This document shows, in pieces, positions 1-64,000 of a stretch of 64,000 nucleotides of DNA. How positions within the stretch are numbered: position 1 is the stretch's first letter; each line of letters opens with the position of its first letter. The notes under the pieces were generated by a model. That model saw only the letters and a program-made list of their open reading frames with translations. It did no database searches and had not been told where the DNA came from. This stretch comes from Mycobacteriales bacterium (GTDB lineage: Bacteria; Actinomycetota; Actinomycetes; Mycobacteriales; SCTD01), in the NCBI GenBank assembly GCA_030447385.1, contig JAUJOY010000002.1, forward strand, positions 237,833-301,832, in the 5' to 3' direction. A program made the translations under genes and the position numbers.

Positions 1-3
1 GCC

Positions 4-34
4 GAGGGCCGGCTCCCGGTAGGAGCCGGCCCTC
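4..34. terminator. Perfect 13-bp inverted repeat (GAGGGCCGGCTCC-CGGTA-GGAGCCGGCCCTC), probable terminator of the M28 peptidase gene
   Basis: Read directly; lies just downstream of the minus-strand ORF ending at 53; no obvious U-tract. Confidence 0.7.
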
Positions 35-52
35 AGGCACGCGGGACGTCGA

Positions 53-1696
53 CTACACGGCGTCCGGCTCGTGGTCGTGCTCGTCGTGCAGCCCGCCGCC
101 GCTGCCGTCGGGGGTGCCGGAGCCGCCACTGCCGCTGCCGTCGTCGCCGGTCTTGGTCTGCCCCTTGCGGTTGCCGGGGGCGCCGGCGACCTGGTTCACG
201 CTGCTCGTGTCGAGCGCGTAGATGAGCGTCGCGTGCGCCATGGCGTCCGACATCTGCTCCAGCGCCAGCATGTTGACGTTGCCGACGAGGGGGTACTGGC
301 CGCGCAGCCTGTTGTAGAGAGCCGCCTTCGCCGGGTCGTTCGAGAAGTCCTGCCGCAGGCTGTCGCACGCCTGGTGGTAGCAGGGGTCGTACGCGGCGCC
401 GGCCTCGCCGCCGTAGACGGCCGCCTGGTTCGCCGTCTTGATCCCCTCGGCACCGGTGAACAGGCCGCCGGACGGGATGCCCGCCGCGATGAACGGCCCG
501 TAGTCCGATCGTCCGCTGAAGTCGGTGGGGTCGGAGGCCAGGCCCCGGCCGGCGAAGTAGTCGGTGAACAGGCGCTCGATGACCGCCGAGCCCGCGGGAC
601 CGACGTTGCCGTCGCCCACCGAGTCGTCACCGTCGTAGACGAAGCGGACGAAGTTCGGCGAGGCGATCATGTCGAAGTTGAGGTAGAGGGCGATCCGGGC
701 CCGCTCGGCCTGGCTGAGGTTGGCGACGTAGTACCGGGACCCGACGAGCCCGGACTCCTCCGCACCCCACAAGGCGAAGCGCACCTTGTTGGCGACCTTG
801 ACCTTGGCCATCTGCTGCGCCAGCTCGAGCACCGCTCCGCTGCCGGAGCCGTTGTCCTGGATGCCCGGCCCGGCGTTGACCGAGTCGAGGTGCGCACCGA
901 CCATGACGACGTTGTCGGGGTTGCCTCCAGGCGTCTCGGCGAGCACGTTGCTGCTCGTCGCCTGGCCGCGGAAGGTCTGGGTCGCGAGCTGCAGCCGGAG
1001 CCCGCTGCCCACCAGGCCCACCAGCTCCTGGCCCACCTGCTTCGTCACCCCGACGACGGAGAAGTTGCCCGTGAAGGTGCTGCTCAGCGTGCCGTTCAGC
1101 GGGCCGTCGAGGTGGTTGTAGATGACGACCCCCGCTGCACCCGCCTGCGCGGCGTTCGTTGCCTTCAGCGCGAACGGGCAGACCCCGCGGCTGACCAGCA
1201 CGATCGTGCCTGCCGGGATGCCGGCGAAGTCGCTCGCCGCGCAGCCGAGCTGGCTGCCGGTGGGGAGGCTGGCCGCAGCGGTCGTGTTCCCGCTGCCGGA
1301 GTAGCTCATGATGATGCTGGGCAGGTCGCGAGCCGGTGCCGGCGCGACCTGACGGAACACCGTCGGCGCCGTCGTGATGAAGGTGTTGAACGTGAAGGCT
1401 TGCCGGGTCACGACGTAGCCGGCCTCGCGGAACACCCGTTCGGCGTAGTCGGCCGACCGGTCGTAGCCGGCTGAACCGCTCACCCGCGTCCCGCCGTTGG
1501 CGTCGGCGAACGCCTGCAGCGCCCGCAGGTGCTCGAGGATCCCCTCGGCGGTCACCGCCTGCGTGAGCTTGCGGGAGGTGTTGTTGTTGGCGTTGTCGGG
1601 TGCGGCGTAGGCGCTGCCCGCCGGGGCCACGGCAAGAGCCGTGGCAGTAGCGCCGGCGGTCAGCAGCACCGCCAGACGTCGTACTGATCTGTGCAC
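53..1696 (-). CDS. Secreted M28 family aminopeptidase with PA domain
   Basis: 547 aa ORF; signal peptide; PA-like CPFALKATNAAQAGAAGVVIYN; M28 motifs VGAHLDSV, GAEESGLVGS, DFSGRSDYGPF; acidic/His tail DEHDHEP. Confidence 0.9.
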   Translation of the reverse strand: MHRSVRRLAVLLTAGATATALAVAPAGSAYAAPDNANNNTSRKLTQAVTAEGILEHLRALQAFADANGGTRVSGSAGYDRSADYAERVFREAGYVVTRQAFTFNTFITTAPTVFRQVAPAPARDLPSIIMSYSGSGNTTAAASLPTGSQLGCAASDFAGIPAGTIVLVSRGVCPFALKATNAAQAGAAGVVIYNHLDGPLNGTLSSTFTGNFSVVGVTKQVGQELVGLVGSGLRLQLATQTFRGQATSSNVLAETPGGNPDNVVMVGAHLDSVNAGPGIQDNGSGSGAVLELAQQMAKVKVANKVRFALWGAEESGLVGSRYYVANLSQAERARIALYLNFDMIASPNFVRFVYDGDDSVGDGNVGPAGSAVIERLFTDYFAGRGLASDPTDFSGRSDYGPFIAAGIPSGGLFTGAEGIKTANQAAVYGGEAGAAYDPCYHQACDSLRQDFSNDPAKAALYNRLRGQYPLVGNVNMLALEQMSDAMAHATLIYALDTSSVNQVAGAPGNRKGQTKTGDDGSGSGGSGTPDGSGGGLHDEHDHEPDAV

Positions 1697-1750
1697 GAGA
1701 GCTCCCCCTGTCTCGGCCGGTAGGCCGTCGGGCGGACCGGCCGATCGGCC

Positions 1751-1781
1751 GTCCGTACGGGGCGCAGTGGCCCGTACGGAC
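1751..1781. terminator. Perfect 11-bp inverted repeat GTCCGTACGGG-N9-CCCGTACGGAC, probable terminator of the ABC operon
   Basis: Read directly; between the permease stop (1855, minus strand) and the peptidase start (1696). Confidence 0.6.
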
Positions 1782-1854
1782 TAGTCCGCTGGGGACATCG
1801 TGTCGATTTTCGCGTCCAGGTCAAGAGGCACCGCAGAACGTCCCTGACGCCGGC

Positions 1855-3351
1855 TCAGCCGGTGGCGACGACGGCCACCACCCGGGCGCGTACGGCGGGA
1901 TCGTCGTAGCGGCGCAGGGTCCGGGACAGGGACAGCCCCGCGGCCAGGACCACCGCGAGTCCGAACCCGAGCGGCACCCACCAGATGTCGAACGCGGCCA
2001 GCGTCGCCACGACAATGCCGACGCCCGCGGTCGGGAGCGCCAGACGCAGGCTCGCGAACGCCAGCGCCCCCGGCGGAGCGACCGCGTCGCGGGGCCCGCG
2101 CAGCTCGGCGTGGTGCGGCCGCCGTACGGATGCCCGCATGCACTGCGCGACCACGACCGCCGTGCAGGCCAGGGCCGCGGAGGCGATGGCGGCGACCTCG
2201 GCGGCCGTGGGGTTGCCGGGGCTGCGCAGCGAACCCGCCACAGCGGCGACGACGACCGCGGCCAGCACGGTCTCGGCCAGCACCAGCGCCTTGGCGCGGG
2301 CCACGAGAAGCGGCTCGGAGGGCAGTGACGCCAGCCAGAGCGCCCCGGAGCCGTCCAGGCAGAAGGCGTTGATCCCGAACAGCAGCCCGGCGCCCGCGGC
2401 GACCAGCCCGGGCAGCACGATCAGCGACGCCCAAGGCACGGCCGCCCCGGCGGCGATGAGGCCGGGGAGCACCGCGAGCACGAGTCCGCCGCGGCGCAGC
2501 GCGGGAGCCCGCCACACGCTCGCCCGGTCGATCGCCACCAGCTCGCGCAGGGCGCTGCGCCGGGGGGCTCGGCGGCGTACCGGCCGGAGGTGCCTCGCGC
2601 TGCCGGCATCTCCCGGGCGGCTCAGCGCCCAGCCGCACAGGCGCGACCCGAGCAGGACGCCGAGCAGGGCCAGGCCGAGCAGCACGCTGGTGGTGACCAC
2701 CCACCGGGTCGCATCCTCGGCGGTCACCGCGCGGACGACGCTCCGAGTGGGGCTGGCGGCGAGGGCGGTGCCGACCTGCCCGGTCTGGATCGTGGCGATC
2801 GCGGTGAGGGCGAGCAGCACGGCGGCGGCGGCGACGGCGCGCCGGCCGACACGCGTCTGGCGCAGCCCGACGACGAGCCAGGAGAGCGCCTGGCCGAGCA
2901 CGGTGAGGCAGGCGACGTACGCCGCAGTCGTGGCCGCCCCGCGCGCGAGGCTGGTGTCGAGGGTCAGGTAGGCCGTCAGGGCCGCGAGCACCAGCAGCTG
3001 GATGACCCAGACGAGGTTGAGCGGCGCCAGGACGAGCCCGCCGAGGAACTGGGTGGGAGGGCGTACGGGGTAGGCGACCAGCTGGTCGGGCGGCACGATC
3101 TCGTTGCCGCCGCCGGAGGTCAGCGGGGCGACGACCGCGAGGACGCCGAACCCGAGGTAGGCGGAGGGGGCGAGCTCGATCGCCGTCTCGAGGGTGGGTG
3201 CGTCCAGCGCCCCGCCGCTGGTGACGACCAGGTGCACGAGCCAGCCGACGAGCAGGCCGGTGGCGAGCAGCCCGATGCGGGCTGCGGCGCCGCGTACGAG
3301 CTGCCAGCGCAGGCCGAGCAGCGCCCGCAGCTGGGCGGCGGCGGAGGTCAC
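1855..3351 (-). CDS. ABC transporter permease (about 498 aa, multi-TM)
   Basis: Polytopic ORF whose GTG start overlaps the TGA stop of the upstream ATPase; paralogous to 28574-30091. Confidence 0.8.
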   Translation of the reverse strand: MTSAAAQLRALLGLRWQLVRGAAARIGLLATGLLVGWLVHLVVTSGGALDAPTLETAIELAPSAYLGFGVLAVVAPLTSGGGNEIVPPDQLVAYPVRPPTQFLGGLVLAPLNLVWVIQLLVLAALTAYLTLDTSLARGAATTAAYVACLTVLGQALSWLVVGLRQTRVGRRAVAAAAVLLALTAIATIQTGQVGTALAASPTRSVVRAVTAEDATRWVVTTSVLLGLALLGVLLGSRLCGWALSRPGDAGSARHLRPVRRRAPRRSALRELVAIDRASVWRAPALRRGGLVLAVLPGLIAAGAAVPWASLIVLPGLVAAGAGLLFGINAFCLDGSGALWLASLPSEPLLVARAKALVLAETVLAAVVVAAVAGSLRSPGNPTAAEVAAIASAALACTAVVVAQCMRASVRRPHHAELRGPRDAVAPPGALAFASLRLALPTAGVGIVVATLAAFDIWWVPLGFGLAVVLAAGLSLSRTLRRYDDPAVRARVVAVVATG

Positions 3352-4055
3352 GTGATGAGCGCCCGGTAGCGGGAGTCACCCTCCGAGCCGGTCGGCTCGG
3401 CTGCTGGGGAGGCGCCCACGACCCGGCCGCCCTTGAGCACGACGGCCTCCTCGCAGGCCTGGACCGCGAGGGAGAGCAGGTGGGTGGACACGAGCACGGC
3501 GGCGCCGGTGGCCCGGGCCTCGGCGACCACCTCGAGGGTCGCGTCCACCCCGAGCGGGTCGACGCCGTCGAACGGCTCGTCGAGCAGCAGCAGCCGCGGC
3601 TCGTGGAAGGTCGCGAGGACCACCGACATGCGGCGGCCCATGCCGTGCGAGAAGCCGGCGGTTACCCGGTCCGCGGCGCCGGTCAGGTCGAACCGGTCGA
3701 GCAGGCTCGGCGGCCCGGTCGTGCCAGCCCTTCATGCCGCGAAGCCTTGGCGGCGAGCCTGCAGGTGCTCCCACGGCGTCGCGCGGGGGATCAGCCCGCC
3801 GACGTCGGGGCAGTAGCCGACGACGGCGCGTACGCCCGAGGGGTCCTTGGCAGCGTCGATGCCCGCCACCCGGACCTGGCCGCCGCTGGGCGGGAGTACG
3901 CCGGCGAGCACCCGCATGGTGGTCGACTTGCCGGCGCCGTTGCGCCCGACGAGCGCGACGCTCTTGCCCGCGCCCACCGACAGGTCGAAGCCGTCGACGG
4001 CCCGGACGTCGCCGAAGTCGACGACGAGCTCGCGGGCCTGGAGCACGGGTTCCAC
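3348..4055 (-). pseudogene. ABC transporter ATP-binding protein, interrupted by three single-nt insertions (net +3, in-frame TGA between)
   Basis: N-part VEPVLQARELVVDFG...GRNGAGKSTT; C-part HGMGRRMSVVLATFHEPRLLLLDEPFDGVDP, same frame; removing one base at about 3758/9, 3747/8 and 3704/5 gives TPWEHLQLAARLRGMKGWHDRAAELLDRFDLTGAADRVTAGFSHGMGRR. Confidence 0.85.
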
Positions 4056-4167
4056 GGTTCTCCTTCGGCGGGTCGGAGGCGACGGTATAGCGGGGGCTGG
4101 ATCCAGGCCTGGGGCGCCCGGGCGGCGTGGCTCCCTCCGGAGCCGGTCGGCCCGCTCTGGAGCGGAG

Positions 4168-4360
4168 TCAGGCCGTGCCGGGATCGCGATCGTGCTCGTC
4201 GGGCAGCCGCCGCCGCTGCCGTCGGAGGCCGGACCCTCCGGCGCTGCCGCGCTCGTTCCCGTCGAGGCCTGGCCCCGGCGCTTGTCGGGGCGCACCGAGT
4301 CGGCGCCCATGTAGACGAGCCGCGGAGGTTGGGGAGGCCGTCATGTCGCAGCTCATGTGG
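4168..4360 (-). pseudogene. Decayed C-terminal fragment of an M28 peptidase paralog
   Basis: LVYMGADSVRPDKRRGQASTG...DGSGGG(fs)LPDEHDRDPGTA resembles LIYALDTSSV...NRKGQTKTG...DGSGGGLHDEHDHEPDAV at 53-250; DNA GACGGCAGCGGCGGCGG(-/G)CTGC(C/A)CGACGAGCACGA. Confidence 0.65.
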
Positions 4361-4435
4361 AGGGCGACTGGTGGCGCCCGACGTGGGTCGACCTGTCGGC
4401 ACAGGCCGTACCCGCGGTCACACACCCGCAAAGGC

Positions 4436-4657
4436 CTAGAGCCTTGTGGACGTCCCATCCTCGGACCTGCGACCGGACGTTCCATCCTCGCTCTTACGCC
4501 GCAGGCCGCCAAAGATCACCTGGAGGATGCCGATGACGGCGACCAGTGCACCGACGATCTGATCCCCGAGGTCCTCTCCGAAGAAGATGGCCGCGAGGCC
4601 GAGGACGACCAGCGCCACTCCGAAGGCGGCGAAGATGTACGACGGCAGGGTATTCAA
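4436..4657 (-). CDS. Small two-TM membrane protein (73 aa)
   Basis: ATG-initiated ORF with two hydrophobic segments; tail contains duplicated SEDGTS. Confidence 0.6.
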   Translation of the reverse strand: MNTLPSYIFAAFGVALVVLGLAAIFFGEDLGDQIVGALVAVIGILQVIFGGLRRKSEDGTSGRRSEDGTSTRL

Positions 4658-4888
4658 TGTGTGCTCCTCAGGTAGCTCGGGCCATCCACGACAACGTTCC
4701 GCGGAAACCGGCCATGGTCAACAACGGTCTTGCGCGAGATCAGGCATGCATCGACCAGCGCAGGAGTCACCCGCGCCGCGGCAGCCGTCATACAGCACTC
4801 TGACCGACCTGACACCCGTACTCGGCCACCGCCTTCCGCCCCAGCCGCCGAACGCTGTCTGTCGCAGGGGATCGAACCCGAGGTCTGC

Positions 4889-5903
4889 TCAGCGGTCGAT
4901 GCGGATGGTGCGCCCAGAAAGCTGGTCGTCCAGGGCCTTGATGTCGGCTTCGACCATAAGGTGGACGAGGTCGACTCCATGCACCTGCGCAGCCCACCCG
5001 AAGGTGCCTAGAGCCTTACCAGCATCGCCAATCAGCGCATCCACCTCCGCCGGCCGTTCGTAGCGCGCGTCATGTGCGAGATACTTCTCCATCTCCAGGC
5101 CCACCCGCTCGAACGCTGCTGCGGCGAACGCCCGCACGGTCATGGGAACGCCGGTCGCCAGCACGTAGTCGTCCGGCTGGTCCTGCTGCAGCATCCGCCA
5201 CATCCCCTCGACGTACTCCGGGGCATAGCCCCAGTCCCGGACTGCGTCAAGGTTGCCGAGGTAGAGCCTGTCCTGTACTCCGGCAGCGATACGGGCGACC
5301 GCTCTCGTGATCTTGCGGGTCACGAAAGTTTCGCCGCGGCGAGGCGACTCGTGGTTGAACAGGATGCCGTTGACCGCAAACATGCCGTAAGCCTCGCGAT
5401 AGTTGACGGCCAGCCAATAGGCGTAGACCTTCGCGGCACCGTACGGAGAGCGCGGGTGGAAGGGTGTGTGCTCGTTCTGCGGCGGCGGCGTCGCCCCAAA
5501 CATCTCGGAGCTGGAAGCCTGGTAGAAGCGACACGGAACATCCGCCGCCCTGATGGCCTCTAGAAGCTGTGCAGTTCCCAGGCCCGTGGTCAGACCGGTG
5601 TAGTGAGGCATCTCAAAGCTGACCCGCACGTGACTTTGCGCCGCCAGGTGATACACCTCGTCGGGCTGGACATCACGCAGAAGGTTGACGAGCCCGACTC
5701 CGTCGACGAGGTCCGTGTGATGGAGGAAGAGGCTGCGATCTGAAGTCTGCGGATCTTGGTAGATGCCGTCGATCCGGTCGGTGTTGAAGCTCGACGAGCG
5801 GCGGATGGCGCCGTGCACGACGTAGCCCTTGGCCAGTAGCAGCTCGGCCAGGTAGCTGCCGTCCTGACCCGGTGATGCCGGTGATCAGCGCGGTCTTGGG
5901 CAT
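4889..5903 (-). pseudogene. gmd: GDP-mannose 4,6-dehydratase with a +1 frameshift after codon 12
   Basis: [12 protein letters not shown] then shift to [40 protein letters not shown]...; extra base in ccc at 5868-5870; rest of the Gmd frame intact to 4889. Confidence 0.9.
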
Positions 5904-6021
5904 GCTGGAACGATAGTGCGAGCCGCCCGGACCGGTAACCTGGATCGGGTGAATCCCTGCCCGCGCGGGTGTACGGCAGGGGGACACTGCCCGGGCCCGA
6001 CAACAAGCGGTGGAGACACTC

Positions 6022-7005
6022 ATGGTCATGGACAGCAGCTACGCGCCCGGTCGGCTCGACCTGAACAAGCGCGTGTACATAGCTGGCCACCGTGGACTCG
6101 TGGGCTCCGCACTCTGGCGTCACTTCGACGGGCAGGGCTTCACCAACCTGCTTGGCCGGGCCTCGAGCGAACTTGACCTGCGTGACCAACTCGCCGTCGA
6201 GCAGTTCTTCGACGAGCAGCGGCCAGAGGTTGTGATCATGGCAGCAGCCAAGGTCGGTGGGATCATGGCCAACAAGACCTACCCCGCGGAGTTCATCTCG
6301 GACAACCTGCGCGTCCAGGTCAACATCCTCGACGCTGCCCACCGCAATGGCGCAGAGCGGGTGCTGTTCCTCGGCTCCAGCTGCATCTACCCGCGCGACG
6401 CAGCGCAGCCCATCACCGAGGAGGCTCTGCTGAGTGGACCGCTGGAGCCGACCAACGACGCCTACGCGATCGCCAAGATCGCAGGGGTGCTGCACGTTCA
6501 GGCCCAGCGGCGCCAGTACGGCCTGCCCTACATCTCTGCTATGCCGACGAACCTCTTCGGCCCCAATGACAACTTTGACACCGAGAACGCCCACGTCCTC
6601 CCGGCCCTGATGCGGCGGTTCGTCGAGGCGAAGGAGAGTGGGCTGCCGAAGATCCAGCTCTGGGGGACCGGGACCCCGCGACGGGAGTTCCTTCACGTCG
6701 ACGATCTGGCCCGGGCATGCCTCTGCCTGCTCGAGGGCTACGACGCACCCGAGCCGATCAACATCGGCTACGGCTCCGATATCTCCATCGCGGAACTCGC
6801 CAGGCTCATGGCGGAGGTGACCGGCTACCAGGGTGAGCTCTGCTGGGACAGCAGCAAGCCCGATGGCATGCCCCGCAAGCTTCTGGACACCACCAGAATC
6901 CAGAACCTCGGCTGGAAGCCACAGATCAGCCTGGAGGACGGGATCGCCGCGACCTACAAGTGGTTCATCGAGAACCGCGAGATGGTTCGGCAGGAGAAGC
7001 GCTGA
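6022..7005 (+). CDS. fcl: GDP-L-fucose synthase
   Basis: YIAGHRGLVGSALWRHF, AAKVGGIMAN, GSSCIYP, NLFGPNDNFD motifs; GGAG before ATG. Confidence 0.93.
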   Translation: MVMDSSYAPGRLDLNKRVYIAGHRGLVGSALWRHFDGQGFTNLLGRASSELDLRDQLAVEQFFDEQRPEVVIMAAAKVGGIMANKTYPAEFISDNLRVQVNILDAAHRNGAERVLFLGSSCIYPRDAAQPITEEALLSGPLEPTNDAYAIAKIAGVLHVQAQRRQYGLPYISAMPTNLFGPNDNFDTENAHVLPALMRRFVEAKESGLPKIQLWGTGTPRREFLHVDDLARACLCLLEGYDAPEPINIGYGSDISIAELARLMAEVTGYQGELCWDSSKPDGMPRKLLDTTRIQNLGWKPQISLEDGIAATYKWFIENREMVRQEKR

Positions 7006-7041
7006 GTAAGTCTCACTCCGACCCGGACGTAAGGTGCAACC

Positions 7042-7809
7042 GTGACGGGGCCCGGCGTGCAGCGCAGCGCCCTGGCCATCGTGCCGGCCCTCAACGAGCG
7101 GAGATCCGTCGGCCTGGTCGTGCAGAGCTTGCTGCGTGACGCGCCTAGCGTCGACGTCCTCGTGGTCGACGACGGCAGCACGGATGGCACGGGCGCGGTC
7201 GCCGCCGCCGCAGGTGCGCTGGTGCTGACCCTGCCCTACAACCTGGGTGTCGGCGGTGCCATGCGAGCGGGGTTCAAGTACGCGTTGCGCAGTGGCTACG
7301 CGGCGGCCGTGCAGGTCGATGCGGACGGGCAGCACGACGCCGCGGCCGTTCCTGCGTTGCTCAGCGCGCTCGCGTCGGCTGACATCGTCATCGGGGCGCG
7401 CTTCGCCGGGGAAGGCGAGTATGCGGTGACGGGGATGCGCAGGGGAGCCATGCGTCTGCTGGCGGCCACCCTGTCGCGAGCCCTCCGGACGGAGCTCACC
7501 GATGTCACCTCCGGCTTCCGGGCCTGCAACCGAGAAGCGATGACGCTGTTCGCCAGGCACTACCCGGTGGAATACCTCGGTGACACCGTCGAGGCGCTGC
7601 TCATCGCGTCGCGGGCGGGCCTGAAGGTGGCCCAGGTGCCCGTGGTCATGAAGCCGCGCCTGCACGGCACCTCGACGCAGGGGACGCTGCGATCGACGCT
7701 CTACCTGGGCCGGGCGTCGATCGCCCTCTCGCTGGCCTTCATCCGGCGGTGGCCACATGACGAGGTGGCTGACGTGAACTCCCACGAGGCACGACAGGAG
7801 GCGCGATGA
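7042..7809 (+). CDS. Family 2 glycosyltransferase (DPM1-like polyprenyl-phosphate type)
   Basis: VPALNERRSV...VVDDGSTDGT...VQVDADGQHD. Confidence 0.88.
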   Translation: MTGPGVQRSALAIVPALNERRSVGLVVQSLLRDAPSVDVLVVDDGSTDGTGAVAAAAGALVLTLPYNLGVGGAMRAGFKYALRSGYAAAVQVDADGQHDAAAVPALLSALASADIVIGARFAGEGEYAVTGMRRGAMRLLAATLSRALRTELTDVTSGFRACNREAMTLFARHYPVEYLGDTVEALLIASRAGLKVAQVPVVMKPRLHGTSTQGTLRSTLYLGRASIALSLAFIRRWPHDEVADVNSHEARQEAR

Positions 7810-8168
7810 CCAGCGCCCGGATCCTGCCGCTGTTCGCGGCTGGTTTCACGCTCTTCCTCATGATCGACCTGCTGCGAAGACACCAGCTGCGGGAGAAGTA
7901 CGCCATCCTCTGGCTGCTGGTCAGCGTGTCCGTCCTGGTGATCGCGGTCTTCCCCGGCGTGCTGGCTAACGCTGCCCGACTGACCGGAGTGCAGACCCCG
8001 TCCAACCTGCTGTTCTTCATCGCGGCGCTGGTCCTGCTGGTGGTCTGCGTCCAGCTCAGCTGGGAGGTGAGTCGCCTGGAGGACGAGACCCGAGCTCTTG
8101 CTGAAGAGGTAGCGATCCTGCGGCTCGATGCTGAGAAGGGACGCTTTCAACCTCCCGCCAGGGAGTGA
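7806..8168 (+). CDS. DUF2304 family membrane protein
   Basis: 120 aa; REKYAILWLLVSVSVLVIAVFPGVL; overlaps the GT2 stop by 4 nt. Confidence 0.8.
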   Translation: MTSARILPLFAAGFTLFLMIDLLRRHQLREKYAILWLLVSVSVLVIAVFPGVLANAARLTGVQTPSNLLFFIAALVLLVVCVQLSWEVSRLEDETRALAEEVAILRLDAEKGRFQPPARE

Positions 8169-8172
8169 CGCT

Positions 8173-9003
8173 TCAGGCGCTGCCTCGCCGCCAGGTCCGC
8201 AGTCGCGCCATGCCCGAGTAGATGACCACCACACCGCGGCTGAAGGCGCGGTTGCCCAGGGCCGCCAGCCGGTCGTCGCCGGCATAAGCCAGCCCGAGCG
8301 CCTGGTGCTCGCGGAACTGCTTGCGGAATCCGGTCATGCTCAGGGTGCCCTCAACCATGCGGAAGTCCGCGACCACCTGCCTGAGCAGCACAGGATCGCT
8401 GCGCTGCCAGAGCCGCAGCCACAGGTCGTAGTCCATGGAGTACTTCAGAGACAGGTCCAGCAGCCCCACCGCATCGAGCTCCGCCCGGCGGACGAACGTG
8501 GCGGGAGCAGAGATGTAGTTGTTCATGAGGAACAGCCGCCGGGACGCCATCGTCAGCTGGGTGTTCTTGAATGCGCTCACGCCCCTGCGGATCTCGCGAC
8601 CCGAGCCGTCCATGATGTGGCAGCGGCCGGCGGCCCAGCCTGCCTCTGGGTGGCCGTCGAGCGCCTCCGCAATGGCCCGCAGCGCGCCCGGCCGGTAGGT
8701 GTCGTCGGCGTTCAACCAGCCGATGACGTCACCCGAGCTGCGCCGGATCCCCTTGTTGACCGCGTCGCTCAGGCCCTCGTCCGGCTCGGAGGTCCACGTG
8801 ATGTCCGGCCGCTGCTGCAGCAGGTTGACGGTCCCGTCGGTCGAGCCACCGTCGACCACGACGTGTTCAACGCGCGCGCCATGCTGTGCGGCAACGCTGT
8901 CCAGGGTCTGCTCGATGGTGGCCGCGGCGTTCAGGCATGGGGTGATGATGCTGAACGAGGGAAGGTCGCTGGCGCCTGCAGGCGCGCCGGCGGACGTAGC
9001 CAT
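8173..9003 (-). CDS. Family 2 glycosyltransferase
   Basis: FSIITPCLNAAATIEQTLDSV...VVDGGSTDGT...DEGLSDAVNKGI...GWLNADD. Confidence 0.9.
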   Translation of the reverse strand: MATSAGAPAGASDLPSFSIITPCLNAAATIEQTLDSVAAQHGARVEHVVVDGGSTDGTVNLLQQRPDITWTSEPDEGLSDAVNKGIRRSSGDVIGWLNADDTYRPGALRAIAEALDGHPEAGWAAGRCHIMDGSGREIRRGVSAFKNTQLTMASRRLFLMNNYISAPATFVRRAELDAVGLLDLSLKYSMDYDLWLRLWQRSDPVLLRQVVADFRMVEGTLSMTGFRKQFREHQALGLAYAGDDRLAALGNRAFSRGVVVIYSGMARLRTWRRGSA

Positions 9004-9023
9004 GGCTGAAGCATGCCGCAAGC

Positions 9024-10547
9024 TCAAAAGGACAATCGGCCCCGGCGGAGCGGAGTCTTGTTCGGTGGCTTGGTCAGGATCGCGGCCAGGAGCAGGAAGA
9101 CAAGGCTCCCGAGACCTGCGGTGAGGACGTCGCGCCACTCCCCTTCGACCGTTCGGCTCGCCGCGTACACGCTTCCGAAGGCGACGAGCGTGGTGAAGAC
9201 AAGGGGGGCGCAGTTCCGGACGAGCAGCATCACCGGCCGTCGCAGGTGCCGTCCGTGGACCGCAGCGAGGGTTGCAATCACGAAGGTCATCTGGCTGACC
9301 GACGCGGCGACCGCAAGCAGCTCCAGCCGGTCGAACCGGACGAGCAGGAGGCTGAGCACGGCGTGCAGGGAGACCGTCAGGACAGCCGCTCGGACGATCC
9401 CGCCATGCCGTCCGAGCGCCAGCGCCGCAAGCAGCGGAACCACCCCGGCCAGGGACACGAGGACGAAGCCGCTGAGGGCCAGCAGAACCCTGACCACCTG
9501 ATCAGCGTCGGCCTCCGTGAAGGCGTCCGGAAAGAGGTTGTTCAGAACGGCATCCCCCAGGAGCACGCCGACCGCCAACGCCGGCAACGCGACAACAAGT
9601 CCTCTCCGGGTGACCGTGCCGGTGAGGACCTCGAGAGCGTCCGGGCTCCCGTCCCAGGTCTGCGAGAAGGAACCGGCCAGCACGATGCTGGCTGCGCCGC
9701 TGGTCACACCGAGAAGCAGCAGCACCGCGAAGAAGGCATAGGAGTAGACGGTGATCGCGCCTTCACCGAGACCCGCTGCGAGGGCGAGGGTCACCACATA
9801 GCTGGCCTGCAGCGCGGCGTAGCCCGCGGACCCGGCAAGCAATTGCCGCAGCGCGCGGAGCGTGCCTCTTCGGGCTCCTGGTCGCCACCCCGTCCGTGCC
9901 ATCCGGGCAGCCATCAGCCCAGCGGTCAGGAACCCGCCGAGGGCAAGGCTTGCGCTCACCGAGGTGATGCCGAAGGGACCCGCCAGGACCAGGGTGAGCA
10001 GGACGGCCGCCGCGGCACCGGACACGTACGCCGTAGCGGAGCTGCCGAACAGACCATCCGCGCCCAGTGCTGCGGCGAGAAGGCCGGCCAAGAGCTGGAA
10101 CGTGCCGGCCACCCACAGGAGCATCAGCGCCATGGCCGCGGTGCTCCGTGCGGGCTCGCCCAGCTCCCCCACCAGCAGCTCGGCTGTGAGCGGAGCGAGC
10201 CAGACCATGGGCAGCGACGTGGCAGCCGAGAGCAGGAGGATCGAGCCGAGGAACCGGTTCAGCGGGCTCCCGCTGTCGGCGCGCGTCGTCAGCAGCGAGG
10301 GAAGGCTGACACGAAGGCCTTGAGCGACGGAGCTGAGGAAGGCGAATACGGCGTACGCCGCGAAGAAGCCGTCGGTTCGACTGCCCTTGCCGAAGAGGAT
10401 GACCACGAGCAGCGCCAGTACTCCGCCCAGCGCCATCCCTGCTGCCTGGGAGCCTGCTGTCACCAGCGTGTTGCGCCACGTCCCACCGCCGTGACCTCCC
10501 GGTGGGCGACGGTCGCCGCTTGGAGAGTCAGCCCGCGGGTCAGGCAC
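9024..10547 (-). CDS. MurJ/MviN-like polytopic flippase
   Basis: Many TM segments; ILFGKGSRTDGFFAAYAVFAFLSSVAQGLRVSLPSLL resembles MviN/Wzx N-termini. Confidence 0.75.
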   Translation of the reverse strand: MPDPRADSPSGDRRPPGGHGGGTWRNTLVTAGSQAAGMALGGVLALLVVILFGKGSRTDGFFAAYAVFAFLSSVAQGLRVSLPSLLTTRADSGSPLNRFLGSILLLSAATSLPMVWLAPLTAELLVGELGEPARSTAAMALMLLWVAGTFQLLAGLLAAALGADGLFGSSATAYVSGAAAAVLLTLVLAGPFGITSVSASLALGGFLTAGLMAARMARTGWRPGARRGTLRALRQLLAGSAGYAALQASYVVTLALAAGLGEGAITVYSYAFFAVLLLLGVTSGAASIVLAGSFSQTWDGSPDALEVLTGTVTRRGLVVALPALAVGVLLGDAVLNNLFPDAFTEADADQVVRVLLALSGFVLVSLAGVVPLLAALALGRHGGIVRAAVLTVSLHAVLSLLLVRFDRLELLAVAASVSQMTFVIATLAAVHGRHLRRPVMLLVRNCAPLVFTTLVAFGSVYAASRTVEGEWRDVLTAGLGSLVFLLLAAILTKPPNKTPLRRGRLSF

Positions 10548-11607
10548 CGAGCGCCTGGTACAGCTGCAGGTGTACGTCCGCACAGCGCCGCCAGCTGAAG
10601 TCCCGGGCGCGCCGGTAGCCGCGAGGACGCAGCTCGGCGGATCTGTCCAGGGCTTCCTCGACGCCACGCGCAACATCCAACGGGTCCGCTGCGTTGAACA
10701 GGACGCCCGCATCCGCGACCACCTCGGGGAGCGCAGCGCAGTCGGATGTGGCGACGACGCAGCCGGAGGCCATGGCCTCGATCACCGGCAGCCCGAAGCC
10801 CTCGTACGTGCTCGGGAAGACCAGGAGGGCAGCGCGGCTGTAGAGGGAGCGCAGCTCGGCGGGGGGAACCAACCCGCGAGCCTCGACGCCGTCTGGCAGG
10901 CCGGACAGGTCAGCGGCCCGCGCGCCGGTGAGCACCAGCCGAAGTGTCGGATGCCTCCGCCTGAGGTGGCAGAAGGCCTGGAAGAGGACCCGGTGGTTCT
11001 TGTGCGGCCAGGCACGGGCGGGATACAGCAGGAAGCTGTCCCTTGAGCCGCCTGACGCGGGAGTGAACTCGTCCAGACGCACACCGAGGTGAGCGACATG
11101 CACACGGCCGGCTGACATCCCTAGGTGGTGCAGGATGCGCCGCTTCGAGAACTCGCTCAGGGTGATCACGGCGTCGGCCTGCACCGCCGCACGGTCGTAG
11201 GCGAGCCGGCGGTAGATCCGCTCCGGCAGGGAGAACAGCTGCGGGAGGTCCCGGTGCTGCACGTCGAGCAGGGAGACGACGGAGCGCCGGTGATCCCCTA
11301 CCGGTGGAAGCGGAACGGTGAGCGGGTAGTGGACAACCGAGGCTCCCGCCAAGTAGCGAGCCAGCCTGCGCCGACGCAGCTGCCCCAGCAGCAGTGCACG
11401 AGCCCTCGCTCCGGAGGAGCGGCCGACGGGGTACTCCTTGGCGACAACCTCCCTGACCTCCTGGGAGAAGCCCTGAGCCACGGGTGCCACCAGCGTGGAG
11501 AGGTCCAGCGGCATCGGGCCGAGCTCGCGCAGCAGCTCGCGGGCGTAGGTCTCGCTGCCCCCCATGCCGTCGGGAACCAGGTTGAGCATGCTCACGATGA
11601 CGCTCAC
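10540..11607 (-). CDS. Family 1/GT4 glycosyltransferase
   Basis: GMGGSETYARELLREL...YPARAWPHKNHRVL...FPSTYEGFGLPVIEAMASGCVVATSDCAALPEV. Confidence 0.92.
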   Translation of the reverse strand: MSVIVSMLNLVPDGMGGSETYARELLRELGPMPLDLSTLVAPVAQGFSQEVREVVAKEYPVGRSSGARARALLLGQLRRRRLARYLAGASVVHYPLTVPLPPVGDHRRSVVSLLDVQHRDLPQLFSLPERIYRRLAYDRAAVQADAVITLSEFSKRRILHHLGMSAGRVHVAHLGVRLDEFTPASGGSRDSFLLYPARAWPHKNHRVLFQAFCHLRRRHPTLRLVLTGARAADLSGLPDGVEARGLVPPAELRSLYSRAALLVFPSTYEGFGLPVIEAMASGCVVATSDCAALPEVVADAGVLFNAADPLDVARGVEEALDRSAELRPRGYRRARDFSWRRCADVHLQLYQALGA

Positions 11608-12416
11608 CGGCGCGGCGTGTGCTGCTCGCGGATCAGGCGCGCGACGTGCTCTCTGTCCTCCACTGTGCGGGAGCGACGTCGACTCAGAGCCGCGGTCAGA
11701 GCCCCGCCTACGGCGTAGGAGAGCCGGTCGTCACGCATCACCGCCCGGGTCGCGATCCTCAATGGCCGTCGATGAAGGAGATGCACGAGGCGGCCGCTCG
11801 TCGTCAGCTGCATCCCCAGCCCCGCCGCCAGCGACTGCAGGCCGGACACGCTGTAGAAGGTGACGTGCTGCCCGGTGTCTTCAGCGTAGTAGGGCCAGGT
11901 GCCCGGAGGCGGTACCGGATCCGGAAGGACCTCTGTCGTGACGAGCAGGAGGTCGGTCAGCTCGGCCACGGGCCGCAGGGTCCCGAGCGGATCGGTCAGG
12001 TGCTCCAAGACCTCGAAGGCGCTGACCAGGTCGTAGCGACCGGAGAGCCCACCCTCGAAGCGCTCGGCGAAGAGGTTCCTGCAGAGCGGGTCGTGGTGCT
12101 GGAACCGGAACCCGCGGTCACGCATGAGCCTCGTCAGGGTGCCGAAGCCTCCTGCGAAGTCGAGGAACTCGCCCCGTGACTTCCTCTCGCTCGCGATGAC
12201 TGCGGTGGTGACGTTAGCCAGCTGCTGGCAGCGCTGCAGCAGCCCGACGTCCAGGGCGCTGATCGCGTCGGAGTAGGCCTCATCCAGCCAGTTCGGCTCT
12301 GGGAGGAAGAGGCTCCCGCAGCCGGAGCAGCGGTGGTAAACGACGTGACGGTCGACAAGCACCTGTCCGCGGCCGAAAGCTTTGAGCGGCTGCCCGCAGA
12401 GGACGCACAGCCTCAT
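11604..12416 (-). CDS. Class I SAM methyltransferase with N-terminal zinc ribbon
   Basis: CVLCGQPL...YHRCSGCGSLFLPEP; LDFAGGFGTLTRLM; VSAFEVLEHLTDP. Confidence 0.85.
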   Translation of the reverse strand: MRLCVLCGQPLKAFGRGQVLVDRHVVYHRCSGCGSLFLPEPNWLDEAYSDAISALDVGLLQRCQQLANVTTAVIASERKSRGEFLDFAGGFGTLTRLMRDRGFRFQHHDPLCRNLFAERFEGGLSGRYDLVSAFEVLEHLTDPLGTLRPVAELTDLLLVTTEVLPDPVPPPGTWPYYAEDTGQHVTFYSVSGLQSLAAGLGMQLTTSGRLVHLLHRRPLRIATRAVMRDDRLSYAVGGALTAALSRRRSRTVEDREHVARLIREQHTPRR

Positions 12417-12883
12417 TAGGCCGCCCCGTGACCCGCGACCGGTGGACTCATGGCCCGGCTGGCCCCTTCCTCATCGTCGGAGGTTGACCCTAGCTTCCAC
12501 AAGTTAAAGTGCACGCTGCCTGGCATTACGGTCTAGCAGGTGCTGGCGTACGCCAGGAGCAGGCACCGCGACGGGAGGAGCCAGGGAAGCTCGTAACCCA
12601 GCCGACGTTGCGAGAAGGTCGGGGTCGTGATGTCTGACGTGAACCACGGTCGACGCCCAGTGGGCTCCGGAATGTCGTCCATCTCCCTGACGTGGAAGCG
12701 CGCCCACGATGCCGTAGCTGCATCAGTGGAAGTCCGTCCTCGCATTGCCCGTCGGACAGCGCCGCGGTCGCCGACCGGTAGGGCTCAGGAGTGTGAAGGT
12801 GCCCCCACCTCAATCCCACCGTCTAGCGCAGCAAACGGCCGGGGGCTATGCCGAGCTAGCCAGCGCACCAGGCTCGCCATCCA

Positions 12884-14827
12884 TCAGCGAATGAGGGAGA
12901 TGCCCCCGAAGAATGGAATGGTGATCACATCATCCGGATCCGGCCTGAAGCTGAAGGTGCTGCTGCCGCTGACTTCTAGTCGCCGTGCGATCAGTTGGGC
13001 GTTCGTCACGGTCTGTGTTCCATTTCCACCTATCTCGAACTTGTTCGCGTTCGGAAGGAAGAAGACGCCGCTCAGCACCATGTTGACACCGCCTGCGATG
13101 CGATTGTCCTGACTTGCCTCCCCCCACAGGGCCAAGTCCTCCAGCTTTTTGAAGTCGTCAGCTGTTGGAGGCGCGTTCACGGCGTTGGGCGCCAGCCATT
13201 CGAAGGTTCCGCCGGTGCTCTCGATGTTGTCGGTGCACGTATTCGTGACCGGTGCGGTTCCATCGCTGATCGGCACCGGGCACGTCGCGAGCACGACCGT
13301 CGTACTGCACAACCGGGCAAGCGCCCCTGTCCCCGTCGATGACAGGGAACCGTTGAGAATCAGCGTAGCCGCCTGCCGGGTGACGCAAGTGTCAGTGGGC
13401 GTCGCGGAGCCGCTGTTGATCAGCAACTGCCCCTGGCTGCTCAAGTCGCCCTTGACCAACACCTTCCGAGCATCTGTGACGGCCAGTAGGTTGCCAGATC
13501 CCACTCCCACCGCGCGGTCGAAGATGACCGTGGAGTTGGGCTCGTCGAAGGTGTAGTTGTCGACGGCGATAGTTCGGTTAGCAGGGCCGCCTGAGCACCT
13601 CACGAACACGTTGCTGGTGGTGCTGGCCGGCGTGCTGGCGTCCATCTTGCATGGATGGGTCAGCCCAATGACCTCGAACCCGGCCGGAGGAACGTCGTCG
13701 GCGGTGTCAGCGATGCCGTCGGCACCCGGCCCAGCAGTCCACAAGCCCGCCGCGTTGGTGATCCGGTTCTTGATCTCAACGCGGTACCGGCTGTCGACGA
13801 CGCTGCGGGTGACCAGCGATCGCGAGGTAGGGACCTGGCTGGTCAGGGGCAGCGCCAGGGAAGGGTCAGCCTGCGCCCTCACGCGAAATCCAGGAGCCCC
13901 CGAGTAGACGCGGCTAGGTTGAGCACCCGAGACGCCGGAAAGCGCCACCGAGCCGATGATGCCTTGTGCCTTTGTACCTGTCGCTGGATCGATGGCCTCG
14001 GCATGGGCGGCTACAATCCGGGCTTCGTCATCTTGCTGAACGTTGAAGATCTTGTTGCCGCTGGAGCACGTGCCGTCTCCGCCGCTTCCCTTGCTGTCGG
14101 CCTGGATCCCGCCGGGCTTGGGACCGTTGCCCTGAACGATCACCGTGGGCCCGGTGTTGGGCAGGCTGAGGACCTCACAACCGTTTCGTTCCAACAGAAT
14201 CAGGGCTACTGCCGCCTCTCCTTCCTCACCCTCAGGAGCGGCTCTGGCGACGCTGCTCACCAGGGTCGTGGTGCCGCCTGGTCCACCTACGGCAGGGCCG
14301 AAGACGAAGCTTCGGGATCTAGCAACCGAGACGCCGAAGCGCTGGCAAGGTTCCGTGCCGTCGAAGTCTTCATCTGCGACTTGCGTCGCATTCCCGGGCC
14401 GGACATCAGGGTTGGTCAGTAGGGGCGAGCCGTCCATGACCGGCCACGTCATGATCACCTGGTAGTCGCCGCTGACAAAAGGAGGAAAAGACACCTGGCT
14501 GCCCGGACACGTAGCTGGGGAGATGCTCGCGAAGGGAGTGCAAACGGTGGCCGGGGCGGCGGAGAATCCTGGGATGTTGTCGTTGAGGTAGTCCACCGCC
14601 TTCATGCAGGCGGCATGACCGTTGAGGCCGTCGGAGCGAAGCTTCGTGACGGCTCCCAAGGCAGCAGAGTCAGCTGCCAGACGGTTCACGCGTCGGTCGG
14701 CTCTGGCACTGCTGATGTCGACCACGATGCCGGCAAAGGCGATGAACAAGACGATGGTGACTGCGTAAAGGATGGCGTACGCGCCGTCGTCCCCCCGCAG
14801 ATGCCGCATTCTGGATGTCTCGCTCAC
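12884..14827 (-). CDS. TadG-like pilus assembly protein with long C-terminal domain
   Basis: GAYAILYAVTIVLFIAFAGIVVDISSARADRRVNRLAADSAALGAV; overlaps TadE stop. Confidence 0.8.
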   Translation of the reverse strand: MSETSRMRHLRGDDGAYAILYAVTIVLFIAFAGIVVDISSARADRRVNRLAADSAALGAVTKLRSDGLNGHAACMKAVDYLNDNIPGFSAAPATVCTPFASISPATCPGSQVSFPPFVSGDYQVIMTWPVMDGSPLLTNPDVRPGNATQVADEDFDGTEPCQRFGVSVARSRSFVFGPAVGGPGGTTTLVSSVARAAPEGEEGEAAVALILLERNGCEVLSLPNTGPTVIVQGNGPKPGGIQADSKGSGGDGTCSSGNKIFNVQQDDEARIVAAHAEAIDPATGTKAQGIIGSVALSGVSGAQPSRVYSGAPGFRVRAQADPSLALPLTSQVPTSRSLVTRSVVDSRYRVEIKNRITNAAGLWTAGPGADGIADTADDVPPAGFEVIGLTHPCKMDASTPASTTSNVFVRCSGGPANRTIAVDNYTFDEPNSTVIFDRAVGVGSGNLLAVTDARKVLVKGDLSSQGQLLINSGSATPTDTCVTRQAATLILNGSLSSTGTGALARLCSTTVVLATCPVPISDGTAPVTNTCTDNIESTGGTFEWLAPNAVNAPPTADDFKKLEDLALWGEASQDNRIAGGVNMVLSGVFFLPNANKFEIGGNGTQTVTNAQLIARRLEVSGSSTFSFRPDPDDVITIPFFGGISLIR

Positions 14828-15390
14828 GGCGACGAAACCCCCGACGTTCCCGGCTCGTACGGTGTCGTGGATTCCGACCTCAAGGTGAGATTCTTGTTGA
14901 GGAACACCGCGAAGAAGTTGGTCTGTCGCTCCAGGGCCACCTGTACATACTTGGGTCCCAAGTTTGCATTGAAGCTTGTTCCATCAGGTGCGCACGTCTT
15001 CCCAGTTTCTGCCGCTCCGCCATCAATCATTCGAGTCAGAACGGGGAGGGTGGGGTCCGCCAGGTCGATCATGGCGACGCACAACCGGTTGTGACCGCCG
15101 ATCGGGTCGGTCGAGGGTCCAGCAGCAGCCTGCCCGACCGCCGAGACCTTGTTCAGCCAATCGGTGACGGTCCCCGACGTGCCGCCGCCAGCTGCGGCGT
15201 TGAAGGTCAGCGTTGCGCCGAAGCGCGAGGTCTCCCGAGATGCCTGCACGATGTTGATCTGCTTGCTGAAGGCTGTACCGGCGCTGATCATCCCCATGAC
15301 GACGATGATGAAGATGGGGAACAGCAAGGCGAACTCGACAGCAGCCGCTCCACCGTCGGGTCGGGGAACGCGGCGGCAGATTCGCCTCAT
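14824..15390 (-). CDS. TadE family pseudopilin
   Basis: DGGAAAVEFALLFPIFIIVVMGMISAGTAFSKQINIVQASRETSRFGA. Confidence 0.85.
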   Translation of the reverse strand: MRRICRRVPRPDGGAAAVEFALLFPIFIIVVMGMISAGTAFSKQINIVQASRETSRFGATLTFNAAAGGGTSGTVTDWLNKVSAVGQAAAGPSTDPIGGHNRLCVAMIDLADPTLPVLTRMIDGGAAETGKTCAPDGTSFNANLGPKYVQVALERQTNFFAVFLNKNLTLRSESTTPYEPGTSGVSSP

Positions 15391-16010
15391 CAGCCCCCCA
15401 GCTGCTCGATCGGCTTGGGCAGCGCGACCGGCCACCGCTCACGGAGAGTGAACCACAAACGGCCCGGATTTGCGGGATTACGGCTGAGCTGGGGATAGAC
15501 AGATCCAAGCAGATGCGTGCCCCTCACAGATCTGGATCTGCGACTTCGCCACATCGGGGAACCTGTGGCGTTCAAGGTCATCGGCTGTCGCCCTCCGTGG
15601 ACGTGCCGCAATCCCTTGATCTGGGTCAGGCGTGGCCCGCAGCAGTACGTGGTCGTGGTGTGCTCGGAGGCACCGCTAGCCAAGAGAGTCTGCCCCACGC
15701 GTACTTCCCTATGCGAGAGGAACCTGGTGTCTTCGTCAGGCTGCTGATAAGGCCAAGGTACAGGGGGTCGCTTCGACGCTTTGCTGTCGCGAGCCGCAAG
15801 TCGCAAGTCGCCTCATGGTTCTGCACGTAAAGCAATGCGCCCCGGAGGGCAGCACCTTCGATTCTCAGGCTTAGCTGGCAGCCAGCCGATCGTCGCCTGT
15901 GGAGGTCAAGCCGTCCTGGAGCTTAACGGCACGGTCGGTACCTTTCCGGTTCCTCGACCGCCAGCCTGTTCGTCTGCCACCTCGATCTGATCTGTTCTGG
16001 AGAAGAACTT

Positions 16011-17906
16011 TCACGGGACTGTAACCAGGACTACCTTTGCGGAGGACGAGATTCTGGCGAGGGCATCGGGCATGCAGGGACGGTGGGTGTAGATCTCGAT
16101 GCGCTCCAACCCGTTGTCTGCCGCTCTGTCCACCAGCATTTTGACCTCGCCTGCCTTACCGGAACGATAGCCGCGACTAACTTCATGCCGGGACTCGTTC
16201 CATGTCTGGAATAGGTCGTGAATCCACTTGCTCGCCAGGTAGTCCGTTCCCCTGGAGCAAGCGTCGAAGACCCAAGCATCAGTATCAGGTGACAGGCCGT
16301 TCGGGTGTGCCGAGAAAATGGCATCTAGAACAGCTCCATTGAGTGCGTTCGGCGGTTGACCAGCCGCCATGGGCCAAGACTGCTCTCGTGTTCCTACGGA
16401 GACGCCGGCCAAACCTAGGAGAACGAGCGTTACCACAAGGCCGCTGAAGAACCGCGCCTCTGAAACGTTGGTACTTCCAAGACGCAGTGCATGCTCACTT
16501 TCCAGTCCTGCCGCCGTGGCTCCAGCCAGCCCCCCGAAGACTAAGACTACGTACAACACCTTCGCAGCGTAGTAGCGCAGGCCCGCGCCGGCGAATACCT
16601 GTATGGCTATCACGGCAACAAGCAATAAGAGCGTGGCCACAACGAGGCTGATCAGCGGCAGGGGCCCCGGCCCAACGGAACGACTCCGTCGTGCTATTAC
16701 TGCGAGAGCCACCAACGTAAGCAGCAGAAGCGCAAGCACGATGGCTGGCTGCGGTAAAGGAGTGACACCGGGAGCATTGAGCTGCGTCACCGGCGGTGGA
16801 CCTTTGAGCAGGGGATACGCGGACAAAAGCACAGTCGCCGTAGCTACGACCAGCACAGGCATCGGGCGGGGACGGAATTTGACGAGGTAGAGGAGCAACA
16901 GCATAGCTAGGACCGGGGCAAGTAGATACCATGTCTGCATCAGCGCGACGGCAAACAGACCGAGCGTAGTCGGTAGCCGCCACGTAGAGTAGTCCGGTGC
17001 GGTGAGCAAACCCGCGGTTGCAAGCAGGACCGCGATCGCGACAGTCTGCGTATAAGAACTGGTTCGGATCAGCAGGTTGCCCGGACCCACTAATGCCGTT
17101 AGAGCTATGCAACCTACGGCCACTCCCGCCGGCAGCGGGCGGAGATTCCCGACGACAGCGCGGAGGACGTCAAGACTCAAGGCGACCGCGAAGAACACCA
17201 TCAACGCGTAGAACGCCATAATGAGCACAGGGGCAACAAGAAGGAGACTGTCGGGCGTGGCGCTGCCAACCAGGTCGACGATCAAGGCGACATTGCCGGC
17301 CCACGCCTGTGGATAATTCGACTCAGTCAGGTAGCCGCCCTGCAATACGCTCCGCCGTACGAACGCCAGGTGGTGGGCACCGTCGGTGGAGAAGGAGAGC
17401 TGCGCCATTCTGCGCCCCAACGACGCACCTACAAAAGGGCGATACAGAAGACTGAAAACCGTCAGTGCCGTGCCGAGCGCCCACCAATCACTTGCCGTGG
17501 CGATGCTTCTCTTCTCGTTGGATCCAGTCCGGAGCGCCGGAGCAAGGGCGAACCCAAGAAGGTAGATGGTGGCCAGCGCGCGCGGCGCTACCGGAAGTCC
17601 AAGCACAGCTAGAATGGTGAGTAGTGCTGCATTGAAGCCGAAGAGCGCGATCACGGCGAGGGCCAACCTGCGCAGGACCGTTCTGGCTGGCATCTGCCGG
17701 GACACAAGAACAACGATCAAGGGCAGGGCGGCGGCGGCCACGTCAGCAGCAAGAGAGACAAGACCGAGCACTGCGATCGATAGCCGGACGATTACCCGCC
17801 ATCTCTGGCCTGAGGACGCACCACCACTTGGCGCGGATTTGGTGAAGTGTTCGCAATCGGGGTGAGGAGCGCCCGCATTATCGCGACATTCTTGGGCTGG
17901 AATCAC
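16011..17906 (-). CDS. Polytopic membrane protein, GT-C glycosyltransferase-like
   Basis: 631 aa, many TM; STDGAHHLAFVRRSVLQGGYLTESNYPQAW in the first loop resembles GT-C catalytic loops; start uncertain. Confidence 0.6.
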   Translation of the reverse strand: MIPAQECRDNAGAPHPDCEHFTKSAPSGGASSGQRWRVIVRLSIAVLGLVSLAADVAAAALPLIVVLVSRQMPARTVLRRLALAVIALFGFNAALLTILAVLGLPVAPRALATIYLLGFALAPALRTGSNEKRSIATASDWWALGTALTVFSLLYRPFVGASLGRRMAQLSFSTDGAHHLAFVRRSVLQGGYLTESNYPQAWAGNVALIVDLVGSATPDSLLLVAPVLIMAFYALMVFFAVALSLDVLRAVVGNLRPLPAGVAVGCIALTALVGPGNLLIRTSSYTQTVAIAVLLATAGLLTAPDYSTWRLPTTLGLFAVALMQTWYLLAPVLAMLLLLYLVKFRPRPMPVLVVATATVLLSAYPLLKGPPPVTQLNAPGVTPLPQPAIVLALLLLTLVALAVIARRSRSVGPGPLPLISLVVATLLLLVAVIAIQVFAGAGLRYYAAKVLYVVLVFGGLAGATAAGLESEHALRLGSTNVSEARFFSGLVVTLVLLGLAGVSVGTREQSWPMAAGQPPNALNGAVLDAIFSAHPNGLSPDTDAWVFDACSRGTDYLASKWIHDLFQTWNESRHEVSRGYRSGKAGEVKMLVDRAADNGLERIEIYTHRPCMPDALARISSSAKVVLVTVP

Positions 17907-18036
17907 GACGTCATCCGCTCTCGCTCCAGGAGGTGCTGGACCGGGGACAAGGGGTGAAGATCAACCTTTCGCACAAGCCCTACACTGCGAAGCGGGGACA
18001 GGACAAAGATGTCCCTCCCCGCTTCACTGTCCTGCG

Positions 18037-18252
18037 CTAGCCGCAGCTGGCGGTCGCCGTGGCGCCCATGGCCGCGTCAATCTGGTCGCATGTGCCCTGG
18101 AAGGCCTCCTTCACGAATCCGCCGAGGGCGAAGACCATGAGGATGATGACGGCGGCAATTCCTGTAACCAGTAGGGCGTACTCCACTGCGGATGCACCTT
18201 CGTCACCCGGTTGCCCCGTCGGCTTGAGCAGGCACTCCGCATCCGACGCCAT
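18037..18252 (-). CDS. Flp family type IVb pilin
   Basis: DEGASAVEYALLVTGIAAVIILMVFALGGFVKEAFQGTC...SCG. Confidence 0.9.
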   Translation of the reverse strand: MASDAECLLKPTGQPGDEGASAVEYALLVTGIAAVIILMVFALGGFVKEAFQGTCDQIDAAMGATATASCG

Positions 18253-18257
18253 GGGGC

Positions 18258-18461
18258 TTAGCAGGTGCCGGTGATGCTTGTGTTCGTGTCGAAGGCGTCG
18301 CAGGTGGTCTTGAAGGCGCCCTTGACGAAGCCACCGAGAGCGAAGACGAGCAGGATGATGACCGCCGCGATGGCCGCGACAAGCAGCCCGTACTCGACCG
18401 CCGAGGCGCCCTCGTCGTTGTTCTTCTGCGTGACCATGTGCTTGCGGATCGTAGCGAGCAT
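18258..18461 (-). CDS. Flp family type IVb pilin
   Basis: DEGASAVEYGLLVAAIAAVIILLVFALGGFVKGAFKTTC...GTC. Confidence 0.92.
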   Translation of the reverse strand: MLATIRKHMVTQKNNDEGASAVEYGLLVAAIAAVIILLVFALGGFVKGAFKTTCDAFDTNTSITGTC

Positions 18462-18505
18462 GATGTCTCCTCGGGGGATGCGAGCCTCACCGCGGGCCGG
18501 TGAGT

Positions 18506-18538
18506 GTCAGTTCAGGCCCGACACTGTCGGGGTCTGAC
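18506..18538. promoter_or_regulatory. Nested palindrome upstream of flp genes: GTCAG-N6-CCCGACA-C-TGTCGGG-N2-CTGAC
   Basis: Arms perfectly complementary; 45-77 nt upstream of the pilin ATG at 18461. Confidence 0.55.
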
Positions 18539-18642
18539 GAGATCCTGACGCATTGGCGACTTGGGGCGGTATCGGCTGGGAGGTCTAGGGATTTGAGCTC
18601 ATCAACCTATTGACATGCCGACACGGTCCAGGTATGGGCCGA

Positions 18643-19290
18643 TCACGCCGTGGGGCTGTCTGCGTTGTTCGTCAACACCCCGAGCTTCAGAGCCGTCATC
18701 AACGCCTGGGTGCGGTTGGCCGCTCCGAGCTTCTCGTAGATCTTGGCAATGTGACTCTTGGCCGTGGACTCACTGATGAACAGCGTTTTCGCCAGTGCAG
18801 CGACGTTGAGGCCGTCTGCCAGCAACCTGAGGACCTGCATCTCGCGATCCGTCAGACGGATCCGGTCTGTGGCCATGCGTCGACGCATGGCGGCGGCGAG
18901 GTCGGCTGCTGCGAAGGCAGACGGTGAGGCGGCAGCGTGCTTGGCCGCGGCCAGAACCTCGGCCGCCGGAGCGTTCTTTGGCACGAACGCTGAGGCCCCC
19001 GCTTCCAGTGCCCCCATGAGCTGCTCGTCACCGGCGTACATCGTCAGGACGACGATGCCCACCGTGGGGTGCCGGCTGCGGAGCGTGCTGGTGGCATCCA
19101 AGCCGCTCCCGTCCGGAAGCCGGATGTCCATGATGATCACGTTGGGCGTCAAGGAGTCGGCCAGCTCCAGAGCCGCCTCGATCGAGCCGGCTTCCCCGAC
19201 CACCTGGAAGGTGGGGTCGAGTTCAAAGCTGCGGCGGAGCCCCTGGCGGATGAGGTCGTGATCATCGACAAGCAGCACCGTTATCGGCAT
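18643..19290 (-). CDS. LuxR/NarL family response regulator
   Basis: ITVLLVDDHDLIRQGLRR, IIMDIRLPDGSG, C-terminal HTH LTDREMQVLRLLADGLNVAALAKTLFISESTAKSHI. Confidence 0.93.
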   Translation of the reverse strand: MPITVLLVDDHDLIRQGLRRSFELDPTFQVVGEAGSIEAALELADSLTPNVIIMDIRLPDGSGLDATSTLRSRHPTVGIVVLTMYAGDEQLMGALEAGASAFVPKNAPAAEVLAAAKHAAASPSAFAAADLAAAMRRRMATDRIRLTDREMQVLRLLADGLNVAALAKTLFISESTAKSHIAKIYEKLGAANRTQALMTALKLGVLTNNADSPTA

Positions 19291-20941
19291 CGTCAGCGGC
19301 CCCCCGTTCATCGTCGCGCGCATTCCCGGCCGGGACGTGGGCGACGCTACCAAGCAGCACCTCGACCCGCGTCCCACCGGCCTGTCGCGGCCGGACTTGG
19401 AATCGCGCCTGAAGCCGGTCTGCACGCTCCTGCATGATGGCGAGGCCGTAGCTGTCCGAGCGAATGGCGGCTCTCATCCCCACGCCGTCGTCTTCCACCG
19501 TGATGGAGGCTAGTGGCGGGTCGACCACGCAGGTGACCCAGAGGTTGTTCGCCTGAGCGTGCTTGCGCACGTTTGCTACAGCTTCTTGCGCGATCCGGAG
19601 CAACTCGACCTCCGTGGACGAGGGCAGTCGTATCGCTGACTCGGTGAGACTCAGGTGCACCGTCAGCCCCGTTTCAGTGCCCACGGTCCGCACGTGGTCG
19701 CTGAGCGCGGTCCCGAGGCCGGCGCTGGCGTCGACGCCGGAGCGCAGGTCGAACAGCGACAACCTGAGCTCGCTGACCAGGCGAGTGACTTCCTCCCGCA
19801 GCCTGCGCAGCGGCTCTTCCAACATCGGCTGCGGCCCAGCTGTCTCGGCTATGAGGTTGTCGAGGGAGTAGCCGAGGAACACCAGCTCCTGGGCGATGCC
19901 GTCGTGGATCTCCCGGGCGACGCGATTGCGTTCCTCCGTCGTCGCGAGGGCCCGGACGTCCTCGAAGATCAGCCCCGTTTCGAGCTGCAGCGCAATGTCA
20001 GCAGCCTGCTTGGCGAGGTCGGCGATCATTTTTGCGGTCCACGCTCGCGGGCGATCGCTCTCAAGCACCAAGACGCCCTGGGTACGTAGACCTAGGGCTA
20101 GTGGAACGACGAGCGACGAACCTGCCGGGCACGTGCCGTCAGTGCGACGCAGTCGGCGGTCGCGGGCCTGTGGTTCCTGTGTCAGCCAGGCCTCCGCTAC
20201 GGAGCTGTCGCCAGACAGGGCCAGATCCCACTCCGGCCGCTGCGTGCCGGCACGAGCCAGCGGCACCAAGCGCGAGCCAGAAGATCGAACCAGTACGGCC
20301 CCTTCTGCATATGGCGCTACGGCTCGTGCGGAGCGCAGCAGAGCCTCCCCCGTTGTCGTGGGGTCCAAGGTGCCGGGAAGACGCCGCGCGACAGTCCGCA
20401 GCCGGCTGAGCAGGTCGTAGGCCGCCTTCTGCGCCGCCTGGGGGTCGACCCGGGCGGCGGTTGCGGCGAGGTGGTTGACCCAAGCCGTGACCAGTCCAAG
20501 GAAGGCGCTGAGCACGACCCAAAGCGCCACCCCGGCGGTGTACTCCCGCAGCGGAGCCGTGTCGCTGCTGACAGCCCGGCCGACAAGCAGGGTCAACGCC
20601 GCAACGCCGGGCGGGATGATGGCGCCGTTGACACCGATGAGCAGCGCACCCGAGAAGGCAGGCGCCAACAGGTAAGGAAGGAAGACGCTGGTCTCGGAAC
20701 CGGTGGCGATCACGGCGACCCCGCACGTGCCGCTTTCGAGCGCCAGTGCCGACAGCGTTCCCAGTCGCGCGCGCCACGGCCAGGCGGCCACGAGCGCCAT
20801 CGGCGCCAGGGCTGCCAACCAGAGCAGATCGGTGGGAGTGGTCTTGGCGGCAGCGAGCGAAGCGCACAGCACCAGCAGGACCGCCCGGGCAACCAGACCT
20901 ACCTGGCTCACCGAGTGGCGCAGGTCGTTGTACGGCGCCAT
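19262..20941 (-). CDS. Sensor histidine kinase (NarX/LiaS type, HisKA_3)
   Basis: TTEERNRVAREIHDGIAQELVFLGYSLD...; HATPase VEDDGVGM; overlaps the regulator. Confidence 0.9.
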   Translation of the reverse strand: MAPYNDLRHSVSQVGLVARAVLLVLCASLAAAKTTPTDLLWLAALAPMALVAAWPWRARLGTLSALALESGTCGVAVIATGSETSVFLPYLLAPAFSGALLIGVNGAIIPPGVAALTLLVGRAVSSDTAPLREYTAGVALWVVLSAFLGLVTAWVNHLAATAARVDPQAAQKAAYDLLSRLRTVARRLPGTLDPTTTGEALLRSARAVAPYAEGAVLVRSSGSRLVPLARAGTQRPEWDLALSGDSSVAEAWLTQEPQARDRRLRRTDGTCPAGSSLVVPLALGLRTQGVLVLESDRPRAWTAKMIADLAKQAADIALQLETGLIFEDVRALATTEERNRVAREIHDGIAQELVFLGYSLDNLIAETAGPQPMLEEPLRRLREEVTRLVSELRLSLFDLRSGVDASAGLGTALSDHVRTVGTETGLTVHLSLTESAIRLPSSTEVELLRIAQEAVANVRKHAQANNLWVTCVVDPPLASITVEDDGVGMRAAIRSDSYGLAIMQERADRLQARFQVRPRQAGGTRVEVLLGSVAHVPAGNARDDERGAADDADNGAACR

Positions 20942-21003
20942 CACGCAGCGACCGTTGCACACCCGCACCCGCCGGACAACGCCACCGGCAACCGGATGCT
21001 TCG

Positions 21004-22014
21004 ATGTGCCTCATGCATGAACGCCTGACGGCTCTGGCCGATGTCTTCGCGAGCGCCGAGAAGCGGGTCCTCAGCGGCGAGAGCGCGGTGGCGCAGGTGT
21101 GGCCCACAGGCTTCAGTCCACTCGATGAGGTCCTGTCGGGAGGGCTTCGGGCCGGGGAGCTGGTCCTTGTGGGAGGACCACAGGGGCTGGGTAAGACGAC
21201 CTTCGCCCTGCAGCTCTTGCGTAACGTGGCAGCAGCCGGAGGCTCCGCGGTCTGCTTCTCCTACGAGCTGCACGAGGGCAACCTGCTGGAGCGCCTACTC
21301 GTCCAAGAGGCGTATGAAAGGGCGGGAGCAGCTGCGCCCACGCTGCTTCAGCTGCGTTCGCAACTGGAGCTGCTGGGTTCTACGCCGACCACGCAGGCGC
21401 TGAGTGACGCGCTGGCCCCGGTCCCGGGGATGGCCGCCGCTCGAGACGCCCTCCAGACATACGGGACGAACTTGTCCGTGCATGCCTCCAGCACGCGCAG
21501 CACCACCGCCGAGGTACTCAGGGAGCTCGTCCTGGGCGCGGTCGCCACCGGGCGCCGACCCGTGGTCGTTGTGGACTACCTGCAGAAGGTCAGCGTCGCT
21601 TCCCGGCTTGCTGAGGACGAGCGGGTCACTCTCGTGGTGGAGGCGTTGAAGGATCTGGCGATCGAGGCGCAGGTACCGGTTGTCGCCGTCGTGGCCGCTA
21701 GCCAGGCAGGCATTGCCCCAGGTCACCGGCTGCGGGTGCACGAGTTGCGCGGTTCCTCCGCGCTGGCCTACGAGGCCGACGTGATCCTGCTGTTCAACGA
21801 GAAGAACGACATCGTGGCCAAGCACCATCTTGCTTATGACCCACGCAGCGCCGAGCGGTTCCGGCAGGTGGCGGTCCTCAGCGTCGAGAAGAACCGGACT
21901 GGCCGGTCGGACCTTCACATGGAGTTCCGCAAGGAGTTCGAGTACTGCCGGTTCGACCCTGTCGGCAACCTCGTCACCGAGCAGCTCGTTGATGGGCGGC
22001 TGGTAGCCGAGTAG
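21004..22014 (+). CDS. DnaB-like helicase C-terminal domain / RecA-fold ATPase without DnaB N-domain
   Basis: Walker A GGPQGLGKTT, FSYELHEGNLLERLL, Walker B VVVVDYLQKV, ELRGSSALAYEADVILLF, SVEKNRTG. Confidence 0.85.
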   Translation: MCLMHERLTALADVFASAEKRVLSGESAVAQVWPTGFSPLDEVLSGGLRAGELVLVGGPQGLGKTTFALQLLRNVAAAGGSAVCFSYELHEGNLLERLLVQEAYERAGAAAPTLLQLRSQLELLGSTPTTQALSDALAPVPGMAAARDALQTYGTNLSVHASSTRSTTAEVLRELVLGAVATGRRPVVVVDYLQKVSVASRLAEDERVTLVVEALKDLAIEAQVPVVAVVAASQAGIAPGHRLRVHELRGSSALAYEADVILLFNEKNDIVAKHHLAYDPRSAERFRQVAVLSVEKNRTGRSDLHMEFRKEFEYCRFDPVGNLVTEQLVDGRLVAE

Positions 22015-22019
22015 TCGCC

Positions 22020-22958
22020 TCAGCCAGTGAAGGACCGAAAGATGCCGATGCCAGCGGGTCCCATGATCACGACGAACAATGCCGGCATGATGCAGAAGAT
22101 GAGCGGAAACAAGATCTTCACCGGCACCTTCATCGCGGACTCTTCTGCTCGCTGGGATCGCTTGGTGCGCATCTCCTTGGCTTGGATGCGCAGGACCGTG
22201 GCGATCGGGATGCCGAGCGCGTCAGCCTGAACCACGGCGGTCACGAAGCTCGCCAACTCTGGGATGTCCACCCGCTGGGAGACCGCGGTCAGCGCCTCGC
22301 CGCGGGACTTGCCGATCTGCATTTCCTGCAGGACGCGAGTGAACTCCTCGCTGAGCGGGCCGTCGGTGTTTCGGGACACTTGAGTGAGTGCCGCGTCGAA
22401 CGCCAAACCGGCTTCAACTGTGATCGTGAGCAGGTCCAGGGCGTCTGGCAGGTCCTTCCGAACCTGATCGCGGCGGTTGTAGGCCTTCTGGTAGATCGCC
22501 AGGTCGGCAGCGAAGAACCCAACGAGCACCAGCGCGGCCGTCGCGCCGATGGACACCAGGAGGGAGGCGCCGAGGACGAGGTAGACAACCATGCCCAGCA
22601 GGAAGCCCACAGCGGCGGAGAGCACCTTGACGGCGAGCAAGCGCTCAACGTCCCACCCCACAGGGCTGCCAGCAGCCTCGAGTCTCTGCCTGAGCTTCTC
22701 AATTCTTCCGGCAGGCGTAAGGCGGCGGCCGAGCGCGACCACCCTGGCGCGGCCAGGTACGAGAACCCGCTGGCTGAAAGGACGATCGAACTCCTCACGC
22801 ATGTCAGTTGGCAGGCCTTCGATCGAGCGGAGCGCCTTCAGGGAGCGGCTCACCTGGTCACGCTCCGCAGTGATCACCCCGACAGTGCCCAAGACGATCA
22901 CGACGGACATGAAGATGCCACCCAGTCCGACGGCGAGTAGCAGGTCAGGGTTCATCAT
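22020..22958 (-). CDS. tadC: TadC-like type II secretion F family protein
   Basis: DLPDALDLLTITVEAGLAFDAALTQV...ADALGIPIATVLRIQAKEMRTKRSQRAEE. Confidence 0.88.
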   Translation of the reverse strand: MMNPDLLLAVGLGGIFMSVVIVLGTVGVITAERDQVSRSLKALRSIEGLPTDMREEFDRPFSQRVLVPGRARVVALGRRLTPAGRIEKLRQRLEAAGSPVGWDVERLLAVKVLSAAVGFLLGMVVYLVLGASLLVSIGATAALVLVGFFAADLAIYQKAYNRRDQVRKDLPDALDLLTITVEAGLAFDAALTQVSRNTDGPLSEEFTRVLQEMQIGKSRGEALTAVSQRVDIPELASFVTAVVQADALGIPIATVLRIQAKEMRTKRSQRAEESAMKVPVKILFPLIFCIMPALFVVIMGPAGIGIFRSFTG

Positions 22959-24898
22959 CAGACCTCCACCGTTACTACCTTCTTCATCCACAAAGATCCG
23001 ACCGTCATGAGCAGGGCCATGCCTCCGAGCAGGATCCAACCGATCGGGTCTGTGACGAGTGGCTTGAGGTAGTTCGGCCGTGTCAGGAGAAGGTAGAACC
23101 CAAACGCCACCGGCAGCCCGCCGAGGATGTAGGCGGAGAGCTTTCCCTCAGCCGAGAGCACCTGCACCTGCCGGCGCAACCGCTCGCGCTCACGCAGGGT
23201 GGCGGCCACGGTCGAGAGGATCTCTGCGAGGTTTCCGCCGACATCGCGCTGGATCCGGATCGCCATGACCACCCAGCCGAAGTCCACGCTGTCCATTCGC
23301 GTGCCGACGTCTTCCAGCGCATCCTCGATCGGAGCGCCGATTCGAGCCTCGATCAGGGCCTTGTTGAACTCACTAGCCACCGGTTCGTTTCCTTGTCGAA
23401 CGACAGCGTCCACGGCTTGGGGTAGTGAGTAGCCTGCACTCAGAGACCCGGACATCAACTGCATGACGTCGGGTAGCTGCGCCAGGAAGGCACGAGTGCG
23501 CAGCCGCTTCTTGAGTTTCAGGTAGCCCCAGGGCCCGAAGACAGACAGCACCACTGCCAGAACGGTGAGGACGATGTTGGCGTTGGTGATGAACAGCACC
23601 AGCAGCGGCGCGCACACGGCGACCCCGACGTGCAGGAGAAGCCACTCCGCCGGCTTGAGCGGAATGCCTCCGGCGTCCAGCCGCTGCCCGAGCCGGGCCT
23701 CCAGGTCTTTGCTCTTGACGACCTTCTCGGCTACCCCCATAGCTGAGCGTGAGATGGCGTTTCGCCCATCGTCTGCCACGGCTTGCCGAACTCGCACGCC
23801 CCGCCCGCCGAGCGTGTAGATGGCCAGCTGCCCGGACACGGCGTTCCGGCCACGGACCGCTACCGCGGCAGTCCCGACAAGGAACAACAGGCCGAGGAAC
23901 ATCGCAGCAAGAGCGCCGTAGAGCGTTGCAGGTGTACGAAGAAAGGCTGGGGCAAGCTCCGCCGGCCGTGGCCCACTAGCCGTGGGGGATGCCGTCGGAG
24001 TGGGAACTGCCAAACCCACCGCGAGCGCTGAGTCGCTCAGCTCTTGGCCAGCCGCCACTGCTCTTATGACCACTGTGCCCTCGCGGCCGGTGAAACCGGC
24101 GGGTAGCGGAGCGGTCACCACGATCTGGCTGCCGTCGTCGGTCGCAGCCTGCCTGAAGGCGGCGCTCAGCTCCGAGGTCTGCTCTGCTGTGATCAAGCGA
24201 CCACCGGCAGCGGCCGTCAGCTGCTCGAGCGTGCTTTGCACCTCGGCGTTCTGGAAGGCGACGGCGTTGAACGCAATATCCCCCTGCGCAAGAAGAGCGG
24301 TGACCTGCGGCAGGGAGGTCTTGCTGACGGAATCGGCTCCATCACTCAGAAGCAGGATCTGCCTGTCGCCACTTGCCGGAAAGCTTCTCGCCGCGAGTGC
24401 TGCCGCGTCATACAGCGCTGTCTCGCCCCTGGCTTGCAGGCCAGCCACGGACGTCCTGATCGGCCCACGATCCGTGGTCAGGGGGATGAGGAGCTGCGCG
24501 GTCGTGGAGAAGGTCACCAGGCCGACCTGCACGTCAGCAGGCACAGAGTCCAAGTAGGCCGCCGCGGCCGCCCGGGCCGCGGTGATGCCCGGACCAGCCA
24601 TGCTCCCGCTGGTGTCGATGGCCAGGATGACGCTCCGCACGACCGTACGGGCAGCCGCCGCGGACGCACTCTCCGTGGTCACCTGCAGTCGCTGGCCCGC
24701 GAGCGTCACGTCGACACTGGACATGTCGATCTGCTCGCCTGGCAGGAGGCCGGCGACGCTGAAGGAGACCTGAAGCTTACCGTCGGCGGGCTGGATGCCG
24801 ACGATTCGGCCTTTGGCTTCAGCGTGAACTGGTCCGGCTTGCCCCGCCGCGAGGCCGGCCGCAACCACCAAAGCGGCGACGGCGCGCCATGGCCTCAT
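22958..24898 (-). CDS. tadB: VWA domain-TadB (T2SSF) fusion protein
   Basis: Signal peptide; VWA MIDAS ILAIDTSGSMAG; LLLSDGADS; then T2SSF LPDVMQLMSGSLSAGYSLPQAVDAV...RDVGGNLAEIL. Confidence 0.9.
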   Translation of the reverse strand: MRPWRAVAALVVAAGLAAGQAGPVHAEAKGRIVGIQPADGKLQVSFSVAGLLPGEQIDMSSVDVTLAGQRLQVTTESASAAAARTVVRSVILAIDTSGSMAGPGITAARAAAAAYLDSVPADVQVGLVTFSTTAQLLIPLTTDRGPIRTSVAGLQARGETALYDAAALAARSFPASGDRQILLLSDGADSVSKTSLPQVTALLAQGDIAFNAVAFQNAEVQSTLEQLTAAAGGRLITAEQTSELSAAFRQAATDDGSQIVVTAPLPAGFTGREGTVVIRAVAAGQELSDSALAVGLAVPTPTASPTASGPRPAELAPAFLRTPATLYGALAAMFLGLLFLVGTAAVAVRGRNAVSGQLAIYTLGGRGVRVRQAVADDGRNAISRSAMGVAEKVVKSKDLEARLGQRLDAGGIPLKPAEWLLLHVGVAVCAPLLVLFITNANIVLTVLAVVLSVFGPWGYLKLKKRLRTRAFLAQLPDVMQLMSGSLSAGYSLPQAVDAVVRQGNEPVASEFNKALIEARIGAPIEDALEDVGTRMDSVDFGWVVMAIRIQRDVGGNLAEILSTVAATLRERERLRRQVQVLSAEGKLSAYILGGLPVAFGFYLLLTRPNYLKPLVTDPIGWILLGGMALLMTVGSLWMKKVVTVEV

Positions 24899-26289
24899 CG
24901 CCGCCCGATCTCCATCCGGAACGCACTCGGGTCGACCTTCACGTTGTTCGCGGCGAGTTGATCGAGGAACTTCGGCCTCAGCCCCATGGACCGGAGCTGC
25001 CCCAAGGCGCGGTTGTCCTCGTCGAAGCCTTCCGAGTGATCGAAGACGAACAGGTCCTGCAGGGTGATGATGTCGCCCTCCATGCCAACGACCTCGGTGA
25101 TGTGGGTGATCCGGCGGCTCCCGTCCTTGAGACGGCTCAGGTGCACGATCAGGTCCAACGCGCTTGCGACCTGCTCGCGGATGGCGCGGATCGGTAACTC
25201 GATGCCGGCCATGAGGACCATGGTCTCGACACGCGCGAGCGCGTCCCGCGGGCTGTTGGCGTGGACCGTGCAGATCGAGCCGTCGTGGCCGGTGTTCATC
25301 GCTTGCAGCATGTCGAGGGCAGCGGCATCTCGGATCTCTCCTACGACGATGCGGTCGGGGCGCATGCGCAGCGAGTTGCGGACCAGGTCGCGGATGGTGA
25401 CCTCGCCGCGACCCTCGATGTTGCGCGGCCTTGTCTCGAGCCGCAGGACGTGTTCCTGGTGAAGCTGAAGCTCGGCAGAGTCCTCGATCGTGACGATTCG
25501 CTCTTCCGCGGGAATGAAGGAGGACAAGACGTTGAGCGTCGTCGTCTTGCCGGTGCCGGTGCCGCCCGAGACGAGCACGTTGAGCCGGCCCGCAACGCAC
25601 GAGTAGAGGAAGTCAGCGACCTGCCTGGTCACCGTGCCGAAGCTGATCAGGTCCTCGATCTGGTAGGGATCAGTTGCGAACTTGCGAATCGTCAGCAGTG
25701 AACCGTCCAGCGCCAGCGGGGGGACGACCGCGTTGACTCGACTGCCGTCCGGCAGCCGTGCGTCCACCATGGGACTAGCCTCATCAACCCGCCGCCCAAC
25801 CCTGGCCACGATCTTCTCGATCGTGCGGCGCAGGTGTGCCTCATCGGTGAAGCCGGCATCCACAGGCGTGATACGTCCAGCCCGCTCGATGTAGATCGAG
25901 TGTGGCCCGTTGACCATCACCTCGGTGACCTCGGCGTCACGCAGGAAGGGCTCAAGCGGTCCGTAGCCAAGGATGTCGTCTGCGATGTCCTGTGAGATGC
26001 GCGTCCGATCGGAGACCGTGAGGGGCGTCTCCTCCCGCGACAGAACCTCCTGCAACGTGCTGCGCACCTTGGTCTCGAGCTCTGACTGCGTCATGCGGGC
26101 GTCGTAGAGCTTGGGCCCCAGTGCCTCGAGCAGCGAGGCGTGCACCGTCCGCTTCAGCTCGGCGAACGGATCGGTCGTCCTGCGCTTCTGCCTGGCGGGT
26201 GCTGCGCCGCTGAGACTCTCCGCCGCATCCTGCGTCGTTGAGTCGACGCGCTCACGCTTAGCCCTGGCTAGCCGATCCGCAAGGGTCAT
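24895..26289 (-). CDS. cpaF: CpaF/TadA family secretion ATPase
   Basis: [53 protein letters not shown]. Confidence 0.96.
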
Positions 26290-27491
26290 ATCTGCTTGGC
26301 CTTCCTGCGCAGGAGCCCGCGACGATCGGTGCGGAGCGAGGCCGGAATGGCAGCATGGCCAGCCCCTGCCGCGGGCAGGACGTGCTGCTCGGCGAACAGC
26401 CGGATGGCCTGGCTGACGGGATGCTGCGGCTCGTCCAGCGCGATGGGGACGCCGCGGTTGATGCTCGCAGGCACGGCTCTGGACGAGGGGATCTGGGCGG
26501 CGATGGTCAGGTGCAATGACTTGGCGACCTCGTTGATGTCGAGCCCGACCTTGGAGTCGGCTCGATTCAGGACGACGCGCCAGCGCTCTCTCGGGTAGTT
26601 GAGAAGCTCCAGTGTCTCCAGCGAGAGCTTGAGGTTCTTCACCGCCGGGATGTCCAGGGTGGCAAGCAAGGCCACCACGTCGCTGATGTCGAAGGCGGCC
26701 AGCACGTGGTCGGTGAAGGCCGGCGGCGTGTCGATCACGACGAAGTCGAATTGGTTGCGGAGGATGGTGAGGAGGTCCGTGACGAGGGAGGCCGGGATGT
26801 GTTCCGCCTGTCCGGGCTCCAGGGGGGCCGACAAGGCGAACAGACCGGGCGAGTGCTGGGTCAGCAGAGCTTGCAGGCCGCTCACGTCCAGCGTATCCGC
26901 CAAGGGCACAGCGTCAGAGATCGTGTGCGCCGGGAAGAGCTGTAGCGCGATGGAGACGTCACCGAAGGCCAAGTCCAGGTCGACGATGCACACCTGGCGC
27001 TTCCCCCCGTCGGCAAGCGTTGCCGCAAGGTTGGTCGACAGCGTCGTCTTGCCCGCCCCGCCCTTGGCCGAGAAGACCGTGATGACTCTCCCCCGACGGG
27101 TCTCCTCCTCACGGAGGTCCTCGTCGCTGTACTGCCTCATGCGGCCGGCCAGTTCGCGGGCCCGACGTACCGCGTGGCTCACGGCGGCCAGGTCACGGTC
27201 GCCGACAACGTCCCGGACGCCGCATCGCAGCGCTTCGGCAAGGAGGGTGCTGTCCACGCGCTGCCGCACCAGGACGACGCCGATGTGTGGCTTGGCAACC
27301 CGCAGCGATTCGGCGAGGGCGAGCGCGGCTTCCATGTCTATCGATGGGGCCACGACGATGACGGACTCCGCTGGATGACTGGCCAGGTGGCCACCGACAT
27401 CCTGAAGCGAGTCCAGGATGTCGGTGTCCGGGCCAATCGCTGTTCGCAGCGTCTCAGCCGCGAAACGGTCGAGGCTGACGATGACGGTCAC
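26286..27491 (-). CDS. CpaE/TadZ-like AAA ATPase (MinD/ParA fold)
   Basis: VITVFSAKGGAGKTTLSTNLAATLADGGKRQVCIVDLDLAFGDVSIAL; receiver-like N-domain. Confidence 0.93.
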   Translation of the reverse strand: MTVIVSLDRFAAETLRTAIGPDTDILDSLQDVGGHLASHPAESVIVVAPSIDMEAALALAESLRVAKPHIGVVLVRQRVDSTLLAEALRCGVRDVVGDRDLAAVSHAVRRARELAGRMRQYSDEDLREEETRRGRVITVFSAKGGAGKTTLSTNLAATLADGGKRQVCIVDLDLAFGDVSIALQLFPAHTISDAVPLADTLDVSGLQALLTQHSPGLFALSAPLEPGQAEHIPASLVTDLLTILRNQFDFVVIDTPPAFTDHVLAAFDISDVVALLATLDIPAVKNLKLSLETLELLNYPRERWRVVLNRADSKVGLDINEVAKSLHLTIAAQIPSSRAVPASINRGVPIALDEPQHPVSQAIRLFAEQHVLPAAGAGHAAIPASLRTDRRGLLRRKAKQI

Positions 27492-27502
27492 GATTCTCCG
27501 AT

Positions 27503-28234
27503 CTAGGCGAAGAGGTCGCGGGCGGTGACACCGGCGTCGGGAGCGACTTGGGACGCGCCGTTGAGCAGCCCGAGGTAGAGGGTGCTCCTCGTCGAGGCGA
27601 AGATGAGCCTCTCCGCGTCTGTCTGGTTCAGAGCCAAGGTAATCAACGCCTTGGGCAACGGCTCGACATTGGCCATCGCAGGGTCCTTGGGAGGAGTCAA
27701 GGTCGTTGGGCCTGCTGCCAGAACGCTCGCCCGCGGTATCAGCACCCGCGTTGCGTCCGGAGCGCCTCCGATCGCGCCGGAGACGAAGACCACCACGTCA
27801 CTTCCTGGCACGACGAAACCCGCGACCCGCTGCTGTGGGACAGCGAATTCCACACTCACAGCCATCTGGCCCGGCTGCAGTGCCAGACTGCTGCCCGCAG
27901 AGGGCGTCCCTGCCGTGCTGAACATCGCTCCCAGGATCTGCTGGCCAACGAGGATGGGTGACACGGCCACCGCATCGGCCAGCGCATCCACGCTGGAAAG
28001 TGCCCCAGGTGTCACGGCTCCGGCCGGGAACTCCTTCGCCTCGAAAGAGCCGGCGTTGGCTGCATCCCGGACCCGTGTCCCTGCCGCGATCGGCAGCTTT
28101 GCCACGAGGACGCTGACCGGCGCCTGCGCTTCGATGGCGCGATCGTCCGCAGACTTGACGTAGAGGAAGACCAGCGTCGTGCCCAGCCCTGCGATGATGA
28201 CGGCTGCCATCAACAGCGCGATACGGCGATTCAC
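27503..28234 (-). CDS. cpaB: CpaB/RcpC pilus assembly protein
   Basis: N-terminal TM; SAF-like VSVLVAKLPIAAGTRV; VSVEFAVPQQRVAGFVVPGSDVVVFVSG. Confidence 0.88.
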   Translation of the reverse strand: MNRRIALLMAAVIIAGLGTTLVFLYVKSADDRAIEAQAPVSVLVAKLPIAAGTRVRDAANAGSFEAKEFPAGAVTPGALSSVDALADAVAVSPILVGQQILGAMFSTAGTPSAGSSLALQPGQMAVSVEFAVPQQRVAGFVVPGSDVVVFVSGAIGGAPDATRVLIPRASVLAAGPTTLTPPKDPAMANVEPLPKALITLALNQTDAERLIFASTRSTLYLGLLNGASQVAPDAGVTARDLFA

Positions 28235-28573
28235 ACTGCGTCCTGTTCATCTCGCGCAGGTTGCACCGCAGGAGGACGTTGCGCCTTCCGGTCGGCGGCG
28301 GTAGCTCTCGCCGGCGCGGTGCTGCTGATCTGTTGAGGGGCCACCGGGGGCTTTCTCCTGTCTTCGTTCCGGCTCATACTCGATTATGGTTCTTCTGGTT
28401 CCGTGTCGCTGTCGCCCGAAGGACAGACACGGCCTCTACAGCACGCGTCATCTGCCTCCTGACCCACCTGTGACCCCCTGACGTGCGGCTCATGCGTTCG
28501 CGGCTCACGGCGTGCTAGTGAGCCTACGCATGGTCACCATGTCGGAAGGGCTGAATGCTCATGGTCACCCCGG

Positions 28574-30091
28574 TCAACCAGAGGCTACGGTCGTGACGAC
28601 CGAGGCTCGCTGGGAGGGCTGAGCCCACAGTGACCAGGCGGCTACGATGCGTCGTGCCGCTAGCAGGAGGGCGGGGATGCTGAGAAGCCACGGGAGCCAC
28701 CAGACGCCCAGTTGAGCCGTTCCGGACAGCACCAGGCCGAGGAGAGTTGTGCCGAGAGCTAGCCGGAGCGAGTAGACCGCCATGGCGCCGGGGGGCGCCG
28801 GGGTGTCTCGCGGCCCACGCAGCTCCGCCTTGTGGGGCCGCGTCGTGGAGTAGCGCAGGCAGGTGCCGACCACGGCTGCGATCGTCGCGACCACCGCACA
28901 CAGCAGTGCGCTCAGCTCGGCTGCGGTGGGCGGGCGGTCGACGCGCAGGACAGCCGCGACGACAGCCAGGAGTACGCACCCCAGGCAGGCCTCGGCGAGC
29001 ACCTGCGTCTTGGCCCTGATGGCCAGCCTCGGATCGTGCGGGAGAGAAGCCAGCCAGACGGCGCCTGTGCCGTCCAGGCAGAACGCGTTGACCCCGAAGA
29101 GCAGCCCGGCGCCCGCCGCGACCAGGCCAGGCAGAATCACGAGCGTCGCCCAGTCGATCCCGAGCAAGGCTGAGATGCCGCCGGGGAGAAGCCCGAGGAC
29201 GAGGATCCCTCGACGCAGCGAGGAGGATCGCCAGATGCTGGCCCGGTCAACTGTGGTGAGTGAGCACTTCGAGTCGAGCCGGCGAGGTACGGGCCTCGAC
29301 TCGCGGAACACGCCGGCGTCGCCGGGGCGGCGCAGCGCCCAGGCGCAGGTGCGCCACCCAAGCGCCAGGCACGCACTGGCCAGTGCGAGCAGAAGCAGCA
29401 GGGTGGGCAGCTCTCCCGCGGCCTCGCCCGTCCCCGCCCTCACGATGGACAGGACGATCTCAGTGGTAGGGCTTGCGTCCAGGATGTCGGTGGCTCCGAT
29501 GAGCCGCACTGCCAGCAGGCCCCCTGCCGCGAGGACGGCCACCAGACCCCACACCAGGAGGCGGCCCAACCTGTTGCGGCGCAGGCCGATGGCGAACCAC
29601 GTGATCAGCTGGCCTGCGGCGGAGACGGCGAGCACGTAGGCCGCCAGCAGCGCAGCTGCCGCCAGGGAGCTCGCGGCCAACGGCAGCACCAGGAAGGCGG
29701 ACGCGCAGACGGCCAGCAGCTGGGTCACCCAGGCCAGGTTCAGAGGAAGGACGGCGAGGCCGGAGAGGAACTGGGTGCTCGCGCGTACCGGGTATGCCAC
29801 CAGCTGCTCGGGCGGGTAGAGGTCCTGCCCGCCGCCGGACGCGAGAGGTGACAGGAGCGAGAGCACCGCGAACGCCAGGAAGACGGTCGGCGTCACCAGG
29901 CTCAGCTCGAACGCCCGGTCCTCGTTGATGAACTGTCCAGCCGACGCCGAACCGACCAGAGCCAGCGGCACCAGCAGCGCCAGGACCAGGAACCCGATCT
30001 TGCCGCCGCGAGAGCGCACCATCGTGACCCGCAGGGCGATCAGCGCGCGCAGCTGCGCCGACGCTGACGTCGAGCCGGCGGGGGAGGCCAC
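28574..30091 (-). CDS. ABC transporter permease, paralog of 1855-3351, no adjacent ATPase
   Basis: Shared blocks YPPEQLVAYPVRASTQFLSGL, VILPGLVAAGAGLLFGVNAFCLDGTGAVWLASLP, KAELRGPRDTPAPPGAMA; GTG start inferred at 30091. Confidence 0.8.
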   Translation of the reverse strand: MASPAGSTSASAQLRALIALRVTMVRSRGGKIGFLVLALLVPLALVGSASAGQFINEDRAFELSLVTPTVFLAFAVLSLLSPLASGGGQDLYPPEQLVAYPVRASTQFLSGLAVLPLNLAWVTQLLAVCASAFLVLPLAASSLAAAALLAAYVLAVSAAGQLITWFAIGLRRNRLGRLLVWGLVAVLAAGGLLAVRLIGATDILDASPTTEIVLSIVRAGTGEAAGELPTLLLLLALASACLALGWRTCAWALRRPGDAGVFRESRPVPRRLDSKCSLTTVDRASIWRSSSLRRGILVLGLLPGGISALLGIDWATLVILPGLVAAGAGLLFGVNAFCLDGTGAVWLASLPHDPRLAIRAKTQVLAEACLGCVLLAVVAAVLRVDRPPTAAELSALLCAVVATIAAVVGTCLRYSTTRPHKAELRGPRDTPAPPGAMAVYSLRLALGTTLLGLVLSGTAQLGVWWLPWLLSIPALLLAARRIVAAWSLWAQPSQRASVVTTVASG

Positions 30092-30183
30092 GCGGGAAGT
30101 CTGCAACCTCGGAGGCAGCGGCGGTAGAGGTGCGGCAGAGGGCCGCGATCCGCTCGCCGGTGGAAGGCCGTCCCGCCTGCCGG

Positions 30184-31977
30184 CTACTCTCTCGCGCCCG
30201 CGTACAGCTTCTCGACCTCGGCCCCGTACTGCTTCATCACGACCGACCGCTTGAGCTTGAGCGACGGGGTCATCTGCCCGCCCTCCTCGGTCCAGTCCTC
30301 GGTGAGGATCGTGAACTTGCGGATCGCCTCGGCCTTGGACACCGCCTTGTTGGCCTCGTCCACCGCTCGCTGGATCTCCGCGCGTACGTCCTCGTCGTCG
30401 GCCAGAGCCGCCATGTCCGCGCTCTTGCCCTTGGCACTCGCCCAGGCCGGCACGGCCTCCGGGTCGAGGGTGACCAGGCAGGCGATGTAGGGCTTCTGGT
30501 CGCCGACGACCATGCACTGGCTGACCAGCGGGTGCGCGCGCAGGCGGTCCTCGAGCACGGCGGGCGCGACGTTCTTGCCGCCCGCGGTCACGAGGATCTC
30601 CTTCTTGCGCCCGGTGATCGTCAGGTAGCCCTTGTCGTCGAGCTCACCGATGTCCCCGGTGTGGAACCACCCGTCGGCCAGGACCTCGCCGGTTGCCGTG
30701 GCGTTGTGCCAGTAGCCCCGGAAGACGCTCTCGCCGGCCATGAGGATCTCGCCGTCCTCGGCGATGCGGACCGTGACGCCGGGGGAGGGGCGGCCGACGG
30801 AGCCGATCAGCAGGTTGGCGGGGGTGTTGACGCTGCCGGCCGCGGTGGTCTCGGTCAGGCCCCAGCCCTCGAGGATCGTGATGCCGATGCCGCGGTAGAA
30901 GTGGCCGAGGCGCGCGCCCAGCGGGGCGCCGCCCGAGACGGCCCAGGCCACCTTGCCGCCCATCGCGGCCCGCAGCTTGGAGTAGACGAGCTTGTCGAAC
31001 AGCTTGTGCTGCGCCTTGAGCGGCAGCGAGGCGCCGCCCTTGTCGAGCGCCTCGCTGTAGGTAATCGCGACGTGCTCGCTGCGGTCGAAGATCTTGCCCT
31101 TGCCGTCAGCGTGGGCCTTCTGCTTGGCGGTGTTGTAGACCTTCTCGAACACCCGCGGCACCGACAGGATGAACGTCGGCTGGAAGCTCGCGAAGTCCGG
31201 CAGCAGCGCCTTGATGTCGGCCGTGTGTCCCATCCGGGCGCCGCTCTCCACGCACGCGGTCTGGATGAGCCGGGCGAACACGTGCGCGAGCGGCAGGAAC
31301 AGCAGCGTCGAGCCGTTCGGATTGAACAGCTCCGGCAGGACCTCCTTGGCACTGCGCCCCGTGCCGACCAGGTTGCCGTGGGTGAGCTCGCAGCCCTTGG
31401 GCCGGCCGGTGGTGCCGGAGGTGTAGATGATCGTCGCGAGGCTGTCGGTGGTGAGGCCGGCCCGGCGCGCCTCCAGCTCGGACTCCGGGACGTCGCGCCC
31501 GGCGGCGGCGAGCTGCTCCAGCCCTCCGCCGTCGATCTGCCACACGCCGGTGACGCCGGACAGCTGCCCGCGCACCTCGTTGAACGTCGCCTGGTGGGAG
31601 GGCGACTCGAGCAGTACGCCCACCGCGCCCGAGTCGCTGAGGTTCCACTGCACCTGCTCGGCGGAGGACGTCTCGTAGATCGGCACGGTGACGGCGCCGG
31701 CCGTCCAGATGGCGTAGTCGCACAGCGTCCACTCGTACCGCGTCTTGCTCATCAGGCCGACCCGGTCGCCCGGCCCGACGCCGCTGGCGATCAGGCCGGC
31801 GGCGAGGGCGCGTACCTCGGTGTCGAACTCCTTCGCGGTCACCGGCACCCACCGGCTGTCGACCTTGCGGGTGAAGACGACGGCCTCGGGGGACGAGGCG
31901 GCCCGCTCGCGTACGGCGTCGGTCAGCGCCGCCGACGGGTCGACCTCGACGGCCTGGGGGGTGGAGTACTCCTGCAC
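30184..31977 (-). CDS. Long-chain acyl-CoA synthetase (FadD15-like)
   Basis: YTSGTTGRPKGCELTHGNL; GWGLTETTAAGSVN; GWFHTGDIGELDDKGYLTITGRKKEILVTAGGKNVAP. Confidence 0.95.
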   Translation of the reverse strand: MQEYSTPQAVEVDPSAALTDAVRERAASSPEAVVFTRKVDSRWVPVTAKEFDTEVRALAAGLIASGVGPGDRVGLMSKTRYEWTLCDYAIWTAGAVTVPIYETSSAEQVQWNLSDSGAVGVLLESPSHQATFNEVRGQLSGVTGVWQIDGGGLEQLAAAGRDVPESELEARRAGLTTDSLATIIYTSGTTGRPKGCELTHGNLVGTGRSAKEVLPELFNPNGSTLLFLPLAHVFARLIQTACVESGARMGHTADIKALLPDFASFQPTFILSVPRVFEKVYNTAKQKAHADGKGKIFDRSEHVAITYSEALDKGGASLPLKAQHKLFDKLVYSKLRAAMGGKVAWAVSGGAPLGARLGHFYRGIGITILEGWGLTETTAAGSVNTPANLLIGSVGRPSPGVTVRIAEDGEILMAGESVFRGYWHNATATGEVLADGWFHTGDIGELDDKGYLTITGRKKEILVTAGGKNVAPAVLEDRLRAHPLVSQCMVVGDQKPYIACLVTLDPEAVPAWASAKGKSADMAALADDEDVRAEIQRAVDEANKAVSKAEAIRKFTILTEDWTEEGGQMTPSLKLKRSVVMKQYGAEVEKLYAGARE

Positions 31978-32039
31978 CTGAGCTCCTCGGTCGTACGTGC
32001 CGGGCTGCAGGGAGGCTCGGCCCGGCTGCTGGTCAATTT

Positions 32040-32351
32040 AGCGCGCCGCCACAGGTTGGCGTCCTGGGGTGGCCGTTGCTGCTGGCGGTGGAGGTGCTCT
32101 CGCCGTCGACCCGTTCCAAGGACCTCCTGCTCAAGCGCGGCCTGAACGAGGACAGCGGCGTGGAGTCGTACTGGATCGTCGACCCGGACGAGGTGAGCGT
32201 GACCGTGCTGGAGCTGGTGGGGGACGGTACGCGGAGGCCGGGCACGCGGGGGGACGAGGTGCTGGGGCTGGACCGGCCGTTCCCGGTGCGGCTCTGCGCG
32301 CGGGCGGCTCTGGGTGGGGGGGTCTGCGGGGGCCGGTCGACGGGGGGCTGA
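32040..32351 (+). pseudogene. Truncated Uma2-family (DUF820) nuclease remnant
   Basis: LLAVEVLSPSTRSKDLLLKRGLNEDSGVESYWIVDPDEVSVTVLEL; conserved N-terminal half absent. Confidence 0.7.
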
Positions 32352-32366
32352 CGGGGGGTCGTCCGG

Positions 32367-33059
32367 GTGCCGGCCGGAGCGCCCGATCCGGGGCGCCGGG
32401 TCAAGTCGTCGGGCCCGACTGCCGACAGCGCAAGCGTGGACCAGTGGGACGTGCTGACCCCGGCGGCTGACCTGCGCTGCCCCGCCTGCGCGGCCGCCGT
32501 ACGCCCTGACGCGCCCTGGTGCACGCTCTGCTACCACGACTTGCGCCCCCCGGAGCCGGTGGCCGTCGCGAGGCCGGCGGTCGTGGCGGGGCCGGACCTG
32601 GACTATCAGCCGTACGGCGGGGAGGTGCTCGATCCGCTCACCGCGCCTGCCGAGGCGCTGGGGCTGCCGGCCGGACGGGCTGGGACTGAGACTGGGGCTG
32701 GGGCTGGGGCTGGGGCTGGGGCCGGCGCTGCGGCTGGGGCTGGGGCTCGGGCCGGCGCTGGGGCTGGGGCTGAGGCTCGGGCCGGCGCTGGGGCTGGGGC
32801 TGAGGCCGGCCGCGGCCCGGCCGGGCGTTCCTGGCCGTGCACGGCGTGCGGGCGCGGCAACGCGTTCGACCTGTCGGCCTGTGCCGGCTGCGGCGCCGGG
32901 TTCCTTGCCGGCGTACGCGAGGGCGAGGCGCCGCTGCTCGAGCTGCCCCTCGTCGGGGACCTCACGGTCCTGAGCCGGGCGCAGCGGATCTGGCTGGCCG
33001 CGGGCGTCGTCCTGGCCTTCATCGCCATGACGGTGGTGCTCATCCTGATCTCGAACTGA
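32367..33059 (+). CDS. Zinc-ribbon membrane protein with Gly-Ala repeat linker
   Basis: LRCPACAAAVRPDAPWCTLC; (GA)n linker; WPCTACGRGNAFDLSACAGCGAGF; C-terminal TM. Confidence 0.7.
   Translation: MPAGAPDPGRRVKSSGPTADSASVDQWDVLTPAADLRCPACAAAVRPDAPWCTLCYHDLRPPEPVAVARPAVVAGPDLDYQPYGGEVLDPLTAPAEALGLPAGRAGTETGAGAGAGAGAGAAAGAGARAGAGAGAEARAGAGAGAEAGRGPAGRSWPCTACGRGNAFDLSACAGCGAGFLAGVREGEAPLLELPLVGDLTVLSRAQRIWLAAGVVLAFIAMTVVLILISN
32690..32812 (+). repeat. In-frame GGGGCT hexanucleotide repeat with 30-bp higher-order unit
   Basis: ggggct runs; gctcgggccggcgctggggctggggctgag occurs twice in tandem. Confidence 0.85.
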
Positions 33060-33100
33060 GATCGCGGCGAGGACGGGCGGGCCGGGGCACCGGTCGGTCG

Positions 33101-33318
33101 GGAACGCGGCTGTGGTTGGGAACGCGGCTCGGTCGGGCACGCGGCTCGGGTCGGGAACGCGGCTCGGGTCGGGAATGCGGCTGGGGTTGGCACGCGCCGC
33201 TCGGATCGGGAACGCGGCTGGGTCGGGAACGCGGCTCAGGTCGGGAACGCGGCTCGGGTTGGCACGCGCCGCTCGGGTCGGGCACGCGGCTCGGGTCGGG
33301 CACGCGGCTCGGGTCGGG
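33101..33318. repeat. Tandem array of about 12 units of 17-19 bp (consensus GGAACGCGGCTCGGGTCG)
   Basis: Units aligned by eye; 4-unit higher-order pattern marked by gcacgcgccgctcgg variants. Confidence 0.85.
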
Positions 33319-33566
33319 CCAACGCATCGCCAACCGCTGCCGTCCGTCGGCCGATCAGTCGTGGAGCTTGGCGGCCCTCCTCACGGGTGTTGGCTCGGCG
33401 GGCCGGGTCGTCCACAGATCTCCCTGTGGTCCTTGCGCCCGCTGGCTGTCTGTGCCGCCAAAGCCCTTCGGCACAGGCGGATTCGCGGTCGCCAGGGCTT
33501 GCGCAGCGGCGGGAACCGAGGTAGGATTCGAACACAAGTTCGAGTCGCGCGTCGGGAGGTGGGGCA

Positions 33567-35054
33567 GTGGCAGTCATCGTGGACTTCCCGACGCCCGCGC
33601 AGCCTGCGCCCCCTGTGCTGTCCGGGCCGGCCCAGGCGGTGGTGGACGCGGTCAGCGCGGTGGCGGCGCAGGGCGCGGTTGACCTGCCCGGGTCGCAGGC
33701 GCTGCTCGAAGCCGGTGTGCTGCTCACCCAGCTCGAGGCGCTGCACGCGGTGGTGCTCAGCCGGGTGGCTGATGTCGACCGGCGCCAGCTGCACACCCTG
33801 GCCGGTGCGCCCTCCACCGCGAGCTGGGTGGCGCAGCAGCAGACCAGCCTGGACCGCGCCGAGGTGGCGCTGGCCCGCCGGCTCGGGGGCCTGCCGCTGG
33901 TCAGCGCGGAGCTGAGTGCACGGCGGCTGTCGGTGCAGGGCGCCCGCCGGGTCGCAGCGGCGCTGACCCAGCTGCGCCGGCACGTCGACCGCCCGGACGG
34001 GCTCATCGACGGCCAGAACGGCCAGCAGGTCGTCACCGCAGTGATCGTCGACGGGATTCGCCAGCTGGTGTGCGAAGCCCACGGGGGGCTGGAGGAGGAC
34101 AGCCCGCTGCTCATGCCGCTGGTCACCGAGCTGACCGACATCGCCGGCCGGCAGGTCAGCGAGCTCCGTCGGCTCGAAGCCGGGTTCGTGCTGTTGGCCC
34201 GGCACGTGGAGGCGGGCCTGCTGCCCGCAGCGCTGTCCCGGCTGCTCGACGCGGTCCTACCGGGCGAGTTGGAGCGGCGGGCCGCTGACGCGCACGCCGA
34301 CCGGGGCTTCGGGATGCGCCGCAAGGACGACGGGTCGGGGTGGGAGATCTGCGACGGTGAGCTGGACCTGGAATGCGGTGAGCTGCTGGACACGCTGCTC
34401 AACGCCGAGCTCGCCGTCGACCAGGACAACCCCGCTGACACGGCCGCCTACAGCCAGCTGCGCGAGGAGGGCTGGACCCTGGTCGAGGACCTGCCGACCT
34501 GCGGTGGTCCGCGGTCGTTGCGCCAACGCCGCCACGACGCGCTCAAGAACGGACTGCGGCGTTACCTCGACGCCGGGATCAGCGGCCCGCGGGACAAGGT
34601 CGCGCCGCACCTGAACGTCACCGTCGGCCTGGACACGCTGCACAGCGCGCCCGGGGCGCTGCCCGCCGTCGCCGGCTCCGGAGCCACCCTGCCGGTCAGC
34701 CTGATCCGGCAGTGGTGGTGCGACAGCGAGCTCACCCGCTTCGTGCTGTCCCTGGGCCGCAAGGTGATCGAGACCAGCCACACCGCCCGCACCCTCAAAG
34801 CGCACGAACGGCGGGCCAAGCTGATCGAGACCGGCGGCCGGTGTCAAGCCGCCGGCTGCTCCCGCGGACCCGGCAGCCGCCTCACCCCCCACCACGCCAC
34901 CCCCTGGGCGGCCTGCGGCACCACCAGCCTCGCCGACAGCGTCACGGTGTGCGAGCAGACCCACCACGACCTGCACAGCGGCGGCAACATCATCCGACTC
35001 AGAGACGGCCGGTGGCTCGGACCTCTCGGGTGGGCGAGGGGGCCTGGTGGCTAG
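33567..35054 (+). CDS. DUF222 / 13E12-repeat family HNH nuclease-like protein
   Basis: 495 aa; C-terminal CQAAGCSRGPGSRLTPHHATPWAACGTTSLADSVTVCEQTHHDLHSGG. Confidence 0.85.
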   Translation: MAVIVDFPTPAQPAPPVLSGPAQAVVDAVSAVAAQGAVDLPGSQALLEAGVLLTQLEALHAVVLSRVADVDRRQLHTLAGAPSTASWVAQQQTSLDRAEVALARRLGGLPLVSAELSARRLSVQGARRVAAALTQLRRHVDRPDGLIDGQNGQQVVTAVIVDGIRQLVCEAHGGLEEDSPLLMPLVTELTDIAGRQVSELRRLEAGFVLLARHVEAGLLPAALSRLLDAVLPGELERRAADAHADRGFGMRRKDDGSGWEICDGELDLECGELLDTLLNAELAVDQDNPADTAAYSQLREEGWTLVEDLPTCGGPRSLRQRRHDALKNGLRRYLDAGISGPRDKVAPHLNVTVGLDTLHSAPGALPAVAGSGATLPVSLIRQWWCDSELTRFVLSLGRKVIETSHTARTLKAHERRAKLIETGGRCQAAGCSRGPGSRLTPHHATPWAACGTTSLADSVTVCEQTHHDLHSGGNIIRLRDGRWLGPLGWARGPGG

Positions 35055-35289
35055 CCGGGCACCCCCGGCGGAGCCCGTCGCCCGGCGGCACGCCTACACG
35101 CGACCGCCGACCGGGCCATCCCGCGCCAGGCGCCAGCACCTCACGCGCACGGGCACTGGCGCGCGCTCCTGCTCTGGCCCTCACCCGCGGGCTCGCGTTC
35201 CGGCTCCCGGGCGCAACCCGCCCTGGGCCCTCACCCGCGACGTGCGGGACGCCGGTGTGGCTTCCGCACCCGGACCTACAGTCGTCCTG

Positions 35290-36057
35290 GTGCGGGTCCA
35301 CGTGGTGAGCGACGTCCACGGCAGTGCGGAGGCGCTCGCGCGGGCGGGGGACGGGGCGGACGTGCTGGTCTGCCTCGGCGACCTGGTGCTGTTCCTGGAC
35401 TACGAGGACAGCAGCCGGGGGATCTTCGCCGGGCTGTTCGGTGCGGCGCATGCGGAGCGGCTCGTGGCGCTGCGGACGGCGCGGCAGTTCGACGAGGCGC
35501 GCGAGTTCTCCCGCGGGCTGTGGGGCTCGCTCGCCGGTGACCCGCGGGAGGTCCTGGAGGCGGCGGTGCGGGCGCAGTACGCCGAGCTGTTCGGGGCGAT
35601 GCCGGAGCCGACCTACCTGACCTACGGCAACGTCGACCTGCCGGCGCTGTGGCCGGAGTTCACCAAGCCGGGGCACAGCGTCCTCGACGGCGAGGTCGCC
35701 GAGATCGGCGGGCGCACCTGGGGCTTCGTCGGCGGGGGGCTGCAGACGGCGATGCGCACCCCGTACGAGATCGACGACGAGACCTACGCGGCGAAGGTGG
35801 CCGCGGTCGGGGCGGTCGACGTGCTGGCCTGCCACATCCCGCCGGACGTGCCCGGGCTGCTCTACGACGTGGAGGCGCGCCGGTTCGAGCGGGGCAGCGC
35901 GGCGGTGCTCGACGCGATCCGGGACACCTCCCCGGGACTGGTGCTGTTCGGGCACGTGCACCAGCCGCTGCGCAGCCGCATCCGCATCGGACGTACCGAG
36001 TGCGTCAACGTGGGCCACTTCCGAGGCACCGGGACACCCTTCTCGGTCGAGTACTAG
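35290..36057 (+). CDS. Metallophosphoesterase family protein
   Basis: VSDVHGSAEAL...CLGDLV; TYGNVDLPALWP; CHIPP; LFGHVHQPL. Confidence 0.85.
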   Translation: MRVHVVSDVHGSAEALARAGDGADVLVCLGDLVLFLDYEDSSRGIFAGLFGAAHAERLVALRTARQFDEAREFSRGLWGSLAGDPREVLEAAVRAQYAELFGAMPEPTYLTYGNVDLPALWPEFTKPGHSVLDGEVAEIGGRTWGFVGGGLQTAMRTPYEIDDETYAAKVAAVGAVDVLACHIPPDVPGLLYDVEARRFERGSAAVLDAIRDTSPGLVLFGHVHQPLRSRIRIGRTECVNVGHFRGTGTPFSVEY

Positions 36058-36068
36058 CCTGCGCAGCC

Positions 36069-36515
36069 ATGGCTGACCTCGCGACCTCGACGATCTCCAT
36101 CGGCGCCCCGCCGGACGAGGTGCTGGCCGTCATTGCCGACATCGCGAGCTACCCGGAGTGGACCGGCCAGATCAAGCGGGCGGAGGTCCTCGAGACCGAC
36201 CCCGAGGGGCGGCCCGCGCAGGCGCGGTTCCACATGGACGCGGGGGTGCTGAAGGACGAGTACGTCCTGCGATACGTCTGGGCCGAGGACGGGGTCAGCT
36301 GGAAGCTGGTCGGCAAGAGCTCACTGCAGAAGGCGCAGGTCGGGTCGTACGCGCTCGCGCCGGACCCGGCCGGCACCCTCGTGACCTACAAGCTCGCGGT
36401 CGACATCGCGATGCCGATGCTCGGGACGTTCAAGCGCAAGGCCGAGCGCATGATCATGGACAGCGCCCTGCGGGAGCTCAAGAAGCGCGTCGAGTCCTCT
36501 CGGGCGCAGGGCTAG
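36069..36515 (+). CDS. SRPBCC family protein (polyketide cyclase-like)
   Basis: ISIGAPPDEVLAVIADIASYPEWTGQIKRAEVLE. Confidence 0.88.
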   Translation: MADLATSTISIGAPPDEVLAVIADIASYPEWTGQIKRAEVLETDPEGRPAQARFHMDAGVLKDEYVLRYVWAEDGVSWKLVGKSSLQKAQVGSYALAPDPAGTLVTYKLAVDIAMPMLGTFKRKAERMIMDSALRELKKRVESSRAQG

Positions 36516-36518
36516 CCC

Positions 36519-37703
36519 GTGCGCGTCCTGCTGTTCACCGGCAAGGGCGGGGTGGGCAAGACGACGGCGGCCGCCGCCACCGCCGCAGCGGCCGCGGCGC
36601 GCGGGAGCAAGACCCTGGTCCTGTCGACCGACCCGGCCCACTCGCTCGCCGACGCGCTCGACGTCGCGCTGGCCGCGACGCCCACCGAGGTCGACACCGG
36701 GCTCTACGCCATGCAGGTCGACGCGCAGGCAGCCTTCGAGCGGACCTGGCGCGAGGTGCAGGCCTACCTGCTGACCCTGCTCGAACGGGCCGGGGTCGAC
36801 GCGCTGCAGGCCGAGGAGCTCACCGTCCTGCCCGGCGCCGAGGAGGTCCTCGCCCTTCTCGAGGTCACCCGGCAGGTCACGACCGGGCCCTGGGACCTGG
36901 TCGTCGTGGACTGCGCGCCGACCGGGGAGACGCTGCGGCTGCTGGCCCTGCCGGAGGCGCTGACCTGGTACGTCGAGCGCGTGTTCCCCGCCCAGCGCCG
37001 GGCCCTGCGGGCGGTGCGCCCGCTGCTGTCGCGGGTGTCCGGGCCGGTGGTCCCGCGCGAGGACCTGTTCGACGCGGTCGAGCGGCTGCACGCCGAGCTG
37101 CTCGGCGTACGCGCCATGCTCACCGCTCCCTCGACGTCGGTGCGCCTCGTCCTCACCCCCGAGGCGGTCGTCGTCGCGGAGGCCCGCCGCACGCTGACCT
37201 CGCTCGCGCTCTACGGCTACCGCGTCGACGCGCTGCTGGCCAACCGGGTGTTCCCGCCCTCCGACGAGCCGTTCCTGGCGGGGTGGGCCGCGGCGCAGGC
37301 CGAGCAGCTGGCGGCGGTGCGGGTCGACGCCGGGGGCCTGCCGGTGCGCGAGCTGGCCTACCGCGCCAGCGAGCCGGTCGGGCTGGCCGCGCTGACCGAG
37401 CTCGGGACAGCGCTGTACGGCGAGGACGACCCGGCCGCGCCCGCCGCCGAGGCGGCCGACCTGGTCGGCGTGGAGCGGACGGCCGACGGCTTCGAGCTGT
37501 CGATGGCGCTCCCCCTCGCCCGGAGCTCCGACCTGCGCCTGGCCCGGTCCGGGGACGAGCTGATCCTCACCGTGGCGGGCCACCGGCGCGTCCTGGCGCT
37601 GCCGAGCGCGCTGCGCCGGTGCACCGTGGCGGGGGCGGCGCTCACCGATGGCCGGCTGGTCGTGCGGTTCGAGCCCGACCCCGCGGTCTGGATGCGCACG
37701 TGA
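36519..37703 (+). CDS. ArsA/GET3-like P-loop ATPase
   Basis: LFTGKGGVGKTTAAAATA; STDPAHSLADALDV; VVVDCAPTGETLRLL. Confidence 0.92.
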   Translation: MRVLLFTGKGGVGKTTAAAATAAAAAARGSKTLVLSTDPAHSLADALDVALAATPTEVDTGLYAMQVDAQAAFERTWREVQAYLLTLLERAGVDALQAEELTVLPGAEEVLALLEVTRQVTTGPWDLVVVDCAPTGETLRLLALPEALTWYVERVFPAQRRALRAVRPLLSRVSGPVVPREDLFDAVERLHAELLGVRAMLTAPSTSVRLVLTPEAVVVAEARRTLTSLALYGYRVDALLANRVFPPSDEPFLAGWAAAQAEQLAAVRVDAGGLPVRELAYRASEPVGLAALTELGTALYGEDDPAAPAAEAADLVGVERTADGFELSMALPLARSSDLRLARSGDELILTVAGHRRVLALPSALRRCTVAGAALTDGRLVVRFEPDPAVWMRT

Positions 37704-38020
37704 GCGCCCCGCCGCACGGCTCGGCGGCCGAGGAGGCCGGCAAGCTGTTCGCGGCGATCGAGGACTGGGCGAGAAGCCGCAGTGGCGGCCTGCTGGACAC
37801 CGAGCACCTGGCGACCGGCGCCGCCGAGTGCACGGTGTGCCCGTTGTGCCAGAGCATCACGGCGCTGCGCCAGGTGAAGCCGGACACCGTCGAGCACCTG
37901 CTGGACGCGGCCGCCTCCGTCGTCGCTGCCCTGCGCAGCACCCTGCTCGGGCGCTCGCCGGACAGTGCCCCGCCGACAGGTCGCTCCCCGGTCGAGCACA
38001 TCGACGTCCGCGAGGACTGA
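37700..38020 (+). CDS. Small conserved actinobacterial protein (106 aa)
   Basis: GTG start overlapping ArsA-like stop; CTVCPLCQSITALRQVKPDTVEHLLDAAASVVAALR. Confidence 0.65.
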   Translation: MSAPPHGSAAEEAGKLFAAIEDWARSRSGGLLDTEHLATGAAECTVCPLCQSITALRQVKPDTVEHLLDAAASVVAALRSTLLGRSPDSAPPTGRSPVEHIDVRED

Positions 38021-38973
38021 TGCTCACCATCGGCGTCGACGTCGGCGGGACGAAGGTGGCGGCGGGACTGGTCGACGAGGCCGGCACCATCCTGGCGCGT
38101 ACGCGCCAGCGCACCCCGTCGGCGTCACCGGTGGACGTCGAGGACGTCATCGCGTCCTGCGTGGCGGACCTGCGCGAGCGCACGCCGGCCGGAGCCGAGG
38201 TGGAGGCCGTCGGCGTCGGCGCGGCCGGGTTCATCTCCGCCGACCGCTCGACCGTGCTCGTGGCCCCCAACCTGTCCTGGCGCAACGAGCCGCTGCGCCA
38301 GGCGGTCAGCTCGCGGGTGGGCCTGCCCGTCGTGGTCGAGAACGACGCCAACGCGGCGGCGTGGGGCGAGCACCGCTTCGGGGCGGGACGCGAGGAGAAG
38401 CACCTCGTCGTCGTCACCGTCGGGACGGGGATCGGCGGCGGGATCGTCCTGGACGGCGTGCTCTACCGCGGGCGCTACGGCGTCGGCGCGGAGTTCGGGC
38501 ACATGCGGGTCAGCGAGTCGGGCCGGCGCTGCGGCTGCGGGCAGCACGGGTGCTGGGAGCAGTACTGCTCGGGACGGGCGCTGCTGCGTGAGGCCCGCGA
38601 GATCGCCGACGTGCAGCGCGCGTACGGCAAGCGGCTGCTCGAGCTCGGCGGCGGCCGGCCCGAGGGGATCGAGGCGCCGGAGGTCACCGAGGCGGCGCGC
38701 GAGGGCGACCCGGCGGCGCTCGACTGCTTCGAGGAGGTCGGGGGCTGGCTGGGGCAGGGTCTGGCCGCCCTCGCGGCGATCCTCGACCCGGGCACGTTCG
38801 TCATCGGCGGCGGGGTGGCCGACGCCGGGGAGCTGCTGCTGGGGCCGGCGCGGCGGGTGTTCGCCGAGCGGCTGACGGGGACCGCGGCGCGGCCGCACGC
38901 GCAGATCCGGCTGGCGGCGCTGGGCAACGACGCGGGCCTGGTGGGGGCCGCTGACCTCGCCCGGCACCGCTGA
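38020..38973 (+). CDS. ROK family sugar kinase (glucokinase-like)
   Basis: IGVDVGGTKVAAGLVD; VENDANAAAWGEH; ROK zinc motif CGCGQHGCWEQYCSG. Confidence 0.93.
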   Translation: MLTIGVDVGGTKVAAGLVDEAGTILARTRQRTPSASPVDVEDVIASCVADLRERTPAGAEVEAVGVGAAGFISADRSTVLVAPNLSWRNEPLRQAVSSRVGLPVVVENDANAAAWGEHRFGAGREEKHLVVVTVGTGIGGGIVLDGVLYRGRYGVGAEFGHMRVSESGRRCGCGQHGCWEQYCSGRALLREAREIADVQRAYGKRLLELGGGRPEGIEAPEVTEAAREGDPAALDCFEEVGGWLGQGLAALAAILDPGTFVIGGGVADAGELLLGPARRVFAERLTGTAARPHAQIRLAALGNDAGLVGAADLARHR

Positions 38974-39062
38974 GGCTGCTGCCCGAGATATGCCCGAGAT
39001 AGTCATGGTGTGGTCCCTACGGGCCATGGCGCCGCCGCTCCGCCTGGGGCACGGTGTCCGTC

Positions 39063-39296
39063 ATGACCTCACCGACCGCGCAGTCGACGTCCGCCACCGC
39101 CACCTGCTGTTCCCGGGCCATGTCGAGCATCGAGGTCACCGCCCGCGGCGTGACCCTGGTGCTGCACAGCTGCCCGGCCTGCGGGCGGCACATCTGGGAG
39201 CGCGACGGCGAGCAGGCCGGGCGGGCCGAGATGCTGGCGGGCGTCAAGACCTTCCTCGAGCAGCCGCGGCTGCCCACCCCCCGCCGCCGCCGGTAG
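39063..39296 (+). CDS. Small CPxCG zinc-ribbon protein
   Basis: VTLVLHSCPACGRHIWERDGEQ; start uncertain. Confidence 0.5.
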   Translation: MTSPTAQSTSATATCCSRAMSSIEVTARGVTLVLHSCPACGRHIWERDGEQAGRAEMLAGVKTFLEQPRLPTPRRRR

Positions 39297-39368
39297 TCCC
39301 TCTGCCGGGATCGCCGGCGCCGAACCATCCGCCGGCGCCGAACCATCGCCAGCCCCTCGCCGGCTGAC

Positions 39369-40067
39369 ATGCGGGTGGTCAGCTGGAACGTCCGGTCCCT
39401 GCGCGACGACTCCCGTGGAGTGGCCGCCACCCTCGCCCGGCTGCAGCCGGACGTGGCGCTGATCCAGGAAGCTCCCCGGCTGCTGCTGTGGCGCTGGTCG
39501 GTCGAGCTGCTCGCCCGCCGCTCGGGTCTCGTACGCGTCGTCGGCGGGGCACCCGCGGCCGGCAACCTGCTGCTCGTCTCCGCGCGTGTCGTCGTCGACC
39601 AGGCGCAGGCGGTACGCCTGCCTCGGCGCCCGGGGCTGCACCGGCGCGGCGCGGTGCTCGCCGTGCTACAGGTGGGCGGGCGGCGCCTGACGGTGCTCGG
39701 CACGCACCTCGACCTCGACCCGGCGGCCCGCGCCGAGACCGCGCGGGAGATGCGGGGGCGCGTCCCGGCGCAGCACCTCCTGGTCGTCGGGGCGGACGTC
39801 AACGAGGAGCCCGGCGGCCCGGCGTGGGCGGCGCTGTCGGCCGGCCTGGTGGATGCGGCCGCCGGGTGCGGGCCGACCTTCCCGGCGCGTGCACCGGACC
39901 GGCGCATCGACGGGGTGTTCGTCGACCCGAGGCTGCAGGTCGCGCAGGTTCAGCGGCCCGATCCGGGACCGGTCAGCGACCACCTGCCGCTGGTCGTCGA
40001 CCTGGCCGAGGACCCGACCCCCGGACAGACCGGCCCCTCCCGGACCCGGCGGCTCGCAGCTCCCTAG
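39369..40067 (+). CDS. Endonuclease/exonuclease/phosphatase family protein
   Basis: MRVVSWNVRSLRDD...LIQEAPR; GTHLDLDP; ADVNEEPGG; SDHLPLVVD. Confidence 0.85.
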   Translation: MRVVSWNVRSLRDDSRGVAATLARLQPDVALIQEAPRLLLWRWSVELLARRSGLVRVVGGAPAAGNLLLVSARVVVDQAQAVRLPRRPGLHRRGAVLAVLQVGGRRLTVLGTHLDLDPAARAETAREMRGRVPAQHLLVVGADVNEEPGGPAWAALSAGLVDAAAGCGPTFPARAPDRRIDGVFVDPRLQVAQVQRPDPGPVSDHLPLVVDLAEDPTPGQTGPSRTRRLAAP

Positions 40068-41281
40068 GGGGCGTACGGCAGGTGCGTCAGCCACAGCGCC
40101 CCGCCGACCGACGTGAGCGCCGCAGCGGTCAGGAGCAGCGCCGTGAGCAGGCGCCTCGGCAGGCGCAGCAGCACCACGGCGAGGGGGATCAGCAGCGGGA
40201 AGGCGGGGATCAGGAAGCGCGGGATGTGCACGAGCCCGTTGCTGGACCCGTAGGACAGGGCGACGACCAGGAGCACGTACGTGAGCACCGGCGGCGTCCA
40301 CCGCCCGCGGGCGACGTAGACGACGACGAGGATCGAGGCCAGCAGCACGTAGCAGGTGACCGCGGTCGACGGGGGGTTGACGGTGGGCGACACCAGCCGC
40401 GCCACGGCGTCGGCGAGGGTGGACCGGCCGCCGTCGAAGCGCATCCCCCACCCGCCCTCCTGGGCGGCGAACCACGCGTCCGGACGCCCCATCCGGTCAC
40501 CGACCCAGGCGAGGTAGCCCAGCGCCCCCCACGGGGCGATCAGCGGCGCCGCGAGCGCCCGCCGATGCCCGGCTCGCAGGGCCGGTACGGCGGCGACGAG
40601 GCAGGCCACCGCGAGCGCCAGCCCGGTCGGCCGGACGAGGCCGGCGACCAGTGCCGCGGCCCCCGCGACGGCCCAGTGGCCGCGGTGCAGCGCCAGCAGG
40701 CAGGTGGCTGCCGCCGCGGTGAAGAGCCCCTCGGAGTAGGGCACGGACAGCACGAAGGACCACGGCTGCACCGACCAGAGCGCGGAGACGAGCAGGCCGG
40801 TGCGCCGGTCGGTGAGGTCGGCCACCAGCACCGCGACAGCCGCGGCCGCGACGGCACCCGAGAGGACCGCGACCGTGAGGGCGGCAAGCACCTCGGGGAG
40901 CAGCCACGACAAGCCGGCCACAGCGAGCGGAAAGCCTGGGAAGAAGGCGATCTCGCTCGGGCCGACCTTCCTGGAGGGGTCGGTCTCGAGCTCGCGCGGG
41001 TAGCCCTGGTCGGCGATGTTGAGGAAGTGGAACGCATCCCAGGCCCGGTAGGCGGTGTCCTGCGGCAGGTCGGACAGGGCTGCGACGACGGCGAACGCGA
41101 CAGCGGTGGCAGCGCGGACGGCCAGGAAGACGCCGACCGCGCCGAGGGCGAGCCGGCGGTCCGGGGAGGACCAGCGGGTCGACGTCGCGTCGGGCTGTGC
41201 GGCCTCCCGCGCCTCGGCTTGCGCCCCACGAGGTGCGCCCTCGGGAGGGGCGGGGGTTCCGGAGCGTCCGCCCCGGCTCAT
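40064..41281 (-). CDS. Mannosyltransferase/PIG-V-like polytopic protein
   Basis: AYRAWDAFHFLNIADQGYPREL; FFPGFPLAV; ATGA overlap with upstream gene. Confidence 0.75.
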   Translation of the reverse strand: MSRGGRSGTPAPPEGAPRGAQAEAREAAQPDATSTRWSSPDRRLALGAVGVFLAVRAATAVAFAVVAALSDLPQDTAYRAWDAFHFLNIADQGYPRELETDPSRKVGPSEIAFFPGFPLAVAGLSWLLPEVLAALTVAVLSGAVAAAAVAVLVADLTDRRTGLLVSALWSVQPWSFVLSVPYSEGLFTAAAATCLLALHRGHWAVAGAAALVAGLVRPTGLALAVACLVAAVPALRAGHRRALAAPLIAPWGALGYLAWVGDRMGRPDAWFAAQEGGWGMRFDGGRSTLADAVARLVSPTVNPPSTAVTCYVLLASILVVVYVARGRWTPPVLTYVLLVVALSYGSSNGLVHIPRFLIPAFPLLIPLAVVLLRLPRRLLTALLLTAAALTSVGGALWLTHLPYAP

Positions 41282-42510
41282 CCGGCGACGAAGCCCGGAA
41301 CCAGCTCGCGGGCGAGGCCTTCGAGGAACAGCCCGATGTCGGTGACGATGCCCACCGCCTGCGAGGAGCCGCGGTCGGACAGCTTGGTCACCGTCGCGGG
41401 GTTGATGTCCACGCAGACCAGCGGGACCGACGCCGGCAGCAGGTTGCCGGTCGCGATCGAGTGCAGCATCGTCGCGACCATGATCGCGAAGCCGACCCCG
41501 GGCAGCTGGGCGCGCATCGCCCGCTGACCGGCGATCACGTCGGTGTGCACGTCCGGCAGCGGCCCGTCGTCGCGTACCGAGCCCACCAGGACGAACGGCT
41601 TCTGGGAGGTGACCAGCGAGTGCATCACGCCGCTCGTCAGGACGCCCTGCCGCACGGCGTCGGCGATGGAGCCCGCCTTGCGGATCGCGTTGATGGCCCG
41701 GATGTGGTGCTCGTGGCCGTGCTCCACGCCCTTGCCGGCCGCGAGGTCGACGCCGAGGGAGGTGCCGTACAGCGCCGCCTCGATGTCGTGCGTCGCCAGC
41801 GCGTTGCCGGCGAAGACCACGTCCACGTAGCCGGCCTCGACCAGCGCGACCATCGCCGGCGCGGCCCCGGTGTGGACGACCGCCGGGCCCGCGACCCACA
41901 GGATCTTGCCCCCCTCGCTCTTGACCTCCCGCATCTGCTCGGCGATCTGGCGCAGCAGCAGGGACTGCGGCTTCTCGCTGGACACGGCGGAGGACATGAA
42001 CTCGAAGCTGCCGTCCGTCGTGCTGTGCTCGCGCAGCGGCAGCACGACCTTCACGCCGGAGGCGCCGCACACGACGACGTCGCCGGCGCGTACGTCCGAG
42101 ACGGGGACCGTGCGCACCCGGCCGCCGAAGACCACCAGCCCGCAGTCCATCTCGGGCTGCTCGACGGGCACCCAGGTCTCGTCGATGCGGACGACGGTCT
42201 CGAGGTTGGTCGTGGAGTAGAAGTCGTCCGGGAACACCCCGTCGCGCTCGGCCTCGCGCAGCAGCGCCGTGCCGGGGTCCACCTGATTGACGCCGTGGCC
42301 CTGCAGGCGCATGAGCAGGCGCACCAGCGTCTGGTCGTCCTCCGCCGACACGACGATCCGGGCGTACGACTCGTCCTCGTGCGCCCGGCCGACGTCCAGC
42401 CGGTCGATGCGGTAGTCGCCGCCGTACGCCAGCACGTCGTCGAGCACCCGGGCCAGCACCCCGCTGTCCATGAGGTGGCCGCGCGTCTCGAGCACCTCGC
42501 TGGCACTCAC
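41278..42510 (-). CDS. TIGR00300-type LOR/SDH domain protein (ornithine cyclodeaminase-like)
   Basis: MDSGVLARVLDDVLAYGGDYRIDRLDVGR; LWVAGPAVVHTGAAPAM; DVVFAGNALATHDIEAALYGTSLG. Confidence 0.8.
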   Translation of the reverse strand: MSASEVLETRGHLMDSGVLARVLDDVLAYGGDYRIDRLDVGRAHEDESYARIVVSAEDDQTLVRLLMRLQGHGVNQVDPGTALLREAERDGVFPDDFYSTTNLETVVRIDETWVPVEQPEMDCGLVVFGGRVRTVPVSDVRAGDVVVCGASGVKVVLPLREHSTTDGSFEFMSSAVSSEKPQSLLLRQIAEQMREVKSEGGKILWVAGPAVVHTGAAPAMVALVEAGYVDVVFAGNALATHDIEAALYGTSLGVDLAAGKGVEHGHEHHIRAINAIRKAGSIADAVRQGVLTSGVMHSLVTSQKPFVLVGSVRDDGPLPDVHTDVIAGQRAMRAQLPGVGFAIMVATMLHSIATGNLLPASVPLVCVDINPATVTKLSDRGSSQAVGIVTDIGLFLEGLARELVPGFVAG

Positions 42511-43790
42511 ACGACCGCGCCGTCGTCCGGGTCCGTCTCGTCCGGTGGGGGATCGCGCATCAGGTAGACCAGCGCCCCCGCCCCGGCCAGCGTGAGCAGG
42601 ACCCCGAAGATCGCGACCCCGACGGTCCGGGGCTGGAGCAGCAGTCCGGGCACGAACATCAGCAGGAAGCCGACCAGCAGAGTGAGCGCCGCCGCGACCT
42701 TCTTCGGGGCCAGGCGGGGGATGGGGGGCGGCGGCGGCGGTACGTAGTGGCCGTCGTCCTCGAGCGCCGCCGGCTCCACCCAGCCCGGCAGCGCGTCCTC
42801 GGCCTCCTCCCGCCGCTCCGGCGCGCTGTCCTTCGCCTCGGGTGGCGGCGGCTCGGCCGGCTCCGGCCGGCTGGGTCGCTGCGCCGACTCGGGCCGGACG
42901 TGGCGCTGGGGCCGATCGGGACGACGGGTGGGTGGGAGACGACGCGGCGGGTCGAGGTCCTCCGAGACCGGCCACGGCGGTACGGGGCCCTCGGCGCCCC
43001 GGCTGTAGCCGGCGACGATCTGGCGGAACATCTCGTCGTCGGCCGCCGAGGACCCCCGCCCCTCGTCGGGCCGTCCGGAGGGGGAGGGTCCGCCTGGTGC
43101 GCCGCCGGTGCCTGCCGGCGGACCGCCCTGCCCGGCACCGCTCTGCGCGGGGTCCCTCGGGGAGGCACCGCTCTGGCCGGGCGGGAGGTCGGCCGGTCCT
43201 GCGGGGCCGGCCTGCGCGGAGCCGGTCGCCGCGGCGCCCGGCGGGGTGGCGCCAGAGGAGTTGGCGCCCGGGGAGCCGGCACCCGGCGGGGAGGCGCCAG
43301 GGGCGGGGTCGGTGGCGGGCGCGCCCTGCGCCGGCGGCGGGTCGGCCGATCCGCCCGCTGCGGGGCGACCGGCGGTCGACCGGCGCGAGGGCGGGTCCGG
43401 GAGCGCGGGCGGCATCAGGACCCGGGCGGCCGCCGTGCGCGGGACCGCCTGCACGAAGCCGTGGGCGGTCGCTCCCGGGTCGTCCTCGGCCAGCAGCGTG
43501 GTCAGGTCGGCGACCTCCGCGGTGACCACCTGGCGGGCGGTGTCGGCGCGTACCGGGTCGACCCACAGCCGGTCCAGGGGTCGCAGCGGGTGCTGGGCGG
43601 CCCGGGAGAACACGTCCTCACCGGTGGCGGGCTCGACGTAGGCGGCCACCCCGGCCGAGCCCAGGCTGGACAGCAGCGCCTCGGACAGGCGCGGGTCGAG
43701 GTCGACCAGTGCCCCCCAGTCGGCGCACGGCAGCCCGTTGCTGCGCCGGCCGCGGCCGGACCCTGAGGCCGGCGAGGAGGTGTCGGTCAT
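42507..43790 (-). CDS. Pro-rich hypothetical membrane protein
   Basis: Globular N-part (about 120 aa), Pro/Ala-rich middle, two C-terminal TM segments. Confidence 0.6.
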   Translation of the reverse strand: MTDTSSPASGSGRGRRSNGLPCADWGALVDLDPRLSEALLSSLGSAGVAAYVEPATGEDVFSRAAQHPLRPLDRLWVDPVRADTARQVVTAEVADLTTLLAEDDPGATAHGFVQAVPRTAAARVLMPPALPDPPSRRSTAGRPAAGGSADPPPAQGAPATDPAPGASPPGAGSPGANSSGATPPGAAATGSAQAGPAGPADLPPGQSGASPRDPAQSGAGQGGPPAGTGGAPGGPSPSGRPDEGRGSSAADDEMFRQIVAGYSRGAEGPVPPWPVSEDLDPPRRLPPTRRPDRPQRHVRPESAQRPSRPEPAEPPPPEAKDSAPERREEAEDALPGWVEPAALEDDGHYVPPPPPPIPRLAPKKVAAALTLLVGFLLMFVPGLLLQPRTVGVAIFGVLLTLAGAGALVYLMRDPPPDETDPDDGAVV

Positions 43791-43817
43791 GTCGTGTCGC
43801 TCATGTCACGGGCCGGC

Positions 43818-44609
43818 TCAGCCCGCGGCGGCGGGCGCGTGCGCCCGGACGAAGTCGAGGCTGCCGGCGAAGATCTCCGGCGCGTCGTTGTCCTGCGTGG
43901 CGACGTGGTAGCTGTTCTCGAGGATCCGCTCCGTGACAGCAGCGGTGGGACGCGTGCGGTTGATGCCCTCGAGGAGCATCCGCCCGCTGATCGGCTCGAC
44001 GACGTGGTCGACCCGGCTGCGGTAGACCAGCACCGGGCAGGTGATGCGGTGCAGGTCGGCGCACACGACCGGCCAGGCCTTCTGCAGCGAGGCGAACGCC
44101 CGGTGCGGCGTGCGCTCGTAGGCCAGCTCCTTCTCGCCCTCCTTCTTGATGTCACTGCCGATGGCGGGGCTGGAGGGCACCAGCGTCAGCAGCCCCGGCA
44201 CCCGCGACAGCAGGGGGAGGAGCTGAGCCTGCTTGCGCTCGGTGGTCAGCGAGGTGTTGACGAGCACCAGGCCGGCGACCTCGTCGCGCAGCTCGGCCAG
44301 GCGAAGCGACAGGGTGCCGCCCATCGACAGGCCCATCACGAACACCGTCTCGCAGCGGGCCAGCAGGTCGTCGAAGGAGCGCTCGAGCTCGCCGTACCAG
44401 TCGGAGAACTGCGTGGTGTTCAGCTCCTGCCAGCGGGTCCCGTGGCCGGGCAGGCGCGGCGCCCGCACGGTCAGCCCGGCGGCGGCCAGGTGCTCGGCCC
44501 ACGGACGCATGCTCGCGGTCGTCCCCGTGAAGCCGTGGCACAGGAGCGCCCCGACCGGGCCGCCGGCCAGGTCGATCGGCTCTGCGCCGGCAAGGACGGG
44601 GATGGCCAC
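43818..44609 (-). CDS. Alpha/beta hydrolase (carboxylesterase type)
   Basis: LLCHGFTGT; VFVMGLSMGGTLSLRLAE; VYRSRVDHVV. Confidence 0.88.
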   Translation of the reverse strand: MAIPVLAGAEPIDLAGGPVGALLCHGFTGTTASMRPWAEHLAAAGLTVRAPRLPGHGTRWQELNTTQFSDWYGELERSFDDLLARCETVFVMGLSMGGTLSLRLAELRDEVAGLVLVNTSLTTERKQAQLLPLLSRVPGLLTLVPSSPAIGSDIKKEGEKELAYERTPHRAFASLQKAWPVVCADLHRITCPVLVYRSRVDHVVEPISGRMLLEGINRTRPTAAVTERILENSYHVATQDNDAPEIFAGSLDFVRAHAPAAAG

Positions 44610-44816
44610 GACGAACTCCCTGACGGGTCGTAGAGGGCGGGCGCGACGGGAACCGCCGCTTGCATCGTCGCATGCATGCCGCCCGCGGGGCAGGGCCCCT
44701 CCGGCTGCTGCTCCGCGGCGGCGATCGGCTCGTGCGCGGGGCTCCGCGGGAGCCCGGCTGCTCTCAGCACGCGGCCTCTAGTGTGACAGCCTCGGCGATC
44801 AGCGGAAGGAGGGACG

Positions 44817-45554
44817 ATGGGTTACTGGCTGGTCAAGGCGGTGCTCAGCCCGATCCTCCGGCTGCTGTTCCGCCCCCGCGTGACCGGCCTGGAGAACCTG
44901 CCCGCCGAGGGCGCCGCGATCCTGTCGGGCAACCACACCACCTTCCTCGACAACCTCATGATCCCGCTGGTCGTGCCGCGGCGGGTCACCTTCCTCGCCA
45001 AGAGCGACTACTTCACCGGCCGCGGCCTGAAGGGCCGGCTGCAGAAGCGCTTCTTTCGCGGAGTCGGGATGATCCCGCTGGACCGCTCCGGCGGCAAGGC
45101 GAGCGAGGCGGCGCTGCGCACCGGGCTGAAGGTGCTCCAGGACGGCGAGCTGCTCGGGCTCTACCCCGAGGGCACCCGCTCGCCCGACGGGCGGCTCTAC
45201 CGCGGCAAGACCGGCGTGGCCCGCATGGCCCTCGAGGCCGATGTCCCGGTCATCCCCGTCGGGCTCGTGGGCATGTTCGAGATCCAGCCCGCCGGGCGCC
45301 TCATCCCCAAGATCGCCAAGGTGGAGATCCGCATCGGCAGGCCGCTGGACTTTCGCCGCTACGCCGGCATGGAGGCAGACCGCTTCGTCCTGCGCTCGGT
45401 CACCGACGAGATCATGTACGAGCTGATGGTCCTGTCCGGCCAGGAGTACGTCGACCAGTACGCCACGCAGGCCAAGGCCGAGCTCGAGAACGCGCGCAAG
45501 GCGCGGGCGCTGCCTGCGGGCGACGTCCCGGAGCCGGTCCGCCGCGCCGGCTAG
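44817..45554 (+). CDS. Lysophospholipid acyltransferase (PlsC-like)
   Basis: ILSGNHTTFLDNLMIP; LYPEGTRSPDGRLYRGKTGVAR; strong AAGGAGG RBS. Confidence 0.92.
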   Translation: MGYWLVKAVLSPILRLLFRPRVTGLENLPAEGAAILSGNHTTFLDNLMIPLVVPRRVTFLAKSDYFTGRGLKGRLQKRFFRGVGMIPLDRSGGKASEAALRTGLKVLQDGELLGLYPEGTRSPDGRLYRGKTGVARMALEADVPVIPVGLVGMFEIQPAGRLIPKIAKVEIRIGRPLDFRRYAGMEADRFVLRSVTDEIMYELMVLSGQEYVDQYATQAKAELENARKARALPAGDVPEPVRRAG

Positions 45555-45561
45555 CCCTCCC

Positions 45562-46641
45562 GTGCGGCTCGACACCGCCCTGTGGCGGGCGATCGCCATC
45601 TACCGGCTGGCCGCGCTGGTCTACGCCGGTGCCTCGATGGTCGCCTACTCGGACACCTACGCCCGGCCGAGGCTCGGGTGGGTCGTGCTCGGTGCGATGG
45701 CGGTGTGGACCGCGGCCGCGTCCTACCTCTACGCCGACCGGCGCCGGCGTCGCTGGCCGCTGCTGGTGCTCGACCTGGTCGTGACGCTGGCGGCGCTGCT
45801 GAGCTCGGTGGCCGTGCTCGAGCCCGAGCTCATCCGGGCGGGGGACCCCACGCTGACGGTGAGCTGGGCCGCGACGCCGGTGATGGCCTGGGCGGTCTGG
45901 GCCGGCTGGGTGGGGGGCGCGGTCGCCGCGGTGGCCGTCGGGGCGGGAGCGGTTCTCGAGCGCGGCGGGATCTCCCAGCCGACGGTCAACAGCCTGGTTC
46001 TGCTGCTGCTGGTGGGGACGGTGGTCGGCTACGTCGTTCAGCTGGCCCGGCGGGCGGAGACGGCCTACGCCTCCGCGGTGGCCCTGCAGGCGGCCAACGC
46101 CGAGCGCGAACGCCTCAGCCGCTCGGTGCACGACGGCGTCCTGCAGGCGCTGGCTCTGGTGTCGCGGCGCGGTGATCCGGAGCTGGCGGCGCTGGCCGCC
46201 GAGCAGGAGGCGGCACTGCGCCGGCTGGTCAGCGCCCGCGTGGAGACGCTGCCGGAGGGCGAGGCGGACCTGGTCGCGCTGCTGCCGGGCGGGGGTGACG
46301 TACGGCTGGCGGCGCCCGCCACGCAGGTGCTGCTCCCGGCGGGCGTGGCCCGGGAGCTGGCGGCCGCGGTGGGCGCGGCCGTCGACAACGCGCGGCGGCA
46401 CGGCGGCGGCTCGTCGTGGCTGCTCGTCGAGGACGACGACGAGGCGGTCACGGTGACGGTCCGCGACGACGGCCCGGGCATCCCGGAGGGGCGCCTCGCG
46501 CAGGCCGAGCGGGACGGGCGGCTCGGCGTGGCGCAGTCCATCCGCGGGCGCGTGCGCGACCTGGGTGGCACCGTCTGCGTCGAGAGCACGCCCGGACAGG
46601 GGACGGAGGTGGAGCTGCGTGTCCCACGACGACGAGGCTGA
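45562..46641 (+). CDS. MacS-type sensor histidine kinase
   Basis: N-terminal TMs; ERLSRSVHDGVLQALALVSRRG; HATPase RDDGPGIPEGRL. Confidence 0.85.
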   Translation: MRLDTALWRAIAIYRLAALVYAGASMVAYSDTYARPRLGWVVLGAMAVWTAAASYLYADRRRRRWPLLVLDLVVTLAALLSSVAVLEPELIRAGDPTLTVSWAATPVMAWAVWAGWVGGAVAAVAVGAGAVLERGGISQPTVNSLVLLLLVGTVVGYVVQLARRAETAYASAVALQAANAERERLSRSVHDGVLQALALVSRRGDPELAALAAEQEAALRRLVSARVETLPEGEADLVALLPGGGDVRLAAPATQVLLPAGVARELAAAVGAAVDNARRHGGGSSWLLVEDDDEAVTVTVRDDGPGIPEGRLAQAERDGRLGVAQSIRGRVRDLGGTVCVESTPGQGTEVELRVPRRRG

Positions 46642-47275
46642 GCCCGAGGGTGGCCCGCTGCGGGTCGTGCTCGCCGACGACCACCCGATCTGGCGGGAGG
46701 CGGTCGAGCGCGACCTGGTCGCCGCCGGGTTCCTGGTGGTCGGCGCCGCGGGAGACGGCGACAAGGCGGTGCGGGTCGTCACCGCGACGAGGCCGGACGT
46801 GCTGGTCTGCGACCTGCAGATGCCGGGGAGGTCCGGGGTGGAGGTCACCCTGGCGGTGGCGGGGCTCACCCGCGTCCTCGTGCTGTCGGCGTCCGGGGAG
46901 CAGGCGGACGTGCTCGAGGCCGTCAAGGCGGGCGCGTCGGGCTACCTGCTGAAGTCGGCGAGCGCGGACGAGCTCGTGGAGGCGGTGCGGCGTACCGCTG
47001 CGGGCGACGCCGTCTTCACGCCGGGGCTGGCCGGGCTGGTGCTGGGGGAGTACCGGCGCACCGCCGCCGAGGACGACGCTCCGCGGCTGACCGCCCGGGA
47101 GACGGAGGTGCTGCGGCTGGTGGCCAAGGGCCTGACCGCCCGGCAGGTCGCCGAGCGGCTGACCCTGTCGCACCGCACCGTCGAGAACCACGTGCAGAAC
47201 ACCCTGTCCAAGCTGCAGCTGCACAACCGGGCCCAGCTGGTGCGCTACGCGGTCCAGAAGGGCCTGGCGGACTGA
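46619..47275 (+). CDS. LuxR family response regulator
   Basis: VVLADDHPIWREAVERDLV; DLQMPGRSG; LTARETEVLRLVAKGLTARQVAERLTLSHRTVENHVQ; start inferred. Confidence 0.92.
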   Translation: MSHDDEAEPEGGPLRVVLADDHPIWREAVERDLVAAGFLVVGAAGDGDKAVRVVTATRPDVLVCDLQMPGRSGVEVTLAVAGLTRVLVLSASGEQADVLEAVKAGASGYLLKSASADELVEAVRRTAAGDAVFTPGLAGLVLGEYRRTAAEDDAPRLTARETEVLRLVAKGLTARQVAERLTLSHRTVENHVQNTLSKLQLHNRAQLVRYAVQKGLAD

Positions 47276-47443
47276 CGGCGGCACGAGGGCCGCCTGCGCC
47301 CCCCGAGCCGCCTTTCCGGTCGGCCCGCCGCGGCGGGAGCGGACACGTCTGCACACATCGTGATCGTTTGCGCCCGGGGCCCCGAGCGTGCGGCGCCGCC
47401 GGAGCGGCCAGTTGTGGATTCCGATGTGTGCAGCGCTGTCCGC

Positions 47444-48922
47444 TCAGTCGCTCGCCCAGCCCTTGGCGCGCTGCACGGCCTCGGTCCAGCGCGCGTGGCC
47501 GCCGTCGCCGCGCGCACCGGAGGCCGGCTCGAAGCGGCGGTCGAGCTGCCAGGTGTCGACCAGCTCGTCGGTCGAGGACCACACGCCCGTGCCGAGCCCG
47601 GCCAGGAACGCCGCCCCGAGGGCGGTCGTCTCGAGCAGCCGCGGCCGCTGCACGGGCACCCCCAGCTGGTCGGCCTGCAGCTGGCAGAGCAGGTCGTTGG
47701 CGCTGGCCCCGCCGTCGACCTGCAGGCTGGGCACCGACAGCCCCGCCTCGTCGGTCATGGCGTCGACGACGTCGCGCACCTCGTAGGCGATCGCCTCGAG
47801 GGTCGCCCTCGCGAGGTGGGCGCGGGTCGTGCCCCTGGTGATGCCGAGGATCGTGCCGCGCGCATCGGGGTCCCAGTGCGGCGCCCCGAGACCGGTGAGC
47901 GCGGGCACGAACACCACGCCGCCGCTGTCCGGGACGGTACGCGCCAGCGCCTCCACCTCACCGGCGCTCCCGATCAGCTGGAGCCCGTCGCGCAGCCACT
48001 GGACCGCCGCCCCGGTGACGAAGACGGGACCCTCGAGCGCGTAGACCAGCGATCGGTCCGGCTCCATCCACGCCACCGTCGTCAGCAGCCGGTCGGACGG
48101 TGTGGGCGTGGCCCCGGTGTTCACCAGCACGAAGGAGCCTGTCCCGTAGGTGCACTTGCTGCGCCCGGGCTCGTAGCACCCCTGCCCGAACAGCGCCGCC
48201 TGCTGGTCGCCGGCGATGCCCGCGACGGGCAGGTCGAGCCCGAGGAACGCCGCGGGGTCCGTGCGGCCGACCTCGCCGTAGGAGGGCACGACCTCCGGCA
48301 GCGCCGCCAGGGGCACCCCGAACAGCGCGCACAGCTCCTCGCTCCAGGCGCCGGTACGCAGGTCGAGCAGCAGGGTGCGGCTCGCGTTGGACGCGTCGGT
48401 GACGGTGCGCCGGCCGCCCGTCAGACGCGCCACGACGTAGGCGTCGACGGTCCCGAGCGCGGTGCGTCCCGCCGTCACGCCCTCCCACGCCCGCGGGTCG
48501 TGCTCGGCGAGCCAGGTGAGCTTGGTTGCTGTGAAGTAGGGGTCGAGCCGCAGGCCGGTCAGCTCGGCGACCCGCGGCTCGTGCCCCTGGTCGCGGAGCC
48601 GGTCGCAGATGGCGGTCGTGCGCCGGTCCTGCCACACGATCGCCCGCCGGGGCGCCGCCAGCGTCGCGCGGTCCCACAGCACCGCCGTCTCGCGCTGCAC
48701 GGTGACCCCGAGGCACGTCACCTTCTCGGCGAGCCCGTCCAGCGCCGTGCGCGCCGACGCGAGCACCGCCTGCCAGATCTCCTCCGGCTCGTGCTCCACC
48801 CAGCCGGGGCGTGGGAAGTGCTGCGGGAACTCCTGGTAGCCGCGGGACAGCACCGCGCCCGCCTCGGAGAGGACGAGCGCCGTCACCCCGGTCGTGCCGA
48901 CGTCGAGGGCGAGGACCGACAT
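47444..48922 (-). CDS. glpK: FGGY-family glycerol kinase
   Basis: VLALDVGTTGVTALVLSEAGAVLSRGYQEFPQHFPRPGWVEHEPEEIW; DGGASANDLLCQLQADQLGVPVQRP. Confidence 0.88.
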   Translation of the reverse strand: MSVLALDVGTTGVTALVLSEAGAVLSRGYQEFPQHFPRPGWVEHEPEEIWQAVLASARTALDGLAEKVTCLGVTVQRETAVLWDRATLAAPRRAIVWQDRRTTAICDRLRDQGHEPRVAELTGLRLDPYFTATKLTWLAEHDPRAWEGVTAGRTALGTVDAYVVARLTGGRRTVTDASNASRTLLLDLRTGAWSEELCALFGVPLAALPEVVPSYGEVGRTDPAAFLGLDLPVAGIAGDQQAALFGQGCYEPGRSKCTYGTGSFVLVNTGATPTPSDRLLTTVAWMEPDRSLVYALEGPVFVTGAAVQWLRDGLQLIGSAGEVEALARTVPDSGGVVFVPALTGLGAPHWDPDARGTILGITRGTTRAHLARATLEAIAYEVRDVVDAMTDEAGLSVPSLQVDGGASANDLLCQLQADQLGVPVQRPRLLETTALGAAFLAGLGTGVWSSTDELVDTWQLDRRFEPASGARGDGGHARWTEAVQRAKGWASD

Positions 48923-49066
48923 GGGGGCGACGCTATCCGGCAGCCGCGCAGGGCCCTCCGCGGCATCGCCCGCTTCCCGCGGCGGATCCAGCTCCTGCGT
49001 CGGCGCTCCTGCGGTGGATCAACGCGCGCGGCGCGGGCTGGGGCGCAGGCACAGCAGGATGGGGCG

Positions 49067-49558
49067 ATGCGGATCTGGTACGACGGCGAGTTCTCCACCA
49101 CCGCGCCCGAGATCGGCCTCATCTCGCTGGGGGCGGTCGCCGAGGACGGTCGCGAGTTCTACGGCGTCTCCAGCGAGTTCGACCCCGAGACCGCGCACCC
49201 GTGGGTGAAGCGCAACGTGCTGCCGCAGCTCCCGCCGCCGGGCGACCCCGCGTGGCGGACCCGTGAGCAGCTGCGGACCGAGCTGCTGGCGTTCCTCGGG
49301 GACAGCCCCGTGCTGTGGGCGTGGTACGGCGCGTACGACCACGTGGCCCTGTGCCAGCTGTGGGGCGCGATGCCCGAGCTGCCGCGGGCCATCCCGCGCT
49401 TCACCCTCGACGTCCGCCAGCTGTGGGAGCACCTCGGGCGTCCGCCGCTGCCCGAGCAGCCCGAGGGGCTGCACCACGCGCTCGCGGACGCGCGCCACGT
49501 ACGGGTGCGGTGGCAGGCGCTCGCCGAGAGGGCCTACCGGCTCGGGCTCGAGGTCTGA
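49067..49558 (+). CDS. 3'-5' exoribonuclease (Rv2179c-like)
   Basis: MRIWYDGEFSTTAPEIGLISLGAVAEDGREFYGVSSEFD; WAWYGAYDHVALCQLWG; HHALADARHVR. Confidence 0.88.
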   Translation: MRIWYDGEFSTTAPEIGLISLGAVAEDGREFYGVSSEFDPETAHPWVKRNVLPQLPPPGDPAWRTREQLRTELLAFLGDSPVLWAWYGAYDHVALCQLWGAMPELPRAIPRFTLDVRQLWEHLGRPPLPEQPEGLHHALADARHVRVRWQALAERAYRLGLEV

Positions 49559-49695
49559 GCGCGCTGCTGGAGCGCGAGGACCTCCACCACCACCTGCTGC
49601 ACCCCGTCGAAGCCGACTGCGCGCGATCCGGCCCGCGACAGGTCGAGGATGCGCGGCCGGGCGTAGGGCCCGCGGTCGTTGACCAGGCAGCTCAC
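49534..49695 (-). pseudogene. RlpA-like double-psi beta-barrel fragment, truncated
   Basis: VSCLVNDRGPYARPRILDLSRAGSRAVGFDGVQQVVVEVLALQQR resembles the RlpA C-terminal half; no intact N-terminal half upstream. Confidence 0.45.
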
Positions 49696-49946
49696 GGCCC
49701 CGCCCGTGCGACCGACACGCGGACGACGGCACCTCCCTCCCGCGGTGATCTTCGTCTTGTCGGGCGCCGCTGCGCTGGGGGAGGCCCTACAGGAGGTAGA
49801 TCATCGCGAGCGCGGACCCGAGTGCGGCGGCCAGCCACCAGCACGGCGACGGCCTGCGCCGAGGCGGCCCGCCAGCGCGGCCCCGGCCGAAGGGAGGCAC
49901 CTGGTCAAAGCGGCTGTGCAGGTCCCCCGGTGAGACGGCTGAGGCC

Positions 49947-51872
49947 TCAGGGACCCGCAGTCACGGCCCGCAGGAACGCCTCCGCGACCGGGACGGCGAC
50001 CGACCCGCCGCTCCTGCCCTCCTCGACGAGCACCGCGAAGGCGATCTCGCCCTGGAAGCCCAGCGTCCAGGCGTGGGTGCGCGGCGGCGACTGCGTGCCG
50101 AACTCGGCCGTCCCGGTCTTCGCGTGCACCGGCGCCCCCGGCACGTCCGCCAGCGCGCTTGCCGTGCCGGCCAGGACCACCTGGCGCATCAGGTCGCGCA
50201 GGGCCGCGAGCTGTGTGGGGTCCGCCTGCGGCGGTGCTGCGGGCGCAGGTGCGGGAGCCGGGTCCAGCACGAGGTGCGGCGCTGCGTAGGCGCCTCTGGC
50301 AATCGTGGCGGCCACCTGCGCGAGAGCCGCCGGGCTGACGAGGACCTTGCCCTGGCCGATGGCCGTCGCCGCCTTCTCCACCTCGCTGGTCGGGACCGGC
50401 ACGTCCCCCGCGAACACGTCGACCCCCACCTGCCAGGGCACGCCGAGCCCGAGTCGGGTGGCGGCGGCGGGGAAGGCAGGCGGGTCGAGCCGCTCCGACA
50501 GGCCCACGAAGGCGGTGTTGCACGACTGCGCGAACGCCGTCCGGAACGGCACCGCCCCGAGGGAGCCGCCCTCGAAGTTGCGGAAGGACCGCCCGTTGAC
50601 GGTCAGCGTGGGCGGGCAGCTCGCGGCGTCGTCGGGCCCCAGTCCCGTGCCGAGCAGGCCCAGCGTCGTCGCCGTCTTGAAGGTGGAGCCAGGCGGGTAG
50701 CGGCCGGTCATGGCGCGGTCGGTGCCGTTGATCGGGGTGTTGGCGACGGCCAGCACGTTGCCGGTCGGCACGTCCATCACGACCAGCGCACCGTTGCCGT
50801 TGCCCCCGGCCGCGCCGGCCAGGGCCTGGTCCGCGGCCTGCTGCACCTTCGCGTCGAGGGTGAGGCGGACCGGGCTTCCGGGCGCTGCGGGAACGGCGAA
50901 CAGCTCGATGCGCTCCTTGCTGCCGCGGACCTGCTCCACGCGTACGGCCGGCGTGCCGGCCAGCCTCGCGTCGTAGGTCCGCTGCAGGCCCGACAGCCCG
51001 GTCACGTCACCGGCGACGAGGCGGCCGGAGGACTTCTCGATCAGCTCGGCGGTTGCCGGTCCGGCGGTGCCGATCAGGGCCCGGGCGAAGGCCCGGCTGG
51101 GGGCCAACGGCGTCATCGACTCGCGGAACACCGTGCCGGGCAGCGGCTGCAGGCGGGCCTTCAGCGGCTCGTAGTCGGCGCGCCGCAGCGTGATCACGGG
51201 CACGAAAGCGTCGGGCGCCGCCGCGCGCAGCCGCTGCAGGAGCGGTGGCTGCTCGATGTCGAGCAGGTCGGCGAGGGCGCGGGTCAGCCCCTCCGGGTCC
51301 TTCGTGCGGGACGGCTGGATCCCCACGTCGACCACGCTCGTGTTGGCGACCAGCGCAGCGCCGTCCCCGCCGAGCAGCTCCCCCCGCGGCGCAGGGGTGC
51401 GGGTGGCGGTGAGCACGTCGCCGAACGCGAGCGCCGGGTGGACGACCGGAGCCGCCCACCGGACCACCCACGACTGCTTGTCCGTCCCCTGCGCGAGCGG
51501 AGCCGAGCTGACGTAGGTCCAGCCGTTCGGCCCGAACGGCCACGTCCAGCGCAGGTCCGCGGTCCCGGTGCGGCCGGTGCGCCGCACGGCCGTGACCTCC
51601 ACCGCCGGCACGGCCGAGCGCATGCCCTTGACCAGCGCGGCGTACTGCTCCTGCGCTGCGGCCGGGGCGGCGTCGGCCACGGGAGCGGCGGTCAGGTCGC
51701 CCTTCTGGGCGGCCGCGGCGAACGCGCGGGCGGCGGCCTCGGCAGCCGCGTCCAGCCGGTTGTCCTGCACCCTGCGGTACTGCAGGAAGCCCAGCCCCGC
51801 AAGGAGCGCCACGACCAGCACGGCCACGAGGGCGAGCACGCGTCCCCGACGCGGCTTTCCGGAGGAAGACAT
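49947..51872 (-). CDS. Penicillin-binding transpeptidase with NTF2-like N-domain
   Basis: PPGSTFKTATTLGLLG (SxxK), AQSCNTAFVGLSERL (SxN), HAKTGTAEFG (KTG). Confidence 0.92.
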   Translation of the reverse strand: MSSSGKPRRGRVLALVAVLVVALLAGLGFLQYRRVQDNRLDAAAEAAARAFAAAAQKGDLTAAPVADAAPAAAQEQYAALVKGMRSAVPAVEVTAVRRTGRTGTADLRWTWPFGPNGWTYVSSAPLAQGTDKQSWVVRWAAPVVHPALAFGDVLTATRTPAPRGELLGGDGAALVANTSVVDVGIQPSRTKDPEGLTRALADLLDIEQPPLLQRLRAAAPDAFVPVITLRRADYEPLKARLQPLPGTVFRESMTPLAPSRAFARALIGTAGPATAELIEKSSGRLVAGDVTGLSGLQRTYDARLAGTPAVRVEQVRGSKERIELFAVPAAPGSPVRLTLDAKVQQAADQALAGAAGGNGNGALVVMDVPTGNVLAVANTPINGTDRAMTGRYPPGSTFKTATTLGLLGTGLGPDDAASCPPTLTVNGRSFRNFEGGSLGAVPFRTAFAQSCNTAFVGLSERLDPPAFPAAATRLGLGVPWQVGVDVFAGDVPVPTSEVEKAATAIGQGKVLVSPAALAQVAATIARGAYAAPHLVLDPAPAPAPAAPPQADPTQLAALRDLMRQVVLAGTASALADVPGAPVHAKTGTAEFGTQSPPRTHAWTLGFQGEIAFAVLVEEGRSGGSVAVPVAEAFLRAVTAGP

Positions 51873-51962
51873 CGCCGCCACCCTAGCGACAGCCCGTGCC
51901 GCTGCGCCGCGCGTTCCGGCCGACAACTAGGGTCCGGCTACCAGCAAGCCTGTGGAGGCAGT

Positions 51963-52988
51963 GTGCGGATCGGTGTGCTGACCGGTGGTGGGGACTGCCC
52001 GGGCCTCAACGCGGTCATCCGGGCGGTCGTGCGCAAGGGCACCGAGACCCTCGGCCACGACTTCGTCGGCTTCCGCAACGGCTGGAAGGGTCCGCTGGAC
52101 GGGCTGACGATGCCGCTGGGGGTCGAGCAGACGCGGGGCATCCTGCCGCGCGGCGGCACCATCCTCGGGAGCAGCCGGACCAACCCGTTCCGGGTCGACG
52201 GCGGGATCGAGCGGGTGCGCGACAACCTCGCCGCCGCCGGGGTGGACGCGCTGGTGGCCATCGGCGGGGAGGACACCCTGGGGGTCGCCACCCGGCTGGC
52301 CAAGGAGGGGGTCACCGTCGTCGGGGTGCCGAAGACGATCGACAACGACCTCGGGGCGACCGACTACACCTTCGGCTTCGACACCGCGGTCCAGATCGCG
52401 GTGGACGCGATCGACCGGCTGCACACCACGGCGGAGTCCCACCACCGCGCGCTGGTCGTCGAGGTCATGGGCCGCCATGCGGGGTGGATCGCCCTGCACT
52501 CCGGGCTCGCCGGCGGCGCCAACGTCATCCTCATCCCGGAGCGCCCCTTCGACCTCGACGAGGTCTGCCGCTACGTCCAGGCCCGGTTCGAGAAGGAGTA
52601 CGCGCCGATCATCGTCGTCGCCGAGGGAGCGGTCCCGAAGGAGGGCCAGATGGCGACGCAGGAGAGCGAGCTCGACGCGTTCGGGCACGTGCGGCTCGGC
52701 GGGATCGGGCAGTTCCTCGAGCGCGAGATCGGCAGCCGGACCGGCAAGGAGGCCCGCGCCACCGTCCTGGGCTACGTGCAGCGCGGTGGCACCCCCACGG
52801 CGTACGACCGGGTGCTCGCGACCCGCTTCGGGCTGCACGCGGTGGACGCCGTCTCCGAGGGCGACAGCGGGGTGATGGTCGCCCTGCGTGGCACCCACAT
52901 CGTGCGGGTGCCCCTCGAGGAGGCCACCCGGGAGCTCAAGACCGTGCCCCTGGAGCGGTACGCCGAGGCCGAGGTGTTCTTCGGGTGA
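51963..52988 (+). CDS. 6-phosphofructokinase
   Basis: RIGVLTGGGDCPGLNAVIRAVV; GIERVRDNL; GGEDTLGVA; PKTIDNDL; VEVMGRHAGWIA. Confidence 0.95.
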   Translation: MRIGVLTGGGDCPGLNAVIRAVVRKGTETLGHDFVGFRNGWKGPLDGLTMPLGVEQTRGILPRGGTILGSSRTNPFRVDGGIERVRDNLAAAGVDALVAIGGEDTLGVATRLAKEGVTVVGVPKTIDNDLGATDYTFGFDTAVQIAVDAIDRLHTTAESHHRALVVEVMGRHAGWIALHSGLAGGANVILIPERPFDLDEVCRYVQARFEKEYAPIIVVAEGAVPKEGQMATQESELDAFGHVRLGGIGQFLEREIGSRTGKEARATVLGYVQRGGTPTAYDRVLATRFGLHAVDAVSEGDSGVMVALRGTHIVRVPLEEATRELKTVPLERYAEAEVFFG

Positions 52989-53012
52989 GGGTGTCCGCGT
53001 GAGGGTGTTCGC

Positions 53013-54678
<1,666 letters not shown>

Positions 54679-54692
54679 CGGGTCCGCAGCAG

Positions 54693-55283
54693 CTAGGGGA
54701 CGACCTCGTACGCGACCTGCAGCGTCCGGGTCCCGTCGGTCGCGCGCACGGTGTGCCGGCCCGGCTTGTCCGCCGGGTCCTCGGCCACGAGCTTGGTGGT
54801 GAAGGTCCCGTCGGGCTTGACCGCCACGACGGCCTTCGAGCCGGTCTCCTTGCCCTCGACACCGAGGTAGTCGAGCCGGACGGCCCCGTTGGCCCGCCAT
54901 CCCGTGCCGGAGACGAGCAGCTCGGCGCCGTTGCCTCCTGATGCGGGGTCGATCGTCAGGGAGAGCCGGTTGGGGTCGGGGGACGGGCTCGGGGAGGGGG
55001 AGGGCGAGGGTGGCGGGGGCGGCGGCGGCGGGGGCGGCGAGGGGATGATGAACACGCTGGTGACCGGTGCCGGCGCGGTCACCACCGGGGGGGAGATGAG
55101 CACCTCGGGCTTGGGCGGCTCCGGCGAGGGCAGCGCGACCGACCGCGACTCGGCCAGCGGCTCGGGCTTGCTGTCCCGGGTGAGCAGCAGGCCGACGCCG
55201 AGGCCCAGGCCGCCCGCGAGGATCAGCGCGAGGAGCACGAGCAGCGGCGAGAACAGCCGCGGCTCCTCGTCGTCCTCGTACAT
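54693..55283 (-). CDS. Membrane-anchored Pro-rich stalk protein with C-terminal Ig-like domain
   Basis: Single [24 protein letters not shown], then LLVSGTGWRANGAVRLDYLG... Confidence 0.65.
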   Translation of the reverse strand: MYEDDEEPRLFSPLLVLLALILAGGLGLGVGLLLTRDSKPEPLAESRSVALPSPEPPKPEVLISPPVVTAPAPVTSVFIIPSPPPPPPPPPPSPSPSPSPSPDPNRLSLTIDPASGGNGAELLVSGTGWRANGAVRLDYLGVEGKETGSKAVVAVKPDGTFTTKLVAEDPADKPGRHTVRATDGTRTLQVAYEVVP

Positions 55284-55387
55284 GTCCCTGTCCTCCTCCT
55301 GGCGCGCGGGCAGGATCCGGCCCCTGGTCGGCATGATGCCGCACGTCCGCCCTTCGGCAGGGCGACGCAACCTGGCTGTGACCTGCT

Positions 55388-56428
55388 CTAGGCCCTCGCG
55401 GACCCCGGGGTCGTGCGCCCCAGCAGCGCTGGCAGCAGCCGGCAGGCTTCGGCCAGCTCGTCGAGCGCCTCGCCGTACAGCGCCTGCGGCCCGTCGCAGA
55501 GCGCAGCGGTCGGGTCGGCGTGCACGTCGACCATGATCGCGTCCGCGCCGGCTGCCATCGCGGCCCGAGCCAGCGGCACGACGAGCTCGCGCTTGCCGGC
55601 GCTGTGCGAGGGGTCGACGACGACCGGCAGGTGGGACAGGGCGTGCACCATCGGGACCGCGCTGACGTCGAGGGTGTTGCGCACCGCGGTCTCGAAGGTC
55701 CGGATGCCCCGCTCGCACAGCACGATGTCGAGGTTGCCGCGCTGCGCGATGTACTCCGCGGCCATCAGCCACTCCTCGTAGGTGGCGGTCAGCCCGCGCT
55801 TGAGCAGCACCGGCTTGCTGACGCTGCCGACGGCTTGCAGGAGCGGGAAGTTCTGCATGTTGCGGGTGCCGATCTGGAGCATGTCGGCGTGCTCCGCCAC
55901 CTGCTTCACGTCGGCCGGGTCGACCACCTCGGTGACGACGGGCAGACCGGTGAGCTCGCGCGCCTCGGCCAGGATCTCCAGACCGCGAAGGCCCAGCCCC
56001 TGGAAGGCGTAGGGCGAGGTGCGCGGCTTGTAGGCCCCCCCGCGCAGCATCGTCGCGCCGGCGTCGCGCGCCATCGTCGCGGCCTCGAACGTCTGCTCGC
56101 GGGTCTCGACCGCGCACGGCCCGGCGATGAGCACGAAGGTGTCCGGCCCGATGTGCACGTTCCCGGCCGGGCCGACGGTGATCGTCGAGGCGTCCGGGTG
56201 GTTCTCGCGGCTGACCAGCTTGTAGGGCTTGGAGACCCGGACGACCTCGCCGACGCCCGGCATCGCCCGCAGGTTCAGGCCCTGGAAGGCGACGACGTCC
56301 CCGACCAGGCCGACGATGGTGCGCTGGACGCCGCGGCTGATGAAGGCCGAGCCGCCGGCGGCCTGCACCCTGGCGACCACCGCGTCGACCTCGTCGGGTG
56401 CCGCCCCCGGGCGCATGACGACGACCAT
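55388..56428 (-). CDS. aroF: Type I (AroF-like) DAHP synthase
   Basis: [68 protein letters not shown]. Confidence 0.95.
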
Positions 56429-56502
56429 GAGCGGCGAGGCTACCCGTCCCGCCTCCTGCGGACCCGCGTGCGCACCGGCCCGGCCAGGAGCAGGATGGCC
56501 CA

Positions 56503-57156
56503 GTGACCCTCCTGTTCAGTCGCCTCGGCACGAGGAGGCGGGCGCCCCGCGAGGGGGTCCTTCCCGACCGCCTCCCCCCGGGTCAGCACCTGCCGCGCGG
56601 CTGGCCGGTGCTGCACTACGGCCCGGTCCCGACGTTCGACGAGCAGGCCTGGGAGCTGCAGGTCTTCGGGGCGACCGGGGACGGCACCGACGTGCGCATG
56701 GACTGGGCGCGCGTCTCGGCGCTGCCGCGGGTCGAGGTGCGCGGCGACCTGCACTGCGTGACGAAGTTCTCGGTGCTCGACAACGTCTGGACCGGGATCT
56801 GCGCCCGCACGCTGCTGTCCCTCGTGCCGCCCCATCCCGAGGTCTCGCACGTCATGGTCTGGGGGGAGTACGGCTACAGCGCCAACCTGCGCCTGGCCGA
56901 CGTCGCCGGCGGCTCGGCGGTCTTCGCCACCCACCGCAACGGCGAGCGCCTGACGCCCGAGCACGGCTTCCCGCTGCGCCTCGTCGTCCCGCACCTGTAC
57001 GCCTGGAAGGGCCCGAAGTGGGTGCGCGCGGTGGAGTACCTCACCGCCGACCGCCGGGGCTTCTGGGAGGAGCGCGGCTACCACAACGGCGCGGATCCCT
57101 GGCGCGAGCAGCGCTACAGCTATCAGGAGGTCCCCGGCGAGGGGCCGGACTTCTAG
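56503..57156 (+). CDS. Molybdopterin-dependent (sulfite oxidase-like) protein
   Basis: LHCVTKFSVLDNVWTGI; GYSANLRLADV; PHLYAWKGPKWVRAVEYLTADRRGFWEERGYHNGADPWREQRY. Confidence 0.88.
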   Translation: MTLLFSRLGTRRRAPREGVLPDRLPPGQHLPRGWPVLHYGPVPTFDEQAWELQVFGATGDGTDVRMDWARVSALPRVEVRGDLHCVTKFSVLDNVWTGICARTLLSLVPPHPEVSHVMVWGEYGYSANLRLADVAGGSAVFATHRNGERLTPEHGFPLRLVVPHLYAWKGPKWVRAVEYLTADRRGFWEERGYHNGADPWREQRYSYQEVPGEGPDF

Positions 57157-57220
57157 CCCAGGACTTCTCCGGGCGGACGCCGCGACGGAACTGCCGCGCC
57201 CGGTCCCCCGTGCCCCGCCC

Positions 57221-58084
57221 TCAGCCGCCCGCACGCAGGGAGCACAGCAGGTCGATGTCGCGCCGGTGGGCGCCGGCGTCACCCGGGGTCTCGACCACGA
57301 TGGGAACCCCGCGCATCGCGGGGTGCCGGAACAGCTCGGCGAACGCGTCCTTGCCGATGCTGCCCTCGCCGATCGACTCGTGCCTGTCACGCCGCGAGCC
57401 CAGCGGGTCCTTCGAGTCGTTCGCGTGGACCAGCGCCAGCCGTCCCCGGCCGACGGCCTTGACCAGCGCGTCGAGGGTCTTCTTCATCCCGCCCGGCGCG
57501 GCCACGTCGTGCCCGGCCGCGAAGGCGTGGCAGGTGTCCAGGCAGACGCCGAGCATCGGGTGGCTCTCGAGCTGGGCGAACCACGGCTCGAGCTGCTGCA
57601 CGGTCGCGGCCAGCGGCTGGCCGCCACCTGCCATCGGCTCGACGAGCACCCGGGGGCCCGCCGGGTCTGCCTCCTCCAGCACCGGGAGCAGGTGGGTGCG
57701 CAGCTGCGCCATGGCCTGGTCGTGGTGGGCCTGCGCGATGGCGCTGCCGGCGTGGATCACCACGCCCCGCGCACCGAGTGCGGCCCCCCGCCGCAGCGCG
57801 TGCCGGACCGACTCGACCGAGCGGGTCAGGGTCGCCTCGGTCGGGGAGCCGAAGTTCACCAGGTAGGGCGCGTGCACGTACACCGGCACGGCGCCGGCGG
57901 CGCAGTCGCTGCGGAAGGCCTCGTCGAGCGCCGGATCGCCCGCGCTGGGGGCCCACCCGCGGGGGTTGGAGACGAAGATCTGCACGGCTCCGGCGCCGAT
58001 CTCCCTGGCGTACGCCAGCGCCGAGACCAGGCCGCTCCCCACCGGGATGTGGGAGCCGACCGCGGAGGGCTTGCGGGGAGGCAC
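57221..58084 (-). CDS. nfo: Endonuclease IV (AP endonuclease family 2)
   Basis: GSHIPVGSGL; VYVHAPYLVNFGSP; GVCLDTCHAFAAGHDV; LVHANDSKDPLGSRRDRHESIGEG. Confidence 0.92.
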   Translation of the reverse strand: MPPRKPSAVGSHIPVGSGLVSALAYAREIGAGAVQIFVSNPRGWAPSAGDPALDEAFRSDCAAGAVPVYVHAPYLVNFGSPTEATLTRSVESVRHALRRGAALGARGVVIHAGSAIAQAHHDQAMAQLRTHLLPVLEEADPAGPRVLVEPMAGGGQPLAATVQQLEPWFAQLESHPMLGVCLDTCHAFAAGHDVAAPGGMKKTLDALVKAVGRGRLALVHANDSKDPLGSRRDRHESIGEGSIGKDAFAELFRHPAMRGVPIVVETPGDAGAHRRDIDLLCSLRAGG

Positions 58085-58106
58085 GCCGGACAGCGTCCCA
58101 GAGGGC

Positions 58107-59972
58107 TCAGAAGACGACCAGGGCGACCTTGGCGCCCTTGCGCACCTGCGTGCCGGCGGGCGGGTCGGAGGTGCGCACCCGCTCCGCGCGCCCGAAGCCG
58201 AAGACCTCCGGCACCAGGCCCAGCGCGGTCAGGGCGTCCTCGGCCTCCTTGCGGGGGCGGTCGACGAGGTTGGGGATCGTGACCAGCTCAGGGCCCTTGC
58301 TCACGCGCAGGGTCACGGTGGCCCCTCGCGCCGCCTTGCCCGAGCCCGGCGACTGCTCGACCACGACCCCCTTCGGGACGGTCTCGGAGAACACCTCGGT
58401 GACCGCCGCCTTGAAGCCGGCCTCGCTCACCGCCTTCTCCGCGACCCCCCGGGGCTTGCCCTGCACACCCGGCACGCCGAGCATCTCGACGCCCTTGCTC
58501 ACGACCAGCGCCACCTGCGTGTCCGGAGGGAGCTGCTGGGCGGCCGGGGGGTCGCTGGACAGCACGGTGCCCGGCTCGCGTGGGCTGAACTGCGAGGTGA
58601 CCGGCCCGACCCGCAGGCCGACGCCGGCCAGGGCCGCCGTGGCCTGCTCGGTGCTCATGCCCACCAGGTTGGGCAGGGTGCGCCGGTCGGGTCCGCGGGA
58701 CAGGACGAGCGTGACGGCGGAGCCCTTGCGCACCTCGTTGCCGGCCGCCGGGGTCTGCGCGAGCACCAGCCCGGGGGCGACCTCCTCGGAGAAGCGCTGC
58801 TCCGGGTCGGCGGCCACCTGCAGGCCGGCCGCCCGGAGCGTCTCCGTCGCTGCCTGCTCGCTCAGGCCGAGCACCGGCGGTGTCGCGGCGAAGCGGCCGT
58901 TGCCGAGGTACCAGCCGCCCGCCAGAGCCCCGGCCGCGAGGAGGCTGAGGACCAGCACCCACAGCAGCGGGCGCAGGCGCCGCCGTCGAGGCAGGGGCTC
59001 GACCGGTACGGGCGCCCGGTCCACCTGGCGCGGGACGATCAGCGTCGGGGACGTGACGCCCCGGCGCATGCCGGGAACCTCCGGGCGGGCCGCCGACAGC
59101 CGGGTGCGCACGGCGCGCAGCTCGCTCAGCAGGGCGGCGGCGTCCGGCGGCCGCGCGACCGGGTCGCGTCGGGTCGCGTGCACCACCAGCGCGTCGACGG
59201 CGGCCGGGATGCCCTCCACCACGGTGCCGGGCGGCGGCACGTCCTCGTGCACATGGCGGTAGGCCACCGTCATGGGGCTCTCCGAGACGAACGGCGGCCG
59301 GCCCGTGAGCAGCTCCCACAGCACGATGCCGACGGCGTAGACGTCCGTGCGCGGGTCGCTGCTGCCGTGCTGCACCTGCTCGGGAGCCAGGTAGGCCATG
59401 GTCCCCATGAGGAAGCCGGTCGTGGCCGTGAGGCTGCTCGTCGCGATGGCCCGGGCCAGCCCGAAGTCGGTCACCTTGACGCGGCCGTCGTCGCCGAGCA
59501 GGACGTTCTCGGGCTTGACGTCGCGGTGCACCAGCCCGGCGGCGTGCGCCGCCGCCAGCGCGCGGACCACCGGCTCGAGCACCTCGAGAGCGCGGGCGGG
59601 GGAGAGCGGACCGGAGTCACGCACCAGGTCGCGAAGGGTGCCGCCCGGGACGTGCTCCATGACCAGGTAGGCCGTGCCGGTCGCGGCGTCCGTGCCCTGG
59701 TCGTGGACCGAGACCACCTCCGGGCTGGACAGCCGGGCCGCTGCCCGCGCCTCCCGGGCGAACCGCTCCACGAAGTCGGGGTCCTCGGCGAGCGTTGCGC
59801 GCATGACCTTGACAGCGACCGGGCGGTCGAGCCGCGTGTCGGTGGCGGCGTAGACCGTGGCCATCCCGCCGCGCGCGATCAGGGTGTCGATGCGGTAGCG
59901 CCCGTCGAGGAGCAGGCCGACCAGCGTATCGGTGGCCGTGCCTGCAGCGGCGTCTCCGCCGACAGTGTCCAC
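58107..59972 (-). CDS. PASTA-domain serine/threonine protein kinase (PknL/PknB-like)
   Basis: RYRIDTLIARGGMATVYAATD; HRDVKPENVLL; one TM; about four PASTA repeats. Confidence 0.94.
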   Translation of the reverse strand: MDTVGGDAAAGTATDTLVGLLLDGRYRIDTLIARGGMATVYAATDTRLDRPVAVKVMRATLAEDPDFVERFAREARAAARLSSPEVVSVHDQGTDAATGTAYLVMEHVPGGTLRDLVRDSGPLSPARALEVLEPVVRALAAAHAAGLVHRDVKPENVLLGDDGRVKVTDFGLARAIATSSLTATTGFLMGTMAYLAPEQVQHGSSDPRTDVYAVGIVLWELLTGRPPFVSESPMTVAYRHVHEDVPPPGTVVEGIPAAVDALVVHATRRDPVARPPDAAALLSELRAVRTRLSAARPEVPGMRRGVTSPTLIVPRQVDRAPVPVEPLPRRRRLRPLLWVLVLSLLAAGALAGGWYLGNGRFAATPPVLGLSEQAATETLRAAGLQVAADPEQRFSEEVAPGLVLAQTPAAGNEVRKGSAVTLVLSRGPDRRTLPNLVGMSTEQATAALAGVGLRVGPVTSQFSPREPGTVLSSDPPAAQQLPPDTQVALVVSKGVEMLGVPGVQGKPRGVAEKAVSEAGFKAAVTEVFSETVPKGVVVEQSPGSGKAARGATVTLRVSKGPELVTIPNLVDRPRKEAEDALTALGLVPEVFGFGRAERVRTSDPPAGTQVRKGAKVALVVF

Positions 59973-60090
59973 GGGCCGCAGTCTAGGTCGGACGGGCCGG
60001 TGGCTCGGCAGGCGCACGGCCCGGCGCGCGGGCGGGCGGGCTGGTGGCTGCGCTCGTCGGCTGGGCTCGTCGGCGCGCGGGGGGCACAGC

Positions 60091-61035
60091 TCAGCCCTGG
60101 GGGAAGCGCTCGCGCAGCCGGTTCACGTCGCGGATGTAGTCCTCGGTCTGCGGCAGCAGGCCGCGGCGCGCGATGGATCCGGCTCCCTGGTAGTAGCCGG
60201 CCAGCACCATGTCCGACGTCGGGGCCGTGCGGGCCAGCTGACGCAGCAGCAGCACCCCGGCCGTGATGTTGTCCTGCGTGTCGAGCAGGTCCAGGGACCG
60301 TCGGTGCTGCCGGGACAGGACGCGCCCCGTCGAGGGCAGCACCTGCATCACCCCGATGGCGTCCACGCCTGACACGACGCGCTGCTGGAACCCGCTCTCG
60401 TGGTAGGCGACGGCCACCGCGAGGGACGGCGACACGCCGTGCTTGCGGGCGGTTCCCGCCACCATCCGGCGCACCTGCGCCTTCGAGGGGTGCTGGCGCT
60501 TCGCGAGGGTGGCGCGGTGGTCCGCGACCGAGCGCCGGACGCTGTCCGGGACCGCGACGCCCGCGTTCGTCGTGGGCACCCCGGCCAACGCGTCGGCGGG
60601 GGCGGCGGCGCCCGGGATCGTGAGGCGTCGCCCGATCTGCACGGTGGTGCCGCGCAGGGAGTTGCGTGCGGCCACCGCCCCGGCGTCGACCCCGTACGCG
60701 AGGGCGATCTCGCTCAGGGTGTCCCCGCGGCGCACCACGTGCGTGCGCTCAGCCTGCGCGCCGCCCGGCCCTGGCACCTGCAGCGTGCGGCCGGCGTAGA
60801 TCGTGCCGTGCCCGGGCAGGGCGTTGAGCTTCGCGAGCTCGGCCACAGTGGTGTTGTGCTCGCGCGCCAGGTCCCACAGCGTGTCCCCCGGCCGGATGGT
60901 GATCACGGCCGGGGCGCCCGCCGTCACCACCGCGGCGAGCGCCAGCAGCACCCCCAGCGTGCGGGGCGTGGCGCGTCGGCCGGCGTCGGCCGCGGCGGGG
61001 ACGGGCGAAGCGGGGTGATCGGCGGAGCGGGGCAT
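60091..61035 (-). CDS. LysM-containing lytic transglycosylase
   Basis: Two LysM ([44 protein letters not shown]) plus SLT-like [26 protein letters not shown]. Confidence 0.9.
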
Positions 61036-61208
61036 GTGGCGGCCTCGAGAGGGTGTCAGCGGACGTTCCGCAACCGAACGTACGCATGCAGTGACACCTG
61101 TGACAAGACGGGCCCGAGAAACGTCACGTTACGCATGGGATTCGCGCTTCGGGCTCCGCAACACGCCGGGGCTCCTCCCGCCCCCGCCGCCGTACGATGG
61201 TGCTGTCC

Positions 61209-61315
61209 AGACCGGGGAGCCCGAGGAGTCGGGCTGAGAGGCCGGCCGGTCGCCTCCGTGGCGGCACCGCCGGCGACCCGCAGCACCCGATCGGGGTCGT
61301 GCCCGCGTGGGGAGT
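61209..61315 (+). promoter_or_regulatory. TPP (thi-box) riboswitch
   Basis: GGGGAGCCCG...GGGCTGAGAGG...GACCCGCAGCACCCGATCGGGGTCGTGCCCGCGTGGGGAG matches the thi-box core, directly upstream of thiG. Confidence 0.92.
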
Positions 61316-61320
61316 CGTCA

Positions 61321-62106
61321 GTGTCCGAGCGTTCCTCCCAGTCGTGGTCGGTGGGCGACCTGGCCCTGTCGAGCCGGCTGCTGGTCGGCACCGGCAAGTT
61401 CCGGTCGTTCGAGGTGATGCGCGACGCCCTGCTCGCCTCGGGTGCGGACCTCGTCACGGTGGCCCTGCGGCGCGTCGACCTCACGGCCGGCCCGCAGGCG
61501 GGCGACGTCCTCGCGTACATCCCGCCCGGGATGCACCTGCTGCCCAACACCTCCGGCGCCGTGGACGCCGACGAGGCCGTGCGCCTCGCGCGCCTGGGCC
61601 GGGCCGGCACCGGGACGTCACTGGTCAAGCTCGAGGTGACGCCGGACCCGCGCACCCTCGCCCCCGATCCGATCGGGACGCTGCGCGCGGCGGAGCGGCT
61701 GGTGGCGGAGGGCTTCACCGTGCTGCCCTACTGCGGCGCCGATCCCGTGCTGTGCCGTCACCTCGAGGAGGCGGGCTGCGCGACGGTGATGCCGCTCGGC
61801 GCCTGGATCGGCAGCAACCGGGGGCTGCGCACCCGCGACGCGATCGAGGTCATCGTCGCGCAGGCGCACGTCCCGGTGGTGGTCGACGCGGGCCTGGGGG
61901 TGCCCAGCGACGCCGCCGAGGCGATGGAGGTCGGCGCCGACGCGGTCCTGGTCAACACCGCCATCGCCGTGGCCGCCGACCCGATGCGGATGGCCGAGGC
62001 GTTCGCGCTGGCGACCCGGGCCGGCCGGCTGGGCTACCTCGCCGGGCGCGGCGAGGTGCGCGACACCGCTTCGGCGTCGTCCCCGCTCACCGGCTTCCTG
62101 TCGTGA
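61321..62106 (+). CDS. thiG: Thiazole synthase
   Basis: [84 protein letters not shown]. Confidence 0.94.
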
Positions 62107-63251
62107 GCGCCGCCCCCGGCCGGTTCGCCACCTACCTGGCCGGTCTGCCTCCCGCAACCGGCGCGGGCGAGGTCGACGGCGCCGCAGTCGACCTGGCGCT
62201 CGCCCGGCCGTCCCTGGGCTCCCTGCCGGTCCTGCTCTCGCCGGCCGTGCTGCCTCGGATCGAGGAGCTGGCGCAGCGGGCACGGGAGGTGACGCTGCAG
62301 CGCTTCGGCCGGGCGGTGCGGCTGTTCGCGCCGCTGTACGTCAGCAACGCCTGCCTGTCGAGCTGCACCTACTGCGGGTTCAGCCGCGACCTCGACGTGG
62401 TGCGCCGGACGCTGACCGTAGAGGAGGTGGTCGCCGAGGCGCAGGCCCTCACCGGGCGCGGCTTCCGCCACCTGCTGCTCGTCTCCGGCGAGCACCGGGT
62501 CGAGGTGTCGGCGGACTACCTCGTGGCCTGCCTCGACGCCCTTCGGCCCTTCGTGCCGTCGCTGTCGGTCGAGAGCCAGACCTGGAGCGACGACACCTAC
62601 GCCCGGCTCGTCGCTGCCGGCCTGGAGGGGGTCGTGCACTACCAGGAGACCTACGACCGGGCGCGCTACGCCGAGGTGCACCGGGCCGGGTGGAAGCGCG
62701 ACTACGACCGCCGGCTGAGCTCCACCGAACGTGCCGCCGAGGCAGGCGTGCGCCGGCTGGGGATCGGCGCGCTGCTCGGGCTGTCCGCCGACTGGCGGGC
62801 CGACGTGCTCGGCGTCGCTCGGCACGCGATGTGGCTCCAGCGGGAGTACTGGCGCACCGAGGTGACGGTGGCGCTGCCCCGCCTCCAGCCCTCCGCCGCG
62901 GGGCTCCCGCCGCTGGTGGCGGTCTCCGACGCGGAGTACGTGCAGGCGCTGTGCGCGCTTCGGCTGGCCGCGCCCGAGGTGGGCATCGTCCTGTCCACCC
63001 GGGAGCCGGCGCCGCTGCGGGACGGGCTGGCCCGGATCGCGGTCACCTCGATGAGCGCCGGCTCGTCCACCGAACCGGGCGGGTACCGCAGCCCCGGCGC
63101 GGCCCAGGAGCAGTTCAGCATCAGCGACGAGCGGACTCCGGCGCAGGTGGCGGCGATGCTGGATGCCGCCGGCTACGAGCCGGTGTGGAAGGACGCCTTC
63201 CCGCTCGTGCCGAGCGCATCCGGTGCGCCGCGATCTAGCATCCGCCGGTGA
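62103..63251 (+). CDS. thiH: 2-iminoacetate synthase ThiH (radical SAM)
   Basis: [19 protein letters not shown] (CxxxCxxC); [42 protein letters not shown]. Confidence 0.9.
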
Positions 63252-64000
63252 CCGCTTCTGCGCTCGACCGCCCGTACGCCGGGGCCCCCCGCATCAGCGT
63301 CCTCAGCACGGTCGCGAGCCCGGACAGGGTGCTCGACTACCTCCGCGCCACCGGGCTGGCCGTGACCCTGGGTCTCCAGGCGTCCGCGGCGGCGGTGCTG
63401 GTCCTGGGCGCGGGAGCCGTCTCGGAGGCGGTCGAGGACGCGCTGCTCGAGGTCGCGGGCCGCGGCACGCCCGTGCTCCTGGTGGGCCCCACGATGAGCG
63501 TCGCCCTGAGCGACGCCGCGGGCCTGCTGCCCGGACCCGTCCTCCCGGTCCACCCGGTCCGGCTGCGGCCCGGCGCGCACGCGGGCGAGGTCACCGCCCG
63601 GCTGGGCGCGGACGAGCTGCTGCTGACCGACTGCTGGCCGGTGCAGGACAAGGTGGCCGACGACGTGCAGGAGCTGCTGACGGCCAACTCCGCCTTCCGC
63701 GACCACCCGGTGGCCACCTACCGCGCCGCGACGGCGATCGGGACGCTGACCGTCGGCTCCACCGCGCAGACCTACGCCGATCCGGCGTTCTCCCGGCTGG
63801 TGCACCGGCTGCTGCGGCGCCTGCTCGGCCAGCGGGACGCTGCTCCCGTACGCGTCGGCATGCTCGGCTACGGCGCGATCGGGCCGGAGCACGCGACCGC
63901 GATCGGGCTCACCCAGGGGCTGTCCCTGGAGGCGGTCTGCGACCCCAATCCGCAGCGCGTGGAGGCTGCCAGGGCGCTCCTGCCGCAGGTGCGGGGCTGC
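63248..64000 (+). CDS. Gfo/Idh/MocA oxidoreductase with N-terminal ThuA-like domain, partial at window end
   Basis: Manual translation from GTG 63248 is open to 64000: ISVLSTVASPDRVLDYLRATGL...TDCWPVQDKVADDVQELL...VRVGMLGYGAIGPEHATAIGL; overlaps thiH stop; not in the supplied ORF track. Confidence 0.7.
   Translation, partial: MTASALDRPYAGAPRISVLSTVASPDRVLDYLRATGLAVTLGLQASAAAVLVLGAGAVSEAVEDALLEVAGRGTPVLLVGPTMSVALSDAAGLLPGPVLPVHPVRLRPGAHAGEVTARLGADELLLTDCWPVQDKVADDVQELLTANSAFRDHPVATYRAATAIGTLTVGSTAQTYADPAFSRLVHRLLRRLLGQRDAAPVRVGMLGYGAIGPEHATAIGLTQGLSLEAVCDPNPQRVEAARALLPQVRGC

Follow-up and report, generated by a model that had tools for sequence, protein, structure and literature searches.

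A single-domain DnaB-type ATPase is encoded next to tadC in the window, a 64,000-nucleotide stretch of a Mycobacteriales genome, and its homologues are found beside Tad pilus genes in many actinobacterial families. Because this pairing recurs so widely, the family, for which we coined the name DBL in this analysis, very probably represents, as far as sequence can tell, a candidate unrecognised helper or regulator of the Tad pilus machine. The fold is known; the association with Tad and the altered motif pattern appear to be new. The initial reading of this DNA, made from the sequence alone (the sequence-only reading), knew of no DnaB-type ATPase in Tad systems, and we found no reference to a DnaB-like protein as part of Tad systems in the open-access literature that we searched.

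The dbl gene and its product

The dbl gene (21004..22014, forward strand) codes for a 336-residue protein, classified as a single-domain DnaB-C (SF4/RecA-fold) ATPase from its Pfam match, the family alignment and an AlphaFold2 model. We recovered every element described in the sequence-only reading, namely the open reading frame of about 336 codons, the Walker A motif GGPQGLGKTT, the Walker B motif DYLQ (within VVVDYLQ), the GSSALAYEADVILLF stretch and the SVEKNRTG segment. Residues 34-312 match Pfam DnaB_C (3.2e-25, 89 bits for a cut-off of 27), and Pfam detects the ATPase domain only. The absence of the DnaB N-domain was likewise borne out: ahead of the RecA fold there are about 33 residues, modelled as one helix (residues 2-23) which, with the linker (21004..21102, forward strand), sits where DnaB has its linker helix according to the AlphaFold2 secondary structure and to Foldseek alignments with DnaB over 310-320 columns. 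The model (pLDDT 79.8, pTM 0.80) consists of this helix followed by the RecA fold, and its best PDB match by Foldseek is the DnaB-ssDNA complex 4esv (E 3e-17), with the proviso that the input alignment was composed of phage DnaBs and that the model may lean towards DnaB. Sequence-model scores rank DnaB first (88.7 bits), followed by KaiC-type models (~31), RadA (26.8) and ArlH (19.2). A search of NCBIfam found no model that names the DBL family.

The catalytic motifs, all on the forward strand, are strictly maintained in the family. Motif H1/Walker A (21172..21201; K64, T65) has the Lys in 20/20 members and Thr or Ser in 20/20, motif H1a (FSYELH, 21256..21273) has the catalytic Glu, E88, in 20/20, and motif H2/Walker B (VVDYLQK, 21568..21588) has the Asp, D191, in 20/20. 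The H4 region (ELRGSSALAYE, 21745..21777) was located from the family alignment. The EKNRTG segment (21886..21903) harbours the beta-hairpin Lys K296 and the arginine finger R298, and its Lys, Arg and Gly residues are present in all 20 members. Judging from these residues, the retained set (Walker A Lys, catalytic Glu, Walker B Asp and K-x-R-x-G) is what a ring ATPase with shared active sites would require, and the catalytic Glu together with the arginine finger suggests real ATP turnover.

Motif H3 is altered. In RecA and DnaB proteins, the Gln of this motif is a gamma-phosphate sensor that couples the ATP state to DNA. At the corresponding position, around A231 (21685..21702), where DnaB has an invariant Gln, all 20 DBL proteins have Ala, Ser or Gly, whereas the Gln is nearly invariant at the same alignment column in 19 phage DnaB relatives. 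The Arg of H3 is retained in just 4/20 DBL proteins. The net charge of loop I, which follows Walker B, is zero or negative in 19/20, compared with +1 in the DnaB of the same genome, the one DnaB compared.

That genome contains one full-length DBL copy and a separate, ordinary DnaB with its N-domain (L002), and we therefore rejected DBL as the replicative DnaB of its own genome. As a side observation, the N- and C-domains of this dnaB gene (890-2271 of L002, contig C9) lie in different frames, perhaps because assembly introduced an indel into this essential gene.

Extent of the family

Nineteen homologues encoded in other genomes align with the window protein along its length at 29-50% identity, and six homologue pairs have dN/dS values of 0.02-0.40, indicating purifying selection; dbl is therefore more than a chance open reading frame. 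We built a search profile from the window protein and two homologues of the same family. It revealed DBL in 20 of 399 genomes across Actinomycetota, in 15 genera. DBL was also found in 16 of the 66 genomes of one other class and, in the same class as the window, in 5 of the 119 genomes of the order of G381 (see below). A single-sequence scan of genome contigs with DBL returned nothing but a stray Pseudomonas match. In-frame stops are present in three copies (L039 3123-4307, L049 1-861 and L226 1464-1826), which are possibly decaying genes or assembly errors.

Homologues of DBL are not mostly prophage or plasmid genes devoid of a Tad tie, as phage and plasmid relatives are either about 30% identical at most over most of the protein or yield short matches. 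A phage or plasmid origin of dbl was rejected on this basis. One entry deposited as 'Bacteriophage sp.' (MT839844.1, locus L090) encodes a protein with 41% identity, and it was dismissed as a phage relative: it is bacterial DNA with the gene order of G381 and G794, apparently a piece of a bacterial chromosome.

Linkage of dbl to Tad genes

The Tad setting proposed for dbl in the sequence-only reading was confirmed, with genes for CpaB, CpaE, CpaF, TadB, TadC and two Flp pilins, all on the reverse strand. Beyond the 3' end of dbl lie tadC (22020..22958; T2SSF 2e-20 and TadC profile), tadB (VWA and T2SSF domains by Pfam, covering at least 22958..24529), the motor ATPase gene cpaF/tadA (24895..26289; T2SSE 2e-65), cpaE/tadZ (26286..27491; ParA/MinD-type ATPase domain) and cpaB/rcpC (27503..28234; RcpC 8e-15). 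The stop codons of dbl (22014) and of the convergent tadC (22020) are separated by 5 bp, as initially described. On the other side is a divergent histidine kinase gene (19262..20968, reverse strand; HisKA_3, GAF and HATPase_c by Pfam), with orthologues placed likewise, divergent from dbl, in L221 and L222. The reported gap of 62 bp between dbl and the kinase holds for the ATG at 20941 and shrinks to 35 bp if the upstream GTG at 20968 is the start. Next come a NarL-type response regulator gene (18643..19425, reverse strand; Response_reg and GerE), with orthologues beside dbl in L035, L221 and L222, and the genes for Flp pilin 2 (18258..18461, reverse strand; GASAVEYGLLVAAIAAVIILLVFALGG) and Flp pilin 1 (18037..18252, reverse strand), both identified by sequence and by matches to the Flp genes of related loci. 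Within the Tad region, between a tadE-like gene and the flp genes, 16011-17906 (reverse strand) codes for a large hydrophobic protein of 631 residues, probably a polytopic membrane protein.

We read 30 dbl loci, six of which are uninformative, with a contig that is short or broken beside the gene (L032, L036, L047, L049, L050 and L226). Twenty-one of the 24 informative loci carry Tad genes on the contig that bears dbl, the evidence in L039 and L225 being a Flp pilin gene. The recurrent co-occurrence with Tad genes that had been put forward as a test of the association was thus found, and the linked loci span at least eight family-level groups of Actinomycetota.

Two arrangements were identified. 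One has cpaB-cpaE-cpaF-tadB-tadC-dbl on one strand, the distance from the tadC stop to the dbl start being -20 to +28 bp in the nine same-strand loci measured. In the other, that of the window, dbl and tadC converge, and the kinase, regulator and flp genes lie on the far side of dbl; this order recurs in L221 and L222 with one extra gene. Convergent dbl and tadC genes with an extra gene between them are also found in L008, L033 and L035. A gene intervenes between tadC and dbl in L008 (1406-2449), L033 (17186-18388), L035 (10433-11299), L037 (4908-8387), L221 (near 8797-9366) and L222 (near 8830-9318). The C-terminal part of its product is conserved (30-38% identity) and has a GAF-like look, and the N-terminus looks receiver-like; four copies tested gave no Pfam match, and the gene is missing from the window.

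At the genome level, TadC is present in 14 of the 15 high-quality dbl genomes, as against 129 of 304 high-quality genomes of the phylum overall (one-sided Fisher p = 3.8e-5). In G466, the sole high-quality dbl genome lacking it, dbl is partial, lies at the edge of a contig and contains an in-frame stop. DBL and TadC distances are correlated (Mantel r 0.725, n = 15, with 0/5000 permutations as high), which shows co-inheritance, not contact, and to which shared genome ancestry contributes.

The three informative loci that lack linked Tad genes share one site, with the gene order ALDH-dbl-dxr-rseP-ispG (L034 8941-12206, L223 9421-12224 and L090, i.e. MT839844.1, 2-6847). They belong to G381, its congener G794 and the above-mentioned contig deposited as phage, which is of faecal origin. 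G381 and G794, the two whole genomes among these exceptions, encode TadC elsewhere in the genome, and all five dbl genomes in the order of G381 carry TadC. The tree groups G381 with the MT839844.1 contig (support 92/87). Profile searches of G434 and G598, from the same family as G381 and G794, gave matches to neither DBL nor TadC. The exceptions look like one relocation event with Tad retained in trans.

DBL as an accessory component

The sequence-only reading had proposed a regulatory or assembly ATPase of DnaB type tied to Tad. The tie to Tad stood, given the 21/24 linked loci, and the proposal needs refinement in that DBL is an accessory, not a core, Tad component. TadC is found in 176 of the 399 genomes of the phylum and dbl in 20, and a set of 20 TadC loci that we fetched yielded no match to the DBL profile. 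One of these 20 (L122), with a closely related TadC, is in G666, a genome whose other Tad locus does have dbl. Since many Tad loci lack dbl and still have CpaE, DBL appears dispensable for building the machine.

Sampled relatives in the genus of the window mostly lack Tad altogether, and G001 has tadC without dbl; the Tad loci of this genus and family gave no match to the DBL profile. The G001 locus (L132, 7542-10836) harbours tadC, tadB and a cpaE fragment with no cpaF match upstream, suggesting a truncated or rearranged Tad locus. The idea that dbl marks one TadC lineage was not supported, as its occurrence is dispersed across that tree (10 changes on the TadC tree, for a mean of 11.8 after shuffling). 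Repeated loss is the simplest reading of this scatter.

Possible functions of DBL

The explanation that we prefer, at a probability that stops a little short of an even chance, is by analogy with ArlH/FlaH: dbl may code for an accessory Tad protein, a DnaB-derived oligomeric ATPase that regulates the CpaF-TadB-TadC motor. A DnaB-type helicase ancestor would have given rise to DBL by loss of the N-domain that binds primase and loader and of the parts of the core that couple to DNA. DBL would form a homo-oligomer, probably a hexameric ring, on the cytoplasmic side of the pilus base, where it would contact CpaF and/or TadB/TadC. Its ATP cycle might then set the timing or direction of the motor, i.e. 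assembly, retraction or arrest, as proposed for the action of ArlH/FlaH on ArlI/ArlJ, and the neighbouring kinase and regulator would probably set expression of the module. The Tad linkage in 21/24 loci, the tight spacing to tadC, the tracking distances and the presence of TadC in 14/15 genomes argue for such a motor regulator, as do the retained catalytic residues, the loss of the H3 Gln in 20/20 members and the neutral or acidic loop I in 19/20.

Precedents are provided by ArlH/FlaH, the KaiC-family ATPases of archaeal type IV pili and the Epd pili. ArlH is a RecA-fold, KaiC-like protein that binds and stimulates the ArlI motor and does not hydrolyse ATP (PMC8978795), KaiC-family ATPases are encoded in several archaeal type IV pilus operons (PMC4858521), and Tad systems are derived from archaea, with the related Epd pili carrying FlaH as a second ATPase (PMC6668835). 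DBL resembles these systems in that a gene for a RecA-fold ATPase lies beside those for T2SSE/T2SSF-type motor components (PMC8978795, PMC4858521). However, DBL is nearest to DnaB in sequence (88.7 bits) and not to ArlH (19 bits, far below the NF052589 cut-off of 215), belongs to the DnaB branch, and keeps the catalytic Glu and arginine finger, which suggest ATP turnover, unlike the non-hydrolysing ArlH (PMC8978795). Under this model, DBL would have been recruited independently, out of the DnaB branch, and would work in an ArlH-like manner without membership of the ArlH family. Also at odds with motor regulation are the many Tad loci without dbl, including a second locus in the same genome (G666, L122), and the separation of dbl from the Tad locus in G381 and G794. 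We are more doubtful that DBL is an auxiliary Tad motor or clutch co-opted from the DnaB lineage in Actinomycetota, an independent counterpart of ArlH coupled to CpaF/TadC that switches between extension and retraction. TadZ/CpaE is also a second ATPase of Tad loci, but it has the ParA/MinD fold and is present alongside DBL in the window and in complete dbl loci.

The main rival, which we consider unlikely, is that DBL is a DNA helicase or translocase acting on DNA taken up via Tad pili, in a RadA-like or motor role in natural transformation. Its nearest relatives by fold and sequence are indeed DnaB helicases (SF4; PF03796, TIGR00665), with which it shares the RecA-fold C-domain, the linker-like N-terminal helix, motifs H1, H1a and H2, the K-x-R-x-G finger and the best fold match (4esv), and a DnaB RecA core without the N-domain can unwind DNA, as shown by Wildcat Gp80 (PMC4523182). 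By contrast with DnaB, DBL lacks the N-terminal domain and the H3 Gln, has a longer insert ahead of the finger, scores far below the TIGR00665 cut-off (88.7 for 385.25 bits) and is linked to Tad, not to replication. Mycobacteriophage D29 Gp65, the N-terminally truncated Wildcat Gp80 and plasmid RSF1010 RepA similarly consist of the RecA core alone (PMC4523182), but they are phage or plasmid DNA enzymes. The KNR-x-G segment and DnaB-type fold of DBL also recall the KNRFG-containing RadA/Sms, a DnaB-type transformation helicase with a role in Firmicutes (PMC5512693); nevertheless, DBL has KNRTG, scores 26.8 bits for a RadA cut-off of 403, and lacks both the C4 zinc motif and the Lon-like C-terminal domain. 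Transformation of Micrococcus luteus requires Tad pili (PMC4322843), and in that organism a gene for an FtsK-type translocase, located next to tad-1, is important too (PMC8467076). Most dbl genomes, including that of the window, have comEC, but this gene is nearly everywhere and equally common without dbl, making it uninformative, and in G445 and G530 (96-97% complete) dbl is present and no comEC was found. Loss of the H3 Gln in all members, retention of the H3 Arg in only four and the charge of loop I argue against DNA coupling, and no recurrent DNA-uptake gene was found beside dbl in the loci read.

It is also improbable that DBL is a KaiC-like switch with expression of the locus, rather than the motor, as its target, acting through the adjacent histidine kinase and response regulator and, in some loci, the GAF-like protein. 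Such a role is consistent with the kinase and regulator genes flanking dbl in the window, L035, L046, L047, L221, L222 and L225, with the conserved GAF-like/receiver-like gene between tadC and dbl in the six loci listed above, and with the KaiC-family matches of DBL, which are present but weak. However, several loci from the class of G371 (L040, L041, L044, L045 and L048) have dbl coupled to tadC and no kinase gene alongside, and we identified neither a phosphorylation site nor an output partner. Finally, DBL might be the product of a helicase-derived gene of another function that hitch-hikes in the Tad locus. The patchy presence of dbl (20/399 genomes, for 176/399 with TadC), the lineage with dbl at the ALDH-dxr-rseP-ispG locus and the in-frame stops in some copies (L039, L049, L226) would fit; we nonetheless regard it as highly improbable in view of the Tad linkage, which takes two arrangements and holds in 21/24 loci, the tight tadC spacing, the congruent distances and the presence of Tad in trans in the relocated lineage.

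Implications for Tad pili

Tad pili are both extended and retracted by one motor ATPase, CpaF, and how it does so is an open problem. A second conserved, putatively ring-type ATPase encoded beside tadC in part of Actinomycetota offers a specific candidate regulator for this motor. If this is true, a replication-helicase fold would have been moved to a membrane nanomachine, in parallel with ArlH in archaella; should DBL prove to be a helicase instead, it would connect Tad pili with DNA uptake.
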